64,000 nucleotides of DNA from Chondrosia reniformis. Its lineage: Eukaryota; Porifera; Demospongiae; Chondrillida; Chondrillidae. A program made the translations under genes and the position numbers. Each line of letters opens with the position of its first letter. The stretch's first letter is position 1. A model generated the notes under the pieces. It did not search any database and had not been told where the DNA came from. It saw only the letters and a program-made list of their open reading frames with translations. This document shows, piece after piece, positions 1 to 64,000 of the stretch. Location of the stretch: NCBI GenBank assembly GCA_947172415.1, contig OX359202.1:6000899-6064898 (forward strand), written 5' to 3'.

Positions 1-367
1 ACACACACCAATATAAGAGAGTAGTATTCTCAAAGTCCAGTTGGCCAGGAAAAAGTGGCTGCCTTGTTTAATGTATTAACAAATATCACCTTGCAACAAA
101 ACAAAATTTGGTTATTTACATATATATAGAACTGATCATGAGAGTAAAGGTATATATATACACCTAGTGTGATGCATAACATCTTATTATTATGATAGTT
201 AATTCACATTGACATAAAGAACATTATCAGGTACTCTATACATGCATGGCCATGGGTTGCAATTGGCCTAAAAATGGCCGCTCTATTTAATGTATTTATG
301 TATATAGAAAAAATATAGAAAACTGTTTTTGCATTATGAAAATAGAATAATTATATGTGATTATGAG
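1..367. other. AT-rich flank with fragments of a dispersed element
   Basis: No gene is visible. Two stretches near 25-80 and 245-300 carry the sequence aatggccgctctatttaatg or a variant of it. Closely related words recur near 8565, 34665, 52745 and 59990, so these are pieces of a dispersed element family. The stop codon of the minus-strand gene copy A lies at 368. Confidence 0.5.
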
Positions 368-2090
368 TTAACTTTCTCCTATATCTTCTGTTTCTTCTTC
401 ATCAGATGAGATGATAGTGTAGCTATCATCATCTCTCTCTTCCCCTGTCCTTCCAGATCCTGGAGACACCATCATGAATAGCTTCTTCACAAAGTACCTT
501 AAGAGCCAACCCAGGAACACAATGGCTGGTGGCGCAAGAAGGAAGGAAGCAATACTAGAAACAAACTTTGGTTGAGTGTCTTTGTCCATGAAAGTCAAGC
601 CACACAAACCAGCACTCAGTAGGCAGCCACCAATAAAGGGGAGGGACCAGGATACAACATAAAGGGTCTGCCTCATTGCTCCCTGATGTGTCAGCCTCAG
701 CGTCTCATCCCTTATCCATGCTCGATCAAAGGCAAACAATCCTCCAAATATGCATGCTCCTGCAATCTTCAAGAAAAGAGATGACAATAGCCACGTTGAT
801 GCAGTTACAGGATCAGCTACAACACATGCTATGGTTAACAATGCAACTGTAGAGTGATAATGAATGAAGAGCAATGCAATCCAGATTGCCACTGTTTGGA
901 TGGTAGAATTGATTTTGGTATCATTGAATTTGAAACAACAGGCTTTTAAGAAGACTGTCAAGAACCTGGGTGTAGGAAGAGCAGTGCTTTTGGGAATGAG
1001 AAGTGATGTTACCAGCTGGCCAAGGAAAATTAATGAGAGCCAGACTCCTAGGAAAATTTTGGGTTTGGGGATCACCAAACTGAACCAGGTAATTTCTGAT
1101 CCCCATAGCAAACAAGCAATAACAGTGTAGTAGACATTGCAGAGAAAGAGAATAATTATGGATCCCCAAAATACTTCATAAAATGGATAGTTTGTGTTCA
1201 ATAGCCACTCATTCAACTTTGCAAAGTAGTCTTTGATGAGATGGTACATTAAAGGCAGTATGATCACTGAAAGGAAGACGGTATAGACTAATAATACCAC
1301 CAATATAATATTTGCCCTATTATCACTTAAACCTTGGTTCAACATTTCTTTATGTGAGTTATACTTGGTACTATACACAGCACTGCTAAACTTGACACAT
1401 TCAAAGTCCTCTTCATTTGCATACTCCTTGAGCTAATATAAAAGTATTAAGAAATATACAGTTACTGAAATATATGGTATTTTTAGAGTATGTGTGTGCG
1501 TATATATTATGTCTGGATTAAAAGGAAACATATGTGCAATATTATATACATACTGTAAATGATTTATATAGCACTTATTATGAAATCAAGCAAATTTAAA
1601 TTCTTGTGTAAACATAACTTACCAATGAAGTAAGCTTTTCAATATTACACTGATTCTTGTCTTCACAGTTTAAAGGATCAAGGTGGCACGCTAATTCAAG
1701 ATTAATATTTACTGACCCAACTTTAATAAAAGGGATTTGATCTAGCAAATCTGGTTTGAACTTCTTTATCAGACTAATAACAGGAATGCCAAGACCTGTC
1801 TCAGCCAGATAGCGAGCACCCACAATCAGGTACATGGGTGTCCAAATCCAGGCATATACATGACCACTCTTATTGCTGAGGGTGTAGTCTACAATGACCT
1901 GTAGAGGAGGTGCCTTGTTCTCTGGGAAGAAGGTATTTCTCAAGTTTTCCTTGTTGGTAGTAGTATTAAGGGATTCCTGTAATTCAGAGTAGGTACACTC
2001 TTCAGCTTGCTTATTTAAGGTACTCTCTCCCTCAGAGAGTACCAGTAGGAACACAATTAGACTTAGAAGTAGCATACTTTTCCTTTCCAT
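368..2090 (-). CDS. Multipass membrane protein with secreted-type ectodomain, copy A
   Basis: This is a two-exon gene: exon 1 at 1623-2090 and exon 2 at 368-1432, 510 residues in total. The junction is a clean GTAAGT donor and TTATATTAG acceptor in phase 0. The protein starts with a signal peptide (MERKSMLLLSLIVFLLVLSE). A Cys-containing ectodomain of about 140 residues follows, then about seven hydrophobic segments in exon 2 and an acidic tail (YTIISSDEEETED). I do not recognise the family. The topology (signal peptide, ectodomain, about 7 TM, short tail) is receptor-like, but no GPCR motif is evident. Copies B and C in this window are nearly identical over long blocks, so this is a recent local expansion. 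Compared with B, copy A has a few extra residues after the signal peptide (LNKQAE). Confidence 0.85.
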
Positions 2091-5000
2091 GCTGTTACTA
2101 TTTTATTGGTATTATATTATTCACATATATATATTTGTGTGCTATATTAAAACTATAAAACTATGCATGACTTCTGTATGTGTATGTATATATATATACT
2201 GTATATAATAAAAGTAATTTAAAAGGCTAGGTATGTGTTTTCTATATGCAAATTTTCAGGTGTCACCAATTAAGGATAGCTCTGAAAGTGAAAATAAAAA
2301 TAGTTACATATAATTACTTATGTATATACTATACTTAACAGAAATGCATGACTATATTCAGAATTACATATATAACATGTTCAAAGTTTTCTAATCTATG
2401 TATATACATGCAGCACAGTAATGTGAAAATATAAATACATATACGTACATATGTATAACATCTTCAATATATACATTTATATTATATAAACTACACATGC
2501 AGTGCAAGTTACATTGCAAATGCACTGCATTGAGGTGTATAACATAAAATGCACTCTTTTACCAGCAAACCTGACATTGGGACATTGCAATCATCACATA
2601 TAAAATGGTCTGATGGCTAATTGGCCAATAATTGGTTTGGTTCAATGGAAATGGCTATTGTAACAAATATCATTCCCTGTCATAGAATAGTTACTGAGTT
2701 GCTTTGCACTAGACCTGCCATTGTTCTTTGTTATTCCCCATAACTGTACATGTTCATAACAATCATCTGGACTAGAACATTCTAACAAAGTTCTCTAAGT
2801 AATAGTCAATCACATGCAAATAATCTGAAATGATTATCACACAAAGAATACAAACTGACATGCCTTACTTTAAGCTAAAAGGTACCAGGCCCCAGGGCTT
2901 TACTTTAAACTAAAATTGGGAACATGCAAGGATCACTATGAAACCCAAGCAGCTAGCTACACTTCAACAGGAACAGCCAGATACCTGGCTCCAGGGCATA
3001 GAGACACTTTAAACTAAATTGCTGACCTATTAAATGGCTTCTACATGGCCAAGGAGCTCGCCAGCTGAACAATGCCGCATTTCTGGTTTGGCTGGAGACC
3101 TATGGATTAAGCCAAACTGTATGAAAATAAGTTTGGAATTCCTTTGGTTAACCTAACATTACCTTCATTCATCACTCTAAGACACAAAAATTAAAAACTA
3201 TAGCTAGTGTTATGGAAATGAAACTCACTATTACTGTGCTATATATTATTATTGGCCTGGACTGATATACGTATATAGACAGCTATATATAAAAACAATT
3301 CTTATCATTCTAGTAGACTTGAGGAAAACATGCCTGAGATTTAAGAACAAAAAGTTCATACAACCAACCAAGTACAAATTACCATGGTTACATCTAAATA
3401 ACAAGATTGCCATAGCAACAGCTGCAATCCATGCATGCAATCTATTGAGGCTGCAACTAAACAATTGGAGCATTAACTTAGCTGGTAGTACAATGTGTTA
3501 ATTTAAACTTTAAAAAGCTACAAATGAACTTTTATATTAAGAGTACAAATGATTCCCATGTAACTATGAACTTGTCTACAGTACATATTAACTTTCTTTA
3601 AGAACATGCATGATTCCTATTACCAAAACCTCACAGAGCTGTGCATGCATCATCTTGTCAATTTATTTGTCAATTTCTTAGTCAATTATAGGGACTGGTA
3701 GACATTTTCCCTTGGTCCAATACTTTCTTTCACTATCTTTTCCCAACTGAATGGGTTAAACCAATAACTTTAATAATAATTGCACTCAGTCCTCCTTGTT
3801 TCTTAATTGGACATGTTGCTAGGTAACTGACATTTGATTTCCATGATAGTTCTATAAATAGATGAATATACAGTCAAGTATAGGTTGCACAATGAGACAT
3901 ATATACATATTTGTCTAATCAAAATTTAATGTTAGTTTGTATAAACGTTAAGTAAAAATTACATTTTGAACAGTCTCACAAGTAAAAAGTATTTTACATG
4001 GTAAAGATGCTGATTAATATGTATGCTACATTCTAACTTAAAAGACAAAGAAACATTATAGACTTCATTTAAAGTAGCTATATAGTTTGTCTGATTCTCT
4101 AAACAAGATGACCTACCAATGAGTGTAGTTTAGGCATGGATAACGCCAAAGTTCCTCAAACTATATATTTGAGCAACGGCCATTTTGGATTTACAAATTG
4201 ATCTTGTTTGACCTTGTGACGTTGTCCTGCATGTGTTGTGCATGAAACATGCCGATTGACATGTCGGTTCATGCGCTTGTGAAATACTGCTGAATAATCA
4301 GAGGTTCATTAAGAATTCTGATAGCTTGTAACTAATTAATTAAGTACTTCTTTCATGGGGTCACTATACATGTTATGATTTGCTTTGCTGGATAGTCATG
4401 AATGATTTCTAGTCGAAAATCAATAACAATAACAACTTGCTGAATAGGCTAGGTCATGTTCTGCATGTTGTCTATTGTTCTTGAACAGGACCTCAAAAAC
4501 AATAAGCAAAATTTTAATTCCACGAGTTTCCGCCAAGTTCACGATGTTTCCCGCCGACAATTTCTAATAAATAGTCGAGGAATTTTTCAGTCTTTGGCCT
4601 TCGGGCTATCAACTCTGGAGGTCTGCTTTAGTGCGGATCGATGCGAAAACCATTCTTGGAGTACGAGCAATGGTACATGCCTTTCCGAAGGGTCATCGGT
4701 GTTCGTATAGTGGGGTGGTCTCTCTATTCATGGGTTAGTGCCTGGAGATGTATCTCACTATTAATCCTGCTTGTGTGTTAAATTGGCACTTGCGGATTCT
4801 TGCTATACGACCCGTACCTGGAGGTTGGTGTGGTCCAGTGCCACTACGTAGTCGGTCAGGAAGCTATTGTAGGCTGCCACATCAGGTTGGTTTAGAAGCA
4901 TTTGCATTTGCATTTGGATACATGCGCATGTGCTCAATGTTTATGTCCTATGCTGGTAATTATGTATTCTCTAATTCTTTTCTTATAGTTCATCGATGGG

Positions 5001-5700
5001 TCCCTACTCTAAAGCAACCTGGCCGATCCCAATGAGCTAAAGTCTGTGTACAGTGCTCTCAAGCTGCGTTGTGTGCACATGATGATTCTCATTGGTGGGA
5101 GTTTGTGGTCCGCCAGGGTCGGGCTTGTTCTGTCCGTAGCGTGAGGCAGTGCAGGACTAGTAACTGGTCACAGGTCGGTCAGGTACGCCGGACCGTTCCC
5201 GAGCAGCTTCTCTTACGACGCAAGTAGTGGAAGTGTCAAACAGAGTTGAGAAACCGGAGGCCATTTGGGGCACGAAGTACTTCTACCTCCTCGTGGTGTG
5301 CCCTGGGATCACCTTTACACTCAGTAAAGTGATGCGAAAAGAAGTACTGCAGCACCGTTCCAGGAACACTCAAAGGAGAAGAAACAACATTCTCTATTTA
5401 CAACCATGAAGAACTTGTTTAAGAACTACATTGTTTGAACTTTTTTTAATTTAAAACCATGTACAGAATATTAATTGTCAAACAAAAATGATCATTGTGC
5501 AGTGGTATATATTTCATGATGTGGATATAATAAGATACATTAAAATATAACCAGCTATACATCTCCTATGTAAGTATTCAGTATACTCTTGTATATTATT
5601 GCATAACAAGTAAGGCCGGATGTCTTTAATAGGTAGCGTGTATCATAAATGTCATTCGTGTTAATAGAATAAGGATTTGTTAGTATAACTGCGTCGAACT
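2091..5700. other. Intergenic region between divergent copies A and B
   Basis: This is mostly AT-rich DNA with no convincing gene. From about 4450 to 5410 the base composition rises in GC. Several short plus-strand open frames occur there, including a Cys-rich one around 5036-5229 (contains CSQAALCAHDDSHWW). They do not link into a recognisable protein and I cannot assign them. They may be a decayed gene or an old mobile element. Confidence 0.4.
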
Positions 5701-5764
5701 TATATCTTTAAGATGGTACATCTTTCGACGTCTAAAAACTTGATATATCTTCTGCATGATCAAA

Positions 5765-6090
5765 CCTTTCGACCCTGAGGGCCGTCTTCAGTTCAGAAAC
5801 GTACGATCAGAAGATTTATCAAGACAAACTGCGTTTTTAGACATGAAAAAAGAATAAAAAAGGAAAATAAAGATGTATTCTGCATATGTGTACTCCCAGA
5901 GAATAAGAAAAGAGGTAGTACCAACTTCCTTGCAAGGACTGTAACAGGACCTATATATAGGTGAGACAAAGAGGACTCTTAAGGTGAGACTTGCAATTGG
6001 GGAGCACAAACAGGCAGTGAGGAGAGGTGATCCTAATATTTCTTCATTTAACCACCTAGCTATCTTATTTTGATATCATCACCCTCTTTA
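5765..6090 (+). mobile_element. Relic of a Penelope-like element (GIY-YIG endonuclease end)
   Basis: Plus-strand translation around 5927-5960 reads PCKDCNRTY, then a stop and frameshift in tatatatagg. It continues in another frame as ETKRTLKVRLAIGEHKQAVR followed by RGDPN. This matches the C-terminal GIY-YIG nuclease pattern of Penelope-like retroelements (C..C...YIGET.R.L..R...H..A...GD). The frameshift and lack of a full upstream frame show it is dead. On the minus strand at 5765-5791 lies a CTGAAGA...GAAA hammerhead-like core, a motif known from the terminal repeats of this element class. Confidence 0.6.
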
Positions 6091-6783
6091 AGTAAGAAAG
6101 TTTGCAACCCTTATGAATGTATTAACTATATCGAATCAAAAGGCAATACAGATCATATGTATGTTACATTAATAATTTGTAAAAATATTTCATGCTGCCA
6201 AATGGGCAGATTTGAAGCTTAAATTTGGTGTCAACATTCCCAGACATGCATATGAACCATTTTCAATGAGTTTTACAATTTGATGTCTACTTAAAATTGC
6301 CTACATATATACTGTAAATCCCTTATTATTAGTGTGCTATTAAATTTAGCTATAATTTAGCAATATTTTGGTTACACTTAAATAAAGGGATTTACAGTAT
6401 ACTTCACCATATATTATGAATGCTGTTAAGTTTGTCAATTGGGCATGCATTTGCATAAAATGAAAATTGATATATTATCCATTAATTGTACCATACAAAG
6501 TATACGTATACATGATCATTGTGTACCACTTTCAGTATACAATATTATATATAATTCAATTGTAATTGTAATTTTATATAGCCCGATCTTGTATACCTTT
6601 CAATTCCACATTTCCTTTTAAGAATTTTTCAATAGTCACTAGATAAAAATATATATATGATATATGTACTGAATATATGCATATATGTGCATGCATATGT
6701 ATATAATTTACGAGCACACAAATATATGTGTGATCTCGACTATATATTATATATATATACATAAAATATTATTTAGTAACTGC

Positions 6784-8446
6784 ATGGAAAGGAAAAGTAT
6801 GCTACTTCTAAGTCTAATTGGGTTCCTACTGGTACTCTCTGAGGGAGAGAGTACTAAAGAGTGTACCTACTCTGAATTACAGGAATCCCTTAATACTACT
6901 ACCAACAAGGAAAACTTGAGAAATACCTTCTTCCCAGAGAACAAGGCACCTCCTCTACAGGTCATTGTCAGCTACACCTTCAGCAATAAGAGTGGTCATG
7001 TATATGCCTGGATTTGGACACCCATGTACCTGATTGTGGGTGCTCGCTATCTGGCTGAGACAGGTCTTGGCATTCCTGTTATTAGTCTGATAAAGAGGTT
7101 CAAACCAGATTTGCTAGATCAAATCCCTTTTATTAAAGTTGGGTCAGTAAATATTAATCTTGAATTAGCATGCGACCCTGATCCTTTAAACTGTGAAGAC
7201 AAGAATCAGTATAATATTGAAAAGCTTACTTCATTGGTAAGTTATGTTTACACAAGAATATACCTAATTGATTTCATAATTAATGATTACTTGCACACGT
7301 TTTCTTTTAATCCAGATATAAATTATGTATACACGCATAGTTTAAAATATACCATATATTTCAGTAACTGTATATTTCTTATATTAGCTCAAGGAGTATG
7401 CGAATAAAGAGGACTTTGAATGTGTCAAGTTTAGCAGTGCTGTGTATAGTACCAAGTATAACTCACATAAAGAAATGTTGAACCAAAGTTTAAGTGATAA
7501 TAGGGCAAATATTATATTGGTGGTATTATTAGTCTATACCGTCTTCCTTTCAGTGATCATACTGCCTTTAATGTACCATCTCATCAAAGACTACTTTACA
7601 AAGTTGAATGAGTGGCTATTGAACACAAACTATCCATTTTATGAAGTATTTTGGGGATCCATAATTATTCTCTTTCTCTGCAATGTCTACTACACTGTTA
7701 TTGCTTGTTTGCTATGGGGATCAGAAATTACCTGGTTCAGTTTGGTGATCCCCAAACCCAAAATTTTCCTAGGAGTCTGGCTCTCATTAATTTTCCTTGG
7801 CCAGCTGGTAACATCACTTCTCATTCCCAAAAGCACTGCTCTTCCTACACCCAGGTTCTTGACAGTCTTCTTAAAAGCCTGTTGTTTCAAATTCAATGAT
7901 ACCAAAATCAATTCTGCCATCCAAACAGTGGCAATCTGGATTGTATTGCTCTTCATTCATTATCACTCTACAGTTGCATCGTTAACCATAGTATGTGTTG
8001 TAGCTGATCCTGTAACTGCATCAACGTGGCTATTGTCATCTCTTTTCTTGAAGATTGCAGGAGCATGCATATTTGGAGGATTGTTTGCCTTTGATCGAGC
8101 ATGGATAAGGGATGAGACGCTGAGGCTGACACATCAGGGAGCAATGAGGCAAACCCTTTATGTTGTATCCTGGTCCCTCCCCTTTATTGGTGGCTGCCTA
8201 CTGAGTGCTGGTTTGTGTGGCTTGACTTTCATGGACAAAGACACTCAACCAAAGTTTGTTTCTAGTATTGCTTCCTTCCTGCTTGCACCACCAGCCTTTG
8301 TGTTCCTGGGTTGGCTCTTAAGGTACTTTGTGAAGAAGCTATTCATGATGGTGTCTCCAGGATCTGGAAGGACAGGGGAAGACAGAGATGATGATAGCTA
8401 CACTATCATCTCATCTGATGAAGAAGAAACAGAAGGAGAGAATTAA
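6784..8446 (+). CDS. Multipass membrane protein with secreted-type ectodomain, copy B
   Basis: Exons 6784-7236 and 7388-8446 encode 503 residues. The gene has the same architecture and intron position as copy A, in opposite orientation, so A and B form a large inverted duplication (divergent, 4.7 kb apart). The start ATG is preceded by tgc and followed by the same signal peptide as A. An open frame runs a little upstream through AT repeats, but that extension is not credible. The second exon includes the LSLIFLGQLVTSLLIP segment shared with A. The acidic C-terminus ends EETEGEN, differing from A only in the last few residues. The function is unknown. It is a lineage-restricted family as far as I can tell. 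Confidence 0.86.
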
Positions 8447-9290
8447 TTCATGATCACATATAATTACTAATGCAAAATCAGTTTTCTATTATGTGCAGTG
8501 CATGTGAATTCACTAGTTATCAAGATATTACACATAAATTTATACTCTATTACATTGAATAGGGCGGCCATGTTTTTACTGGCCATGCATCCCTATACTT
8601 ATGGATTGATTAAATTATACATTTATACAAACTTTAATTTAGTTAGTGATGCATTACGAAGCATTGCGATATGTACAATGAGACATTCTTCTCTGGAGCT
8701 TGCAATATATACATTTTTACAATCAACAAAGTAGCCATATGAAAATCAAATACGTATATGCCTACTTAGAGAGTACTGCCATACTCTCTGATATATATTA
8801 TGTAGGCATATCAAGATGTGTGGTTGCATGTTAAACTGTGGTTCAAATTAACCAAAACACAACATCTCGCAAACATTTAGTAAGTCTTCATCATTTGACT
8901 CTGGATTTTACCCCACCCACTCATGTCTCCTGAGGAGTGCAATGAGCAAAGGGTGGAACCAAAGTTTGTTTGAAGGGAAGCATTTTGTCATTTGCTAAAA
9001 GAAAAGAGAGTGTTATATATAGTGTATGTACTTCATATGGAACCATACATGAAGAGTATATAGTATGTGTATGCATGTAGTTATATATGTTTGTTTGCCA
9101 ATCCCTCTTTTCATTGGGAATGTTTTAAATTACTCTATGACTGCCTATTGCTATCATATATAGTTCATATAAATAATCAAAATCACTTTTTACAAAGTGA
9201 ACGGCTATGTGCAGGTACGTACATTAAGATATAAGCAATGTAGAGTTTTCTTGTATGATATATATACTGAAGTGATGACAATTTTTCCTA
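8447..9290. other. Convergent spacer between copies B and C with dispersed repeats
   Basis: No gene is visible. The spacer holds a YY1-like ATGGC element fragment near 8562-8590, a palindromic MITE core (gagagtactgccatactctc) at about 8768-8791, and one copy of a dispersed repeat at about 8885-8985. The same sequence as that last repeat (ctctggattt...ctcctgaggag...gggtggaacc) occurs near 40403 and 58843. Confidence 0.6.
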
Positions 9291-11013
9291 TTACTGTAGA
9301 TCTTCATTTTCTATATGTATATCTTCTGTTTCTTCTTCATCAGATGAGATGATAGTGTAGCTATCATCATCTCTGTCTTCCTCTGTCCTTCCAGATCCTG
9401 GAGACACCATCATGAATAGCTTCTTCACAAAGTACCTTAAGAGCCAACCCAGGAACACAAAGGCTGGTGGTGCAAGAAGGAAGGAAGCAATACTAGAAAC
9501 AAACTTTGGTTGAGTGTCTTTGTCCATGAAAGTCAAGCCACACAAACCAGCACTCAGTAGGCAGCCACCAATAAAGGGGAGGGACCAGGATACAACATAA
9601 AGGGTTTGCCTCATTGCTCCCTGATGTGTCAGCCTCAGCGTCTCATCCTTTATCCATGCTCGATCAAAGGCAAACAATCCTCCAAATATGCATGCTCCTG
9701 CAATCTTCAAGAAAAGAGATGACAATAGCCACGTTGATGCAGTTACAGGATCAGCTACTATACATGCCACAACAAATAAAGCATTTGTAGAGTGATAATG
9801 AATGAAGAGCAATACAATCCAGATTGCCACTGTTTGGATGGCAGAATTGATTTTGGTATCATTGAATTTGAAACAACAGGTTTTTAAGAAGACTGTCAAG
9901 AACCTGGGTGTAGGAAGAGCAGTGCTTTTGGGAATGAGAAGTGATGTTACCAGCTGGCCAAGGAAGAGGAAACTTAGCCAGAGACCATAAAAAATGTATA
10001 TTTTATCTATAACCAACTTCACCCAGGTAATTTCTGATCCCAATAGAAAACAATCAATAACAGTGTAGTAGACATTGCAGAGAAAGAGAACAATTATGGA
10101 TCCCCAAAATACTTCATAAAATGGATAGTTTGTGTTCAATAGCCACTCATTCAACTTTGCAAAGTAGTCTTTGATGAGATGGTACATTAAAGGCAGTATG
10201 ATCATTGAAAGGAAGACAGTATAAACTACTGCAGCGCTAAGTGTAACTTTAAAAATGTAATCAAAGTATTGTTGTATTAGCATCTCCCTTCTTGAGTTGT
10301 ATTTTGAACTGTACGCTGCACTGCTAAAGTGTACAAGCGTGAAGTTCCCTTCGTGGGCGTATTCTCTGAGCTAGTGCAGAAAGATAAAGAATACAGTAAA
10401 TGAATAGCCAAAAAAACATTGTTCCTGTAGATAATTATAGTTTACCTGCAGTTAGGAAACACATGAATAGAATATACTACAATACTATGAACCATTACTT
10501 AGAGTAGGGCTACAATACATATATGCGTATATATACGTAACTTACCAATGAAGTAAGCTTTTCAATATTACACTGATTCTTGTCTTCACAGTTTAAAGGA
10601 TCAGGTTGGCACGCTAATTCAAGATTAATATTTACTGACCCAACTTTAATAAAAGGGATTTGATCTAGCAAATCTGGTTTGAACCTCTTTATCAGACTAA
10701 TAACAGGAATGCCAAGACCTGTCTCAGCCAAATAGCGAGCACCCACAATCAGGTACATGGGTGTCCAAATCCAGGCATATACATCACCACTCTTATTGCT
10801 GAGGGTGTAGCTGACAATGACCTGTAGAGGAGGTGCCTTGTTCTCTGGGAAGAAGGTATTTCTCAAGTTTTCCTTGTTGGTAGGAGTATCAAGGGATTCC
10901 TGTAATTCAGAGTAGGTACAGGGCTTGTTAGAAATGACAAGAGTAGCGTCTTCCATAGCTCTTGCTGATAGTGATAGTACAAAGGTAACTAGAATCAATG
11001 ATAGAAATATCAT
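9291..11013 (-). CDS. Multipass membrane protein with secreted-type ectodomain, copy C
   Basis: Exon 1 is 10546-11013 and exon 2 is 9291-10370, giving 515 residues. The ectodomain core and most of the membrane region are nearly identical to A and B. Three stretches differ sharply: the signal peptide and first residues (MIFLSLILVTFVLSLSARAM), the stretch from just after the intron into the first membrane segment, and a short loop before the third membrane segment (LVIDKIYIFYGLW against LVIPKPKIFLGVW). Sharp alternation of identical and diverged blocks suggests gene conversion. The tail is again acidic. No family was recognised. Confidence 0.85.
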
Positions 11014-11449
11014 ATTGTAGTCTGAATCTCATACACTGTGACTCAGCACTTTTGAAAGGGGTGAAAGTGTGAGCATATATTTAGAAAACAATGCAATTGA
11101 ATGTGAAACAATCATCTTAAGCTTGTTATATTAATGTGTACATTACCCCCAATCATATGCTTGTCATATTCTCTCATTGTTCCTGGTAAACTGAAGGTTG
11201 TATAAATTTCTACTTCGCATTCACATGCAATCAATATATTCACATTCAATGTTTTGGTCATTCTTAAGTACATACATTACATCTCTGTAGAGAATGAATA
11301 CACTTCTATAAAATATATAGTTTCTTTTATACTGTATGATATACATATACTGTAATAATAATTTATTACAATATTAGAAAACAATCTCCAAGAACTTATT
11401 ACACAATTAAAAATTAGAAAGACTTGGGTATATACTTAGCACTAGACAG
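11014..11449. other. Short AT-rich spacer
   Basis: This stretch lies between the start of copy C and the stop of the PAQR gene, both on the minus strand. It is AT-rich with scattered T/A runs. No coding frame, RNA gene or repeat family member was identified. Confidence 0.5.
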
Positions 11450-12556
11450 TCATTGATCCTTCTTTATACGGGACCTCTTCAAGTCACCGCTACTTGTTAG
11501 CTGTGATCCAAACCAGAGTACCATTGCAAGTATAGTTCCAAAGCTTACTGCCACATACCAAATAGCTCCAGTCATTTCTGCTTGCATTGCTTCATCTGTT
11601 GTGGGCCAACGCAAGACCAAATCTGACAGAGCACCCTTGTATACCTCGTAAGTTCCGAGACTTGTGAACAGGTGCACCCAATGATGACTCTGACCTATGA
11701 AATCAAACCTACCGGGAAATGAAGTTTCCGGAAAACGGACTACATTGAAAATTGCTCCAAAGAGATAGTACATCCAACACTTTGCAGAAAACACAAGAGA
11801 GTAGGCGCATTCTTTACGTCCATCGAAAGTACACAATGCGGCTCTATATTGCAGAGGCAAATTACTAGTAAAGAAAGGCAGAGTGAAGGCCACTGTACGT
11901 ACGATATATTTCCACTCTTTCCATCGATGCCTGGTAGCGCAGGACAGACCACAGGCTAGTAAGGACACGGCGATATTAGTGATCATGTACACTTCTGTAG
12001 ATTCGAAATACTTGATACCAGAGGACGTAGGCATCATGTAAGCTGATACTATGAGGGCCGATCCGATCGAGAAGATGGAGATGGCACCGTAATCTAAATA
12101 AAAACAAATGTGCCTAATTCTTGGTGACATACTACAGAAGACATGGGCGGCACAGCTCATGGAGTGATACAGCAAGATGGTAGCTGCACCGTACATCAAA
12201 GGATAACAGTAAGAATGCAAGTACACACTACCAGGCGGGGAGCATTCCGGCCAGGATAACCAGAAATAGACGGCCAGATATACAAGAATTAAGAAGTGGC
12301 TCCAGAAATTTACCGTTTCGTTTGTATATTGAAATAGACTGGCGACACATTCTATGGCTGAGGACCCGGGTTTTCGATAGTAAAGATAAATATTCGGCTC
12401 CTTGTATTGATCTGGGACGTCTTCTGCAGTGAGATACGCCTTATTAGAATCGCTCGAGATATTCTTTACATCTCCGTTAAAGGCCGTCTTTTCGCAAGAA
12501 ATGGCAGCATTAAAATCACTTGACAAGGCTGTTTCAATGGGCATTTCCCGAGACAC
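11450..12556 (-). CDS. PAQR-family seven-transmembrane receptor (membrane progestin/adipoQ type)
   Basis: This is a single-exon gene of 368 residues. Family motifs are clear. The N-terminal YRKPGSSAIECVASLFQYTN runs into ETVNFWSH, which matches the PAQR signature ending NETVN.WSH. A mid-protein SCAAHVFCSMSPRIRHICFY is followed by DYGAISI, and a C-terminal GQSHHWVHLF carries the second histidine pair. The conserved Ser/His/Asp/His set is the putative Zn-dependent hydrolase or receptor core of the superfamily. The NETVN-FWSH form and intronless structure fit the progestin-receptor branch (PAQR5/7/8-like) better than AdipoR, but the paralogue cannot be fixed by eye. It is transcribed away from the CatSper gene, with start codons 78 bp apart. 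Confidence 0.9.
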   Translation of the reverse strand: MSREMPIETALSSDFNAAISCEKTAFNGDVKNISSDSNKAYLTAEDVPDQYKEPNIYLYYRKPGSSAIECVASLFQYTNETVNFWSHFLILVYLAVYFWLSWPECSPPGSVYLHSYCYPLMYGAATILLYHSMSCAAHVFCSMSPRIRHICFYLDYGAISIFSIGSALIVSAYMMPTSSGIKYFESTEVYMITNIAVSLLACGLSCATRHRWKEWKYIVRTVAFTLPFFTSNLPLQYRAALCTFDGRKECAYSLVFSAKCWMYYLFGAIFNVVRFPETSFPGRFDFIGQSHHWVHLFTSLGTYEVYKGALSDLVLRWPTTDEAMQAEMTGAIWYVAVSFGTILAMVLWFGSQLTSSGDLKRSRIKKDQ

Positions 12557-12634
12557 TTTGTTCTATGAATAACACTACTACAGACCTATGCGTCCGCCAT
12601 TTTTAATTGCATTCTTTTTGAGCTCCCAGCCGCT
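12557..12634. promoter_or_regulatory. Bidirectional promoter, PAQR / CatSper subunit
   Basis: Only 78 bp separate the two start codons. The interval contains gtccgccattttta (12592-12605), the reverse of a YY1-like AAATGGCGGAC motif. The same kind of motif sits in the two other head-to-head promoters of this window. Confidence 0.6.
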
Positions 12635-15600
12635 ATGATATCTTACCTTTGGCTTGTTATCTTCTTCATGCATGTACCACTTACAGCTTGTGCTGGACCT
12701 TGTCTTGGAGAGGAACATGGCTGGGTTGCATTACCTTCACGTAGCAGTATTTTTGCAAGCAGAATTGGCCATTCTTTAGGAAGACTTTACTCCAGGAGAG
12801 ACCTCCAAATTAGTGATTGGTTATACAATGAAACAGGTTCTATATGGAACATAATTTCCTGTTCAGTGAAGGAATAGTATGTACAAATTGTTCTCTGTGC
12901 TTTACTCCTACAAAATGTACAGGACAGTGTGTTTACATTGACTTGCTTTCCTTGACTCTTCTTAATAGCACTTGTGTAACAGGTTTTATATTCAAAGACA
13001 ATAATGTCAACTCTGCACTTGTACTCACTAATGAAGACTTTACTAATGAAGCTAATGAACTCGAAAATTGTAGCATTTTAGCAAAACCCTGCCTTGTGCA
13101 GATGGAAAGGTTAAACTTTCAAAGGAGCAATTATGTATGTGATTTTGTCTTCCAAGTCTATAGTTTCTTATTACCGTTTCTGTCCTTTAGGAAATAGACA
13201 AAGGTGGTTCACTGATGGTGGAAGTACTGACAAAATTTGTTTTCTTCCAAAGTATGTCTTTTTACATATACATATCTGGAAATGAAACATATATTTCTAT
13301 AGAATCATTTTAATAATCTCTTCGTATTGTTTGTATTGTTTAGAATACAACTACGTATATAATACATTAACTACTTGTGTATGCATCTACATGTACTAAT
13401 TCAGATGACACAATCGAAGAAATTGAATCCTTAAAAGCAGTCCAATCTCTATTACCACAGGACTATTTGCAGACGGTCGTGAGATTTGTCAGTTTATAAA
13501 TTGTCATTTTAGCTAGGTTTCATTCTGCATGGTACTGTATGTGTAGTATATACTCCAACTTTACATGCTGTGTAATGGGTATATTTAGGAAAACCCATAT
13601 CTCACGGGGTTTCAGACTGGTAGCAAATCCTCATTCCTTTCACTGACAACATCTCTTCATATATGGCAAAAGGAAGGTCTTCAGGTACACCAACTTATGC
13701 ATTCCCTTATCAAGCAGCTGTCTCTCTGCAATATAAAACTGCCAATATATGTCATTAATATTCAGGGTGATACAAGTGTGACATTTCAACTAGCCAATCA
13801 GAATGTCTCTTGCCATGACAACAGTTCCATAACCATCAATCTTCAATTCAAATGTCCAGAAGGGAAAGCTTTGAGGTTTCTCTATCCAGTGAGTAATATA
13901 TAGAAGGTTAGATCTGAATATCATTTCCCTGCCTATGGTTGACATGCATATATTAGTTCCCCTATAGGCTCTTTTTACAGAATAGGCATATAGCATGTAG
14001 GAAAATGGTATATTAGATTTTTCATATGAAGCAAAGGAAACATACCAATACGTAGAATAAACTATATAATATGAGATTTCTGCAACTTATATACGGCTTG
14101 GGGCCGGCCTATAGAGTTTTGGATGGGGATATACTTTTCATGCTAACTTTTCTTCCTTTTTCCACTGCATGGGCAAGACAGCTGTTTCTGGGAATTCTGC
14201 CTTTCACCGGCGACTCTGGGAGTCTTTGTCATCTTGGTCCTTCAAGTTCTTAGCTCTCTGTGCTAAATTTAGGGTCTTATATGTGCAATGTACATTGAGA
14301 GTGCGTATATTTCTGTAGCCTCATATTGATGTCAACCGTGTCTGTAGGTAAGGAAAGGTGCTGTAGATTATTGTCCTCCTTATCTAAATAGCAAAGCACA
14401 CCCCTGTATACATGTGAAGGTAGAATGTCTGGCAAGTTGTACAATCCTTCAGTCTATTTTCTTATGGCAGTAATTAAACACGTCATACTTGTAATAGTGT
14501 CTACAAGATAAGGTACAGTAAATAACAGTTTCTTCTTCTCCTATAATCTCTCTCTTTCATTATATACATTTGTGTTAAAGCATGGACATACTGTAACTGT
14601 ATACTTGTAACCTAGCAACAACACTGACATAAGCAGATACCACAGTGGTTGCCATTCAATAGGACTTTAATTGGTCCCCCAGTCATGATAAGACGTTAAA
14701 CCTGTCAAACATTTCCTGCTGTAAAGTAGATATTGAAAAAGCACGGCCATTTTATCCTCCTAAGGTCTCTCTGTTATCCTAATTTGGTATACTTATTATA
14801 GCAGACGTAGTCAAGCCACTATATAGATATTGTTAAGAACACTTTTTGTTAAAACTCATCTTTTAGTTTGATCTCTTATAAGGGTTTCATCATTTATTGA
14901 CTATATGTAGGATGGAGAATTCAATGTAACTGGCCAGTGGCTCAAGATACCGGTAGGACACAAACCCACTTCTTCCCAGTAACATTGCAGCATGTTATGT
15001 AATGTTTTCATTTTAGATAAACTACCGCCCACCTTCCAGTCTAGGACTAGAAGTGTCCGAATCACCACATGTGTACAATGTCGACCCAACTGACCCTATA
15101 AATAGCAACATCAATTATGTCCTGAAAGTATGTATATATTTATATGTGCATATACATTTGATATACGTATGATAAGTATGTCTTCCAAATGTGTCAAACT
15201 TAAAGCTAGGTTCATCTTCTAATCTTTTGAGCATCTGAAGACACAGTTTGGTTTAAAAAATCTTCTGTTGGAAGTTCGTAACCCAAGGGTCTACTTTATT
15301 GACTGTGGACTGGAAATCTGGATATGTTGCCCTCTTCATAGAAGAAGATTTAACTAAACCTGTGTCTTTAGATGCTTAACTTATTTAAAGGTATGTATGT
15401 ACATATGTATACATTTACAAGAATACTTTCAAAATTGTGTGTACATCCATACATTAGCAATGTAAGGATAAAGGTAGCCGGCAGAAATGTAACTGTACTA
15501 CAGAAATGAGCAATTCAGTTGGTTCTAATCATACAGACTGTATGGAAAAGGTAAAACCCTTTAATTAGCTATCCATAAGATTCCTAACATGTCCATGTAC

Positions 15601-16359
15601 ATGTATGTATACAGGTGTATGGACACTCATTTGGACAGTTCCTTCCATTAAATTTGGTACTGACTAGTGAAGCAGTTGTAATTCCAGCTCATGGTCTTTG
15701 TACTCTTACGGAACTCAACCACAGAACAGATTATTCGCTGTCAAGAAGTATGCAAATTGTACTGGTTTTACATACAAATATATAAGAAAGCAGTGTTGCA
15801 TGTATTATACGGAAAAGATGATTGATCTAACTCTCCTTTATGCTCACAAAACAGGTTGCAATTTAAGTAGAAGCGAAGATATCAATGTTCTCTTTCTGGT
15901 AAAATATATAAGTCATTTTTGCATGTTCAAATTATGTATATAATTTCGTAGTTTCATTTTCCAGGGTTCTGGATTGTTCCATTTCAAAGTGGAAATTGAT
16001 CCAAGGGAAAGTTTTTGTCAGCTAGAGGCTCAATTTGCAGTGAGTATTATACAACTCCCACAGAATAGCAACATTCCCATGAAAACAGGCTTAACATGAC
16101 CTTTAGATCATGCCTAGCTGTACGTATATAGCACAACTGTATATGATCATCACTTGCTAATACTTAATTCTTCCTAAAATGTATCTAACCAAGTTGCTTT
16201 GGATTTTAGGTGTTCATCACTGACAGACCTTTGTCCAAATCAGCGGAATACAGTCTAAGTATCCTAAGCACCTTTGTCAGCGGTGTGGCCTTGATTCTCA
16301 CTTTCATCTGTTACAAACAGTTCCACAAACAATTCCATCATAGCTCCCATTCCCACTGA
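12635..16359 (+). CDS. CatSper auxiliary subunit, CATSPERD/CATSPERE type, compact form
   Basis: The hand-built model has 15 exons: 12635-12876, 12969-13134, 13191-13251, 13405-13478, 13589-13684, 13766-13888, 14348-14413, 14911-14952, 15017-15127, 15372-15390 (19 nt), 15474-15550, 15615-15747, 15855-15898, 15965-16039 and 16210-16359. These sum to 492 residues in frame. It begins with a signal peptide (MISYLWLVIFFMHVPLTACA). The C-terminal half carries the family hallmarks: INYRPPSSLGLEV then a YNVDPTDP block, a KCNCTTE Cys cluster, GSGLFHFKVEIDPRESFCQL, one TM helix and a short His-rich tail. In animals these single-pass subunits form the canopy of the sperm Ca2+ channel CatSper. Vertebrate D/E subunits are clearly longer, with an N-terminal propeller. 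This model has only about 200 residues before the conserved part, so either the propeller is absent or 5' exons were missed. Confidence 0.8.
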
Positions 16360-16548
16360 ATATATTCATGACATTCATATCAGGGGCACTACCCACGAAA
16401 AGCGGTATGTCAACTGGTAATAGAGTTCCTTTACGTACAATATCAAAAGTTGAACCTAACGGATGAGAGACAAATTTTCGTTTAACTACGTCGCAAAGAA
16501 TCCCAAGAGTTATTGAAGGGTCCTCCGCTAAGGAGGTATTTATATACA
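16360..16548. promoter_or_regulatory. Intergenic promoter region of the giant adhesion-like gene
   Basis: This 189-bp gap lies between the CatSper subunit stop and the next start codon on the same strand. The gap must hold the 3' end of one gene and the promoter of the next, unless they are co-transcribed. No clear motif was identified. Confidence 0.4.
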
Positions 16549-19500
16549 ATGGGGACGGAAAGTATTTGGAGACACTATCTGTTTTACGGCGGCGTGATTC
16601 TCCTTTTAGTTACCAGTTTAGTGGGATCCGTTTCTGCAATAGACTGGGAGAACTTTGATACAATTTCTGATTCTACCTGCAAATCTGGATATGTCTATAC
16701 ACAATTAAATTATCAGGTAAGTCGTAGGATACTTGACAGTTAATCGGAAACTACATAAGCCTTTTATATGACTTCTACTATGAATCTGGGAATGAAGTTT
16801 CCGAGTTATAAAGCATTTATTTTCCTAGGTTCTCTGTTCGTTTAAGCATTATAGTGTGTGTATTCTATAGTTTCCTCTTAGAATAGGCAATGTATACTTC
16901 TGTCCGTCGAATCTATGGTGAATCCTTATGAGTACGTAATTGTATCTGAATTTTCGAACGCTCCCCCGTTTTACTCCTCTGTGTTTCATAAAAGGTTTGA
17001 GAAGTTTATCACAAATATGGTCACCGTCCATTTCCACACGTCGCTGATTCCTTTACTGTACTGTATTAATTGCTTGTCAGCTGAAAGGAAATGTACAAAG
17101 GCATGTCCACTGATTCTCAGGGGTATGTCTTAAGGAAGAACAGTTTACCTATTCACTTGCTGCGAGTACAATTTCGGATTCCAACAGTTGAATGTCAGTT
17201 CATTATCACTAGGCAGGTTTAGATGTAGCAGCTGTCAACCTCATGTTGGCACTATAGCCTACACTGCAACACTTTGTCAGACACTTCAGTCATAAGTCTT
17301 TATTTGTTAAGCATCCTTTCCCTCAGAAAATTACACTGTAATGGGGAACAAATATACACACATGATATAAAATTATATGCACTCACTATATAATACATAC
17401 ACACTTTGTATACACTGTATCCTATAGATTTATGCACATTGTATGCTGTAGACTTAAAAATTCACACATGTCATTGTCATTACAGACCTCTGGTCTGAAC
17501 TGTCCAAATCTGTCACAACAATAAAAAGCATTTTTGACGCTCAACAAATCTTATATCATTCACACATATGTATGTACGTATATCATAAGGGTGGTCATTT
17601 GACTGTGATTATTTACTTACTATAATGGTTTTGTTAAGTGGCTAATGTTTCATGCAGTTCATTTAGGAATGTGTCAAAGCAGTACATGTATTCATTAAAT
17701 TAATGGCTTTGAAATACAAGAAACTATATTAGCCTATTCGGGAAAGTAGAAAGAAAGAACACATTCTTGTAACAAGATTACACCGAGTGTACCTTAACCA
17801 GTGCGCTAACTATACTAACAAGGAAAATTTGTAGGTAAATTTATGTATATTTTATAATAATTGATGATGAGATTTATTAGTGTGGTATATGCTTTAACAG
17901 TTACTTAAAAATAACAATTTTAGCGTCACTCTATTGAAGTCCAAATTTTTGCAGAACCGTCTTTACTGAGACTTCACACTGAAGAGTGGACTGTATGTTA
18001 AATAGATATAGTACATTGTAACCATTTGCTGTTTGTAGTTTGTAAAGTTTCATTGCACATAAACTTGATCTTATGCATAGTTATATGTCTACGTATGTAC
18101 GTATATGTAGTATTGTTGATATGTAGTATTCATGCAGCTACTCTATTAAGAATATTATTCTCCCTGTCACCATAAGAATGAAATGTTTATGGTTGTTCAA
18201 TATTTAAGTTACTTTTATGTGATTATTGAAACCAGAAATTTGTAAGTTCAATGTTTAAGTCACTGAAATGGCATTTGATATTCATGTATCACTATTCTAA
18301 CTGCCTTGATTCAACCCAATTAGTTTATATTGTGTGTACTCCAAAGTGTACTTATATATATTAACTTCTGTCAATATTGTTAAATCATTATTATAAAGTA
18401 TTCCCTTACTAATATTTTTACTGTTTTAATTCTAAGATTTATAGTAGTCTGTTGTTATGAGAATGAAGAGCAGATTATTTTGAGTTTTGGAATAGTGATT
18501 TCATAAAATTTTATTATGCTGTAATTCTCCATATTAAAAACATCACCAATGCACAAGGATTGTATGTATGTATGACTCCCGTATCAAGTCATAAACTACA
18601 TACAGTATATACTTTAAGGGTACAGATCATGACAAACGAATCAACATCATTTAGAAGGAGATATTTGCCATAACTCCATGGCTTTGCACACAATTTAGAC
18701 ATCCATAAGAAATATTTAGGCCAATAACGAAATTAGACTAATAATCCTTCTTCAAGTCAGCTTGTCTCTGAAACAGATTCTGTGACTATAAGCACAAATC
18801 ACATCCATATAAGGAATAGCTAAGCTAAATGTGTACTGCATGGTGTTTAGTGTATTTGCTAATGTTTGGTGTTCAAATCTCTTTATTTGTATGTTTACAC
18901 TTTAACCCATAGAATGAAGTCAATCAGGGAACAGAGTTTAATCATCATCACTTCCCCAATGGGTTTACTATCTTTATACCAGACAAAGAAGATGTGTAAG
19001 TGGAACATATCAGCTTCATAATTGCTTATTTGCTTATTTGTAGTCATTTAGTACCAGACTTATAGGAAAATGTGTATATATGCTGTATGTTATTCTCTAC
19101 ATCTTTGTATGAATAGTACTGTATAGGGGAGTAATAATTAATAGTTTATATTTATAATAAGTGAACAATTAGCAGAGAATTCTGTAATTCTGTGGTTTCG
19201 CACAGGTGCTGTGTAAGCTATATATATATGAACGTCACATTACCAAATGGCTCTTAAACTACAGAAATGACGACATCTGTGTGTAATTCTGTGGTTTCGC
19301 ATTCAATCCTACAAGCTGCCAAGTCAATGCTGGGTGACTGTAGGAGGAGGTGTAGGGGTTGTGACATGTGGAAGGAGTAGTTATCTACTTACGTAACAGT
19401 ATTTAGGGACAGCCTTAAATAGTATTTATATGGTGTCTTGTTCCAAAGATGTAAGAAATAGCTCAGAGAAAGGAGTGTTTTCTGTATTCATGTTAAATCA

Positions 19501-22500
19501 CTGGTCCTCAGTTATAATCCTATTGTGAATCTGAGATTGTTTACAGCAATTATAGGTACATGAAATTGTGTAGTTGTTTTAATATTATTATTTTGTTCCC
19601 CTTTAGCAGTAGTAAAGTTCTTAGTTTGTACTTTCCTCCCTATTCCTTTTGTCTCACCATACGTATAAAGAATCCTCTAAGATCTATGATGCTATACTAA
19701 GATATTAAGCTGTTAAATACAATTCTTTTGGTCAAATTGATGTAGAGAAGGACAGAAAATATTACGTACAGTACTAACTATATATACATATACAGTAACT
19801 ACATATGTACCAACTTACTATGCATGTTAGCTATTGGCATATGTACAAACTATACAGCAAATACCACAATTTATAAGACAATGTGAGGTACCAATAGCAT
19901 GTTAGTGTAGGTTACTTCATTGCTAATGACCCTATACTAGGCGTCATCTTATAATATGCAACCCCATCGCACCCACTTCCTTACAGTACCCGTGTGGTAT
20001 GTAGTCTTGAGTGTAGGGGTATCCTCTATGGAATACTGTTACTAGGATACCTAATTCAAAGTTCAGTATCGCAGGGAGATGACATATGTGTATAGAAATG
20101 TCGTCAATGAATTAGAACACTAAAAAGGAGTGGACATACTTGACATTGTATTTATAACACAAATTCATGAACTTATCATGCCACTAATTTCCTTTAACCT
20201 ACCTCCTTGTGAAAGATTACAAAACTTGGTTGAAGTTTTCACTGTTTGTCAAATCTATTTGGTTGATCACTTGTTCCCATAGCAACCATCTGTAGTATTT
20301 TATATATTGCAAGGCTACCTACGTATCAATATTATTCATTACAGATTATTAGCTTATACAGAGAAAAGACATGATTCTTGTTTCTCTGTACATATACAGG
20401 TTTCAAGTATCCCTAAGTTTGATGTCACATGACCGTCACATGTGGCAGTTGGTACCTGCTGCCTCAGGAGTCCTGTCTCTTGTAACACCTGAAGAGATGG
20501 AAGAGGTTAAACTCCTCAATATGGTCTCAAGCACCAAAGGATGTATAGTAGTCTCAATTAGCTGGAATAGAAGGAGTGTCAGTATCAGTTTCAATACTGA
20601 ATCCACATTTATTCACTTTTGGAATGAGACCATTACTGATGTCTCGTTCAAAATATCTGGCATCCTAAAGCAATTTTATCTGTACTCTAGACCTGTTGAC
20701 AAGGATGACATGGTAGAGACTAGAAAGGTCTTTGATGAGACGTTTTCTCCTTCACTCTGGAAGATACTATGCCTTTGTGATATGGACTATGCTGACTGTT
20801 TGAACCGTTATATTACAGTTGCATCTCATTTAAATGGGTTAGCATGTCTGAATATACGTATGTTAAATGAACTTGCATGGCTATAGGCAATTTTGTATCA
20901 ATTAATTTAAGCTACATTGTATTTTCCTTTTTATACAAAAGGATTTGTGGTATTATGAAAGACATTTTACAAACACCTTTTAATGTGTACTAACTATATT
21001 ACTTACATCTAATCTTTTACTTTGTAGTGAACATAGGTTGGCAAAAAGACAGCTTCTTAGCCCAGGTGAAAACTCTTCCAGCAGTGCTGTAGAAAGTACA
21101 TCATCAATTGTTGAGACTACGTCATCCTCTTCAGTACTGTTAGCCAGTACATCTAGCTCTACTTTATCTGCTGTGGAAACCTTTTCCAGCAGTGCTGTAG
21201 AAAGTACATCATCAATTGTTGAGACTACTCCAGTATTTTTAGCTAGTACATCGAGCTCTACTTTATCTGCTGTGGAAACCTTTTCCAGCAGTGCTGTAGA
21301 AAGTACATCATCAATTGTTGAGACTACTCCAGTATTTTTAGCTAGTACATCGAGCTTTACTTTATCTGCTGTGGAAACCTTTTCCAGCAGTGCTGTAGAA
21401 AGTACATCATCAATTGTTGAGATTACTTCAGTATTGTTAGCTAGTACATCGAGCTCTACTTTATCTGCTGTGGAAACCTTTTCCAGCAGTGCTGTAGAAA
21501 GTACATCATCAATTGTTGAGACTACTCCAGTATTTTTAGCTAGTACATCGAGCTTTACTTTATCTGCTGTGGAAACCTTTTCCAGCAGTGCTGTAGAAAG
21601 TACATCATCAATTGTTGAGATTACTTCAGTATTGTTAGCTAGTACATCGAGCTCTACTTTATCTGCTGTGGAAACCCTTTCCAGCAGTGCTGTAGAAAGT
21701 ACATCATCAATTGTTGAGACTACTTCAGTATTGTTAGCTAGTACATCAAGCTCTACTTTACCTGCTGTGGAAACCTTTTCCAGCAGTGCTGTAGAAAATA
21801 CATCATCAATTGCTGAGACTACATCTTCCTCTTCAGTAATGTTAGCTAGTACATCGAGCTCTACTTTACCTGAGGAAACTACTTTTATTCCAAGCAGTAC
21901 TGTAGAAATTACATCATCAATCGCTGAGACTACATCATCCTCTTCAGTACTGTTAGCTAGTACATCGAGCTCTACTTTACCTGAGGACACTACTTTTATT
22001 TCAATCAGTGCTGTAGAAAGTACATCATCAATTGCTGAGACTACATCATCCTCTTCAGTACTGTTAGCTAGTACATCGAGCTCTACTTTACCTGAGGAAA
22101 CTACTTTTATTTCAAGCAGCACTGCAGAAAGTACATTATCAATTATTGAGACTGCATCTTCCTCATCAATCCCCATTGTTATAACATCAAGCTATTCTTT
22201 GTCACTAGAGGAAACCATTTCATTCTCAAGTACTGCAGAAAGTACATCATCAATTATTGAGACTACATCTTCCTCATCAATCCCCATTGTTATAACATCA
22301 AGCGTTTCCTCTTCATCACCAGAGGAAACCATTTCATTCTCAAGCAGCAGTGCAGAAAGTACATCATCAATTATTGAGACTGCATCTTCAAGCTTTTCTA
22401 CTTCACCAGAAGAAACCATTTCATTCTCAAGCAGTACTGCAGAAAGTACATCATCAATTATTGAGACTTCATCTTCCTCATCAATCCCCATTGTTATAAC

Positions 22501-25500
22501 ATCAAGCGTTTCCTCTTCATCACCAGAGGAAACCATTTCATTCTCAAGCAGCACTGCAGAAAGTACATCATCAATTATTGAGACTGCATCTTCCTCATCA
22601 ATCCCCATTGTTATAACATCAAGCGTTTCCTCTTCATCACCAGAGGAAACCATTTCATTCTCAAGCAGCACTGCAGAAAGTACATCATCAATTATTGAGA
22701 CTTCATCTTCCACATCAATCCCCATTGTTATAACATCAAGCGTTTCCTCTTCATCACCAGAGGAAACCATTTCATTCTCAAGCAGCACTGCAGAAAGTAC
22801 ATCATCAATTATTGAGACTGCATCTTCAAGCTTTTCTTCGTCACCAGAGGAAACCATTTCATTCACAAGCAGCACTGCAGAAAGTACATCATCAATTATT
22901 GAGACTACATCTTCCTCATCAATCCCTATTGTTATAACATCAAGCTTTTCTTCTTCAGAAGAAACCATTTCTTTCTCAAGCAGCAGTGCAGAAAGTACAT
23001 CATCAATTATTGAGACTGCATCTTCAAGCTTTTCTTCGTCACCAGAGGAAACCATTTCATTCTCAAGCAGCACTGCAGAAAGTACATCATCAATTATTGA
23101 GACTGCATCTTCAAGCTTTTCTTCGTCACCAGAGGAAACCATTTCATTCTCAAGCAGCACTGCAGAAAGTACATCATCAATTATTGAGACTGCATCTTCA
23201 AGCTTTTCTTCGTCACCAGAGGAAACCATTTCATTCTCAAGCACTGCAGAAAGTACATCATCAATTATTGAGACTACATCTTCCTCATCAATCCCTATTG
23301 TTATAACATCAAGCTTTTCTTCTTCGTCACCAGAAGAAACCGTTTCTTTCTCAAGCAGCAGTGCAGAAAGTACATCATCAATTATTGAGACTGCATCTTC
23401 AAGCTTTTCTTCGTCACCAGAGGAAACCATTTCATTCTCAAGCAGCACTGCAGAAAGTACATCATCAATTATTGAGACTGCATCTTCAAGCTTTTCTTCG
23501 TCACCAGAGGAAACCATTTCATTCTCAAGCAGCACTGCAGAAAGTACATCATCAATTATTGAGACTGCATCTTTAAGCTTTTCTTCGTCACCAGAGGAAA
23601 CCATTTCATTCTCAAGCAGCACTGCAGAAAGTACATCATCAATTATTGAGACTGCATCTTCAAGCTTTTCTTCGTCACCAGAGGAAACCATTTCATTCTC
23701 AAGCAGCACTGCAGAAAGTACATCATCAATTATTGAGACTGCATCTTCAAGCTTTTCTTCGTCACCAGAGGAAACCATTTCATTCTCAAGCACTGCAGAA
23801 AGTACATCATCAATTATTGAGACTACATCTTCCTCATCAATCCCTATTGTTATAACATCAAGCTTTTCTTCTTCGTCACCAGAAGAAACCGTTTCTTTCT
23901 CAAGCAGCAGTGCAGAAAGTACATCATCAATTATTGAGACTGCATCTTCAAGCTTTTCTTCGTCACCAGAGGAAACCATTTCATTCTCAAGCAGCACTGC
24001 AGAAAGTACATCATCAATTATTGAGACTGCATCTTCAAGCTTTTCTTCATCACCAGAGGAAACCATTTCATTCTCAAGCACTGCAGAAAGTACATCATCA
24101 ATTATTGAGACTACATCTTCCTCATCAATCCCTATTGTTATAACATTAAGCTTTTCTTCTTCAGAAGAAACCATTTCTTTCTCAAGCAGCAGTGCAGAAA
24201 GTACATCATCAATTATTGAGACTGCACCTTCAAGCTTTTCTTCGTCACCAGAGGAAACCATTTCATTCTCAAGCAGCACTGCAGAAAGTACATCATCAAT
24301 TATTGAGACTGCATCTTCAAGCTTTTCTTCGTCACCAGAGGAAACCATTTCATTCTCAAGCACTGCAGAAAGTACATCATCAATTATTAAGACTACATCT
24401 TCCTCATCAATCCCTATTGTTATAACATCAAGCTTTTCTTCTTCGTCACCAGAAGAAACCGTTTCTTTCTCAAGCAGCAATGCAGAAAGTACATCATCAA
24501 TTATTGAGACTGCATCTTCAAGCTTTTCTTCATCACCAGAGGAAACCATTTCATTCTCAAGCACTGCAGAAAGCACATCATCAATTATTGAGACTACATC
24601 TTCCTCATCAATCCCTATTGTTATAACATCAAGCTTTTCTTCTTCATCACCAGAAGAAACCATTTCTTTCTCAAGCAGCAGTGCAGAAAGTACATCATCA
24701 ATTATTGAGACTTCATCTTCATCTTCAATCCCCATTGCCACAACATCAAGTGTTTCTTCACAGTCTTCTGAGAGAACCATCGTAATTACATCATTAGAAA
24801 CAGTATCCTTCAGTTCTTCCATCTTATCCAGTACAGAGGTATCCTCCAGTCCTCCTCCTCCAGAATCATCATCTTCATCACCTCTCTTAACCACCTTATC
24901 TATTCAGTCCAGTCAAGTGCTGACACCTTCCTTTGCTTCTAGCTCCAGTTCTAGTGTTATACAATCAGCCAGCCCCAGTCCCAGTCCCAGTCCCAGTCCC
25001 AGTCCCAGTTCCAGCTTCAGTCCCAGCACCAGCTTCAGTCCCAGTTCCAGTTTCAGTCCCAGCCCCAGCTTCAGTCCCAGCTCCAGCTTCAGTCCCAGCC
25101 CCAGCTTCAGTCCCAGCCCCAGCTTCAGTCCCAGCTCCAGCTTCAGTCCCAGCTCCAACTTCAGTCCCAGCCCCAGCTTCAGTCCCAGCTCCAACTTCAG
25201 TCCCAGCCCCAGCTTCAGTCCCATCTCCAGCTTCAGTCCCAGCTCCAGCTTCAGTCCCAGCCCCAGCTTCAGTCCCAGTCCCAGCTTCAGTCCCAGCCCC
25301 AGCTTCAGTCCCAGTCCCAGTCCCAGTCCCAGCCCCAGTCCTCTGGTATGTCCTAATAACACTGAATATTGTTCCCCATTAAGTTCTTGTCTGTCTGTGG
25401 AAGACTGCCCCACTGGACCAGTCCTTCCATTGAAGGTCTTGAGTGTTGGAGATGTTCTTTTAACAGGAAAACTACAGTCTTTAGATAACACTGGACTTCA

Positions 25501-28500
25501 GTATAGAATGAACTATCACAACCCATCATTAAATGGTGGAACCATCCAGGCTATGATCAGGAACACAGGTCTACAGGGATCTGCTGACATAATAACGGAA
25601 GCTTCCTGTGCCTGTCAGTTGATAATGACACTGTCCAACACAATTATGTGGATATCCAGGCCTAAGATAACAGTTATTGTGGAGTTATTTGCAAAAAGTG
25701 ACTGTAGTCAAGCAGTTGATTGTAATGAGCCTTCAGCCTACTTGAATATCAGCACATTTCCTAATCTACTGATTTGTAACTTTAAAAACACATATTACTG
25801 TCTCCAAGAGCTTACCTTTAGTGAAGGAAACTTCAGCATGCCTGTAATATCAATTACGGCATCTTTAAGCAATATGTCTGAGATTGCTTCTGAATCAGTT
25901 ACGTTGAGGAGTGCAAATGAGGTAAATATTAATGTAAATGAGCTATCTTGGTCTCAAGTTGGTGTTAGCTATCCTAATGAACCGAGTAGGTTTGATCTGG
26001 TCGGTAACTTCACTCCTAGTGTCAGTGGATATACAGCAGTTTGCAGTTGTCCAAATTCATCCTGTGAAGTGAGATCTAACTCATTTTTCCTTATCTCAGA
26101 TAAATTCAATGAAGAGATAGTTGTAACTGGCTTGAGATTGCAATCAGCTAAAAGTGACGATTTGTTAAGCTTGGAAATCCAAACAAACGAGACTTTTGTA
26201 AACTGTTCAATTCAAAGTATTTCATTAGAGGATGGCATTAAACTGACTGTCCAACCCTCTACAGCCGTCCTGAATGTTACTAATAAAAGTGTTGTAAAAG
26301 TGTTTGGATACGCTAGTAAATATAAACTTTTAAATGTCGCACCTCTAAATTACGAGAGGTTGTCCTTTGATTTGCTGGCATTTGCATTGTATTCAGATGG
26401 AAGTATTTCCAAATCTGCAGTTTCTTGTTCCAGCTCAAATAATGACATCCTTAAGGTTGAAACAAATTGCTCCAGTGTCTATTTCCAGGGTGATGAAATG
26501 GTTGGTGGTAACGTGAATGTCACTATTTCTGCTGGTAGTCAAACAGCAGTGTTGCAGTTCGGAGTGTGGGTACCTGTTACTATGAAGGTAGAGGTGGATG
26601 ATGCAACACTTAATTTCATTGGCCATTCCTGTGATCCTGTCTACCAGGAAACCCAATTGACACTTTTTGCTACCTTCAGCAGTTTTGCAGCTGATGTAGA
26701 TGTCACTTGTCAAGTGGATGCATCAAAAGCTCTTAAATATAATCCTACAATAGTTAATGTGACCAGTGAATTGAAGGTGATTGGTCTATCCATTGGCTCA
26801 ACTGAAGTAAACGTCACACTTCTGTCTGGTATCACGGCCTCTATTTCTCTCACAGTATCAGATGAATCTGTCGAAGCCAAGTATATTGATACATTTGTGA
26901 TTTCTGATATACAAATGGCCCTGAATAGCTCCGTAAATGGCAGTATTGACACAGTTGACATTACCCTAAGTAATGAACTGCAATATGCTGATATTAGAGG
27001 CATTGTAATTGCCGTTGTGGTCTTTAATGACGGCAAAAGGATGATTGTTCCAGCAGATCATACTAAAATTACTTACAACGAAGGACCATTTGCCATCAAT
27101 AACCCATTCCTAGTACCACTTCAGAAAGGTGAAGGTAGTCTCATAATCGATTGGTCCTGCTTGGAGCAGTCAGCTTCAGCTGTAGCTGAAGTGAATATTA
27201 ATCTTGATAATCCGCTGAACTTGGTGATTCAGCTCCAAGACCCAAGTGAGCAGCCAATCATTAGCCAAGCCTCAGATTTTGCTGCCATGCAGTTGAATGT
27301 TGCTTCATTTTTACTGTTTAAAGTATTTCTAACATATCCTGATGGACACATTGCAGATGTCACAAAGTATGCAGATACAAGTGTATCCAACAGTACTGTA
27401 CTACAGGCTCTCTGTGAAGATGTTTGTAATGTCACTGTTAGGAGTAATTCACCTGGTAACTATCAGCTCTTGACAACATATGCGAACTATAACCTCACGG
27501 CTAATTTCAAATTTACTGTTGTTGAAACTACTGAACTGAATGTGTCTATCCATCCCTATCCTGAATACAATAATTCTCACACCGTTACAGTTGATACTGT
27601 GTATCTGATTAGTGAGGGAAAGTACCAATCTGCAGTTCTGCTGGCCAATGCTGTCTTGAGCAATGGCGACAGGGTCCCAGTCCCACTTGATGTAACTGAC
27701 ATTGATAGTAGTAGTGGGGTCGAATTGGTTCCATTGGACAGTTACTCGGAAGTAATCCATGTAGTAACTGATGTGTCCACAGCCTCACTCTCACTCACTG
27801 TCAAAACCAATGTTGCCCTCACAGACACTATCCGCTTGACTATCTCCAAGAATCGTCCAATAATCACAAGCATATCAGGTTGCCAGACGCGTGAAGTGAA
27901 CAACAAGACTGTCATAGATTGTGTGCTAGAGTTGGAACACACTACTGTGACCAGTCTGTATGAAGATGGTGAGCCTTTGTATGTCTCCCTATTGACTTTT
28001 GACCACTCTGATGAAGTCACTATAAGTGACGAGACTGGTGAAATTGTGTCCCTTAGAAATCATCATAGGGAGATCAGTATAACAGTGTACTCGTCTGCTG
28101 ATATGGCAGTCAGTAGCACACTAAAGTATTGGCCAAATCGGTTGCCTGGAAACTATGAAATTGATATTGGCTTTAAGCAAGGCAACCCCTTTAGTAATGT
28201 GGCAGTAGATGACATCTTCACTGTACCCATTTCATTCACACCTGGAAGCGTGCCTGTTGGTATTTTAGAAGTAGAAATTCAGGTTAGTGGTGATGCCATT
28301 GAATTAATGGATGCAGAACCGGGGTCTCAATGGAGGGATAGTTTCTTTCTATATGAAAAGGAATCAAATGGGAATGAAACGACACTGGTTACATTGGGAG
28401 GCATCTTACTGGAAGGTGTAAGAAGTGAGACAGATGTCCTGGCTTATTTGAACTTCAAGGCTAAATCAGCCGGCAGTGTGTCCTATAATGCTACAGTTTT

Positions 28501-31500
28501 GTATGCAACAGAACCTGATTTCTACACCAGCAATGGAGTTGAAGATGTGTCATCTCCAGCTGCCTCGGTTACACAATCAATAAGTGCCAGCAGAAAGAGG
28601 AGGCAGATGAACCTATTGGGTGAGAGAATAAGCTTTGGAGAAGGAACTAGACATAGAAGACAAGACATGTGTGAGCCAATACCAGGAGATATTAATAGGG
28701 ATTGTTTGGTGGATCTCCGTGACATTGTTACTATTCAATACTATACAGTGTATCAGGTTAATAACTTTGCATCATCGGAGGGTTCTGATGTGATGAGTAA
28801 TCCTGAATTCGATAATGTTAATGCAACATTACTAGCCAATGATCTTGATCAAGATGGAATTATATCAGTGTCTGATTTAGTGTATGCAGAAAAGCTATCA
28901 CTTAACGAGATAAATACTATTGAGGACATCACTTTCTTGCCCAATACCACCTCTCAGTGCACGGTTATTTCAGTGTCAGGCTGTGTATTTAATAGTGAAG
29001 GTCAGCCTGCAAGTATTTCTACAAGTGTAGTTCTAGTGTATTTGTCTGCCAATAACTCAGATTTACATCTGTCCCTCTCAAATAACTCTACATGGAAATC
29101 CGAGGGATATGTGAGCTTATCATCCACCCAAAATGGCAGCATTCTTGTGGCTAATTTAACTTCTGAGAACTCATGTACTAGGTTTAGAATACAATCCAAT
29201 GAAGGTTTCCAAGCTCCTCAAGGAAGCATAAGTGTTAATATCTTACATGGGATTATTGATACAGATAGTGGATCAAATGTAATAATTGGAGAGAGTTTTG
29301 CTGTTCTGTCTGGTGCCGCCCCCTCTGACTCCACTTCTGGTGTTGTTGAAGAAAGCATTGACATAGGTTATGAGGTGTTTGGCAGTTCCAATATTCTTCT
29401 ACCTTCCAAACTCATTCCATTGCATGTCATCAGATGCTTAGAACCAGCTGTCCCTTCCTCAGTTAGTCCTACTAGTCTATTTGCATCTACCTCTTCTGCT
29501 GTAATCACCTCTTCTGCTGTAATCACCTCTTCTGCTCTAATCACCTCTTCTAGTGTTGTACAAACAAGCAGTAGTACCTCTGGGCCAGAATCATCTTCTA
29601 CCAGCCAACCAGAATCTTCATCTAGCAGCCAACCAGAATCTTCATCTAGCAGCCAACCGGAATCTTCATCTAGCATCCAACCGGAATCTTCATCTAGCAT
29701 CCAACCGGAATCTTCATCTAGCAGCCAACCGGAATCTTCATCTAGCAGCCAACCGGAATCTTCATCTATCAGCCAACCGGAATCTTCATCTAGCAGCCAA
29801 CCGGAATCCTCATCTAGCAGCCAACCGGAATCTTCATCTAGCATCCAACTGGAATCCTCATCTAGCAGCCAACCGGAATCTTCATCTATCATAGAAGCTA
29901 CTAGCACATCAATTCCTTTAGCAGTGATTTCCACTAGCACTAGCACTAGCCTCAGTTCCACTGCAGTCCCCACTGAATCTGGACCACCAGGAACGACAGC
30001 TGGGTCAGGTTCAGGAGTAGTTACAATAGCAGCTGTTGTGGCAACTCTTGTTATTGTTGTTGTGATAATAGTATTCATAGTTGTGATGTTTTGCGTGTTC
30101 AGAAAAATGAGAATGAAGGGAGGCTACAAGCCGAGTGAAGTGAGACACAACGGATATAGAAATGAACATACGGGTCATGACTATTTCTTTCAACAAGAAG
30201 AGCAAATAGTGAGTCCTAATGACTTCCTCATCTTGTTGATAATTAACGGGGATGAATATTTGATAAAGTCTTATTGCCTTTTCTTGTGACAAATTTACCT
30301 TTTTATTAGTTGTGTGGTCACTTAAATTTTAGACTTTAAAGGTAGTAAAAAGGAGTACATTTCAGTATTTATCCCCGTGTTCTGGAATGCTTCTAGAACT
30401 TCTGTATTATATTAGACCCAGGCCTAAATCATCGCACAATACTTTATAAGCGTTATATGTACACAATGTAGTGTCTTGGGTCCTTGATTATCAGCTCATT
30501 TTGATACAAATGAAATACAATCTATGTATATACTGTTTGTACAAATCTGGTGTTGTATATATGTACATACTCGCTAGGCATTGTTTTTATTTTCAAAATT
30601 GTTTTATTTACCTTCCAGGAAATGAGCCCCATAGATATAGTTCCCATGGCTCCCCATGATAACGATGAGAGATTTGAAGATACTACCCAACCCAATTTAG
30701 GATACATTAATCAAGCCTTCTCCATGACAGAGAAGAGTGGAAGTATTCCTAGGCCACACCACGCCAACGGGCATTCAAAACAAGTAAGTAGACTTTTAAA
30801 TACAAACTTTTCTGTCAATTTGAAAGTATTATTTCTTCATCTAACATTTTGCTATCTCTGTAGGTAAATGGGTCTGTTGCCATGGAAATGAATCATGTTT
30901 TTCATACATCAACCCCTGCTCGTGCACATCACTCTAGTGCACCGTATGATGATGAAGAGGTAGATTTATTCTTTGATGAATATACTACTAACCCTTACTT
31001 GTCACTTGGCTTGACACCAGCCTCCCAATTGTCCCCTGAACACGACTTTGGTTATTTCCCGGGACTTCCCCCACCCATCTCGCCAGCTATTAATGACTCA
31101 AGCTACAGTATATCAGTGGATGGTCCACTAGTTACTGGAAATCCGGTTGCTTTACAAGATCTACCATCTTCTAATGGTAGTGTTCGTCGTGTGGTCAGAA
31201 CGGGTCCACGTGACTTAAAAGAACTGTCACTTTCACGGACCAAACTGGAGACTGTACCAGAACATTCAGATTCTAGTTCCATGGATGTTGCTTATAGAAG
31301 GGCCTCCAAATCTTCAGAGGGTTTTAAATGGTCTCAGGAAAATGAAAATCCCTCCAAACCAGGAAGCCTATCACGATTTTCCCCATCAGAAAACCAGGAT
31401 CTCATATTTCCCTCCGCATCGTTATCGTTAGGGCATGGCTCCCAAACTTCAAATACTAAAGGAAATAAAGGCATTTTGCCTTCTAAATTACCAGTCACTA

Positions 31501-32012
31501 ATGGAACCACAAGTCCTCAGGATGGGCATATGCTCCCTTCCCCTTATCATAGAACAAATGACAACACACTCTCCTTTCCTGTGACTAAACCTAGAATTCT
31601 TGAGGACATGGAGCCGGAGAGAGATAATCCAAGCATTATACAACAACCACTTTGGGCCTCTGAACCAGCAGCCCAAAGAGAAAGATATAGACAAATGATT
31701 GTTGAAGAAGAAAGATTAAAGCGTAGGGAACAGGAGAGGCAATCCTACCGAAAGGTAGGACCTGACGTGGAATTTTTTAATGAGCTCTATGGAGGAGGTT
31801 CTCACACTTCAGACCTATGGTCTCCTCAACCTAGAAGCTCAACATCACATTCATCAGGATCAGCAAACATTGTACGATCTCCATCACTACCACCACAACC
31901 ATCTAAATCAGGAAAGAGAATGTCAAGCCCTGCTAGTCCCATCAGTCCACTTGATTATTGTGGTCAAACAACTGATGAATTCTCTTCATACGACCAAGTA
32001 ACTTCTCTGTAA
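16549..32012 (+). CDS. Giant mucin-like TMEM132-related membrane protein with cohesin- and dockerin-like domains
   Basis: The model has eight exons: 16549-16716, 16882-17122, 17955-17992, 18913-18995, 20400-20837, 21028-30208, 30619-30783 and 30864-32012. The total is 3,820 residues in frame. Order: signal peptide ([18 protein letters not shown]); unrecognised ectodomain; Ser/Thr repeats; Pro/Ser repeats; Cys motif ([20 protein letters not shown]); TMEM132-like Ig/BIG domains; cohesin-like domain; two basic cleavage-like sites; dockerin-like EF pair; Ser/Gln/Pro/Glu repeats; TM helix near 30018-30110; tail of about 420 residues. Resemblance to TMEM132 is strongest at [20 protein letters not shown] and [24 protein letters not shown]132 proteins are cell-surface adhesion-type molecules containing a cohesin homologue. 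The weakest splice is 20837 to 21028 (donor GGGTTAGC), so the first five exons could belong to a separate gene. Confidence 0.75.
17150..20390 (+). other. Large introns of the giant gene (AT-rich)
   Basis: Between exons 2 and 5 only two small exons (17955-17992 and 18913-18995) are supported. The rest is AT-rich DNA with no recognisable gene or RNA. Around 19190-19310 the words tctgtggtttcgca and acagaaatgac are repeated, perhaps pieces of an unknown repeat. Confidence 0.4.
21070..24950 (+). repeat. Coding tandem repeats: Ser/Thr-rich mucin-like region
   Basis: There are two successive repeat families inside one exon. From about 21070 to 22190 the unit is about 33 codons ([15 protein letters not shown], then a linker with LASTSSSTL). 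From about 22190 to 24780 the unit is 29-38 codons ([20 protein letters not shown] and SSPEETISF, alternating with an insert containing SIPIVITSS). Neighbouring units are almost identical at DNA level, including silent sites, so the array is young or kept uniform by conversion. The Ser/Thr density is typical of densely O-glycosylated stalks. Long reading frames on the opposite strand (20980-22176, 22192-24894) and in shifted plus frames are by-products of the repeat. Confidence 0.9.
24958..25345 (+). repeat. Coding tandem repeat: Pro/Ser (SFSPSP) hexapeptide array
   Basis: An 18-bp unit coding SFSPSP or SFSPSS is repeated about 20 times, flanked by SPSPSPSP runs. It forms a stiff, probably glycosylated spacer between the mucin-like region and the Cys-containing globular part. 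A shadow frame reading PVPAPAS on the same strand is not a gene. Confidence 0.9.
25900..28150 (+). other. TMEM132-like Ig/BIG domain region
   Basis: Translated residues show repeated beta-sandwich patterns with long alternating hydrophobics. Segments close to TMEM132 include [17 protein letters not shown] and the following VTMKVEVDD, the stretch with [17 protein letters not shown], and [18 protein letters not shown] further BIG-like pattern is [20 protein letters not shown]. Cysteines are present in several blades and N-glycosylation sites (NVT, NTS, NGS) are common, as expected for an extracellular protein. Confidence 0.65.
28185..28565 (+). other. Cohesin-like domain (within giant protein)
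   Basis: The segment [20 protein letters not shown], then [20 protein letters not shown], followed by [20 protein letters not shown] and YLNFKAK follows the bacterial cohesin pattern. That pattern is a V.VP..F..VP..G strand, a Y/V-D...L strand with a following G, a G...F/I strand, and a .GV.A.I.FK.K strand. No bacterial-style compositional change marks it, so it appears to be an integral part of the animal exon. Confidence 0.65.
28684..28925 (+). other. Dockerin-like double EF-hand domain (within giant protein)
   Basis: There are two calcium loops with dockerin spacing. The first is [19 protein letters not shown] (D1, N3, D5, D9, D12). The second, about 45 residues later, is [19 protein letters not shown] (D1, D3, D5, D12). 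Each loop is followed by one helix, as in dockerins and unlike true helix-loop-helix EF hands. PGD directly before the first loop is also typical. RKRR (about 28593) and RHRR (about 28650) lie between this domain and the cohesin-like domain. Confidence 0.75.
29565..29890 (+). repeat. Coding tandem repeat: ESSSSSQP octapeptide array
   Basis: The 24-bp unit tcttcatctagcagccaacc plus ggaa codes SSSSSQPE. About 12-13 copies lie just before the membrane helix and form a juxtamembrane stalk. Single-base variants (agc to atc) are scattered along it. Confidence 0.9.
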
Positions 32013-32770
32013 ATACTTTTTTGAGAAATATAAAGTGTATTTAATATTTTTGCATTTGAATGTAAATAATTTGCTATTAACTATATAAACTTGTCCTGTC
32101 TTTGCTCTTTGCACAATTGCAAGTAACCGAAAACACCATTTTCATATATATTGTCTCCATTCTAGGTTTACACTAACACACAATATATATACAGTACAAG
32201 TTACAACATACCATATGTAGTATAATCTAATCTAATCTAATCTATAGCTATATAGTATAAGTAATATTATAATATTTATACGTACATCCATTCTTTATAC
32301 ATCTGCCCATGCAGTGCGCTGTCAATCATTCATATACTGCAGTCAATGAATATAGCTAGGCTAATTTCGAAAAGTGATAAAAACGTGCTCTTTTCATAAA
32401 GAAACTGAATTTAATTTGTTAGTGCAAATTGCCGCCTCTATATATATTATATATTCAGAAAATGGAATATGAGTTATAAAAATGACTGAAAGTGTTATCA
32501 TTCAAAATTGCATGTCATTATGGTCTATGCTGGCATAATTTGCCAATTATAAGGCCTGATCGTGATCAGCTATAGCTAGTGTAAGCAAGTCTATCTACTT
32601 CCTTATAATTTGGTAAATTAATGTTGGTATAAAATCCTATAAACAAAGGCAAAACATTCCTAACAACGTCTACACATTCTTCCAATAGCAACGTATGTAG
32701 TCACAACCTCAGCAATGCAAGAAAAATCTAATACACCAATGCGACTGGGCGAGATACCTCAACTATAACG
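32013..32770. other. Intergenic region before the prominin gene
   Basis: AT-rich DNA with a short ctaat pentamer run near 32228-32250. No gene was found. It must hold the 3' UTR of the giant gene and the prominin promoter, but no diagnostic motif was seen. Confidence 0.5.
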
Positions 32771-35700
32771 ATGCTCAGGGATTTCTGCGCAGTAGTTTTT
32801 TTAATCTCGATCTTGGTTCATCTCTCTTCTTCGCAGCAGTGCAATCTAGACGATGGCCGCGGTAACTTGCGGTATTCTCCCGTGACGCAAAGGGATAACG
32901 GTGAGGTTGTGGAGCTGCGGTCAACAGGTCTAAAGGGCTGGACAATTATTCCAGAGAACTTCATTAGAACAATATGGGGCAATGTACCTTTCCCATACGG
33001 TGAGGACGATATGTCTACACACCAGAGACATATACGTATATAGGATTTCTAGATGTGCCAATCACTGTTATAGTGCCATCCCTACTTTTAACTTCATTTT
33101 TGAATGTTTTTATTTAACTTACGTATATAGGATTCAATAGGCCAAAAATTATATATATACACATTTGCATACGCGGTGTCCATTTTTATGCATATTTATT
33201 TTTATGTAGTTGTTTTCACTGATACTGGGAATCGAATCGCTGCTTTCGTCGCTGGAGACGGTGCTATTGTAGCTGTAGGAGTCCTTGGTTTTGTATTTGG
33301 CTTTATATTTCTCGTTTGCTGCGTTTCTGTTTGCTGCTGTTGGTGCTGCTGTTGTGTGTTTCACGAAGACGAAGATGATTCCAAAAGTGTCTCTAAGAGT
33401 GAATATCAGAGATTGTTGATGTCCTTTATATGCATCGTCGTATTGGTGTCTTTACTACTTATATTGTTACTGTGAGTGTATATGAATATATACAATTATA
33501 TTATGTTGTGCCTAGTCCAGTGGTATATATAGCATGATACGTGTACAGTCTCGTCTTTCCCAATCAATTTTACCATAAGTAGTTCTATATTGTATATAAA
33601 CATTTTTCCTATTTATGGATTGGTCTATACATTGCTGCATAGGGTAATTGTCCTATAGTGTTCTTGGCACAATTCTGTATGCATGGAATACTTAAATATA
33701 TATGAACAATTATTTATTATTATAATCTCTATCTTTGAAAGTTGTACCACAATTTCTGTGGTTGAATTATGTTTCTTCCAAAAAGACTTTCAAAAAGGGG
33801 CAGACCTTGATTGATAAACCTAGAATATTAAATATATTGTCTTCCTCGTGATCACCAACTAAGTATTTGGCAAGTTAGAACAATCCCACTCATTCTTTAA
33901 ATATGTAGTTACCCTATATGTCATTGTAGGTGTACATTTGTGCTATACTTTGATTACACTGAGCTGTGACATATATATAAATTGCAAACAAATGGCTCTA
34001 TAATTATATACACAAGAACCTGCTACTGAAAATTAGGAAAATGAAACAGGTTAAGCCTGCATTAGATGTAATAAAGCTATTCTCTCAGAAACAAGGAGTT
34101 ATTAATGTAACCTAGAAATATTTCATTTTCTTACATTTCTTCTTTTCCTTTTGGATTTCACTATACACGTACATATATTACAGAATAAGATTTAATTGCA
34201 ACTTAAAACTTTTGTTGTTTCTATATATTTTCTACTGTTCTGTGAACCTGAACCTGACTTATATATGTATATAACAAATATGAAAATTTTCATATTGAAT
34301 CCAATAGTGCTGGAGGTATAATAGGATTGGTAGCTAATGCCTTTCTCCGGGATAGCATGATTGAGTTTCCTGATACAATTATATCATCCCTTGAAGGATG
34401 GAGAGACTTCTTTGAAGGAATTGATGAGGTACAGTAAGACTTATTGATTATATGTTTTGGAGAATTACATTTACTGGGCTATGTAGTTGATACACAGAAA
34501 TACATATAATATACTCAGTTACATTATATTACTCCAGTGGCATATAATTTCACACTTCATGAATGCCACATTCACTTAATACATCATATATATGTGTATA
34601 ATGACCAATGAAATAGGTTTATCAGAATATGGTTAGTATATGTACCAGGAATGCCACAAAAATGGCTGCCCTATTCAATGTATTATATACTTTTGCTCTT
34701 GTAAGCTCCCAGAACAGGTTTTTGTACGATCTATAATATATAATAGAAGTGTACTTGTGATGCATGATCTATATATGAATGTAAATACTTCATGTCCTTA
34801 AATATGCACAGGATTTGCGTCATGTGGCATTAGATGGGTTTACCGACACATTGACTTGTACAGATGAAAGGTTGCGTGGTATGTTAGTTGCATGCAGGGG
34901 AGTAACACATTAGCCTATATATGTATATGTACACATTTCATGCATTATTGCATACAATTACATGCCAAGGATTCACAGAAGATCAAGATAAAGAAAAAGA
35001 CAAAGATTCCCAGGATCACTGATGAAGGGTGGAATTCCCAGAAATGGCTGTCTGACCCAGTGGAGAAGAAGATGAAAGAAGGGAAAAGAAGGAAGAAAGG
35101 ACTCCTGTATCCTCATCCAAAAGCTCTCTTCAGGTTTAGTTCCCCTATAGGCTCTTTTACAGAATAGGCATATAGCATGTAGGAAAATAGTATCTTAGAT
35201 TTTTCATGCAACACCTGAAAACACTTCCTCTCAGACAGAGTCATGATTTGGAATAGCAGATAGCAGAATGTTTATCTAAAGTGTACTGTGTGTAATAAGT
35301 ATACGTAATATACATGAGCATATACTTTGTGTATGTCTTCTCTGCTGTCTCTGATCATTTATATACATATATATACTATACAGACTCTGGTACACTCTTA
35401 AGGGACCATGCAAGTATCGAGTCATTTCTTGATAGCTCCAATAACTGTGAGTATAATATCCTATTTATTTGATAGCTACATATATAGTGGCAAGGCATCA
35501 TAATACTGAGTGTAACAATCTTCAATTCTTACATGTAATACTCTATACACTAGAGAAAAATAAAAATTTTCTACAAAAATAGTGAAGATGTAGGGATGGC
35601 ACAAAAAGCACAGAAACAAGAAAGGGATGTTACACAGTGAAGCATTAGCTATATGCATGAATCATACAACACCCTTGCTTGTAGGATTCATGTATATAGC

Positions 35701-38700
35701 TAATGCTTCACTGTGTAACATCCCTTTCTTGTTTCTGTGCTTTTTGTGCCATCCCTACATCTTCACTATTTTTGTAGAAAATTTTTATTTTTCTCTAGTT
35801 TCTGTACTTTTTATGGAGCATAAGCTAGGAATTCGATTGTATCATTTAAACCCATTTTGGTGTCGCAATCTTCGACTGAATATGACGTCATTAAAATGGC
35901 GAATTTATCGAGGCTTTGACTCTGGGGCCATGAAAACCGTCATACTCAATAATAGCGTTATCGCTCTCGCTTCTACAAAAGAATACAGCTCGGAAAATTT
36001 GCAATAGTTTCGTTTAACAATTAGTCCAAAAGCTTGTATAGTTTTTTAGTTATGGCTGACGAAGAATAAGAAGAAGAAGAAGAATATGAAGAAGACGAAA
36101 AAGGGAATTTTTAAAGTTTGTTATTTCGCCAGCGGGACATATTCGCTTGCCTTTAATGACTATTTAGAGTATGTATAGTGTATATTTAGCCATACATAGC
36201 CTTGTTTTGTCGATTTTCGGCCTATTTCGGGATTTTGCTCCTATACCGATGTATGGGGAAAACGAAAAAAACCGTGTCATCCCTACATAGGGAGTACTAC
36301 CGTACTCCCTGATACTGTAATACATTGAACATGAACTCCTTTAAATAAATATGTTAATTCCTCTATAAAGTGATAAGGGTTGTTTGTTGTGAACATTGCT
36401 GATGAAGACCTATACGGATTGAAACGTCCTATTATCAATAATTTATGTTGCTGTTGTTCAATAATACCTCTGGATTAATTCCTCTATATGTATATGTAAC
36501 CATCCATATACACATATACGCATTCTGCATGGATACACATATATTTTGCAGGTCTAGTTACCTTGGAAAGTGACGTGTATTCCTTCAGGAGTGCAGTCAG
36601 CGTAATTGCTGCTAATGCCTCGACCCTAGGGACAGAATTAGAGATAATTGCTTGTTCTTCTTGTATGACCATGCTAAATGGACAAGCTTTGGTTGCTGCC
36701 TCAGTTGGACTTAATTCTTCTGTAAGCTAACTATACATACGTACATACAATGTATTTATACTTGATTAATATCTCATTAACTAAACTATATATAGTCAAA
36801 ATTAAATGTACTATTTAATATAATAGGCAGTAATGATATCCTCCAATGACCTGTCAACATTCAAAACTGACCTTAATACAGTGAGTATCAGAGAGTACGG
36901 TAGTACTCTCTAAGTAGAGCTTTTCATAATATAACATGTATTTGTAATATATATACATTATATACTATATTCATTTGATTAGATTGAAAACATGCTAAAC
37001 AATAGTATCTCAGCCATTAATGACTTGGACATAACAACACTGAATGGTAATTACCATGGCATATTATATATGTATACAGCAACTCTGTATACAGGTTTAT
37101 AGTATGTTTATGTGTGTGTTTTTAATATACTTTACTATATACTCTGCTAGCTATACCGGACATAAACACAACAGTCACAGATTTCCTTAATGAGTTAGAA
37201 GGAAGTGTAAGTTTGGTTGAATATCATTATATTTATGCATAATGATGACACTCATCTCTTCTTATGCTTTTCTTATTGAAGCTTCAAAGTCAATTTGATT
37301 CTATCATTTCAACTCTTGACCTACAACTACGCAGAGCTCCAGATCCAGATCAGCCATTTTTGAGATACGACACATTTATTGATCTCTGGTCCGTTCTGTG
37401 TTACTAATGTGTGTACATGTACATGTACATGCGCATGTAAATAAAGGCATACAGGCATAATACATATATATTTACCTTAAGGTATTGCTATGAGTACTGA
37501 TTTAGTGAATTAAATATACATACAGGATATAAAACCTAATTTATTATTCGGCGGACTTTTTATCATTACATCATCTGTCATTCCCCATCGCACATCCTAT
37601 ATATAAACCTGGCTGTATCATTCCCACCTCATCCTTTTGCTGATGAAGACTTTTGTGGTCGAAACGTTCAATAATCTGTGTAAAATTACTGTGGCTGATA
37701 CTCACATGAAATCCACTGATCTTATAATAAATGCAACAATTAAACAAGCCATATCATTTCATACATACCAAGGATGCCAAGGATTCACAGAAGATCAAGA
37801 TAAAGAAAAGACAAAGACTCTCAGGATCATTGATGAAGGATGGAATTCCCAGAAACGGCTGTCTGACCCAGTGGAGAAGAAGATGAAAGAAGGGAAAAGA
37901 AGGAAGAAAAGACTCCTGTATCCTCATCCAAAAGCTCTCTTCAGGTTTAGTTCCCCTATAGGCTCTTTTACAGAATAGGCATATAGCATATAGGAAAATG
38001 GTATCTTAGATTTTTCATACAATATATACATACACTGTATATATCTTGATAAATTCCATTGCATATTGCATATTTCAGGTACTGGCTTGCTGTTTCCACT
38101 TGTGTGATGGTTCTCTTTGTCATATTGATTATTGCCATTGGCCTCATTTTGGGGGGAACACATTACTCATGTAGACGCTGTAGAAAAAGAAAAAGATGCA
38201 GCAATCTTGGTGGGAGAATTCTTCTAATGTCAGTTCAGTAAATTCTGTAGAGAACATGTTTATTAGTACTGCCATCTATTAACTTGTCAATATATATGTA
38301 CTAACTGGACTGCATAAATAATATATGTAAGTATGTTTATATACGTAGTGGAAGTGGAACATTGACATTCACAGCATTTGTTCTCCTGATATGTGCATCC
38401 TTGACTTTCTTTACTGCTGCCAATGGCCAAAGATTTTGTGAACCAGCAATATTTGAAAATGGCCTATTTCCACAAGTTTGTTTCAAATTTTCCATATTAT
38501 GTAATTGTTGCATACCAGTAATACTTGTGATTACAGCACTTTTGTCATTGTTATCTGCATCAATGTAGACACTCGATAATACAGTGTTTAGATTTTCAAC
38601 TGTTCGTACATTTATGAACTTGCTATTTGGTGGAACAGAATTTGGTGATAATCTGCTACAAGCGGCCAATATTACAGGAAGCCGTTTTGAAGACATTTTA

Positions 38701-41700
38701 AGGTACATATATACGTATATATGGATGAAGATACACAGCATGGAATATATAAAAAGTCTGATAGTTATTCTCTGACATTAAATTTTAACTATACGTACGT
38801 AAATAATTCTTCATTAATTCTTATATATCTTCCAGAGGATGTCAAAATGATCAGACTCTTTGGAAAGTTGCAAAGCTAGAGACTTTCATAGATATCTACT
38901 TTGCTTTAATGGACCGATCCATGGCCAGTCTCAGTTTTACTCAGCTTTTTGAAGAAATTGATCAGGTATACTTGTATAAATTTCTTTCTTCTGTTTTCCA
39001 TTTATAATGTTCCAGAAACTCTATTGATCTTAAATGTATATAAAATTATCAAATCTATACTTACATTGTAGGCATCAAGAAATGTCCAGTTTAATGATCA
39101 GCTTAATATGGAGTTGATGTCATTGGCTACTGGTATAGCAGCTCCAACACAGCCAAGCGTACCAGATTTTACCACAACCCAATCAGACATTGAATACATT
39201 TACACTATAGCAAATGAACTGAAGAGCAATTTAACAAATTTGGCAGTAGAGAATGGCACATTGGTCAGAACATACAAGCTATAATATGTATATATGGTTG
39301 ACTAGTGTATGGGTCTCTGTGTGTAGATGTTATCTTCTATCAACAGCACATTATGCAATCTGATTTCACAAGTGGAACAAGCCAATACTACACTAGTATG
39401 TGTAACTGTATGTGTGTGCATATACAAGAAATCATTTAATTAATCATTTTGTTAACCATGCATTGATATCCGTATATGTTCATATTCCTTTCCTATACGA
39501 TTTCATTGTCTTAGTAAATTTTAGAATATTACTAATTATCTGTACAATTCCTCCTTTTTATGTAAGAATTTGTTCTGTTTTTACTTCTTCAAACATGAAA
39601 GTACAGTATTATATATATCATTTCCTTCTGGCTATAGATTATCATTAAGCAAAAATATGAAAATATTCACAACTCTTATGTACGTTTTCAGTGCTTTAAG
39701 GAATATATGTATGATTTTAATGTTTGAATTTCAGCTGATGATGTACACATTCTTCAGGGTAGCATCAATACCTCTGTGGAAATGTTAAAAACAGATCTAA
39801 ATGACAACAACTCTTCTTTAAGAATGGTGAATTATTTAACATAATTTTAGCTGTATAAATTTACCATATATATGTCATATAAATATATATATAATAGAGG
39901 AATTAATGAGCTTTCATTAGCAGGACAAAACAATCACAATTATTTCAGGATGTTTCAGTCAGCAGACCTTCTTCAGCCGATAAAACACTGATAGGTTCTG
40001 CCCTGCTACGGAAAGTTTATTAATTCCTCTATCATAGTTACAACGTAACAATGAATATCTCTATTCTATCAAATATATATATGTAACACAATACATATAT
40101 TTTACAGGCTTTTGAGGAACATTCTTCCGCTATAGTTGGATATATTGGGCAGTATGGAAGACATCTTAATGACTCACTTCAAATGAATATCAGCAGGTGT
40201 AATGCCTTTTATGCTGGATATACTAACATTGTCAACAATGTTTGCGTTGACACAATAACTTCACTAGTACGTTCCAGTATCTCTACCAGTGTATTTATAT
40301 ACAAAGTGGCCTAGTGTTTATTATATATATGAACGGATTACAGTAATTCGGATTGAATAGTTGTTATTTAGAATGCATCTGCATAAAAACTATTAATGCA
40401 TCTCATCATTTGACTCTGGATTTTGCCCCACCCACTCATATGCATGTCTCCTGAGGAGAGCAATGAGCAAAGGGTGGAACCAGAGCGAGACATCACAGGA
40501 ATACTGCCCTACTCTAAGATATGTACATACTTGCTGAAGACTCAAGTCTTTGTCTTGTGTGCGTACTGCAGAATGCATTCTGGTTTGCCTGTGGTTGGTG
40601 TGGGTTTTGGATGGCTCTGCTCTTCATTCCAATCATAATCCTCTCTGTCAAGTTTGAAAAGCCGCTGGAAAAACCACAGTCAGAAGACAGAAGGTCCAGT
40701 ACACAATCTGGAGGGTTGCAGTAAGTATTGAAGTACTTAACCATGCAGTAAATATATTATCAGACAGCATGTGTAAATGCAGTGTATTTCATTTCTAATG
40801 AGGTGTGTAATTAGTGTAATCAGACACATGAAAAATCCTAATACACCATGCTATGCCTACTCTGTAAAAAAGCCTATATATAAGGAACTAAACCTGGAAA
40901 CAGCTTTGGATGAATCTTACAGGAGTCATGCACAGATTTATGTATAATATAATGTGTGTATGTACATAGTGTATACGTATATGCATTTAGCAATAAGGGT
41001 TTAAAGGTATATAAAAATCAACCACTAGATATCTATATATAATATGACTTCATATAGATTGCTCAACAGGGATAGAAGAGGCACTTGGAATTGGCAGACT
41101 ATGACTGGCAATAAGTTAGTGAAATACATGTATTATTGAGTGAGATACACAAGTAATTAAGTTATTAAGCTCAACTTGTTACATTGTTCAGCAGTCAAAA
41201 TGATAATCTCACAAGCTCCAGAGAGTCCCTTGATTATCAAACATTTCCAAGCAATGCTCTTGTTTTAACAAACAAGTGAGATCCATAATGCAATAATATA
41301 TATATATATGTGTGTGTGTGTGTGTATGTGCCTTCATATTTGTACTTGATTTATATAAATACAGAGCCTTTGAAAAGGATCAGCCCTTTGAAAGGTTTGT
41401 CATAATTTTACATACTATACTCTATATACATATAACATGATACTATTATATGTATATATATATGCTAATTATACTATTAAATAGGACCCAGCGAGCACCT
41501 ACAGCTACTACTGGTTACCCGGAAACCTTTAAAAGGTATATAATTTGTATATATTCAAATTTATAATGTTTATGATGAGTTTTATGTTTTTCTCTTTGTT
41601 GAAATCCTAAACATTGTCATGACAAATTGAAGTTCATGTCAAACACATGCAGCATATATGTGTTAATATCCGTAATGTTAACTACATATACTTGCTATAT

Positions 41701-43662
41701 ATCTATGTAGCATGACTTCTAGACCATTACCATCACAACCACCAACTGACAGGTCAGAGAAGTTAATTGTATAAAGATGTGGACTATATTAGAAGCAATT
41801 ACATACATTACATATACAACACCCTGACACAACTACTTTCTTACTCCCCATATTGATTTCACAAGCTGGAATGTCATGAATTTACACATTACACTCTTAC
41901 AGGTCTGCAAGTGTCCTTAATATCATGTCTGGAACAAGCCCTTATGAACAGGATCTACCAGCCAACCGAGGGTAGGCGATCACGACTTCATATGCCGCAT
42001 GAATGGTTTTTCAGTTTGTTAATTAATTGTTATTGTTGATGAACACAGAGCAATAAAGTTTTCTCGAAGACTTACAATTCAGAAAACTGAAGAGATGTAA
42101 GTTTAGCTCTATTACTGTATTTATACATAATAATATGTATAATGTCACCTATAAAATATGTATGCCCATTTCATATACGTATATGCAGGCCGGAGAATGG
42201 AGAGGATTATGACTATATAGAGTGAGTGTGTATTTAACATATTACCTATTTAAACACCCAATAATTATATACATAAGTATACGTAAGTAATGTGTAGTTT
42301 TATTGAGATTCTCATTTCAAAATGAAGGCCACTTAAAGCGACATCTACACCTACTCCAAAACCTATCCTGTGAGTTATTTAAGCATTGCACGTTCATATG
42401 TACGTATATATATGTACACACTGTATATAGACATTCTTATTGTGTCAGCATATGGCTGTGTCTGTGTATGTGTTAGGGTGCATGTTCGTTAACTTATGCA
42501 TGTCTACTGTATCTCATACAGCAAGAAGGTTTCCTGGGGTGACCTCGCAGTACAGCCTGGGGATGAGTAAGCTTTAAAAGAACTATATGTATATATTGTT
42601 AATATATAGAGACTAACTGCTACTGTACGTATCTGCATATAGTACTGCTAAAACATTTCCAAGAATGCCATCTACCAAGAAGTGAGACTTACGTATATTA
42701 TATAAATATATATAGAGAGACAATGGAATCTGTATTGCATTGCTCATTATATATTGCCTATATAGTCCTTGCCTCTGAGCTTTATATATGTAATGTACTG
42801 TATATACGTACATGTCTCAGCAGCCTCACCCTTTTATATATACCACGTTTTCCCAAATGTACGTACATATATATATAAGATGATGATTTAATTACAAAAT
42901 AGCATAATGGTGTTTATATATATCAAATGCATCTCTACCTATATAAACACAGTAGAAATGATGAGCCACCTTTTGCAACTGCTAGGAGACCTAAAATTAT
43001 GAAGATCCAATCAACTAATAATCCACCTGTTAAGTAAGCCGTAGATGTGAATATTGTGTGACTAGTACTGATTCTTGCAAATATTAATGATCATTTCATC
43101 ATGGATCTGACCAATATAGTTCTGAAGTGCTTGCCAACCCAAATATAACAAGGTATGTCTTCTTGTTCAGGATTAATATTGTTTGGGCATCACTCGTAGT
43201 ATGGTACCCATGAATGTTCACAAAATTATATGACATTCCTTCTCCTGTATCATGTCATGCATTGATGAAGGGTAGAATTCCTTCTAGATCCTGCATTATA
43301 TGTACGTACATCATTATCAAAAAGTAAAACCATTGATGAAGATTACTTCATATACCACTACGTACTTCTTAATTGTATTATGTGTTCTTTCTAATCTCCA
43401 GTAGAAGTCCCTCACCAGAATACACAGGTGAACTACTATCCATTTCATTAAAATTTAAGTAAGTATATTGCATAACTATAAAGGGGATATACGTAGTATA
43501 CTGTACTATATTATGGAATTTGGCATATTTATTGTGTATAATTAATATGTGATATATACTGTATATTGGTGAGTCTCCAGTGAATTAATTATAACCTCTG
43601 TTTTCTAAAGCCTTCAAGGAGATGACAATGATCAGGATGGAATCTCGGAATCATCAGCTTAG
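32771..43662 (+). CDS. PROM1-like: Prominin (CD133-like five-span membrane protein)
   Basis: The hand-built model has 34 exons and 1,044 residues. Exons 1-19: 32771-32999, 33210-33471, 34308-34428, 34812-34878, 35384-35446, 36552-36721, 36827-36880, 36983-37046, 37151-37206, 37282-37388, 38079-38228, 38349-38475, 38569-38702, 38836-38965, 39072-39263, 39327-39395, 39758-39826, 40108-40266 and 40572-40720. Exons 20-34 are listed with the microexon array. Prominin features are a signal peptide, TM1 running into a Cys cluster (CCVSVCCCWCCCC), TM2, a long ectodomain loop, TM3 (YWLAVSTCVMVLFVILIIAI) with a Cys/Lys/Arg inner loop, TM4, a second ectodomain loop, TM5 (CGWCGFWMALLFIPIIILSV) and a tail. 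Prominins mark plasma-membrane protrusions, cilia and microvilli. The tail, about 250 residues after TM5, is far longer than in vertebrate prominins. Vertebrate PROM1/PROM2 orthology cannot be decided. Confidence 0.88.
34960..35210 (+). repeat. Dispersed repeat in prominin intron 4
   Basis: This stretch is closely repeated at about 37775-38025 in intron 10 of the same gene, including an open frame that reads DEGWNSQK.LSDPVEKKMKEG in both. Its 3' part (cctataggctcttttacaga, then ataggcatatagcat) also occurs near 13965, and inverted near 40850-40915 and 45710-45765. It is a dispersed mobile-type repeat, not a prominin exon. Confidence 0.6.
35550..35798. repeat. Foldback: 114-bp inverted repeat, one mismatch, 21-bp loop
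   Basis: The left arm 35550-35663 and right arm 35685-35798 are reverse complements with a single visible mismatch (atgcatgaatc against gattcatgtat). It lies in prominin intron 5. The RNA would form a very long hairpin. The near-perfect arms imply recent formation. Confidence 0.9.
36369..36480 (+). repeat. Small dispersed element with hammerhead-like core
   Basis: The sequence runs gtgataagggttgtttgttg, then gctgatgaagacctatacgg, then attgaaacgtcc. A related copy, rearranged so that its second half is inverted, lies at about 45333-45445. The core CTGATGA...GAAAC is at 36399-36428. It is bounded by ttaattcctctata on both sides, a border also seen in the element at 39895-40035. Confidence 0.55.
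37775..38025 (+). repeat. Dispersed repeat in prominin intron 10 (copy of 34960-35210)
   Basis: Closely similar to the copy in intron 4 (few differences), in the same orientation. It includes the potential peptide SDPVEKKMKEGKRRKKRLLY. Just upstream, at 37640-37667, is another CTGATGA...GAAAC core. Confidence 0.6.
39893..40035. mobile_element. Small inverted-repeat element in prominin intron 17
   Basis: About 140 bp, with terminal inverted repeats of about 35 bp (tagaggaattaatgagcttt at the left; the reverse of tagaggaattaataaacttt at the right). It contains a minus-strand CTGAAGA...GAAAC core at 39949-39976. The size and structure resemble a non-autonomous MITE or a retrozyme-like element. 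Confidence 0.55.
40400..40500 (+). repeat. Dispersed repeat, one of three copies
   Basis: Contains tgactctggattttgcccca, catgtctcctgaggag and gggtggaacc. The other copies are at about 8885-8985 and 58841-58935. The copies differ by scattered substitutions and a small insertion. This copy sits just upstream of the prominin TM5 exon. Confidence 0.7.
41058..43662 (+). other. Array of 14 symmetric microexons plus last exon (prominin cytoplasmic tail)
   Basis: Exons: 41058-41114, 41192-41275, 41365-41394, 41485-41535, 41711-41752, 41903-41971, 42049-42096, 42189-42221, 42328-42369, 42522-42566, 42643-42681, 42953-43033, 43120-43152, 43402-43458; final exon 43611-43662. Lengths of the first 14 are 57, 84, 30, 51, 42, 69, 48, 33, 42, 45, 39, 81, 33 and 57 nt. 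All are multiples of three and all are entered and left in phase 2, with GT donors and AG acceptors. They encode polar, Ser/Thr/Pro- and Arg-rich peptides with Tyr and acidic motifs (PENGEDYDYIE, SARS-like short basic patches such as RRLTIQK). Any subset could be skipped without changing frame. Confidence 0.85.
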
Positions 43663-43918
43663 ACATTTATATGCTACATATATATATATACTCTATGAAA
43701 CTAATAAGTATTATTAAACATTATTATTTATTATTATAATTACAGAATGGCTTAAATGAAACCATGTGAGAAGACATTAATACAGTATATAACAATATGC
43801 ATTTACATATAAAAATGTACAACGTAACATGTCAATGTCCCATTAAAGATCTTCCATATTCGGCTGCATTCCAAGTCTGTGTACATAAGTATATACGTAC
43901 ATTAGAGCGACATTTTCA
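43663..43918. other. Convergent spacer, prominin / CFAP69
   Basis: A 256-bp AT-rich gap between two genes that end toward each other. It has short TA runs (tatatatatata near 43678). No gene is present. Confidence 0.5.
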
Positions 43919-46900
43919 CTATACGTATGCACACATACGATACACATTCAAAATGTGACTCACTGCAAGTAGGGGTTTAGTCTTGCTACTGTCAGGTTCA
44001 ACTCCCATTTGACAGGTCAACTTCATCGGTACTGTGGTGACACTGACATTTCGTCCACTGAAGGCCTGTAGGATTTGTTCAGATACGTACCTGTCCCTAG
44101 TCAAATAGTGGAATACGTATGCAGTGAGTGCGCGGATTACTTACTGTTACATTAAGTCCAGGTATATCAGTTGAATGGAATCGATCACTGCAGGGAAAAC
44201 AGACACATTAAACTCACACACCACATCAACTTATCCGGTCATGATACAGTACCCTAGTGAGATTGATCCTCCTGGACCCTTTGAGGCCTCCAGCTCTCTC
44301 TCTCTTCTTAGTCTGCTTGTCTTCAAGTACTGGTAATCAGAGGTCCTTTTGAGATAGTCTTCAAACTTCTCCTCTGTCCTCTCCTCCTGCTGATGATAGT
44401 GCTTGACCTGAGGATGGGATCACCAGGTCAATGCAGCACTAGCACTACCAGCACTGAGGTATACAAGTGGTACCTTTTCATAAAACTCTTCCTCTTCATG
44501 CTTCTCTTTGTCCATTTTCTTCTGAATCAACTCAAACTTTATTCAAGTAAAAAGTGCAAAATGTACTTACTATATATACGTATATATACGTATGTATTCA
44601 TGTGTTCATAAATATTTAAGAGTTGTATACGTACATAGAGCCTGACTGCAAAAAGAGAATGAATTACACAATACCTGTGCAAATGCTTTGATACTGTGGA
44701 CAGTTACTAACTAACTGTTTAAAAATGCCATGACACAACACTTTAGGAGGAAGGAACCTCTCAGTTGCTCAGTAACTAACCTGCAGTTCTGACACTTTCT
44801 CTGCTTTTGCTTCAGTAATCTGTTTGATTTCTTGTAACATCTTCTCATCAAAAGCAACAGGTTCTAAACCTTCAGCAGCTAATTCATTCATCACCTCACT
44901 CCAGGCCTCCCCGGTCTAGCAGAACCACATGCACACAAACACATATAACAACATATGGTTTGGCCTGCAGTATTGAAATACATGTACAAGCTTAGTGGGC
45001 ATGTACGTACGTACGTATGTCAAATCTTTAAGATCAGCTCTTGATCTTAGAGTACCCCTATTTTTTCATATATAGTATTATTAATGGGATGATACGCACC
45101 TTAAAATCCAAATATCTTTCAACTATGAACAAAGAGACCTTATCTTGAATAGGCAAGTCATGTGGACAGAACTGAAAGCCTGTAAAAATCAATAATCTCA
45201 CATATATACGTACGTACTTATATACATATTGTATAGATACGTACATTGCTATATAGGTAGCTAACTAGGAAATGTGGTATAATAATTAATATGTAAATAT
45301 CAAGTACGTATACGTATGTATGTACGTATGAAGTGATAAGGGTTGTTTGTTGTGATCATGATTTAATCCAGAGGTATTATTGAGCAACAGCAACATAAAT
45401 TATTGATAATAGGATGTTTCAACCCATAGGTCTTCATCAGCAAACATGATAAATGTACGTAAATATGTGTGTGAGGCCGTACCCATTTTGGAACACAACG
45501 AAAATATCTTTGCTCTTAAGTTATCCATCACATCACTGATGACAGGTGGTAAATTTGTAAGAGACGACCCAGAGGAAGCCTTGAGCGATGAAGTGCATTC
45601 CAATTGGACAGATCCAGTCAGAGGCTGTGAAGTGTCTACAAACCATACAATCTAAAACTATACACATATTACATACATACATACACCTACGTACGTACAT
45701 CTATTTTACAGTAAAAGGCCTATAGGGAACTAAAGCTAGCAAGAGCTTTGGATGAGGATCAACACAAGAGATTCTCTTTATTCTTTTTTTCCAAATAGAG
45801 AGACCATAAGTTGAATTGAGTATATATGTACGTAGGCAACTGTTGACCAAAAAGGTGTGATTTAGGTAAGGTATTCAGTACCTGATAAGGTGTGATTTAG
45901 GTAAGGTATTCAGTACCTGATAAGGTGTGATTTAGGTAAGGTATTCAGTACCTGATAAGGTGTGATTTAGGTAAGGTATTCAGTACCTGATAAGGTGTGA
46001 TTTAGGTAAGGTATTCAGTACCTGATAAGGTGTGATTTAGGTAAGGTATTCAGTACCTGATAAGGTGTGATTTAGGTAAGGTATTCAGTACCTGATAAGG
46101 TGTCCATTTGGCCTCTCGAAACCATCATCTCCTTCTCCTCGCTCCTCCACAGATGAGCCATCAGCGACCAGGTACTACCCACCCTCTTACCTCTCCAGGA
46201 GGAGACATGCGGAACAGCCTAAAGCAACACAAATTGCACATACGTAAATACACAGTACACACTTACAATTAGCAAAAATATATATAATATATAAAATTAT
46301 GTTAGTGGTTTTATGAGTCTATTTTTGAAATCATGCATGAATTATGTGCATACACATACGTATGTAAAATGTCATGCATTATGTATTCGTATAGGCCATT
46401 ATCCAACACTATATACAGTACAGAATATTAAATATACGTATATTAATATATATGCACATATTATGTATGTACATATACGTACATAATTACGCATATAAAA
46501 ACCATGTTTTTCATAGAGAGGCAGTATTTCAAATCTATCCCACCCCACACCCCTTGAGTACCTTTAAATTTTCACACAGATCAACTATGACTCCCAGCAC
46601 AACGCCTTGCATGTTATTGGGACAAAACTACAGAGTGAAATATAAAGGAAGTGAAAAAGAGAAATATTCAAACGATAAAGGTTGCCTGTAATCATTATTC
46701 CACTTCAATACCATACATACGTACATATACGGTAGAATACTATGTAGATACATACTTTCATACTAACAGTAGTGTTACACTAACCTCTAAGAGATCGAGG
46801 GTGAGAAACATGCCTTCGTGTTCCAGGAACAAGTCTTCATTCTTAAAATTCCCAACAACTGCACTCCTACATACATATATACGTGCGAATGTACATATTC

Positions 46901-49900
46901 CTAAACATACCCCATTACACAACTAAATATTGACTGTAGAAGTCTTCAGTAGCGCAAAGTGTGACCTCAAACTACATAAGAGTAGACCTTCATCCACTAT
47001 ACTGACCATATGCAATCAATCACAGATATTAACAGTCGCTGGTGTCCCAGACCACTAGAGAATTTCTTTATGTCCATTTTCAGATATTGTATCAACACTT
47101 CAATTCCCCCAGAACTTCCAAACAGTTCCTACAGTCCAAGCAGTGACCATGACAACTTGAAGTCACATGATGATCACATGAACTACCTTGATATGCAGGT
47201 GATCATCACAGATGCAAGACAGAATCATGATGGCATCATTCTGCATCTCAATAGCAACAGTATCAGAATCATAGCCGGAATCCCTGCTAAAAAGATTCAA
47301 TAAATCTAAGCAACAAAGAGTGAAAGAAAGCAGTGTCATGTGACAGACACATGACACACACATATGTACAGTAGGTACATTAGGAAACAGCTGCTTCTTA
47401 CGTATAAGAATTGATATGCCTCCTTGATCACAGAACTCTTCGTGAAGGAAGCTGTCGCCTGTTGACATTACACTGAGAAGAAGACGAAGACTGTACCGCA
47501 GTTGTGAAAAATGCGTCCCCCTTCCACCATCACCATGGAAACTGTTACCATAACCACCAAATGATTCTACACAAGTAAGTGCATAATACACGCACTTAAA
47601 CAATTGTATAAATACGGATGTACATACATACAGAAGTATGTATACATTATGTATGTAAATACAGAAGTATGTTTGTACTTAATTTCAGCGAAAACCTAAC
47701 AGTGATATTTTTAAGGTTGCTGCATTGACTAATATACGTACTGTACGTACACGCATGAAATACTGTTATTAAAATATAATACACTCAGGTACTGCATAAA
47801 TCAGTCCATCACATGACAGTCAGCTGACCTTCCTGAAGGCACCATTCCAGCATGATGAGCAGTCTAGTGTTCCCCTGGCATGTGATATAGTCCTCAGTGC
47901 AGTGTGGAGCCAAGGCTGACAACACTGACAGAGACTGGACAGCAAGAGAAAGCAGAGAATGACCTTTCTGTTAAAGTGGGCCTGGCCCTTCTGTTAAAGT
48001 GGGCCTGGCCCTTCTGTTAAAGTGGGCCTGACCCTTCTGTTAAAGTGGGCCTGGCCCTTCTGTTAAAGTGGGCCTGGCCCTTCTGTTAAAGTGGGCCTGA
48101 CCCTTCTGTTAAAGTGGGCCTGACCCTTCTGTTAAAGTGGGCCTGACTGCTTACCAGAAGTTGCAACTCTTCAAACTGGGCTGGCTGCCAGTGCATATCA
48201 GATTTATCATTCGGTACAACATAGGAAAACAGTGACAGAAGCACCATGTAGTCACTCATGATCTGCAAAAGAAGGTCACATGACAGTCATGTGATGGTCA
48301 TGCAGTAATCATATAAACATGCATATGTATATGAACTTGTACCTCAATAGCTGCTGTATCTTGTACAAATGATGGCAATAATGACATAAAAAGTTTCTTT
48401 AGTTCAAAGTCTTCTGGTTCGTTTAGTAACTTGACATTTTTCAGGAGCTTCTCATTAGGCCTGTTTACTATAACATGTACATACGTACACAACAGTACAA
48501 CACAAGACAGTTAAAATGTACGTATGTACGTATTAGTATCCCAGGATTCTAACCTTCAGGAAATGTGGCAAAGAGGTACAGTTCTGATAGAAATCCTGTT
48601 TCCTGCATAGTTACATACGTACGTACATCCATATGCACACAGTAGAGCATACGTACGTATGTATGTAGTTGATGGGTGAGGAGGCTATGATATCAGATTG
48701 TGTACTTACCAGTAATGGAGCACCTGGACACTTTGAGGCTATTAAACTACATAGCACCAGGAGGTCATTCCTATGGTTACACATTGTATGGATATGAATC
48801 AGTATTGATAGTCAAACCACAACTATTATCTAAAACAAAGTCTTTAGGAGTGTAACCCACACTCTGGTTACCTGTCAATGAGTACATACATACCTTAATT
48901 GCCTGTCACCATGGCTGCAGGACTGGGTCATGAGGTACCTGAAACTCTCTTGCAAGACTCTGTAGGAGATAGGTACATATGTAGGGTGATCATGTGAACA
49001 TGCATATGCTATTTCACACATTCTTACCTAATACATTCAATAGATGAAATCTGTCTTTTCAGTTCTTCACTTGATCCCTTCTCAATAATATTCCAAAGGG
49101 TTTGTATGGAGAGTGAAATTAAGCTAGAAGACATACGTATGTATGAATGTAGTACAGAAGATGTGGTATAGAGATGTTAGCTTCAAATGAATATATGACT
49201 CAGTAATTGGTCCCCTCACTCTCTTTTTGGGTTCTTAATGTCTAAACTGATGGTTTCACAGATCACTTTGGCTCCGTGAGCTGATAATATGAGCTTACAG
49301 CTGTTCTCTAAGGAAGAATGATCGCTGTGTCAGTACAATGCAATGTGTACCTACGTAGGTACGTACGTATGCACTTAGTGATCACTACCTACCACTAGAG
49401 GATAAGACTTGCAGTGTTTTCATAATGGACTGTTTGAGAGTTAGGTTAGATACGTTCTTTAGTGCATTTACAAACGATCTAGCTAGTCCACTCTTCTCCA
49501 CAACATTGGTATTAAATGACAACTTTGTAACCTGTAGACCTGAGGAAATAAAAAAACACAAAGTTTGTGTCTTATTTAATGTAGTTAGTGTGTAGGTTGT
49601 ATATACGTATATATACAGTTCAGTATATGCATATATATATGTTCGTATAAATGGTACGTACCTTCTAGTGAGTGGTCCTCTGGTATTTCAGAGAACAATA
49701 CTCCTACCACTTCAGTGATTTCTTGTTTTGCATCTGATGAACCAGTATTCAGTAATTTCCCTGCAGTATAAACCAATACAGCAGGACCCTATTAAGGCAT
49801 ATCTCAACTTTAAGGAGGAACAACCTCACAATGCGTACAGTACAACTGGAGCAGATGTGCACACCACAACTCACCAAAGAGTACCATTAACTCCACCACA

Positions 49901-50781
49901 CTTGACGAGTACTTCACTTCATCTGATATCAGTTGCTTCAAAAAGGGTTGTCTACAGAACAAGAAACATGAACTATTAAATGACTTGAATTAACATACGA
50001 CCACACTGTCATCTGATTACAGGCTGTGGGATAGTACTCAGCAGATGAAGAGTTGTTCTTGGTTTGAAAGGTGGAGTTATTGGAGGAAGTACGTATGTCA
50101 GGCTCAATGAATCAAGGGTGATATGAATGTGATGGTTGCGCAACAAAGGGTCTGATTTCAACACACTGTATATGTATGTTCATATGTTCCTACAACTATC
50201 TAATATACCTGAAGTACGTACACACATATATACATATGTTCTATGAAGCCTTACCGACATGTGTGAATAATCTTTAGTAAAGGTTCTTCATACTCTGGAT
50301 GGTTTGGTAACTGAAATATAACCACTGCCAGTACGGCACACAAGTCAGGTACATCACACAGGAACTGGTACACTGGTCAAGGATTAGCCCTTACATCTTA
50401 TATTGGAAGTACGTATATGACTCAGTTGTGACATACATAGGTAAAATGCTATAAGTATAGCCTTAGTATGCAAGCATCTATTAAGGTCTCGCTTGGCTAG
50501 ACCTTGACACGGTCGGATACAAAGCCTTTACTGCAATGTATTGATATCCTCTCCAGCGCTCTGACGTGTCGCTCGGTCATATGTACCTAGGAATACACGC
50601 AGTTCATTGTAACATTCTGCCTGTCACATTTAATGTTAGGGATCCATTCTCGAAAACCTACCGAGTGCTTGTCGACGAGTAGCTGCAGAGCTTTAATGAT
50701 GATATCCTTTTGCGGCACAACAGCTCTTCCTTGATCCTGGCTTAAAGATTCGTTTAGCAACTCTGTTCCGTCAGCCTCCAT
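43919..50781 (-). CDS. CFAP69: CFAP69, cilia- and flagella-associated protein 69
   Basis: This is a minus-strand gene of many exons, starting at 50781 (MEADGTELLNESLSQDQGRA). I did not fix every exon, but successive exon peptides match CFAP69 in order: EEPLLKIIHTCRQPFLKQLI, LWNIIEKGSSEELKRQISSI, CSHGDRQLRNDLLVLCSLIA, PEDFELKKLF, GNSFHGDGGRGTHFSQLRYS then LRLLLSV, PIQDKVSLFIVERYLDFK, EDYLKRTSDYQYLK and FHSTDIPGLNVT. CFAP69 is an armadillo-like protein of motile cilia and sperm flagella, needed for flagellum assembly in mammals. Two introns hold minisatellites. It starts head-to-head with RIOX1 and has an X-box-like site just upstream of its start codon. The last exon (about 43919-44100) is the least certain part. 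Confidence 0.9.
45857..46102. repeat. 35-bp minisatellite, about 7 copies, in CFAP69
   Basis: The unit is aaggtgtgatttaggtaagg then tattcagtacctgat. Copies are essentially identical. The array abuts a CFAP69 exon (minus strand, ending near 46100), and each unit repeats that exon's end and donor (TTATCAG then GTACTG). It is not CRISPR: there are no variable spacers. Confidence 0.9.
47967..48148. repeat. 23-bp minisatellite, 8 copies, in a CFAP69 intron
   Basis: The unit is cttctgttaaagtgggcctg plus gcc or acc. It directly follows (minus strand) the exon ending EELQLL and its donor GTAAGC. Confidence 0.9.
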
Positions 50782-50862
50782 ATTTATTCATTCGTTTCCA
50801 AGACAACCTTTCGGATCGGCCATTTTTAGTCACGCCTTTCTGTGGGCGTGACTGGAATCAAA
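50782..50862. promoter_or_regulatory. Bidirectional promoter, CFAP69 / RIOX1, with X-box-like and YY1-like sites
   Basis: GTTTCCAAGACAAC at 50794-50807 fits the RFX X-box form (GTTnCC, 2-nt spacer, RnnAAC half) and lies 13 bp upstream of the CFAP69 start. X-boxes close to the start are the standard mark of ciliary genes. ggccattttta at 50818-50828 is a YY1-like AAATGGCC motif near the RIOX1 start. RIOX1 may start at 50842 or 50863. Confidence 0.6.
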
Positions 50863-53800
50863 ATGGCAGTCAAAAACGAGACCAAGGAATATTTCCTGAA
50901 AGGGTGGAAGAAGGAAAATCTAGATAGTCGCGAAACTGCTCAGGGAATATTCTTGGACATGATTTATCCTGTATCTGAGAAGCACTTCTTTAAGTCAGCT
51001 TCGCGTTCCCACAATAACTACTGCAACTACTGGTTGACTGTGACCCCTCTTCCTTAGGACCATTTGGGAGAAGAAGCCACTCTACCTGAAAAGGACGAAT
51101 AAGAAATACAATGATAAAGTTTTTAGTACAGACGAACTGTATAGGATACTCAGAAATGTTTGTCTCTACTAATAGTACTGCTACAATGCATTGCATCTCA
51201 GAAGAGCATGTCTCACTTTAGCTACAATCCCCATTCCCATTCCCATTCCCATTTAGAATGACATCCAATTTTCAGTTAATATTGATGTCACCTCGTATGT
51301 GAATGAGCAGAGATACACTCACAACACACCTGGAAGGGCTGATGCTCTCAGCGTGCTCAAGTTCTACAATCAAGGTTGCTCCATTCGCATGCTGAACCCT
51401 CAGACCTACAGTAATGGTCTGTGGCTGCTCAACTCTAAATTACAGGAATACTTTCAATCAGTGGTTGGGAGCAATATTTATCTAACACCTCCTGGAACGC
51501 AAGGGTTTGCCCCTCACTATGACGACATAGAAGCTTTTGTACTACAGCTGGAAGGAAAGAAAAGATGGTGGCTATATAAACCAAGGTTAGTTCATTATTT
51601 CTTTGAGCCTCTAAGAAATGGTTCATTTGAGAATATCTTGCAAGCCTGGTTGTACAAGATTTGGTTTAATTGTGCTCAGAGAAGGAGAGGAGTTGCCTAA
51701 AGAGTCAAGTCCAAACTTTTCACAAGCTGAAATAGGAGAGGTCATTCTGGATGTCATAGTCGAGCCTGGAGACCTGCTGTACTTTCCAAGAGGTACGATA
51801 CATCAGGTGAGACTGTACTCTGAGCAGTAACGTAGCAGCTGTCATAGTTATGGGTAGCTTGTAAAGGGGAGGAGTAGTGAATCTAGGGGGTGGGGCTCTG
51901 TGTGTTTGATGTTGAAATGGACACTTTGTACAGGCAGAGTGTCTCCCAGATGCGCACTCCTTACACGTAACTGTCTCTACATATCAAAAGAATACGTGGT
52001 CAGATTTCCTTGAAATGGTGAGTTAGCTTTGTCGCTTCTCTCAGTAGTCTTCCAATAGATTGTATTAGTATACACTTGTATCTTTATGAAGGCTCTGCAG
52101 CAAGGATTGGAGACCTCAATTTGTGAAGATGTCAACTTTAGAAGAGGTCTGCCTCTCCGATACATGACCTATATGGGAGCAATGTATTCAGACACTGTGA
52201 GTTAATGACAGCCATTTTGATGTGGGCGTGTCTTAATCAACATTGAACTTGTATAAATCATCTTTGCAGGAAGATAAACGTAGGGATAATTTTAAGAAAA
52301 AGGTAAAGTCACTTCTCTTAAATCTTGTGGACAATATTGATTTTGATGAAACAGCTGATCAGGTACATTTACATACATACTTCTTGAGTATTGCATAATG
52401 TACATATCTTAAAGTAAATAAAAAAACATTTACAAAAATGATGTTAGAAGTAGTAATGGCAGTGTTCACTAATACATCTGCAAAAAGTATCGAAACAAGA
52501 CACTGATTATATGATAAGGCTAATCATACAGAAGTTGCATATATACTGAAATTTAAGTAACTTAACCATACACTTCTGTGTTTGGGCGCACTAACCTTAA
52601 GTAGGAATGGTGCGCCCAAACACAGAAGTGTATGGTTAAGTTACTTAAATTTCAGTATATATGCAACTTCTGTATGATTAGCCTTATCATATAATCAGTG
52701 TCGTTGGCGATTTATGAGGTGTTGATTGCTAATACATTGGATAAGGCGGCCATTTTTTTTTCCGGCCATTCCTACTTAGAGAGTACTACCGTACTCTCTG
52801 ATATGTATGTACTTATATATGTACTTATGTGTACACTATAATGGGTAATGAAAACAGTATATCTATTAGTAGTACTCCACATATGTGGTTGGTTACCTGT
52901 ATGAAGTAGACCTTCACCTCTCTTCCTTCCCCTAGATGGGACTGAACCTGACAAGAGATTCCCTTCCTCCATTCTTGTCAAAAGGTTTGTGATTATGAGA
53001 GGCAAATTTGATACTTTTTATCTCAGAGTGTGTCCTTTTGGCAGTTGAAAGAAACAGAACTGTAGATGGGTGTCACCAGACAAATGGTAACACTTGTAAT
53101 GAAAGTGATTCAGTAGCAATGAGAGAACCAATTACACCTTTAACAGCCATTAAACTAGTCAGCTTTGGAGTTCTGAGGTATTATGAAATCATTACATATT
53201 AGAATGCACATGTACTTGTGAATATTTTATGTACTCATGAACATTGTATGTACTCATGAACATTGTATGTACTCATGAACATTGTATGTACTCATGAACA
53301 TTGTATGTACTCATGAACATTGTATGTACTCATGAACATTTAGAGTTGTCAGTGGAACAGATGGAGTTGTTGCAGCTTATAACACTGAAAACTCCAGAGT
53401 TTATCATGGTAAAGAAGAAAATATACTTAGCATATCCTTTGAGGTATGTACGTGTGCTGCCAGTGAATGTACGTACGTATAATCACTTAAGGAGGACAAT
53501 ATTTTGTGTGATGAGGTACGTACGTGTATGATCCCTACATGGGTGTTCCTTTCAGGAGGCAGTGGCAGTGGAACATATTATCAAGTCATATCCAAATTTC
53601 ATTAAAGTCAAGAGTTTGCCTTTAGGAACTAAGACAGCAAAGGTTGGTCTGTCTATCTTTATACTGACAGTACTATGAATTATACTCCAACACACACACA
53701 CATACTGTATTGTGTATATAATATACTGTATTCACAAGCAGATCCCTACTTCTAGTATATCCATGATGTGCCCAAACATAGAAGTGATGTGTATAGTTAA

Positions 53801-54036
53801 GTTTCAGTATGCCACTTCTGCAATGTTAGCCTTGCCATATGATCACTGTCTTGTTTCGTTACTTTTTCTAGATGTGCCAATCACTGTTATAGTGCCATCT
53901 TTTAATTTCATTTTTTGAATGTTTTTATTTAAATTGTATTATACTGTATTCACAAGCTTATGTACTGTTTCTTATCACTTTATAGGTCAAGCTCAGTGAG
54001 AACCTGTTTTGTAGAGGACTCCTGCAAATAAAGTAG
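50863..54036 (+). CDS. RIOX1: Ribosomal oxygenase 1 / NO66 (JmjC histidyl hydroxylase)
   Basis: A multi-exon gene. Confident exons include 50863-50993, 51058 to about 51160, about 51270-51583 and about 51650-51807. The last exon, ending at 54036, codes [16 protein letters not shown]. The N-terminus has [10 protein letters not shown] and the [10 protein letters not shown] motif of the family. The JmjC core reads [20 protein letters not shown] then [12 protein letters not shown]. The iron ligands H and D are in HYDD, and the distal His is in [26 protein letters not shown] and [20 protein letters not shown] match NO66 better than MINA/RIOX2. The enzyme is a nucleolar 2-oxoglutarate oxygenase that hydroxylates a histidine of ribosomal protein L8 (uL2). 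Histone demethylation has also been reported. The start at 50842 (MGVTGIK) is an alternative. Introns carry a foldback and a minisatellite. Confidence 0.92.
52499..52702. repeat. Perfect foldback: 92-bp inverted repeat with 20-bp loop
   Basis: The left arm 52499-52590 and right arm 52611-52702 are exact reverse complements (arm ends gacactgattatatgataag and gtttgggcgca). It lies in a RIOX1 intron. A diverged single arm occurs at about 53755-53860 (gtgcccaaacatagaagtg, then atatgatcactgtcttg), so this is a transposable foldback family. Text adjoining that second copy (ctagatgtgccaatcactgt) recurs at 33049. Confidence 0.92.
52777..52803. repeat. Palindromic MITE core, one of five copies
   Basis: gagagtactaccgtactctc is a near-perfect palindrome. 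Related copies are at about 8768, 36291, 36890 and 59942. Several are joined to a ggccgccctattcaatgtat-type segment. This one follows ggataaggcggccatttttt. Confidence 0.75.
53218..53340. repeat. 19-bp minisatellite in a RIOX1 intron
   Basis: The unit tgtatgtactcatgaacat is repeated about six times without change, just before the exon-like stretch coding [17 protein letters not shown]. Confidence 0.85.
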
Positions 54037-54230
54037 TCTTGGAACATACCTGTTTCCTACTTATTCATGTCATTCAATGAAAGTGTACTAGTATTGAAAT
54101 AAAACATGCAAATAGTGATAAATAGATTTTAGGTTGATCGTGGTGTTGTGCTGTCAGGGAAGAATTGAATGAAACATTTAACAGTTATACATTAGTTTAT
54201 TGTTTGGTGAAGCAGACGGTGATAATGTTG

Positions 54231-55751
54231 CTACGATTGGTCAATGTTCTGTTTTGATAAAAGCTCTTGATACTTCTGGTACTGCAACCCTGCTCCTTTG
54301 CTTGCTACAGGTGAGTGCTGCAGAGATGTGACAACAGACACCCGGACAGGAATGGCCTTAGGAGGTGTCATCACTTGATTGGTTGATCTGACTGATTGAG
54401 GACAACTCTCCTTTGCTTTTATCCTAAACAAGAAGTACACACAAGTAGTGTACTTCTAACACACTTAGACACTCAATGTATTCCTCACTTTTCTAATAAA
54501 ACTGGAGTCAACACACTCCTCTCCGGTGCTTGTTGTAAGCCATCCTAAAATGGTAGCCATGGCAACAGTTTTTCAAAATGGCTGCTAGTAAAAAGATTAT
54601 TGTGACTCACTGTCTCATCATCGCTATCCTCAGACTCAGTAGAAGGTTTTGATTCCTGTTTGTTGAGAGATCTCTTCTTCTTCTTCTTTGTCTCTCTTGT
54701 ATCACTAGAACTCTTTATAGTTCCGCCTTCAGCTCTTTTCCTATTAACAATAAGAGTGATCAATAGATGCATACAGACTGAAATTCATATTTAAAATAGG
54801 TCAATATTTATAGTGACCGTGAAGCACATCTTATATACTAATTTCAAGAACGAAAATCAAAATCTAGCCCCTCTAATGTCTCATTACATTGAGACTGAGC
54901 TGCTAGGAAGGAGTGACAGTCTCTATACAGTGGACATAGCGCTCACTATCTACTGCTCATAGCCAGCCACTAGACCTCCTACCTTCCTCTCCTCTTCTTC
55001 TCTGAAGCGTTACTCTCCTCCGCCTCTCCTATTACATCTGGAATCTTTGCCACTTCATCTTGCAAGAATCGATATTCTTCATTCTGATCAATTATATACT
55101 TACTACAAGCACATTAGGGCAACAGATAGCTAATAAGTACTCAACCACAAGTGTTTTATATATACATAAGAACTGTCATTCTTCATTCTGATATCACTGC
55201 AAGCACATTAGGGTAACAGATATCTAATATGTGCTCAACCACAAGAGTTTATATATCATTTTTAGCTACATTTGAACTTAGGGCTTACACATGGCTTGCA
55301 GTGAGCGTCTTGGCTCCTCTGTTGTCAGCAAAATCAGAGGTTAGTTCCAACATCTTCTGTAGAAACCGCTCGACTGCCCTAGCTTTGCCAGTTGTCAAGG
55401 AAGGCCTGTCATTTACGTCAAATAAACATGTCTACCTAGTACGTACAATAAAACGACACTTCATAAAATTACTTGACAAATGGTAATGGAAAGAGAGCTG
55501 AACGTGGAACTGTGTGGATACAAATAAGTAGAGGGACAGAGGATGCAACTTTCCCAACGTCATCGTCAAGCTGCATGATTCTTTTAATTCGAGCCTAAAC
55601 GGATGTAAAGTAAAACTCGTCATGACACTGAATACTTCAACGATTGATTACTGTACAATAGGCGCAGGTTATATGGGTAACGTGGCCATGGTAAGGTGCA
55701 GTGATATTTACTCACAGTTGGAAAACGAGAGTGGTACCGTTTTGGTGGCAT
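54231..55751 (-). CDS. DRAP1: DRAP1 / NC2-alpha, histone-fold transcription corepressor subunit
   Basis: A minus-strand gene starting at 55751 (MPPKRYHSRFPT). The next exons give ARIKRIMQLDDDVGKVASSV then PLLIS, and RAVERFLQKMLELTSDFADN followed by RGAKTLTASHV. After that comes KYIIDQNEEYRFLQDEVAKI then PDV. This is the H2A-like histone fold of NC2-alpha, which pairs with DR1/NC2-beta on TBP-bound promoters and blocks TFIIA/TFIIB entry. Downstream exons are Lys/Arg-rich and acidic (TKKKKKRSLNKQESK, STESEDSDDE), then a tail ending LLSKQNIDQS. Length and layout match the family. Its start is 116 bp from that of the GBA gene on the other strand. Confidence 0.93.
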
Positions 55752-55867
55752 TCTTTCGTCACCTAGTGCATAGAGTCTAGAGGAGGCAGATAAAGGAATT
55801 CCCCTAAAACAAGATGGCCGAAGATCATCAGGTGTGGTCGCTTCCGTTGATAGTCACGTGACAAAAG
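55752..55867. promoter_or_regulatory. Bidirectional promoter, DRAP1 / GBA, with a perfect CLEAR palindrome
   Basis: GTCACGTGAC at 55853-55862 is an exact 10-bp CLEAR element (TFEB/TFE3/MITF target) and ends five bases before the GBA start codon. AAGATGGCCG at 55811-55820 is a YY1-like core. CLEAR elements control lysosomal genes, including GBA, in vertebrates. Confidence 0.75.
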
Positions 55868-57798
55868 ATGGGCGTGCGAGTGATGATTAGGGATCTTTTC
55901 CTAGTTGCCTTTCTCGCAACCTTTACAGGTGGCACTGACGAGGTTTCCTGGTACCGAACCGCGCAGAACACACCAGAGAGACTAACGCCGCAAGCATCAC
56001 TCAACTTCTCTTCAGATTTTAAATTTCAAAATGAAATTGTTGTTAACAGGTACTCTCCAAATGTGTGTGTGTTTATGAAATCGTAAATGAAGAAGCCATT
56101 GAAATATTACACTTAAAAAGGCTAAACAGTTTCAGAATTCAAATCTTTCATTTGGTGTTTGCTTTATTATTTTGCTAGGGCTCAATAAACTAATTTGTAT
56201 CAGAGTTACATACCTAGTAACATATCATATTCCTCACATTGGTTGTGAAATGTTAATGTTGATGAACTCATTTAAAAGTTTTTTTCCAACAGATCTCGTA
56301 CCTTCCAAACAATTGTTGGTTTTGGTGGAGCTTTCACAGACTCAGCCTCTTATGTTTTTTCACAACTGAAACCAAGTCTACAGGAACAGGTCCTCAAAAT
56401 GTACTTTTCCGAGGAAGGACTGAGATACAGCATGGCTAGACTGCCCATTGGCTCATGTGATTTCTCACTTGAGACCTACAGTTATGATGGTGTCAAGGGC
56501 GACAAAGAACTAGTCAATTTTACAGTTGCACATGACACAAAGGAAATTATTCCCTTTATCAAAAGAGCCATAGCAACACGGAAAAACTGGACCAAAGAAC
56601 CGCTCAATATTGTAGCCTCTCCTTGGAGTCCACCAGCTTGGATGAAGGAGTTGACCTTTAGTTCCTACTGCCCTTTGACCTGTGAACTCTGCAACTTGAG
56701 GCAGGAGTATCATGACACTTGGGCACTCTATTTCTCAAAGTTCATAACTGCTTATGCTAAGGAGAACATTTCTATTTGGGGTATCACAATACAGAATGAA
56801 CCCGGGGCCTGTCCCCTTGATTACGAAGGCATGCACTGGACTGCCCAAACGGAGAGGGACTATCTGAAGGAGACACTCGGCCCTAAGCTAGCAGCGGACC
56901 ATCCTGATGTGAAGATCTTGATATATGACCACAATAAAGATAAGACGGTTGAATGGGCCCAAATAATATTTTCTGATCCGGATGCAGCCAAATATGCATG
57001 GGGTATAGCTGTCCACTGGTACACTGGTGACCACTTTGACCAGCTCAATACTACCCATATCCTTTATCCACAGAAAGCCATTCTGGCCACTGAAGCAACT
57101 GTTGCTAGGGAGAAGGACCCCAAAAACCCAGATTGGCAGAAGGGAGAACACTACGCTCATGACATTATTGGGGATATGAACAATTGGGTCGTTGGATTTA
57201 TAGACTGGAACCTCGTTTTGGATTACTACGGTGCCCCCAATCACGCTGGGCCAGAAGAGTGCCAAGGAATAATCAAGTGTGGTAGTGATGGAATGATATT
57301 GGCAGATTTGGAAAACCAAATCTTGTATCCTCAAGTGTTCTACTGGTATGTAGGACAAATCAGGTTAGTGATCCTTGTCTTACTCTTTGACGATAGGGAT
57401 TTCTTCTAACTGCACCAAACAAAGAGATGGTTTGAGCATCTAGAGGCAGTTTTTTCTTTAAATATTTGCCTTACTTTCTTTAGAATTGGTAAATATTTGC
57501 CTTACTGTACCTTATAAGATGATGTAACACTCCACATCATATTGTTATGATTTTTCTTTATTTCTACAGTAAATTTGTTCCTCCGGGATCTGTGCGTATT
57601 GATGTGAAGAATAGTACATCACTAGAATCTACCGCATTTCTAACACCAAACAAGCAGTGTGTGCTCATAGTAATGAACACTCAGGACGCCAGTGTGGATA
57701 TCAAGATATCTGACATTCTACCTAATTCTGGCAATAAGAAACGTGCCTTTAAGATAACTATACTTGCACATAGCATTCAAACATTTATTTATTCATAG
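55868..57798 (+). CDS. GBA1: Glucosylceramidase (acid beta-glucosidase, GH30)
   Basis: Three exons (55868-56049, 56293-57363, 57570-57798) encode 493 residues in frame. The signal peptide is DLFLVAFLATFTGG. The TIM-barrel shows the family features: GFGGAFTDSA; RLPIGSCDFS; ASPWSPPAWMK; the acid/base glutamate in GITIQNEPGA; HWYTGDHFDQLN; and the nucleophile glutamate in ILATEATVA. A C-terminal beta domain follows (LIVMNTQDASVDIKISD). The enzyme cleaves glucosylceramide to glucose and ceramide in the lysosome. All catalytic residues are present and the length is near the usual mature size. The CLEAR site upstream fits lysosomal regulation. Confidence 0.95.
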
Positions 57799-58011
57799 AC
57801 TGTATGATATACTTATGGCTTTGTATTTATTTATTGTTTAACATAAATATGTATACTTTATGAAATATTTTTATGTATTTTTTTATTTAATTATCTATTA
57901 ATGGATGACGTTCACCGTGTGACGTCAGTAAATAAAATGGAGGATAGAGATAGTCTATATAGACGTCCAAGTGCTGTAGTTTACTAGTCGCAAGCATTAA
58001 GAAGACAAGCG
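57799..58011. promoter_or_regulatory. Promoter of ZFPL1 with CRE and ATGG motif
   Basis: This gap follows the GBA stop. It contains a perfect CRE palindrome TGACGTCA at 57920-57927, a second half-site (gatgacgttc) just before it, and aaaatggagg at about 57934-57943, all within 95 bp of the ZFPL1 start. Confidence 0.55.
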
Positions 58012-60368
58012 ATGGGATTGTGTAAGTGTCCCAAGAAGAAGGTAACAAATCTCTTCTGTTTTGTCCACAAGATTAACGTGTGTGAACACTGCATGGTCGA
58101 ACAGCATCCTAAGGTAGGAAATACGATGAATTAACTAACATGGTTCGAAAAGTAATTATGCTCATATAAGGCTGTTAGTGTACCAAATGTTCCATTAACG
58201 TAGTGTGTCGTTCAGACTTACCTAAAGTGGTTGGAGGACAGTGATTTTGATCCACTTTGCGTGTTTTGTGGCCAAACCTTAGAGGAAGGAGATGTCATCA
58301 GATTGACCTGCTTTGGTGAGATATTTATCATTTGTCAGCTCTCCCACACTTGTGTCATGTGACCTAATAATGTCAATCTTTTTGTGTCATGTGACCTAAT
58401 AATGTCAATCTTTTTGTGTCATGTGACCTAATAATGTCAATCTTTTTGTGTCATGTGTCCTAATAATGTCAATCTTTTTGTGTCATGTGACCTAATAATG
58501 TCAATCTTTTTGTGTCATGTGACCTAATAATGTCAATCTTTTTGTAGACTTGTGTCATGTGACCTGCCTCAACTATTATGGACTTGCCAAGTCATCAGGA
58601 GCTGCACTCAGCGACTACCAATGTCCAAAGTGTCAGGTAATCATTCTCATCAGACAACATGAATGTACATGTCAGTTTTTTAGGCAACACCACAAGAGGG
58701 AGGAGCCAAAATATAATGTTGAGGGTGAGAATATTGTAGTGAAATTGTGAGGGGCAATTGCTGAATAAAACTAATGGACTACGTCATGAAAAAATAGGGA
58801 AACTCTAAGATTTAAAGCCGATCTTAAAGCATCGATGTCATCATCATTAAACTCTGGATATTATCCCTGCCCACTCATGTCTCCTGAGGAGCACAATGAG
58901 CTAATGGGCGGAACCGAAGTTTGCTTGATGGGGATACATCATGTTTATCTCTTAGACCAGTATGGATAGAATATGAACTAATAATTTGAGTAGTGCTTAG
59001 TTGTTGTTCGTGGCCTCTTTGATGTATGAGACTGACCTTTGACCCAATATTCCTAGGAAGGGGTAATTCCCCCAGACAGACTAGTGTCACCTGTTGCTGA
59101 GGCATTGCGACATGTACTCTCCCAGTTCACCTGGTCCAGAAGAGATGGCTCAGATTTGCTGCACTCTACAGTGAGTACTGTACTATTTAGGGCTACACCC
59201 TTTGACCTATGACCTTTGACCTATGTGTGCTTGTTACCAAACCCCCAGAGGCTTACCCAATATTTATTGTTGTGTCACATTACATTTCTGTAGGCCACGC
59301 CCACAGTGGATGAGGTGGACACTAGCGAGCCTCCTTTTGGTGTTCCGCTGACAAGTACTCCATTCCACCAGCAAGGCAGTGTTCATCTGCGCCCTACCAC
59401 TGAGGTGCCACCATTTTCTACAACAGCTGGAGGGAGAGACTTCAATGATGGACCTAACTCAGGGTACTTGCACTCTGACACGAATAGATGTACGTTGAAA
59501 AACATCACTACAGTTCCATTAGAGTACTGCAGTATCCCTTTTAGGGGATTCCCCTAGAACCCTTCCTTTTAGGGGATTTCCCTACCACTCCTCCATACTT
59601 TGATGTGGCTATCTTTTAAAAGTTATTTGTATTTGTATTGACCTTTCAAGCCCCTTCCCCATCACCCAGTGGCCCTGTATTAATATTGCACAGGGTTTCC
59701 CCCCTCAGAGGTCCTGTATTAATATTGCACAGGGTTTCCCCCCTCAGATTAATACTGCACAGGGTTTCCCCCCTCAGATCACCCAGTGGTTGACCAGCAG
59801 GATGCTGTAGTTGACATCATCTCCAAAGACAGAGAAGAAGATAAGTACAGAAAGAAGAACCCGACAACATGGCTGGCGAGGTGGATCAGGTAAGGCCAGC
59901 TGTTAACAAGATCTGATCCCATGTTTACAAACCTTATCAGAGAGTATGGCAGTACTCTCTAAGAAGGGAGATGGCATGAAAAAACATGGCCGCCCTATTC
60001 AATGTATTATGGGTTATCACCTTAAAGGTCAACATATAGTTACATTGCACTCTGTCCTTTTTACTGAACCCTACCAGTTTTGGGGGATTCCCCTACCATT
60101 TGGGGTTTCCCCTTTATAACCCACAAATCTATTTATGTACATATTTTTATATTGTCAGAGTCCCTTATCTTCCAAACACAGGAACCAGAGGTCACTTAGT
60201 CTGGGTGCAGATGAACAGTCATCAATAAAGAAGTCTGTCTTTCTTGTCATTTTTGTAATAATAGTCATTTGTGCTGCCATCATTCTCCTGACCAAAGTTG
60301 GGAGATCCTTTGCCAATAAGGACCCAGCTTTGAATATAGAAAACAACCCTTTTATTCGCAACAATTAA
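58012..60368 (+). CDS. ZFPL1: ZFPL1, zinc finger protein-like 1 (Golgi membrane)
   Basis: The start [20 protein letters not shown], then [14 protein letters not shown], is the conserved N-terminal B-box-like finger. The second, RING-like finger is spread over exons 2 and 3: [20 protein letters not shown], then [16 protein letters not shown] and YQCPKCQ. An [20 protein letters not shown] segment follows, then a low-complexity linker, [11 protein letters not shown], and a C-terminal TM helix ([17 protein letters not shown]) ending [12 protein letters not shown]1 is a cis-Golgi membrane protein that binds GM130 and supports Golgi assembly. The intron before exon 3 holds a minisatellite that copies the exon start. 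Confidence 0.94.
58350..58546. repeat. 33-bp minisatellite, 6 copies, in a ZFPL1 intron
   Basis: The unit is tgtgtcatgtgacctaataa then tgtcaatcttttt. The first 18 bases of ZFPL1 exon 3 (acttgtgtcatgtgacct) are identical to the start of the first unit. The array ends at that exon's acceptor (ctttttgtag). Confidence 0.9.
58841..58935 (+). repeat. Dispersed repeat, third copy
   Basis: Third member of the family at 8885 and 40400 (tctcctgaggagcacaatga, gggcggaacc). It lies in a ZFPL1 intron. Confidence 0.65.
59690..59780. repeat. Short imperfect tandem repeat in a ZFPL1 intron
   Basis: The words cctgtattaatattgcacag and ggtttcccccctcag are repeated two to three times directly before the exon that begins ATCACCCAGTGG. 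Each unit ends in a pyrimidine tract plus CAG, so it duplicates a possible acceptor. Confidence 0.7.
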
Positions 60369-60616
60369 TGACTGGTTGCCATGGAGACTATATGATAGGA
60401 GTTATTTTTGATATCATTGTGACAAAACATGATTTATTGTGAAATCTTAACTAATATATAGTAACAAAAGGCCAGATACTCGAGGTCCAGATAAGCGAGG
60501 GTCCACTGTACTCCAATTTAGAGGTTTGAATATTCCAGCTGAATCTTTGAGCAAAGTAGATTAATACAATAGCATATATGTAGTTAGTATTCAAGTTACA
60601 TAACTAGTGCATGTAT
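60369..60616. mobile_element. Convergent spacer with a Tigger/pogo-like terminal fragment
   Basis: The spacer lies between the ends of ZFPL1 and legumain. On the minus strand, 60470-60515 reads cagtggaccctcgcttatct, then ggacctcgagtatctggc. This is the typical terminal sequence of Tigger/pogo-type DNA transposons (CAGT.G.CCCTCG.TTATC.GGA). Only one end is visible, so it is a fragment. Confidence 0.55.
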
Positions 60617-63319
60617 TTAGCAGGCAATGTTTATAGCATTCATAATCCTGGAGGGAGAGGGAGAGAGAGAGACAAGTGATTGAATTCCAAAAGAGCTCAT
60701 GATGAGTAACACAGGACAAAGTGTTATCAAACACTTGTGGTTGATCATACATAGAACAGATAAGCACTTCATGTTCAAGTAAAATGGCCGCCTCTCCCAT
60801 GTACACTCACTGGTCTGTGTAGGCTCCCATTTCACAGAGGTTGGAGAGCACATGGACATGTTTCAGTGTATACTCAACATGAGGACACTTCTTGAAGAAG
60901 TACTTGTAGACGGTCTCTCTACAGTCATGTTGGGTGGCAGCCATTGGAGTACCAAGAGCCCTCTCTGTTGCCCCTAGTTCGTTACCGACAGTAGCCACAG
61001 CAATCTTCTCAAAGAGAGAGCGAACAGTGATTCTTGTCTACACAGACAAAACAGGGAAACAGGGCCATTATCAGGATTCCTCTTAGAAATATCACAAGAG
61101 GAGGAGCAAATACCATATAGCACGATCTAGAGGTACTAGCCTAGTTAAATAAGTTTGGCTGCTATTAAAAACTGACTTTTAAGTGAGGCACCCCCAAAAG
61201 GAAGCCTTGTCTTGTCAAGCTATGCTTAAGGTTTCTTGTCAGTGAGATAATTAAAAAATACCTCAAGCTCTTTGTTCAGTTTCATTTCCAACTTTTTCTT
61301 TTCATTATAGTCCTTTGCAGCTGAAATACGCTTGGACAGAATAGCAATTGGAACATCAAAGGTGGGGACTGAGTCTGGGTCGGGACAGCCCTTCCCAGGT
61401 TGCTGGGGCGATGCACTCTGACCTCCAAAGAAGGTTGAAATCATTTCATTGTCCCAAGACTGGACCAAAGAAGAAAAGATGGCGTACAAGAGTACAGTCT
61501 GCAAGTAGTGACATTCTATGACTACTCACAAGATCTCCATATTGCTGCACTGGACTAGTGGTAGTCTCGCGCTTTACAATCTCAAACTGCTTCTCTAGAG
61601 ATTCTGCAGTTCCATTCTGAAGATACCAACAAAGTTTATTGTGCACATCAACAATCATGCATTCATTAAGTGCAGCCATTTTATTTCAGGGTCTATGTTA
61701 GCGTGACTGCATGTCCTACCTGGTCAACATTCTCCATCCATTTGATACTGTACACATCTCCCAGGTATGTAGCCAAGTGGTTGTCATAGTAACACGCCTG
61801 TGATGACTCCTTCGCATTGGTTGCCGTAGTAACATAAACTAACATAAAGGAAGGATAAGAAATTAGAATAATAAAACATATATCGGGGGAAAACCACATG
61901 CTTGCACAAGAGGAGGAGTAAATAAATAAAATTAGAGATATTCAGTCCAACTGACTAGCATCCACTGACTGCTTTATTACCTGGTATAGTTTCTAGCATG
62001 TGAGATATTTCATCATACAAGTATTAGTTGGTATATTTCTAGCACGTGAGATATTTCATCATACAAGTATTAGTGGGTATATTTCTAGCACGTGAGATGT
62101 TTCATCATACAAATATTAGTTGGTAATTACTAGCACGTGAAATATTTCATCATACAAATATTTAGTTGGTAATTTCTAGCACGTGAGATATTTCATCATA
62201 CAAGTATTAGTTGCTATATTTCTAGCACGTGAGATGTCAATGGTAACAATTAGGAATATTGCATCATGCTTGTATTAATAGGATGATCATACACATTGCT
62301 ACATTGTAGGTTATCCAATCTGCTTACTGTTTGTATCTTCAGGTACATCCTCAAACATGGATCCAGCCTCGCACGCCTCCATGTAAAACACTAGCTGCTT
62401 GTATCTCTTATTTGTGTGCATCGCATCCAAGGCCTCTGTTAGCGCCTTCCTGTACAGCTGCAATGAGAGTAAAGGCTAAATAAGTCAGACTGGATCTTGT
62501 TTAAACAGTTAAACACTCACAAGGGATGTGGGAAAACCAAATATTCCAACAGCTCCGTGATCCACCAGGTTGATGAAGACATTGTCATCAGGACCACTGC
62601 AAAACCAAGAGAACTTGAACTACTGACCAATCAAATGGGAAGGACTGTACATGAGGGACAAACTGACCTGTTAATGACTTTCCCACTTCCAGTGCCAACT
62701 TTCTGGCCTTGCATAATCTTCAGAAAGTTATCTGGAGTGACATCCTAAAATGGATTATTGAACAAGATTAGCCTGATCAGCAGACCAATTAGTATAAACT
62801 AATCTTACACCCTTCGTGTAGTCCTTAGGCACTCCCTTGTAGACGTCAGGGCCTCCAGGCTATACAAAGGAAATATTAAGTTGAATTTGAGACAAGGAGA
62901 GTGTGGCATAAAAAAACCTTGTTAATGATGGTCCCTTTGTCCGGATTCCTGCATGGGGAGCAAGAGAGAGGTGCTTGAGTGCAGTAGTGACACTCGAACA
63001 AGAGCCGGGAGGAACTTACTCGTCATTGTTAGCAATGTCATCGTACATCATGACGACTATATGGTCATCCGGAACACCATGAGAGTTCAGAACGTGATAG
63101 GCGTGGCACACGTCGGCCTGGAGGAAAAGGAGATTCATAATCGTGAAGGAATACGCATACCAGCGCTCCACGAGGCGCGATTACCTGATGTCTATAATTG
63201 TAGTAGCCATTAGAACCGGCGACCAGTAAAGCCCATATATTGGAAGCGTTCTTCGGCAATTCCGGAAAGGCAAGCGATCCAGCAATACACACAGAGAGAA
63301 CTATCAAGGCTTTCATCAT
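60617..63319 (-). CDS. LGMN: Legumain-type asparaginyl endopeptidase (peptidase C13)
   Basis: Minus strand, many small exons, start at 63319 ([20 protein letters not shown]). Exons in order: [38 protein letters not shown] then [61 protein letters not shown] (catalytic His in DHG); [19 protein letters not shown] (catalytic Cys in EACEAGSM); [20 protein letters not shown] then [16 protein letters not shown]; and a C-terminal prodomain ending [13 protein letters not shown] then IMNAINIAC. All C13 hallmarks are present. Legumain is a lysosomal cysteine protease that cuts after Asn and is activated by removing the C-terminal domain. The last exon is 60617 to about 60652, joined to a donor at about 60810. 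Confidence 0.93.
61990..62240. repeat. Imperfect tandem repeat of about 45 bp in a legumain intron
   Basis: The unit is tagcacgtgagatatttcat, catacaagtattagttggta, tatttc. About six copies differ by small changes. Each contains CACGTG, an E-box hexamer, as GCACGTGAGA. Confidence 0.8.
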
Positions 63320-64000
63320 TCAGATTCTGATTCACCAAGCGCTAGAGAGGAATGGTAACTATATACTATACTATACTATATGTGCTCTTCAGTCATATGA
63401 CCATGGGCCACACCCCTAGACCACCTGATCTCACATTTGTGGGCGTGTCTTATTATATTTGGCGACCCCACTCCTACCCTTCTCAGGTCTTTCTAGGTAC
63501 AGCTTGGATGCTGCTTCCTGTTTTGTTTCAATATAAATGAATATCGTTTTAAAATATGAATATCCTTGTAATGGTTAGGGATGAATATTGTTATAAGGGT
63601 TATTATCTATACACTATGAATAATTATAAGTTCGCATTTTCAATCATAAATTCCAACTAAGAAAGACAGAATATCTAAATTCTGGCAGAATTTTACCCTC
63701 TGTGGTGAGAACAAAAGAAAGATATAACATATGCAAAGTTGGTACATATAAATTATAGACTTCTCTATAATATTATATAGCTATATAGGAAATATATGAT
63801 TATAACAATCTCCTACTACAATAGATGTCCAAAAGTGGACAGGTTTTGGAGAAAAACTGCACTGCAGAGATAAAAATTTTAGACAGATGTTTAGCCTGTG
63901 TCTCCTCAAAAAAAGCTTACTGCAGGATGACAGCAAAGCATATTGCACCCCGTTGTCTGCCCTGTAAAGAGTGTAATACAGCAGGTTTATCTGTAGTTAA
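63320..64000. other. Upstream region of legumain, no gene seen
   Basis: GTCATATGAC at 63392-63401, about 75 bp upstream of the legumain start, is a palindromic E-box. The remainder is AT-rich, with no open frame or motif I can assign. A stretch near 63820-64000 has more complex sequence and could belong to a gene beyond the window. Confidence 0.45.

Follow-up and report, generated by a model that had tools for sequence, protein, structure and literature searches.

A predicted sponge surface protein with TMEM132-type BIG domains combines a cohesin domain and a dockerin-like domain

Does a single animal surface protein carry both a cohesin and a dockerin-like domain, and could the two bind each other there? 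We addressed this question in a window of 64,000 nucleotides from the sponge Chondrosia reniformis, in which all features described here lie on the + strand. A large exon (21028–30208), for which the DNA shows a splice acceptor before 21028 and a splice donor after 30208, lies inside a stop-to-stop ORF of 3,101 codons (20984–30289). It encodes an N-terminal mucin-like region, Ig/BIG domains, a cohesin, a basic linker, a dockerin-like domain, a beta-rich region, a second stalk, a transmembrane helix and the start of the tail. Two further exons encode the cytoplasmic tail, with splice sites read from the sequence: 30619–30783, which keeps the frame, and the last exon, 30864–32012, which ends in -TSL, by eye, and then a stop codon. 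Two script searches of the sequence did not turn up an N-terminal exon encoding a signal peptide. Two stretches of the protein are Ser/Thr-rich: the N-terminal repeat region (21029–25345; 1,439 residues, 55% Ser + Thr) and, by composition, a Ser/Thr/Pro-rich stalk adjoining the membrane (29444–30019). The putative transmembrane helix (30020–30100), followed by RKMRMK, was read by eye from the translation. The beta-rich region (28931–29470) matched no Pfam family, and the pLDDT of its model was mostly 35–46. The Rfam search gave 0 matches, and NCBIfam gave none. Judged from the sequence, the gene product appears to be a glycoprotein of the cell surface that is very large, crosses the membrane once and carries TMEM132-type BIG domains.

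The cohesin domain spans 28151–28585, with a matched core at 28196–28510, and was assigned using Pfam PF00963, a profile of our own, hhalign, a structure model and Foldseek. In a 243-amino-acid slice, PF00963 matched approximately 28199–28510 with an E-value of 2.8e-5 and 24.8 bits, exceeding the curated cut-off of 24.1 by 0.7 bits in this slice only; the match was not listed when the 1,378-amino-acid globular part was scanned whole. Our profile of 150 distinct bacterial cohesins matched 28196–28489 with a domain E-value of 8.9e-6, and the E-value was 4.3e-4 when the 1,378-amino-acid sequence was searched alone; with the whole 3,101-amino-acid frame, the cohesin was not listed at E ≤ 5. Profiles restricted to clostridial type I cohesins did not match the window cohesin, which is found only by the wider profile. 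The segment scored 88.6% against the cohesin profile in hhalign, and 60 shuffles reached at most 1.4%. A phmmer search of this region against the PDB returned no cohesin, its sole match being calmodulin (E 1.4).

The dockerin-like domain (28682–28906) contains two calcium loops at 28688–28723 and 28841–28876. The best Pfam match to Dockerin_1 (PF00404) had an E-value of 0.022 and 15.4 bits, under the cut-off of 22.9, and we therefore use the term "dockerin-like". Our profile built from 61 dockerin rows, 58 of them distinct, matched 28682–28906 with an E-value of 1.8e-7 for the single sequence; when 1,522 six-frame stretches of the window were scored, nothing else fell below E 1. In hhalign it scored 92.2% against the dockerin profile, and 60 shuffles reached at most 21.1%. 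The ligands of a dockerin calcium loop are at positions 1, 3, 5, 9, and 12, and all 10 of the 10 ligand positions are kept in the two loops. Each ligand residue also occurs among the 58 dockerin rows, the Ser at position 9 of loop 2 being present in 2 of them. Loop 1 has Cys where Gly is usual (Gly in 45 of 58 rows), and an insert lies between the loops, which are spaced by 51 residues versus 32–36 in 13 seed dockerins chosen by a 26–48 filter. In a phmmer search of this region against the PDB, two entries that contain dockerins (E 0.74 and 0.78) came directly after the non-dockerin protein Asr1131 (E 0.49).

The two domains were modelled separately, both on bacterial alignments; a joint model was dropped because, across 31 trial sets (6 fixed and 25 random), no more than 58% of the cohesin letters were aligned correctly. 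The cohesin model had a pLDDT of 67.3 and a pTM of 0.65, its fold being partly imposed by the input alignment of bacterial cohesins. Foldseek with this model, with the same dependence on the alignment, found cohesin 2vo8 as the best match (E 3.9e-5), and 25 of the 30 matches at E ≤ 0.001 were titled cohesin, four YcnI, and one an unnamed interaction module. The dockerin-like model, for which the input alignment consisted of dockerins, had a pLDDT of 90–95 in the repeats and 52–72 between them. Its best Foldseek matches, again for a model built on dockerins, were 4uyp_B (E 0.027) and 4dh2_D (E 0.039), with TM-scores by target of 0.72–0.73; there was no match at E ≤ 0.001, and among the 50 matches listed, six were dockerin chains and none was titled EF hand. 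The predicted models thus appear to agree with both domain assignments, within the frame set by their bacterial alignments.

The profiles were built from bacterial domains and included no window sequence. In hhalign, none of the remaining segments (8 of the 9 tested with each profile) exceeded 5.6%. When the two segments were each shuffled 5,000 times and scored with the profiles, no shuffle scored as high as the original (4,899 and 4,913 of them yielded a score at all), which rejects a chance match; 10 shuffles run against Pfam gave no cohesin and no dockerin. A reading as an ordinary Ig domain followed by unrelated EF hands, which the preliminary description had set as a check on itself, is not favoured. 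Against the cohesin profile, the other Ig-like segments stay within the 5.6% given above, and both loops align in register with the dockerin profile, while Pfam EF-hand_1 matched the second loop only (E 0.21, 11.7 bits versus a cut-off of 25.4), which does not place the domain among EF hands. We consider the identification of a cohesin and a dockerin-like domain highly probable. The cohesin-pattern segment proposed earlier at 28185–28565 is thereby borne out, and the proposed pair of calcium loops at 28684–28925 is upheld by our profile and the ligands, although not by the Pfam cut-off.

Approximately 32 residues with two furin-type sites, RKRR (28592–28603) and RHRR (28649–28660), separate the cohesin from the dockerin-like domain. 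Both sites had been noted previously, and the 2,997 residues of the ectodomain contain no other R-x-K/R-R motif; when the globular part was shuffled 20,000 times, a single shuffle had two such motifs within 30 residues. The cohesin, both basic sites and the dockerin-like loops fall in one predicted exon, as first described, on the basis of the open frame and the splice sites in the DNA; an intron between the two domains appears improbable, since the frame is open throughout. The cohesin has no cysteine, and a disulfide from the cohesin itself is therefore excluded. The membrane stub has six cysteines, and the part of the protein N-terminal to the basic sites has 23, with its first exon missing; because this number is odd, a disulfide to the stub could be formed elsewhere.

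The relation of this protein to TMEM132 is partial. Ig_TMEM132_4th matched 26309–26575 well above its Pfam cut-off (E 3.6e-17, 62.6 bits, cut-off 27), whereas a probable Ig_TMEM132_5th (26621–26872; E 0.0011, 19.6 bits, cut-off 28) and a possible further Ig-like domain (27227–27487; Ig-like_KY, E 0.0011, 19.5 bits, cut-off 27) fell below theirs. The TMEM132-like Ig/BIG domains of the preliminary description are supported. WIRS and RVxF are tail motifs of TMEM132, and a regular expression search of the tail found neither. The protein shares with the family an Ig/BIG domain above the Pfam cut-off, a single-pass surface topology and the presence of a cohesin, and is set apart by its long mucin-like regions and its dockerin-like domain. 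In the passages of PMC6030884 covered, the cohesin homologue of the TMEM132 family is placed before three BIG domains, whereas the cohesin described here follows the BIG region; the family identity that the preliminary description implied for this cohesin is not sustained. In TMEM132 a conserved region, too, lies ahead of the BIG domains; for the corresponding region here (25346–26320), Pfam listed 0 families and hhalign gave at most 0.2% against the cohesin profile, but the TMEM132 cohesin had itself been detected by HHpred only (PMC6030884). Because of the cohesin position and the tail without detected WIRS or RVxF, the predicted protein is not a plain TMEM132, and its cohesin, as read from the sequence, is not the TMEM132-family cohesin. 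The same source, in part, describes coherins, lefftyrins, and hedglings of sponges and choanoflagellates as having the full set of five TMEM132 domains, in unchanged order, together with cadherin domains; according to this, sponge cohesins are therefore already known (PMC6030884). Unlike coherins, the present protein showed no cadherin domain among the five Pfam families listed for 25346–29480 at E ≤ 10.

In prokaryotes, single chains in which a dockerin directly follows a cohesin are already known. We found this order in 7 of 82 distinct bacterial cohesin frames, from five genomes, the dockerin being whole in three and cut by the end of the stretch in four, and parts of PMC9012536 describe archaeal proteins in which a single dockerin is accompanied by as many as five cohesins. 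The two domains are separated by 0–3 residues in the bacterial tandems and by approximately 32 residues with two basic sites here, and these non-cellulosomal prokaryotic proteins have no TMEM132-type BIG domains. No report of a sponge dockerin was found in the PMC full-text literature among the listings and passages covered. Recent transfer from bacteria was rejected, as tblastn, which reaches close relatives only, found none. Among genome contigs there were 25 candidate stretches, and among viral contigs two and one, with none confirmed; a plasmid search gave no close relative, and a phage search gave just 16 records, with E-values of 3–6.

We tentatively propose a latch in cis as the most likely mechanism, for which the domains, their order and the basic sites are taken from the sequence. 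A proprotein convertase would cut the linker in the secretory pathway, yielding two chains: an N-terminal one of approximately 2,500 residues with the cohesin at its end, and a membrane stub with the dockerin-like domain at its start. A calcium-dependent cohesin–dockerin bond would then hold both chains as a non-covalent pair and keep the ectodomain on the stub, and calcium loss, force or competition could release it. This mechanism is favoured because both domains are specifically matched, the calcium ligands are complete, and the sole furin motifs lie in the linker, the length of which provides slack for pairing in cis that the bacterial tandems do not have. The exclusion of a cohesin-to-stub disulfide also counts for it, as does the expression of furin in the sponge Amphimedon queenslandica, given in part of PMC6850559. 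The dockerin Pfam miss, the narrow cohesin margin, the weak phmmer results, the empty NCBIfam search, the mismatch with clostridial type I cohesin profiles, the loop spacing, and the odd cysteines count against it. Binding of any kind between cohesin and dockerin, still putative, seems slightly better than an even prospect, and the cis latch somewhat less than an even one. The complete scheme, an animal receptor clamped in bacterial fashion, in which a convertase-cut calcium-dependent latch keeps the huge mucin-like ectodomain on the stub until calcium loss or force releases it, is unlikely.

Pairing between molecules is rather improbable. The cohesin would bind the dockerin-like domain of another molecule, located either on the same cell or on one facing it. 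The result would be head-to-tail adhesion that depends on calcium, or a meshwork at the surface, and cleavage would remove the adhesive cohesin and switch adhesion off. Pairing in cis looks hard in bacterial tandems with so few residues between domains, such that binding in trans or to heterologous partners may be the older mode, and adhesion has been argued for TMEM132 relatives in passages of PMC6030884; however, within this very long ectodomain the cohesin lies well below the N-terminal mucin region, by the membrane-side half, a poor place for contact between cells. The two domains might instead bind other proteins of the host, namely further cohesin or dockerin proteins, or proteins of its bacterial symbionts, and not each other, which we regard as unlikely. 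This would resemble bacteria and archaea, where they usually bridge different proteins (PMC9012536, in part), and the low best scores against single bacterial sequences (13.8 and 16.6 bits) mean that specificity cannot be guessed. Least probable of these is that a beta-sandwich and a calcium-stabilised spacer have kept their folds and no longer bind as cohesin and dockerin. The remoteness of both matches, the insignificant phmmer PDB matches, the insert between the loops and the Cys in loop 1 are consistent with such relics, but all calcium-ligand positions are kept, and the two domains are found as a pair, in the order that is usual in bacteria.

With both domains in the same animal protein, there is a defined pair that can be expressed and assayed. 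Binding would mean that cohesin–dockerin recognition works outside microbes, in the adhesion of animal cells or the release of receptors; its absence would mean that animals keep these folds for something else. If the proposed cis latch is true, its dockerin-like domain would be the first partner to be identified for an animal cohesin and would hint at past ligands of the TMEM132 cohesin. Notch-type and GAIN/SEA-type receptors are likewise cut, and their halves stay together. They would share with this latch the logic of one chain cut into two and held without a covalent link, but other folds hold their halves, whereas here a putative cohesin–dockerin bond would do so.

We identified a predicted gene for a large surface protein, in which a + strand open frame of 3,101 codons (20984-30289) contains a large exon (21028-30208), followed on the same strand by a second tail-side exon (30619-30783) and a last exon (30864-32012), all marked by splice signals in the DNA. 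Sequence search found no signal-peptide exon upstream of 21028, so the predicted chain (3,497 residues from the three exons) has an incomplete N-terminus. The N-terminal region consists of 1,439 residues of tandem repeats with 55% Ser+Thr and is followed by a globular part. Next come a second stalk, rich in Ser, Thr, and Pro, then a hydrophobic helix and a tail. The helix, read by eye and followed by basic residues, is the putative transmembrane segment. The cytoplasmic tail has 473 residues and ends in -TSL (32009), which we take to match the class I PDZ-ligand pattern. A 903-amino-acid open frame on the minus strand (22192-24903) lies antisense to the mucin-like repeats and is most likely their by-product.

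Four of the ten neighbouring frames scanned matched Pfam families (GH30, C13 peptidase, HlyIII, and JmjC). Elsewhere in the window, a gene pair of unknown family is present in three copies of mixed orientation (385-1441, 7379-8435, and 9323-10228 for the first set; 1597-2005, 6854-7262, and 10520-10920 for the second) with matched arms 94-99% alike, and is a recent inverted duplication; its frames 371-1432, 9294-10370, and 10513-11028 gave no Pfam family. Two short minus-strand frames (13793-14086 and 37757-38166) have strings in common, such as IPFSYMLYAYSVK, which suggests a dispersed repeat element.

The Pfam Cohesin model exceeded its cut-off (24.1 bits) with a score of 24.8 only when a slice of 243 residues was scanned, and was absent from the list for the entire 1,378-residue globular part. 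A broad profile built from 150 distinct bacterial cohesins, with no window sequence included, matched 28196-28489 (domain E 8.9e-6, sequence E 4.3e-4). This profile was not listed at E<=5 against the full 3,101-residue frame, which is dominated by repeats, and narrow clostridial type I cohesin profiles did not match the segment. In hhalign, the segment scored 88.6% (E 2.6e-6); none of eight other segments exceeded 5.6%, and none of 60 shuffles exceeded 1.4%. A phmmer search of this region against the PDB returned no cohesin among its matches. The AlphaFold2 model (mean pLDDT 67.3, pTM 0.65) was made with a supplied alignment of 37 bacterial cohesins, which partly imposes the fold; with the same reservation, 25 of its 30 Foldseek matches at E<=0.001 are titled cohesin, four YcnI, and one an unnamed interaction module (query TM-scores 0.40-0.56).

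The adjacent domain is matched at 28682-28906 by a dockerin profile of 61 rows from clostridial and viral contigs (E 1.8e-7, one sequence searched), with no second match under E 1 among the 1,522 six-frame stretches of the window. The hhalign score was 92.2% (E 5.9e-7); eight other segments stayed at or below 0.3%, and one of 60 shuffles reached 21.1%. At its ligand positions, calcium loop 1 has D N D D D and loop 2 has D D D S D. All ten residues are present among 58 bacterial dockerin rows, the loop 2 Ser (position 9) in only two of them; loop 1 carries a Cys where 45 of the 58 have Gly. The loop starts are 51 residues apart, compared with 32-36 in 13 seed dockerins. The model, supplied with an alignment of 58 dockerins, has pLDDT 90-95 in both repeats and 52-72 in the insert. 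Because Pfam Dockerin_1 remained under its cut-off (E 0.022-0.24), Foldseek placed dockerins at the top with weak E values (4uyp_B, 0.027; 4dh2_D, 0.039; none at E<=0.001), and phmmer against the PDB ranked two dockerin-containing entries (E 0.74 and 0.78) just below an EF-hand-like chain (0.49), we call this domain dockerin-like. The beta-rich region between it and the stalk (28931-29470) has no Pfam family, and its model has pLDDT mostly 35-46.

Between the two domains lie RKRR (28592-28603) and RHRR (28649-28660), the only R-x-K/R-R motifs in 2,997 ectodomain residues. Furin cuts this pattern. Shuffling the globular part 20,000 times produced at least two of these motifs in 12 cases, and a pair within 30 residues in one. 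In the sponge Amphimedon queenslandica, a furin shows sustained expression, according to an excerpt of PMC6850559. After a cut at these sites, the cohesin would form the end of an N-terminal chain of 2,525 residues or more, and the membrane-side stub would keep 453 ectodomain residues.

We tentatively favour a cut-and-held latch in cis, at somewhat less than even confidence. A convertase-type cut in the linker would split the chain, and a bond between the cohesin and the dockerin-like domain would hold the two pieces together. This mechanism is favoured because the only two basic sites sit exactly between two possible partners, because the linker has a slack of about 32 residues, and because cutting without a second bond would discard the whole ectodomain. 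As rivals to the latch in cis, the same two domains may pair between molecules as a trans lock, may each bind foreign partners, or may have kept their folds without binding.

According to excerpts of PMC6030884, TMEM132, coherins, lefftyrins, and hedglings have a conserved region and a cohesin, then three BIG domains, and TMEM132-type domains occur in animals and their close relatives. The preliminary description assigned the host to the sponges. The preliminary description had proposed a cohesin and a dockerin-like domain within a TMEM132-like protein; both are indeed profile-matched in one frame, but the cohesin here follows the BIG region, unlike the order in TMEM132 and these other proteins. 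Neither Pfam nor hhalign found anything cohesin-like upstream of the BIG region, although a cohesin as remote as that of TMEM132 may escape both. Because of this order, a tail without WIRS or RVxF motifs, and a Pfam list without a cadherin domain, the predicted protein is a relative through its BIG domains and neither a TMEM132 orthologue nor a coherin.

No sponge dockerin is reported in the parts of the literature searched, which leaves key older papers outside. Dockerin-related peroxidases have been traced into protists (PMC4420034, in excerpt), and archaeal proteins can combine one dockerin with several cohesins (PMC9012536, in excerpt). Among 82 distinct cohesin frames from fetched prokaryote loci, ten have a dockerin in the same frame, and in seven, from five genomes, it lies within three residues of the cohesin (whole in three, cut by the stretch end in four). 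The unusual feature here is that a cohesin and a dockerin-like domain stand in tandem within a membrane protein of animal type, joined by a convertase-type linker.
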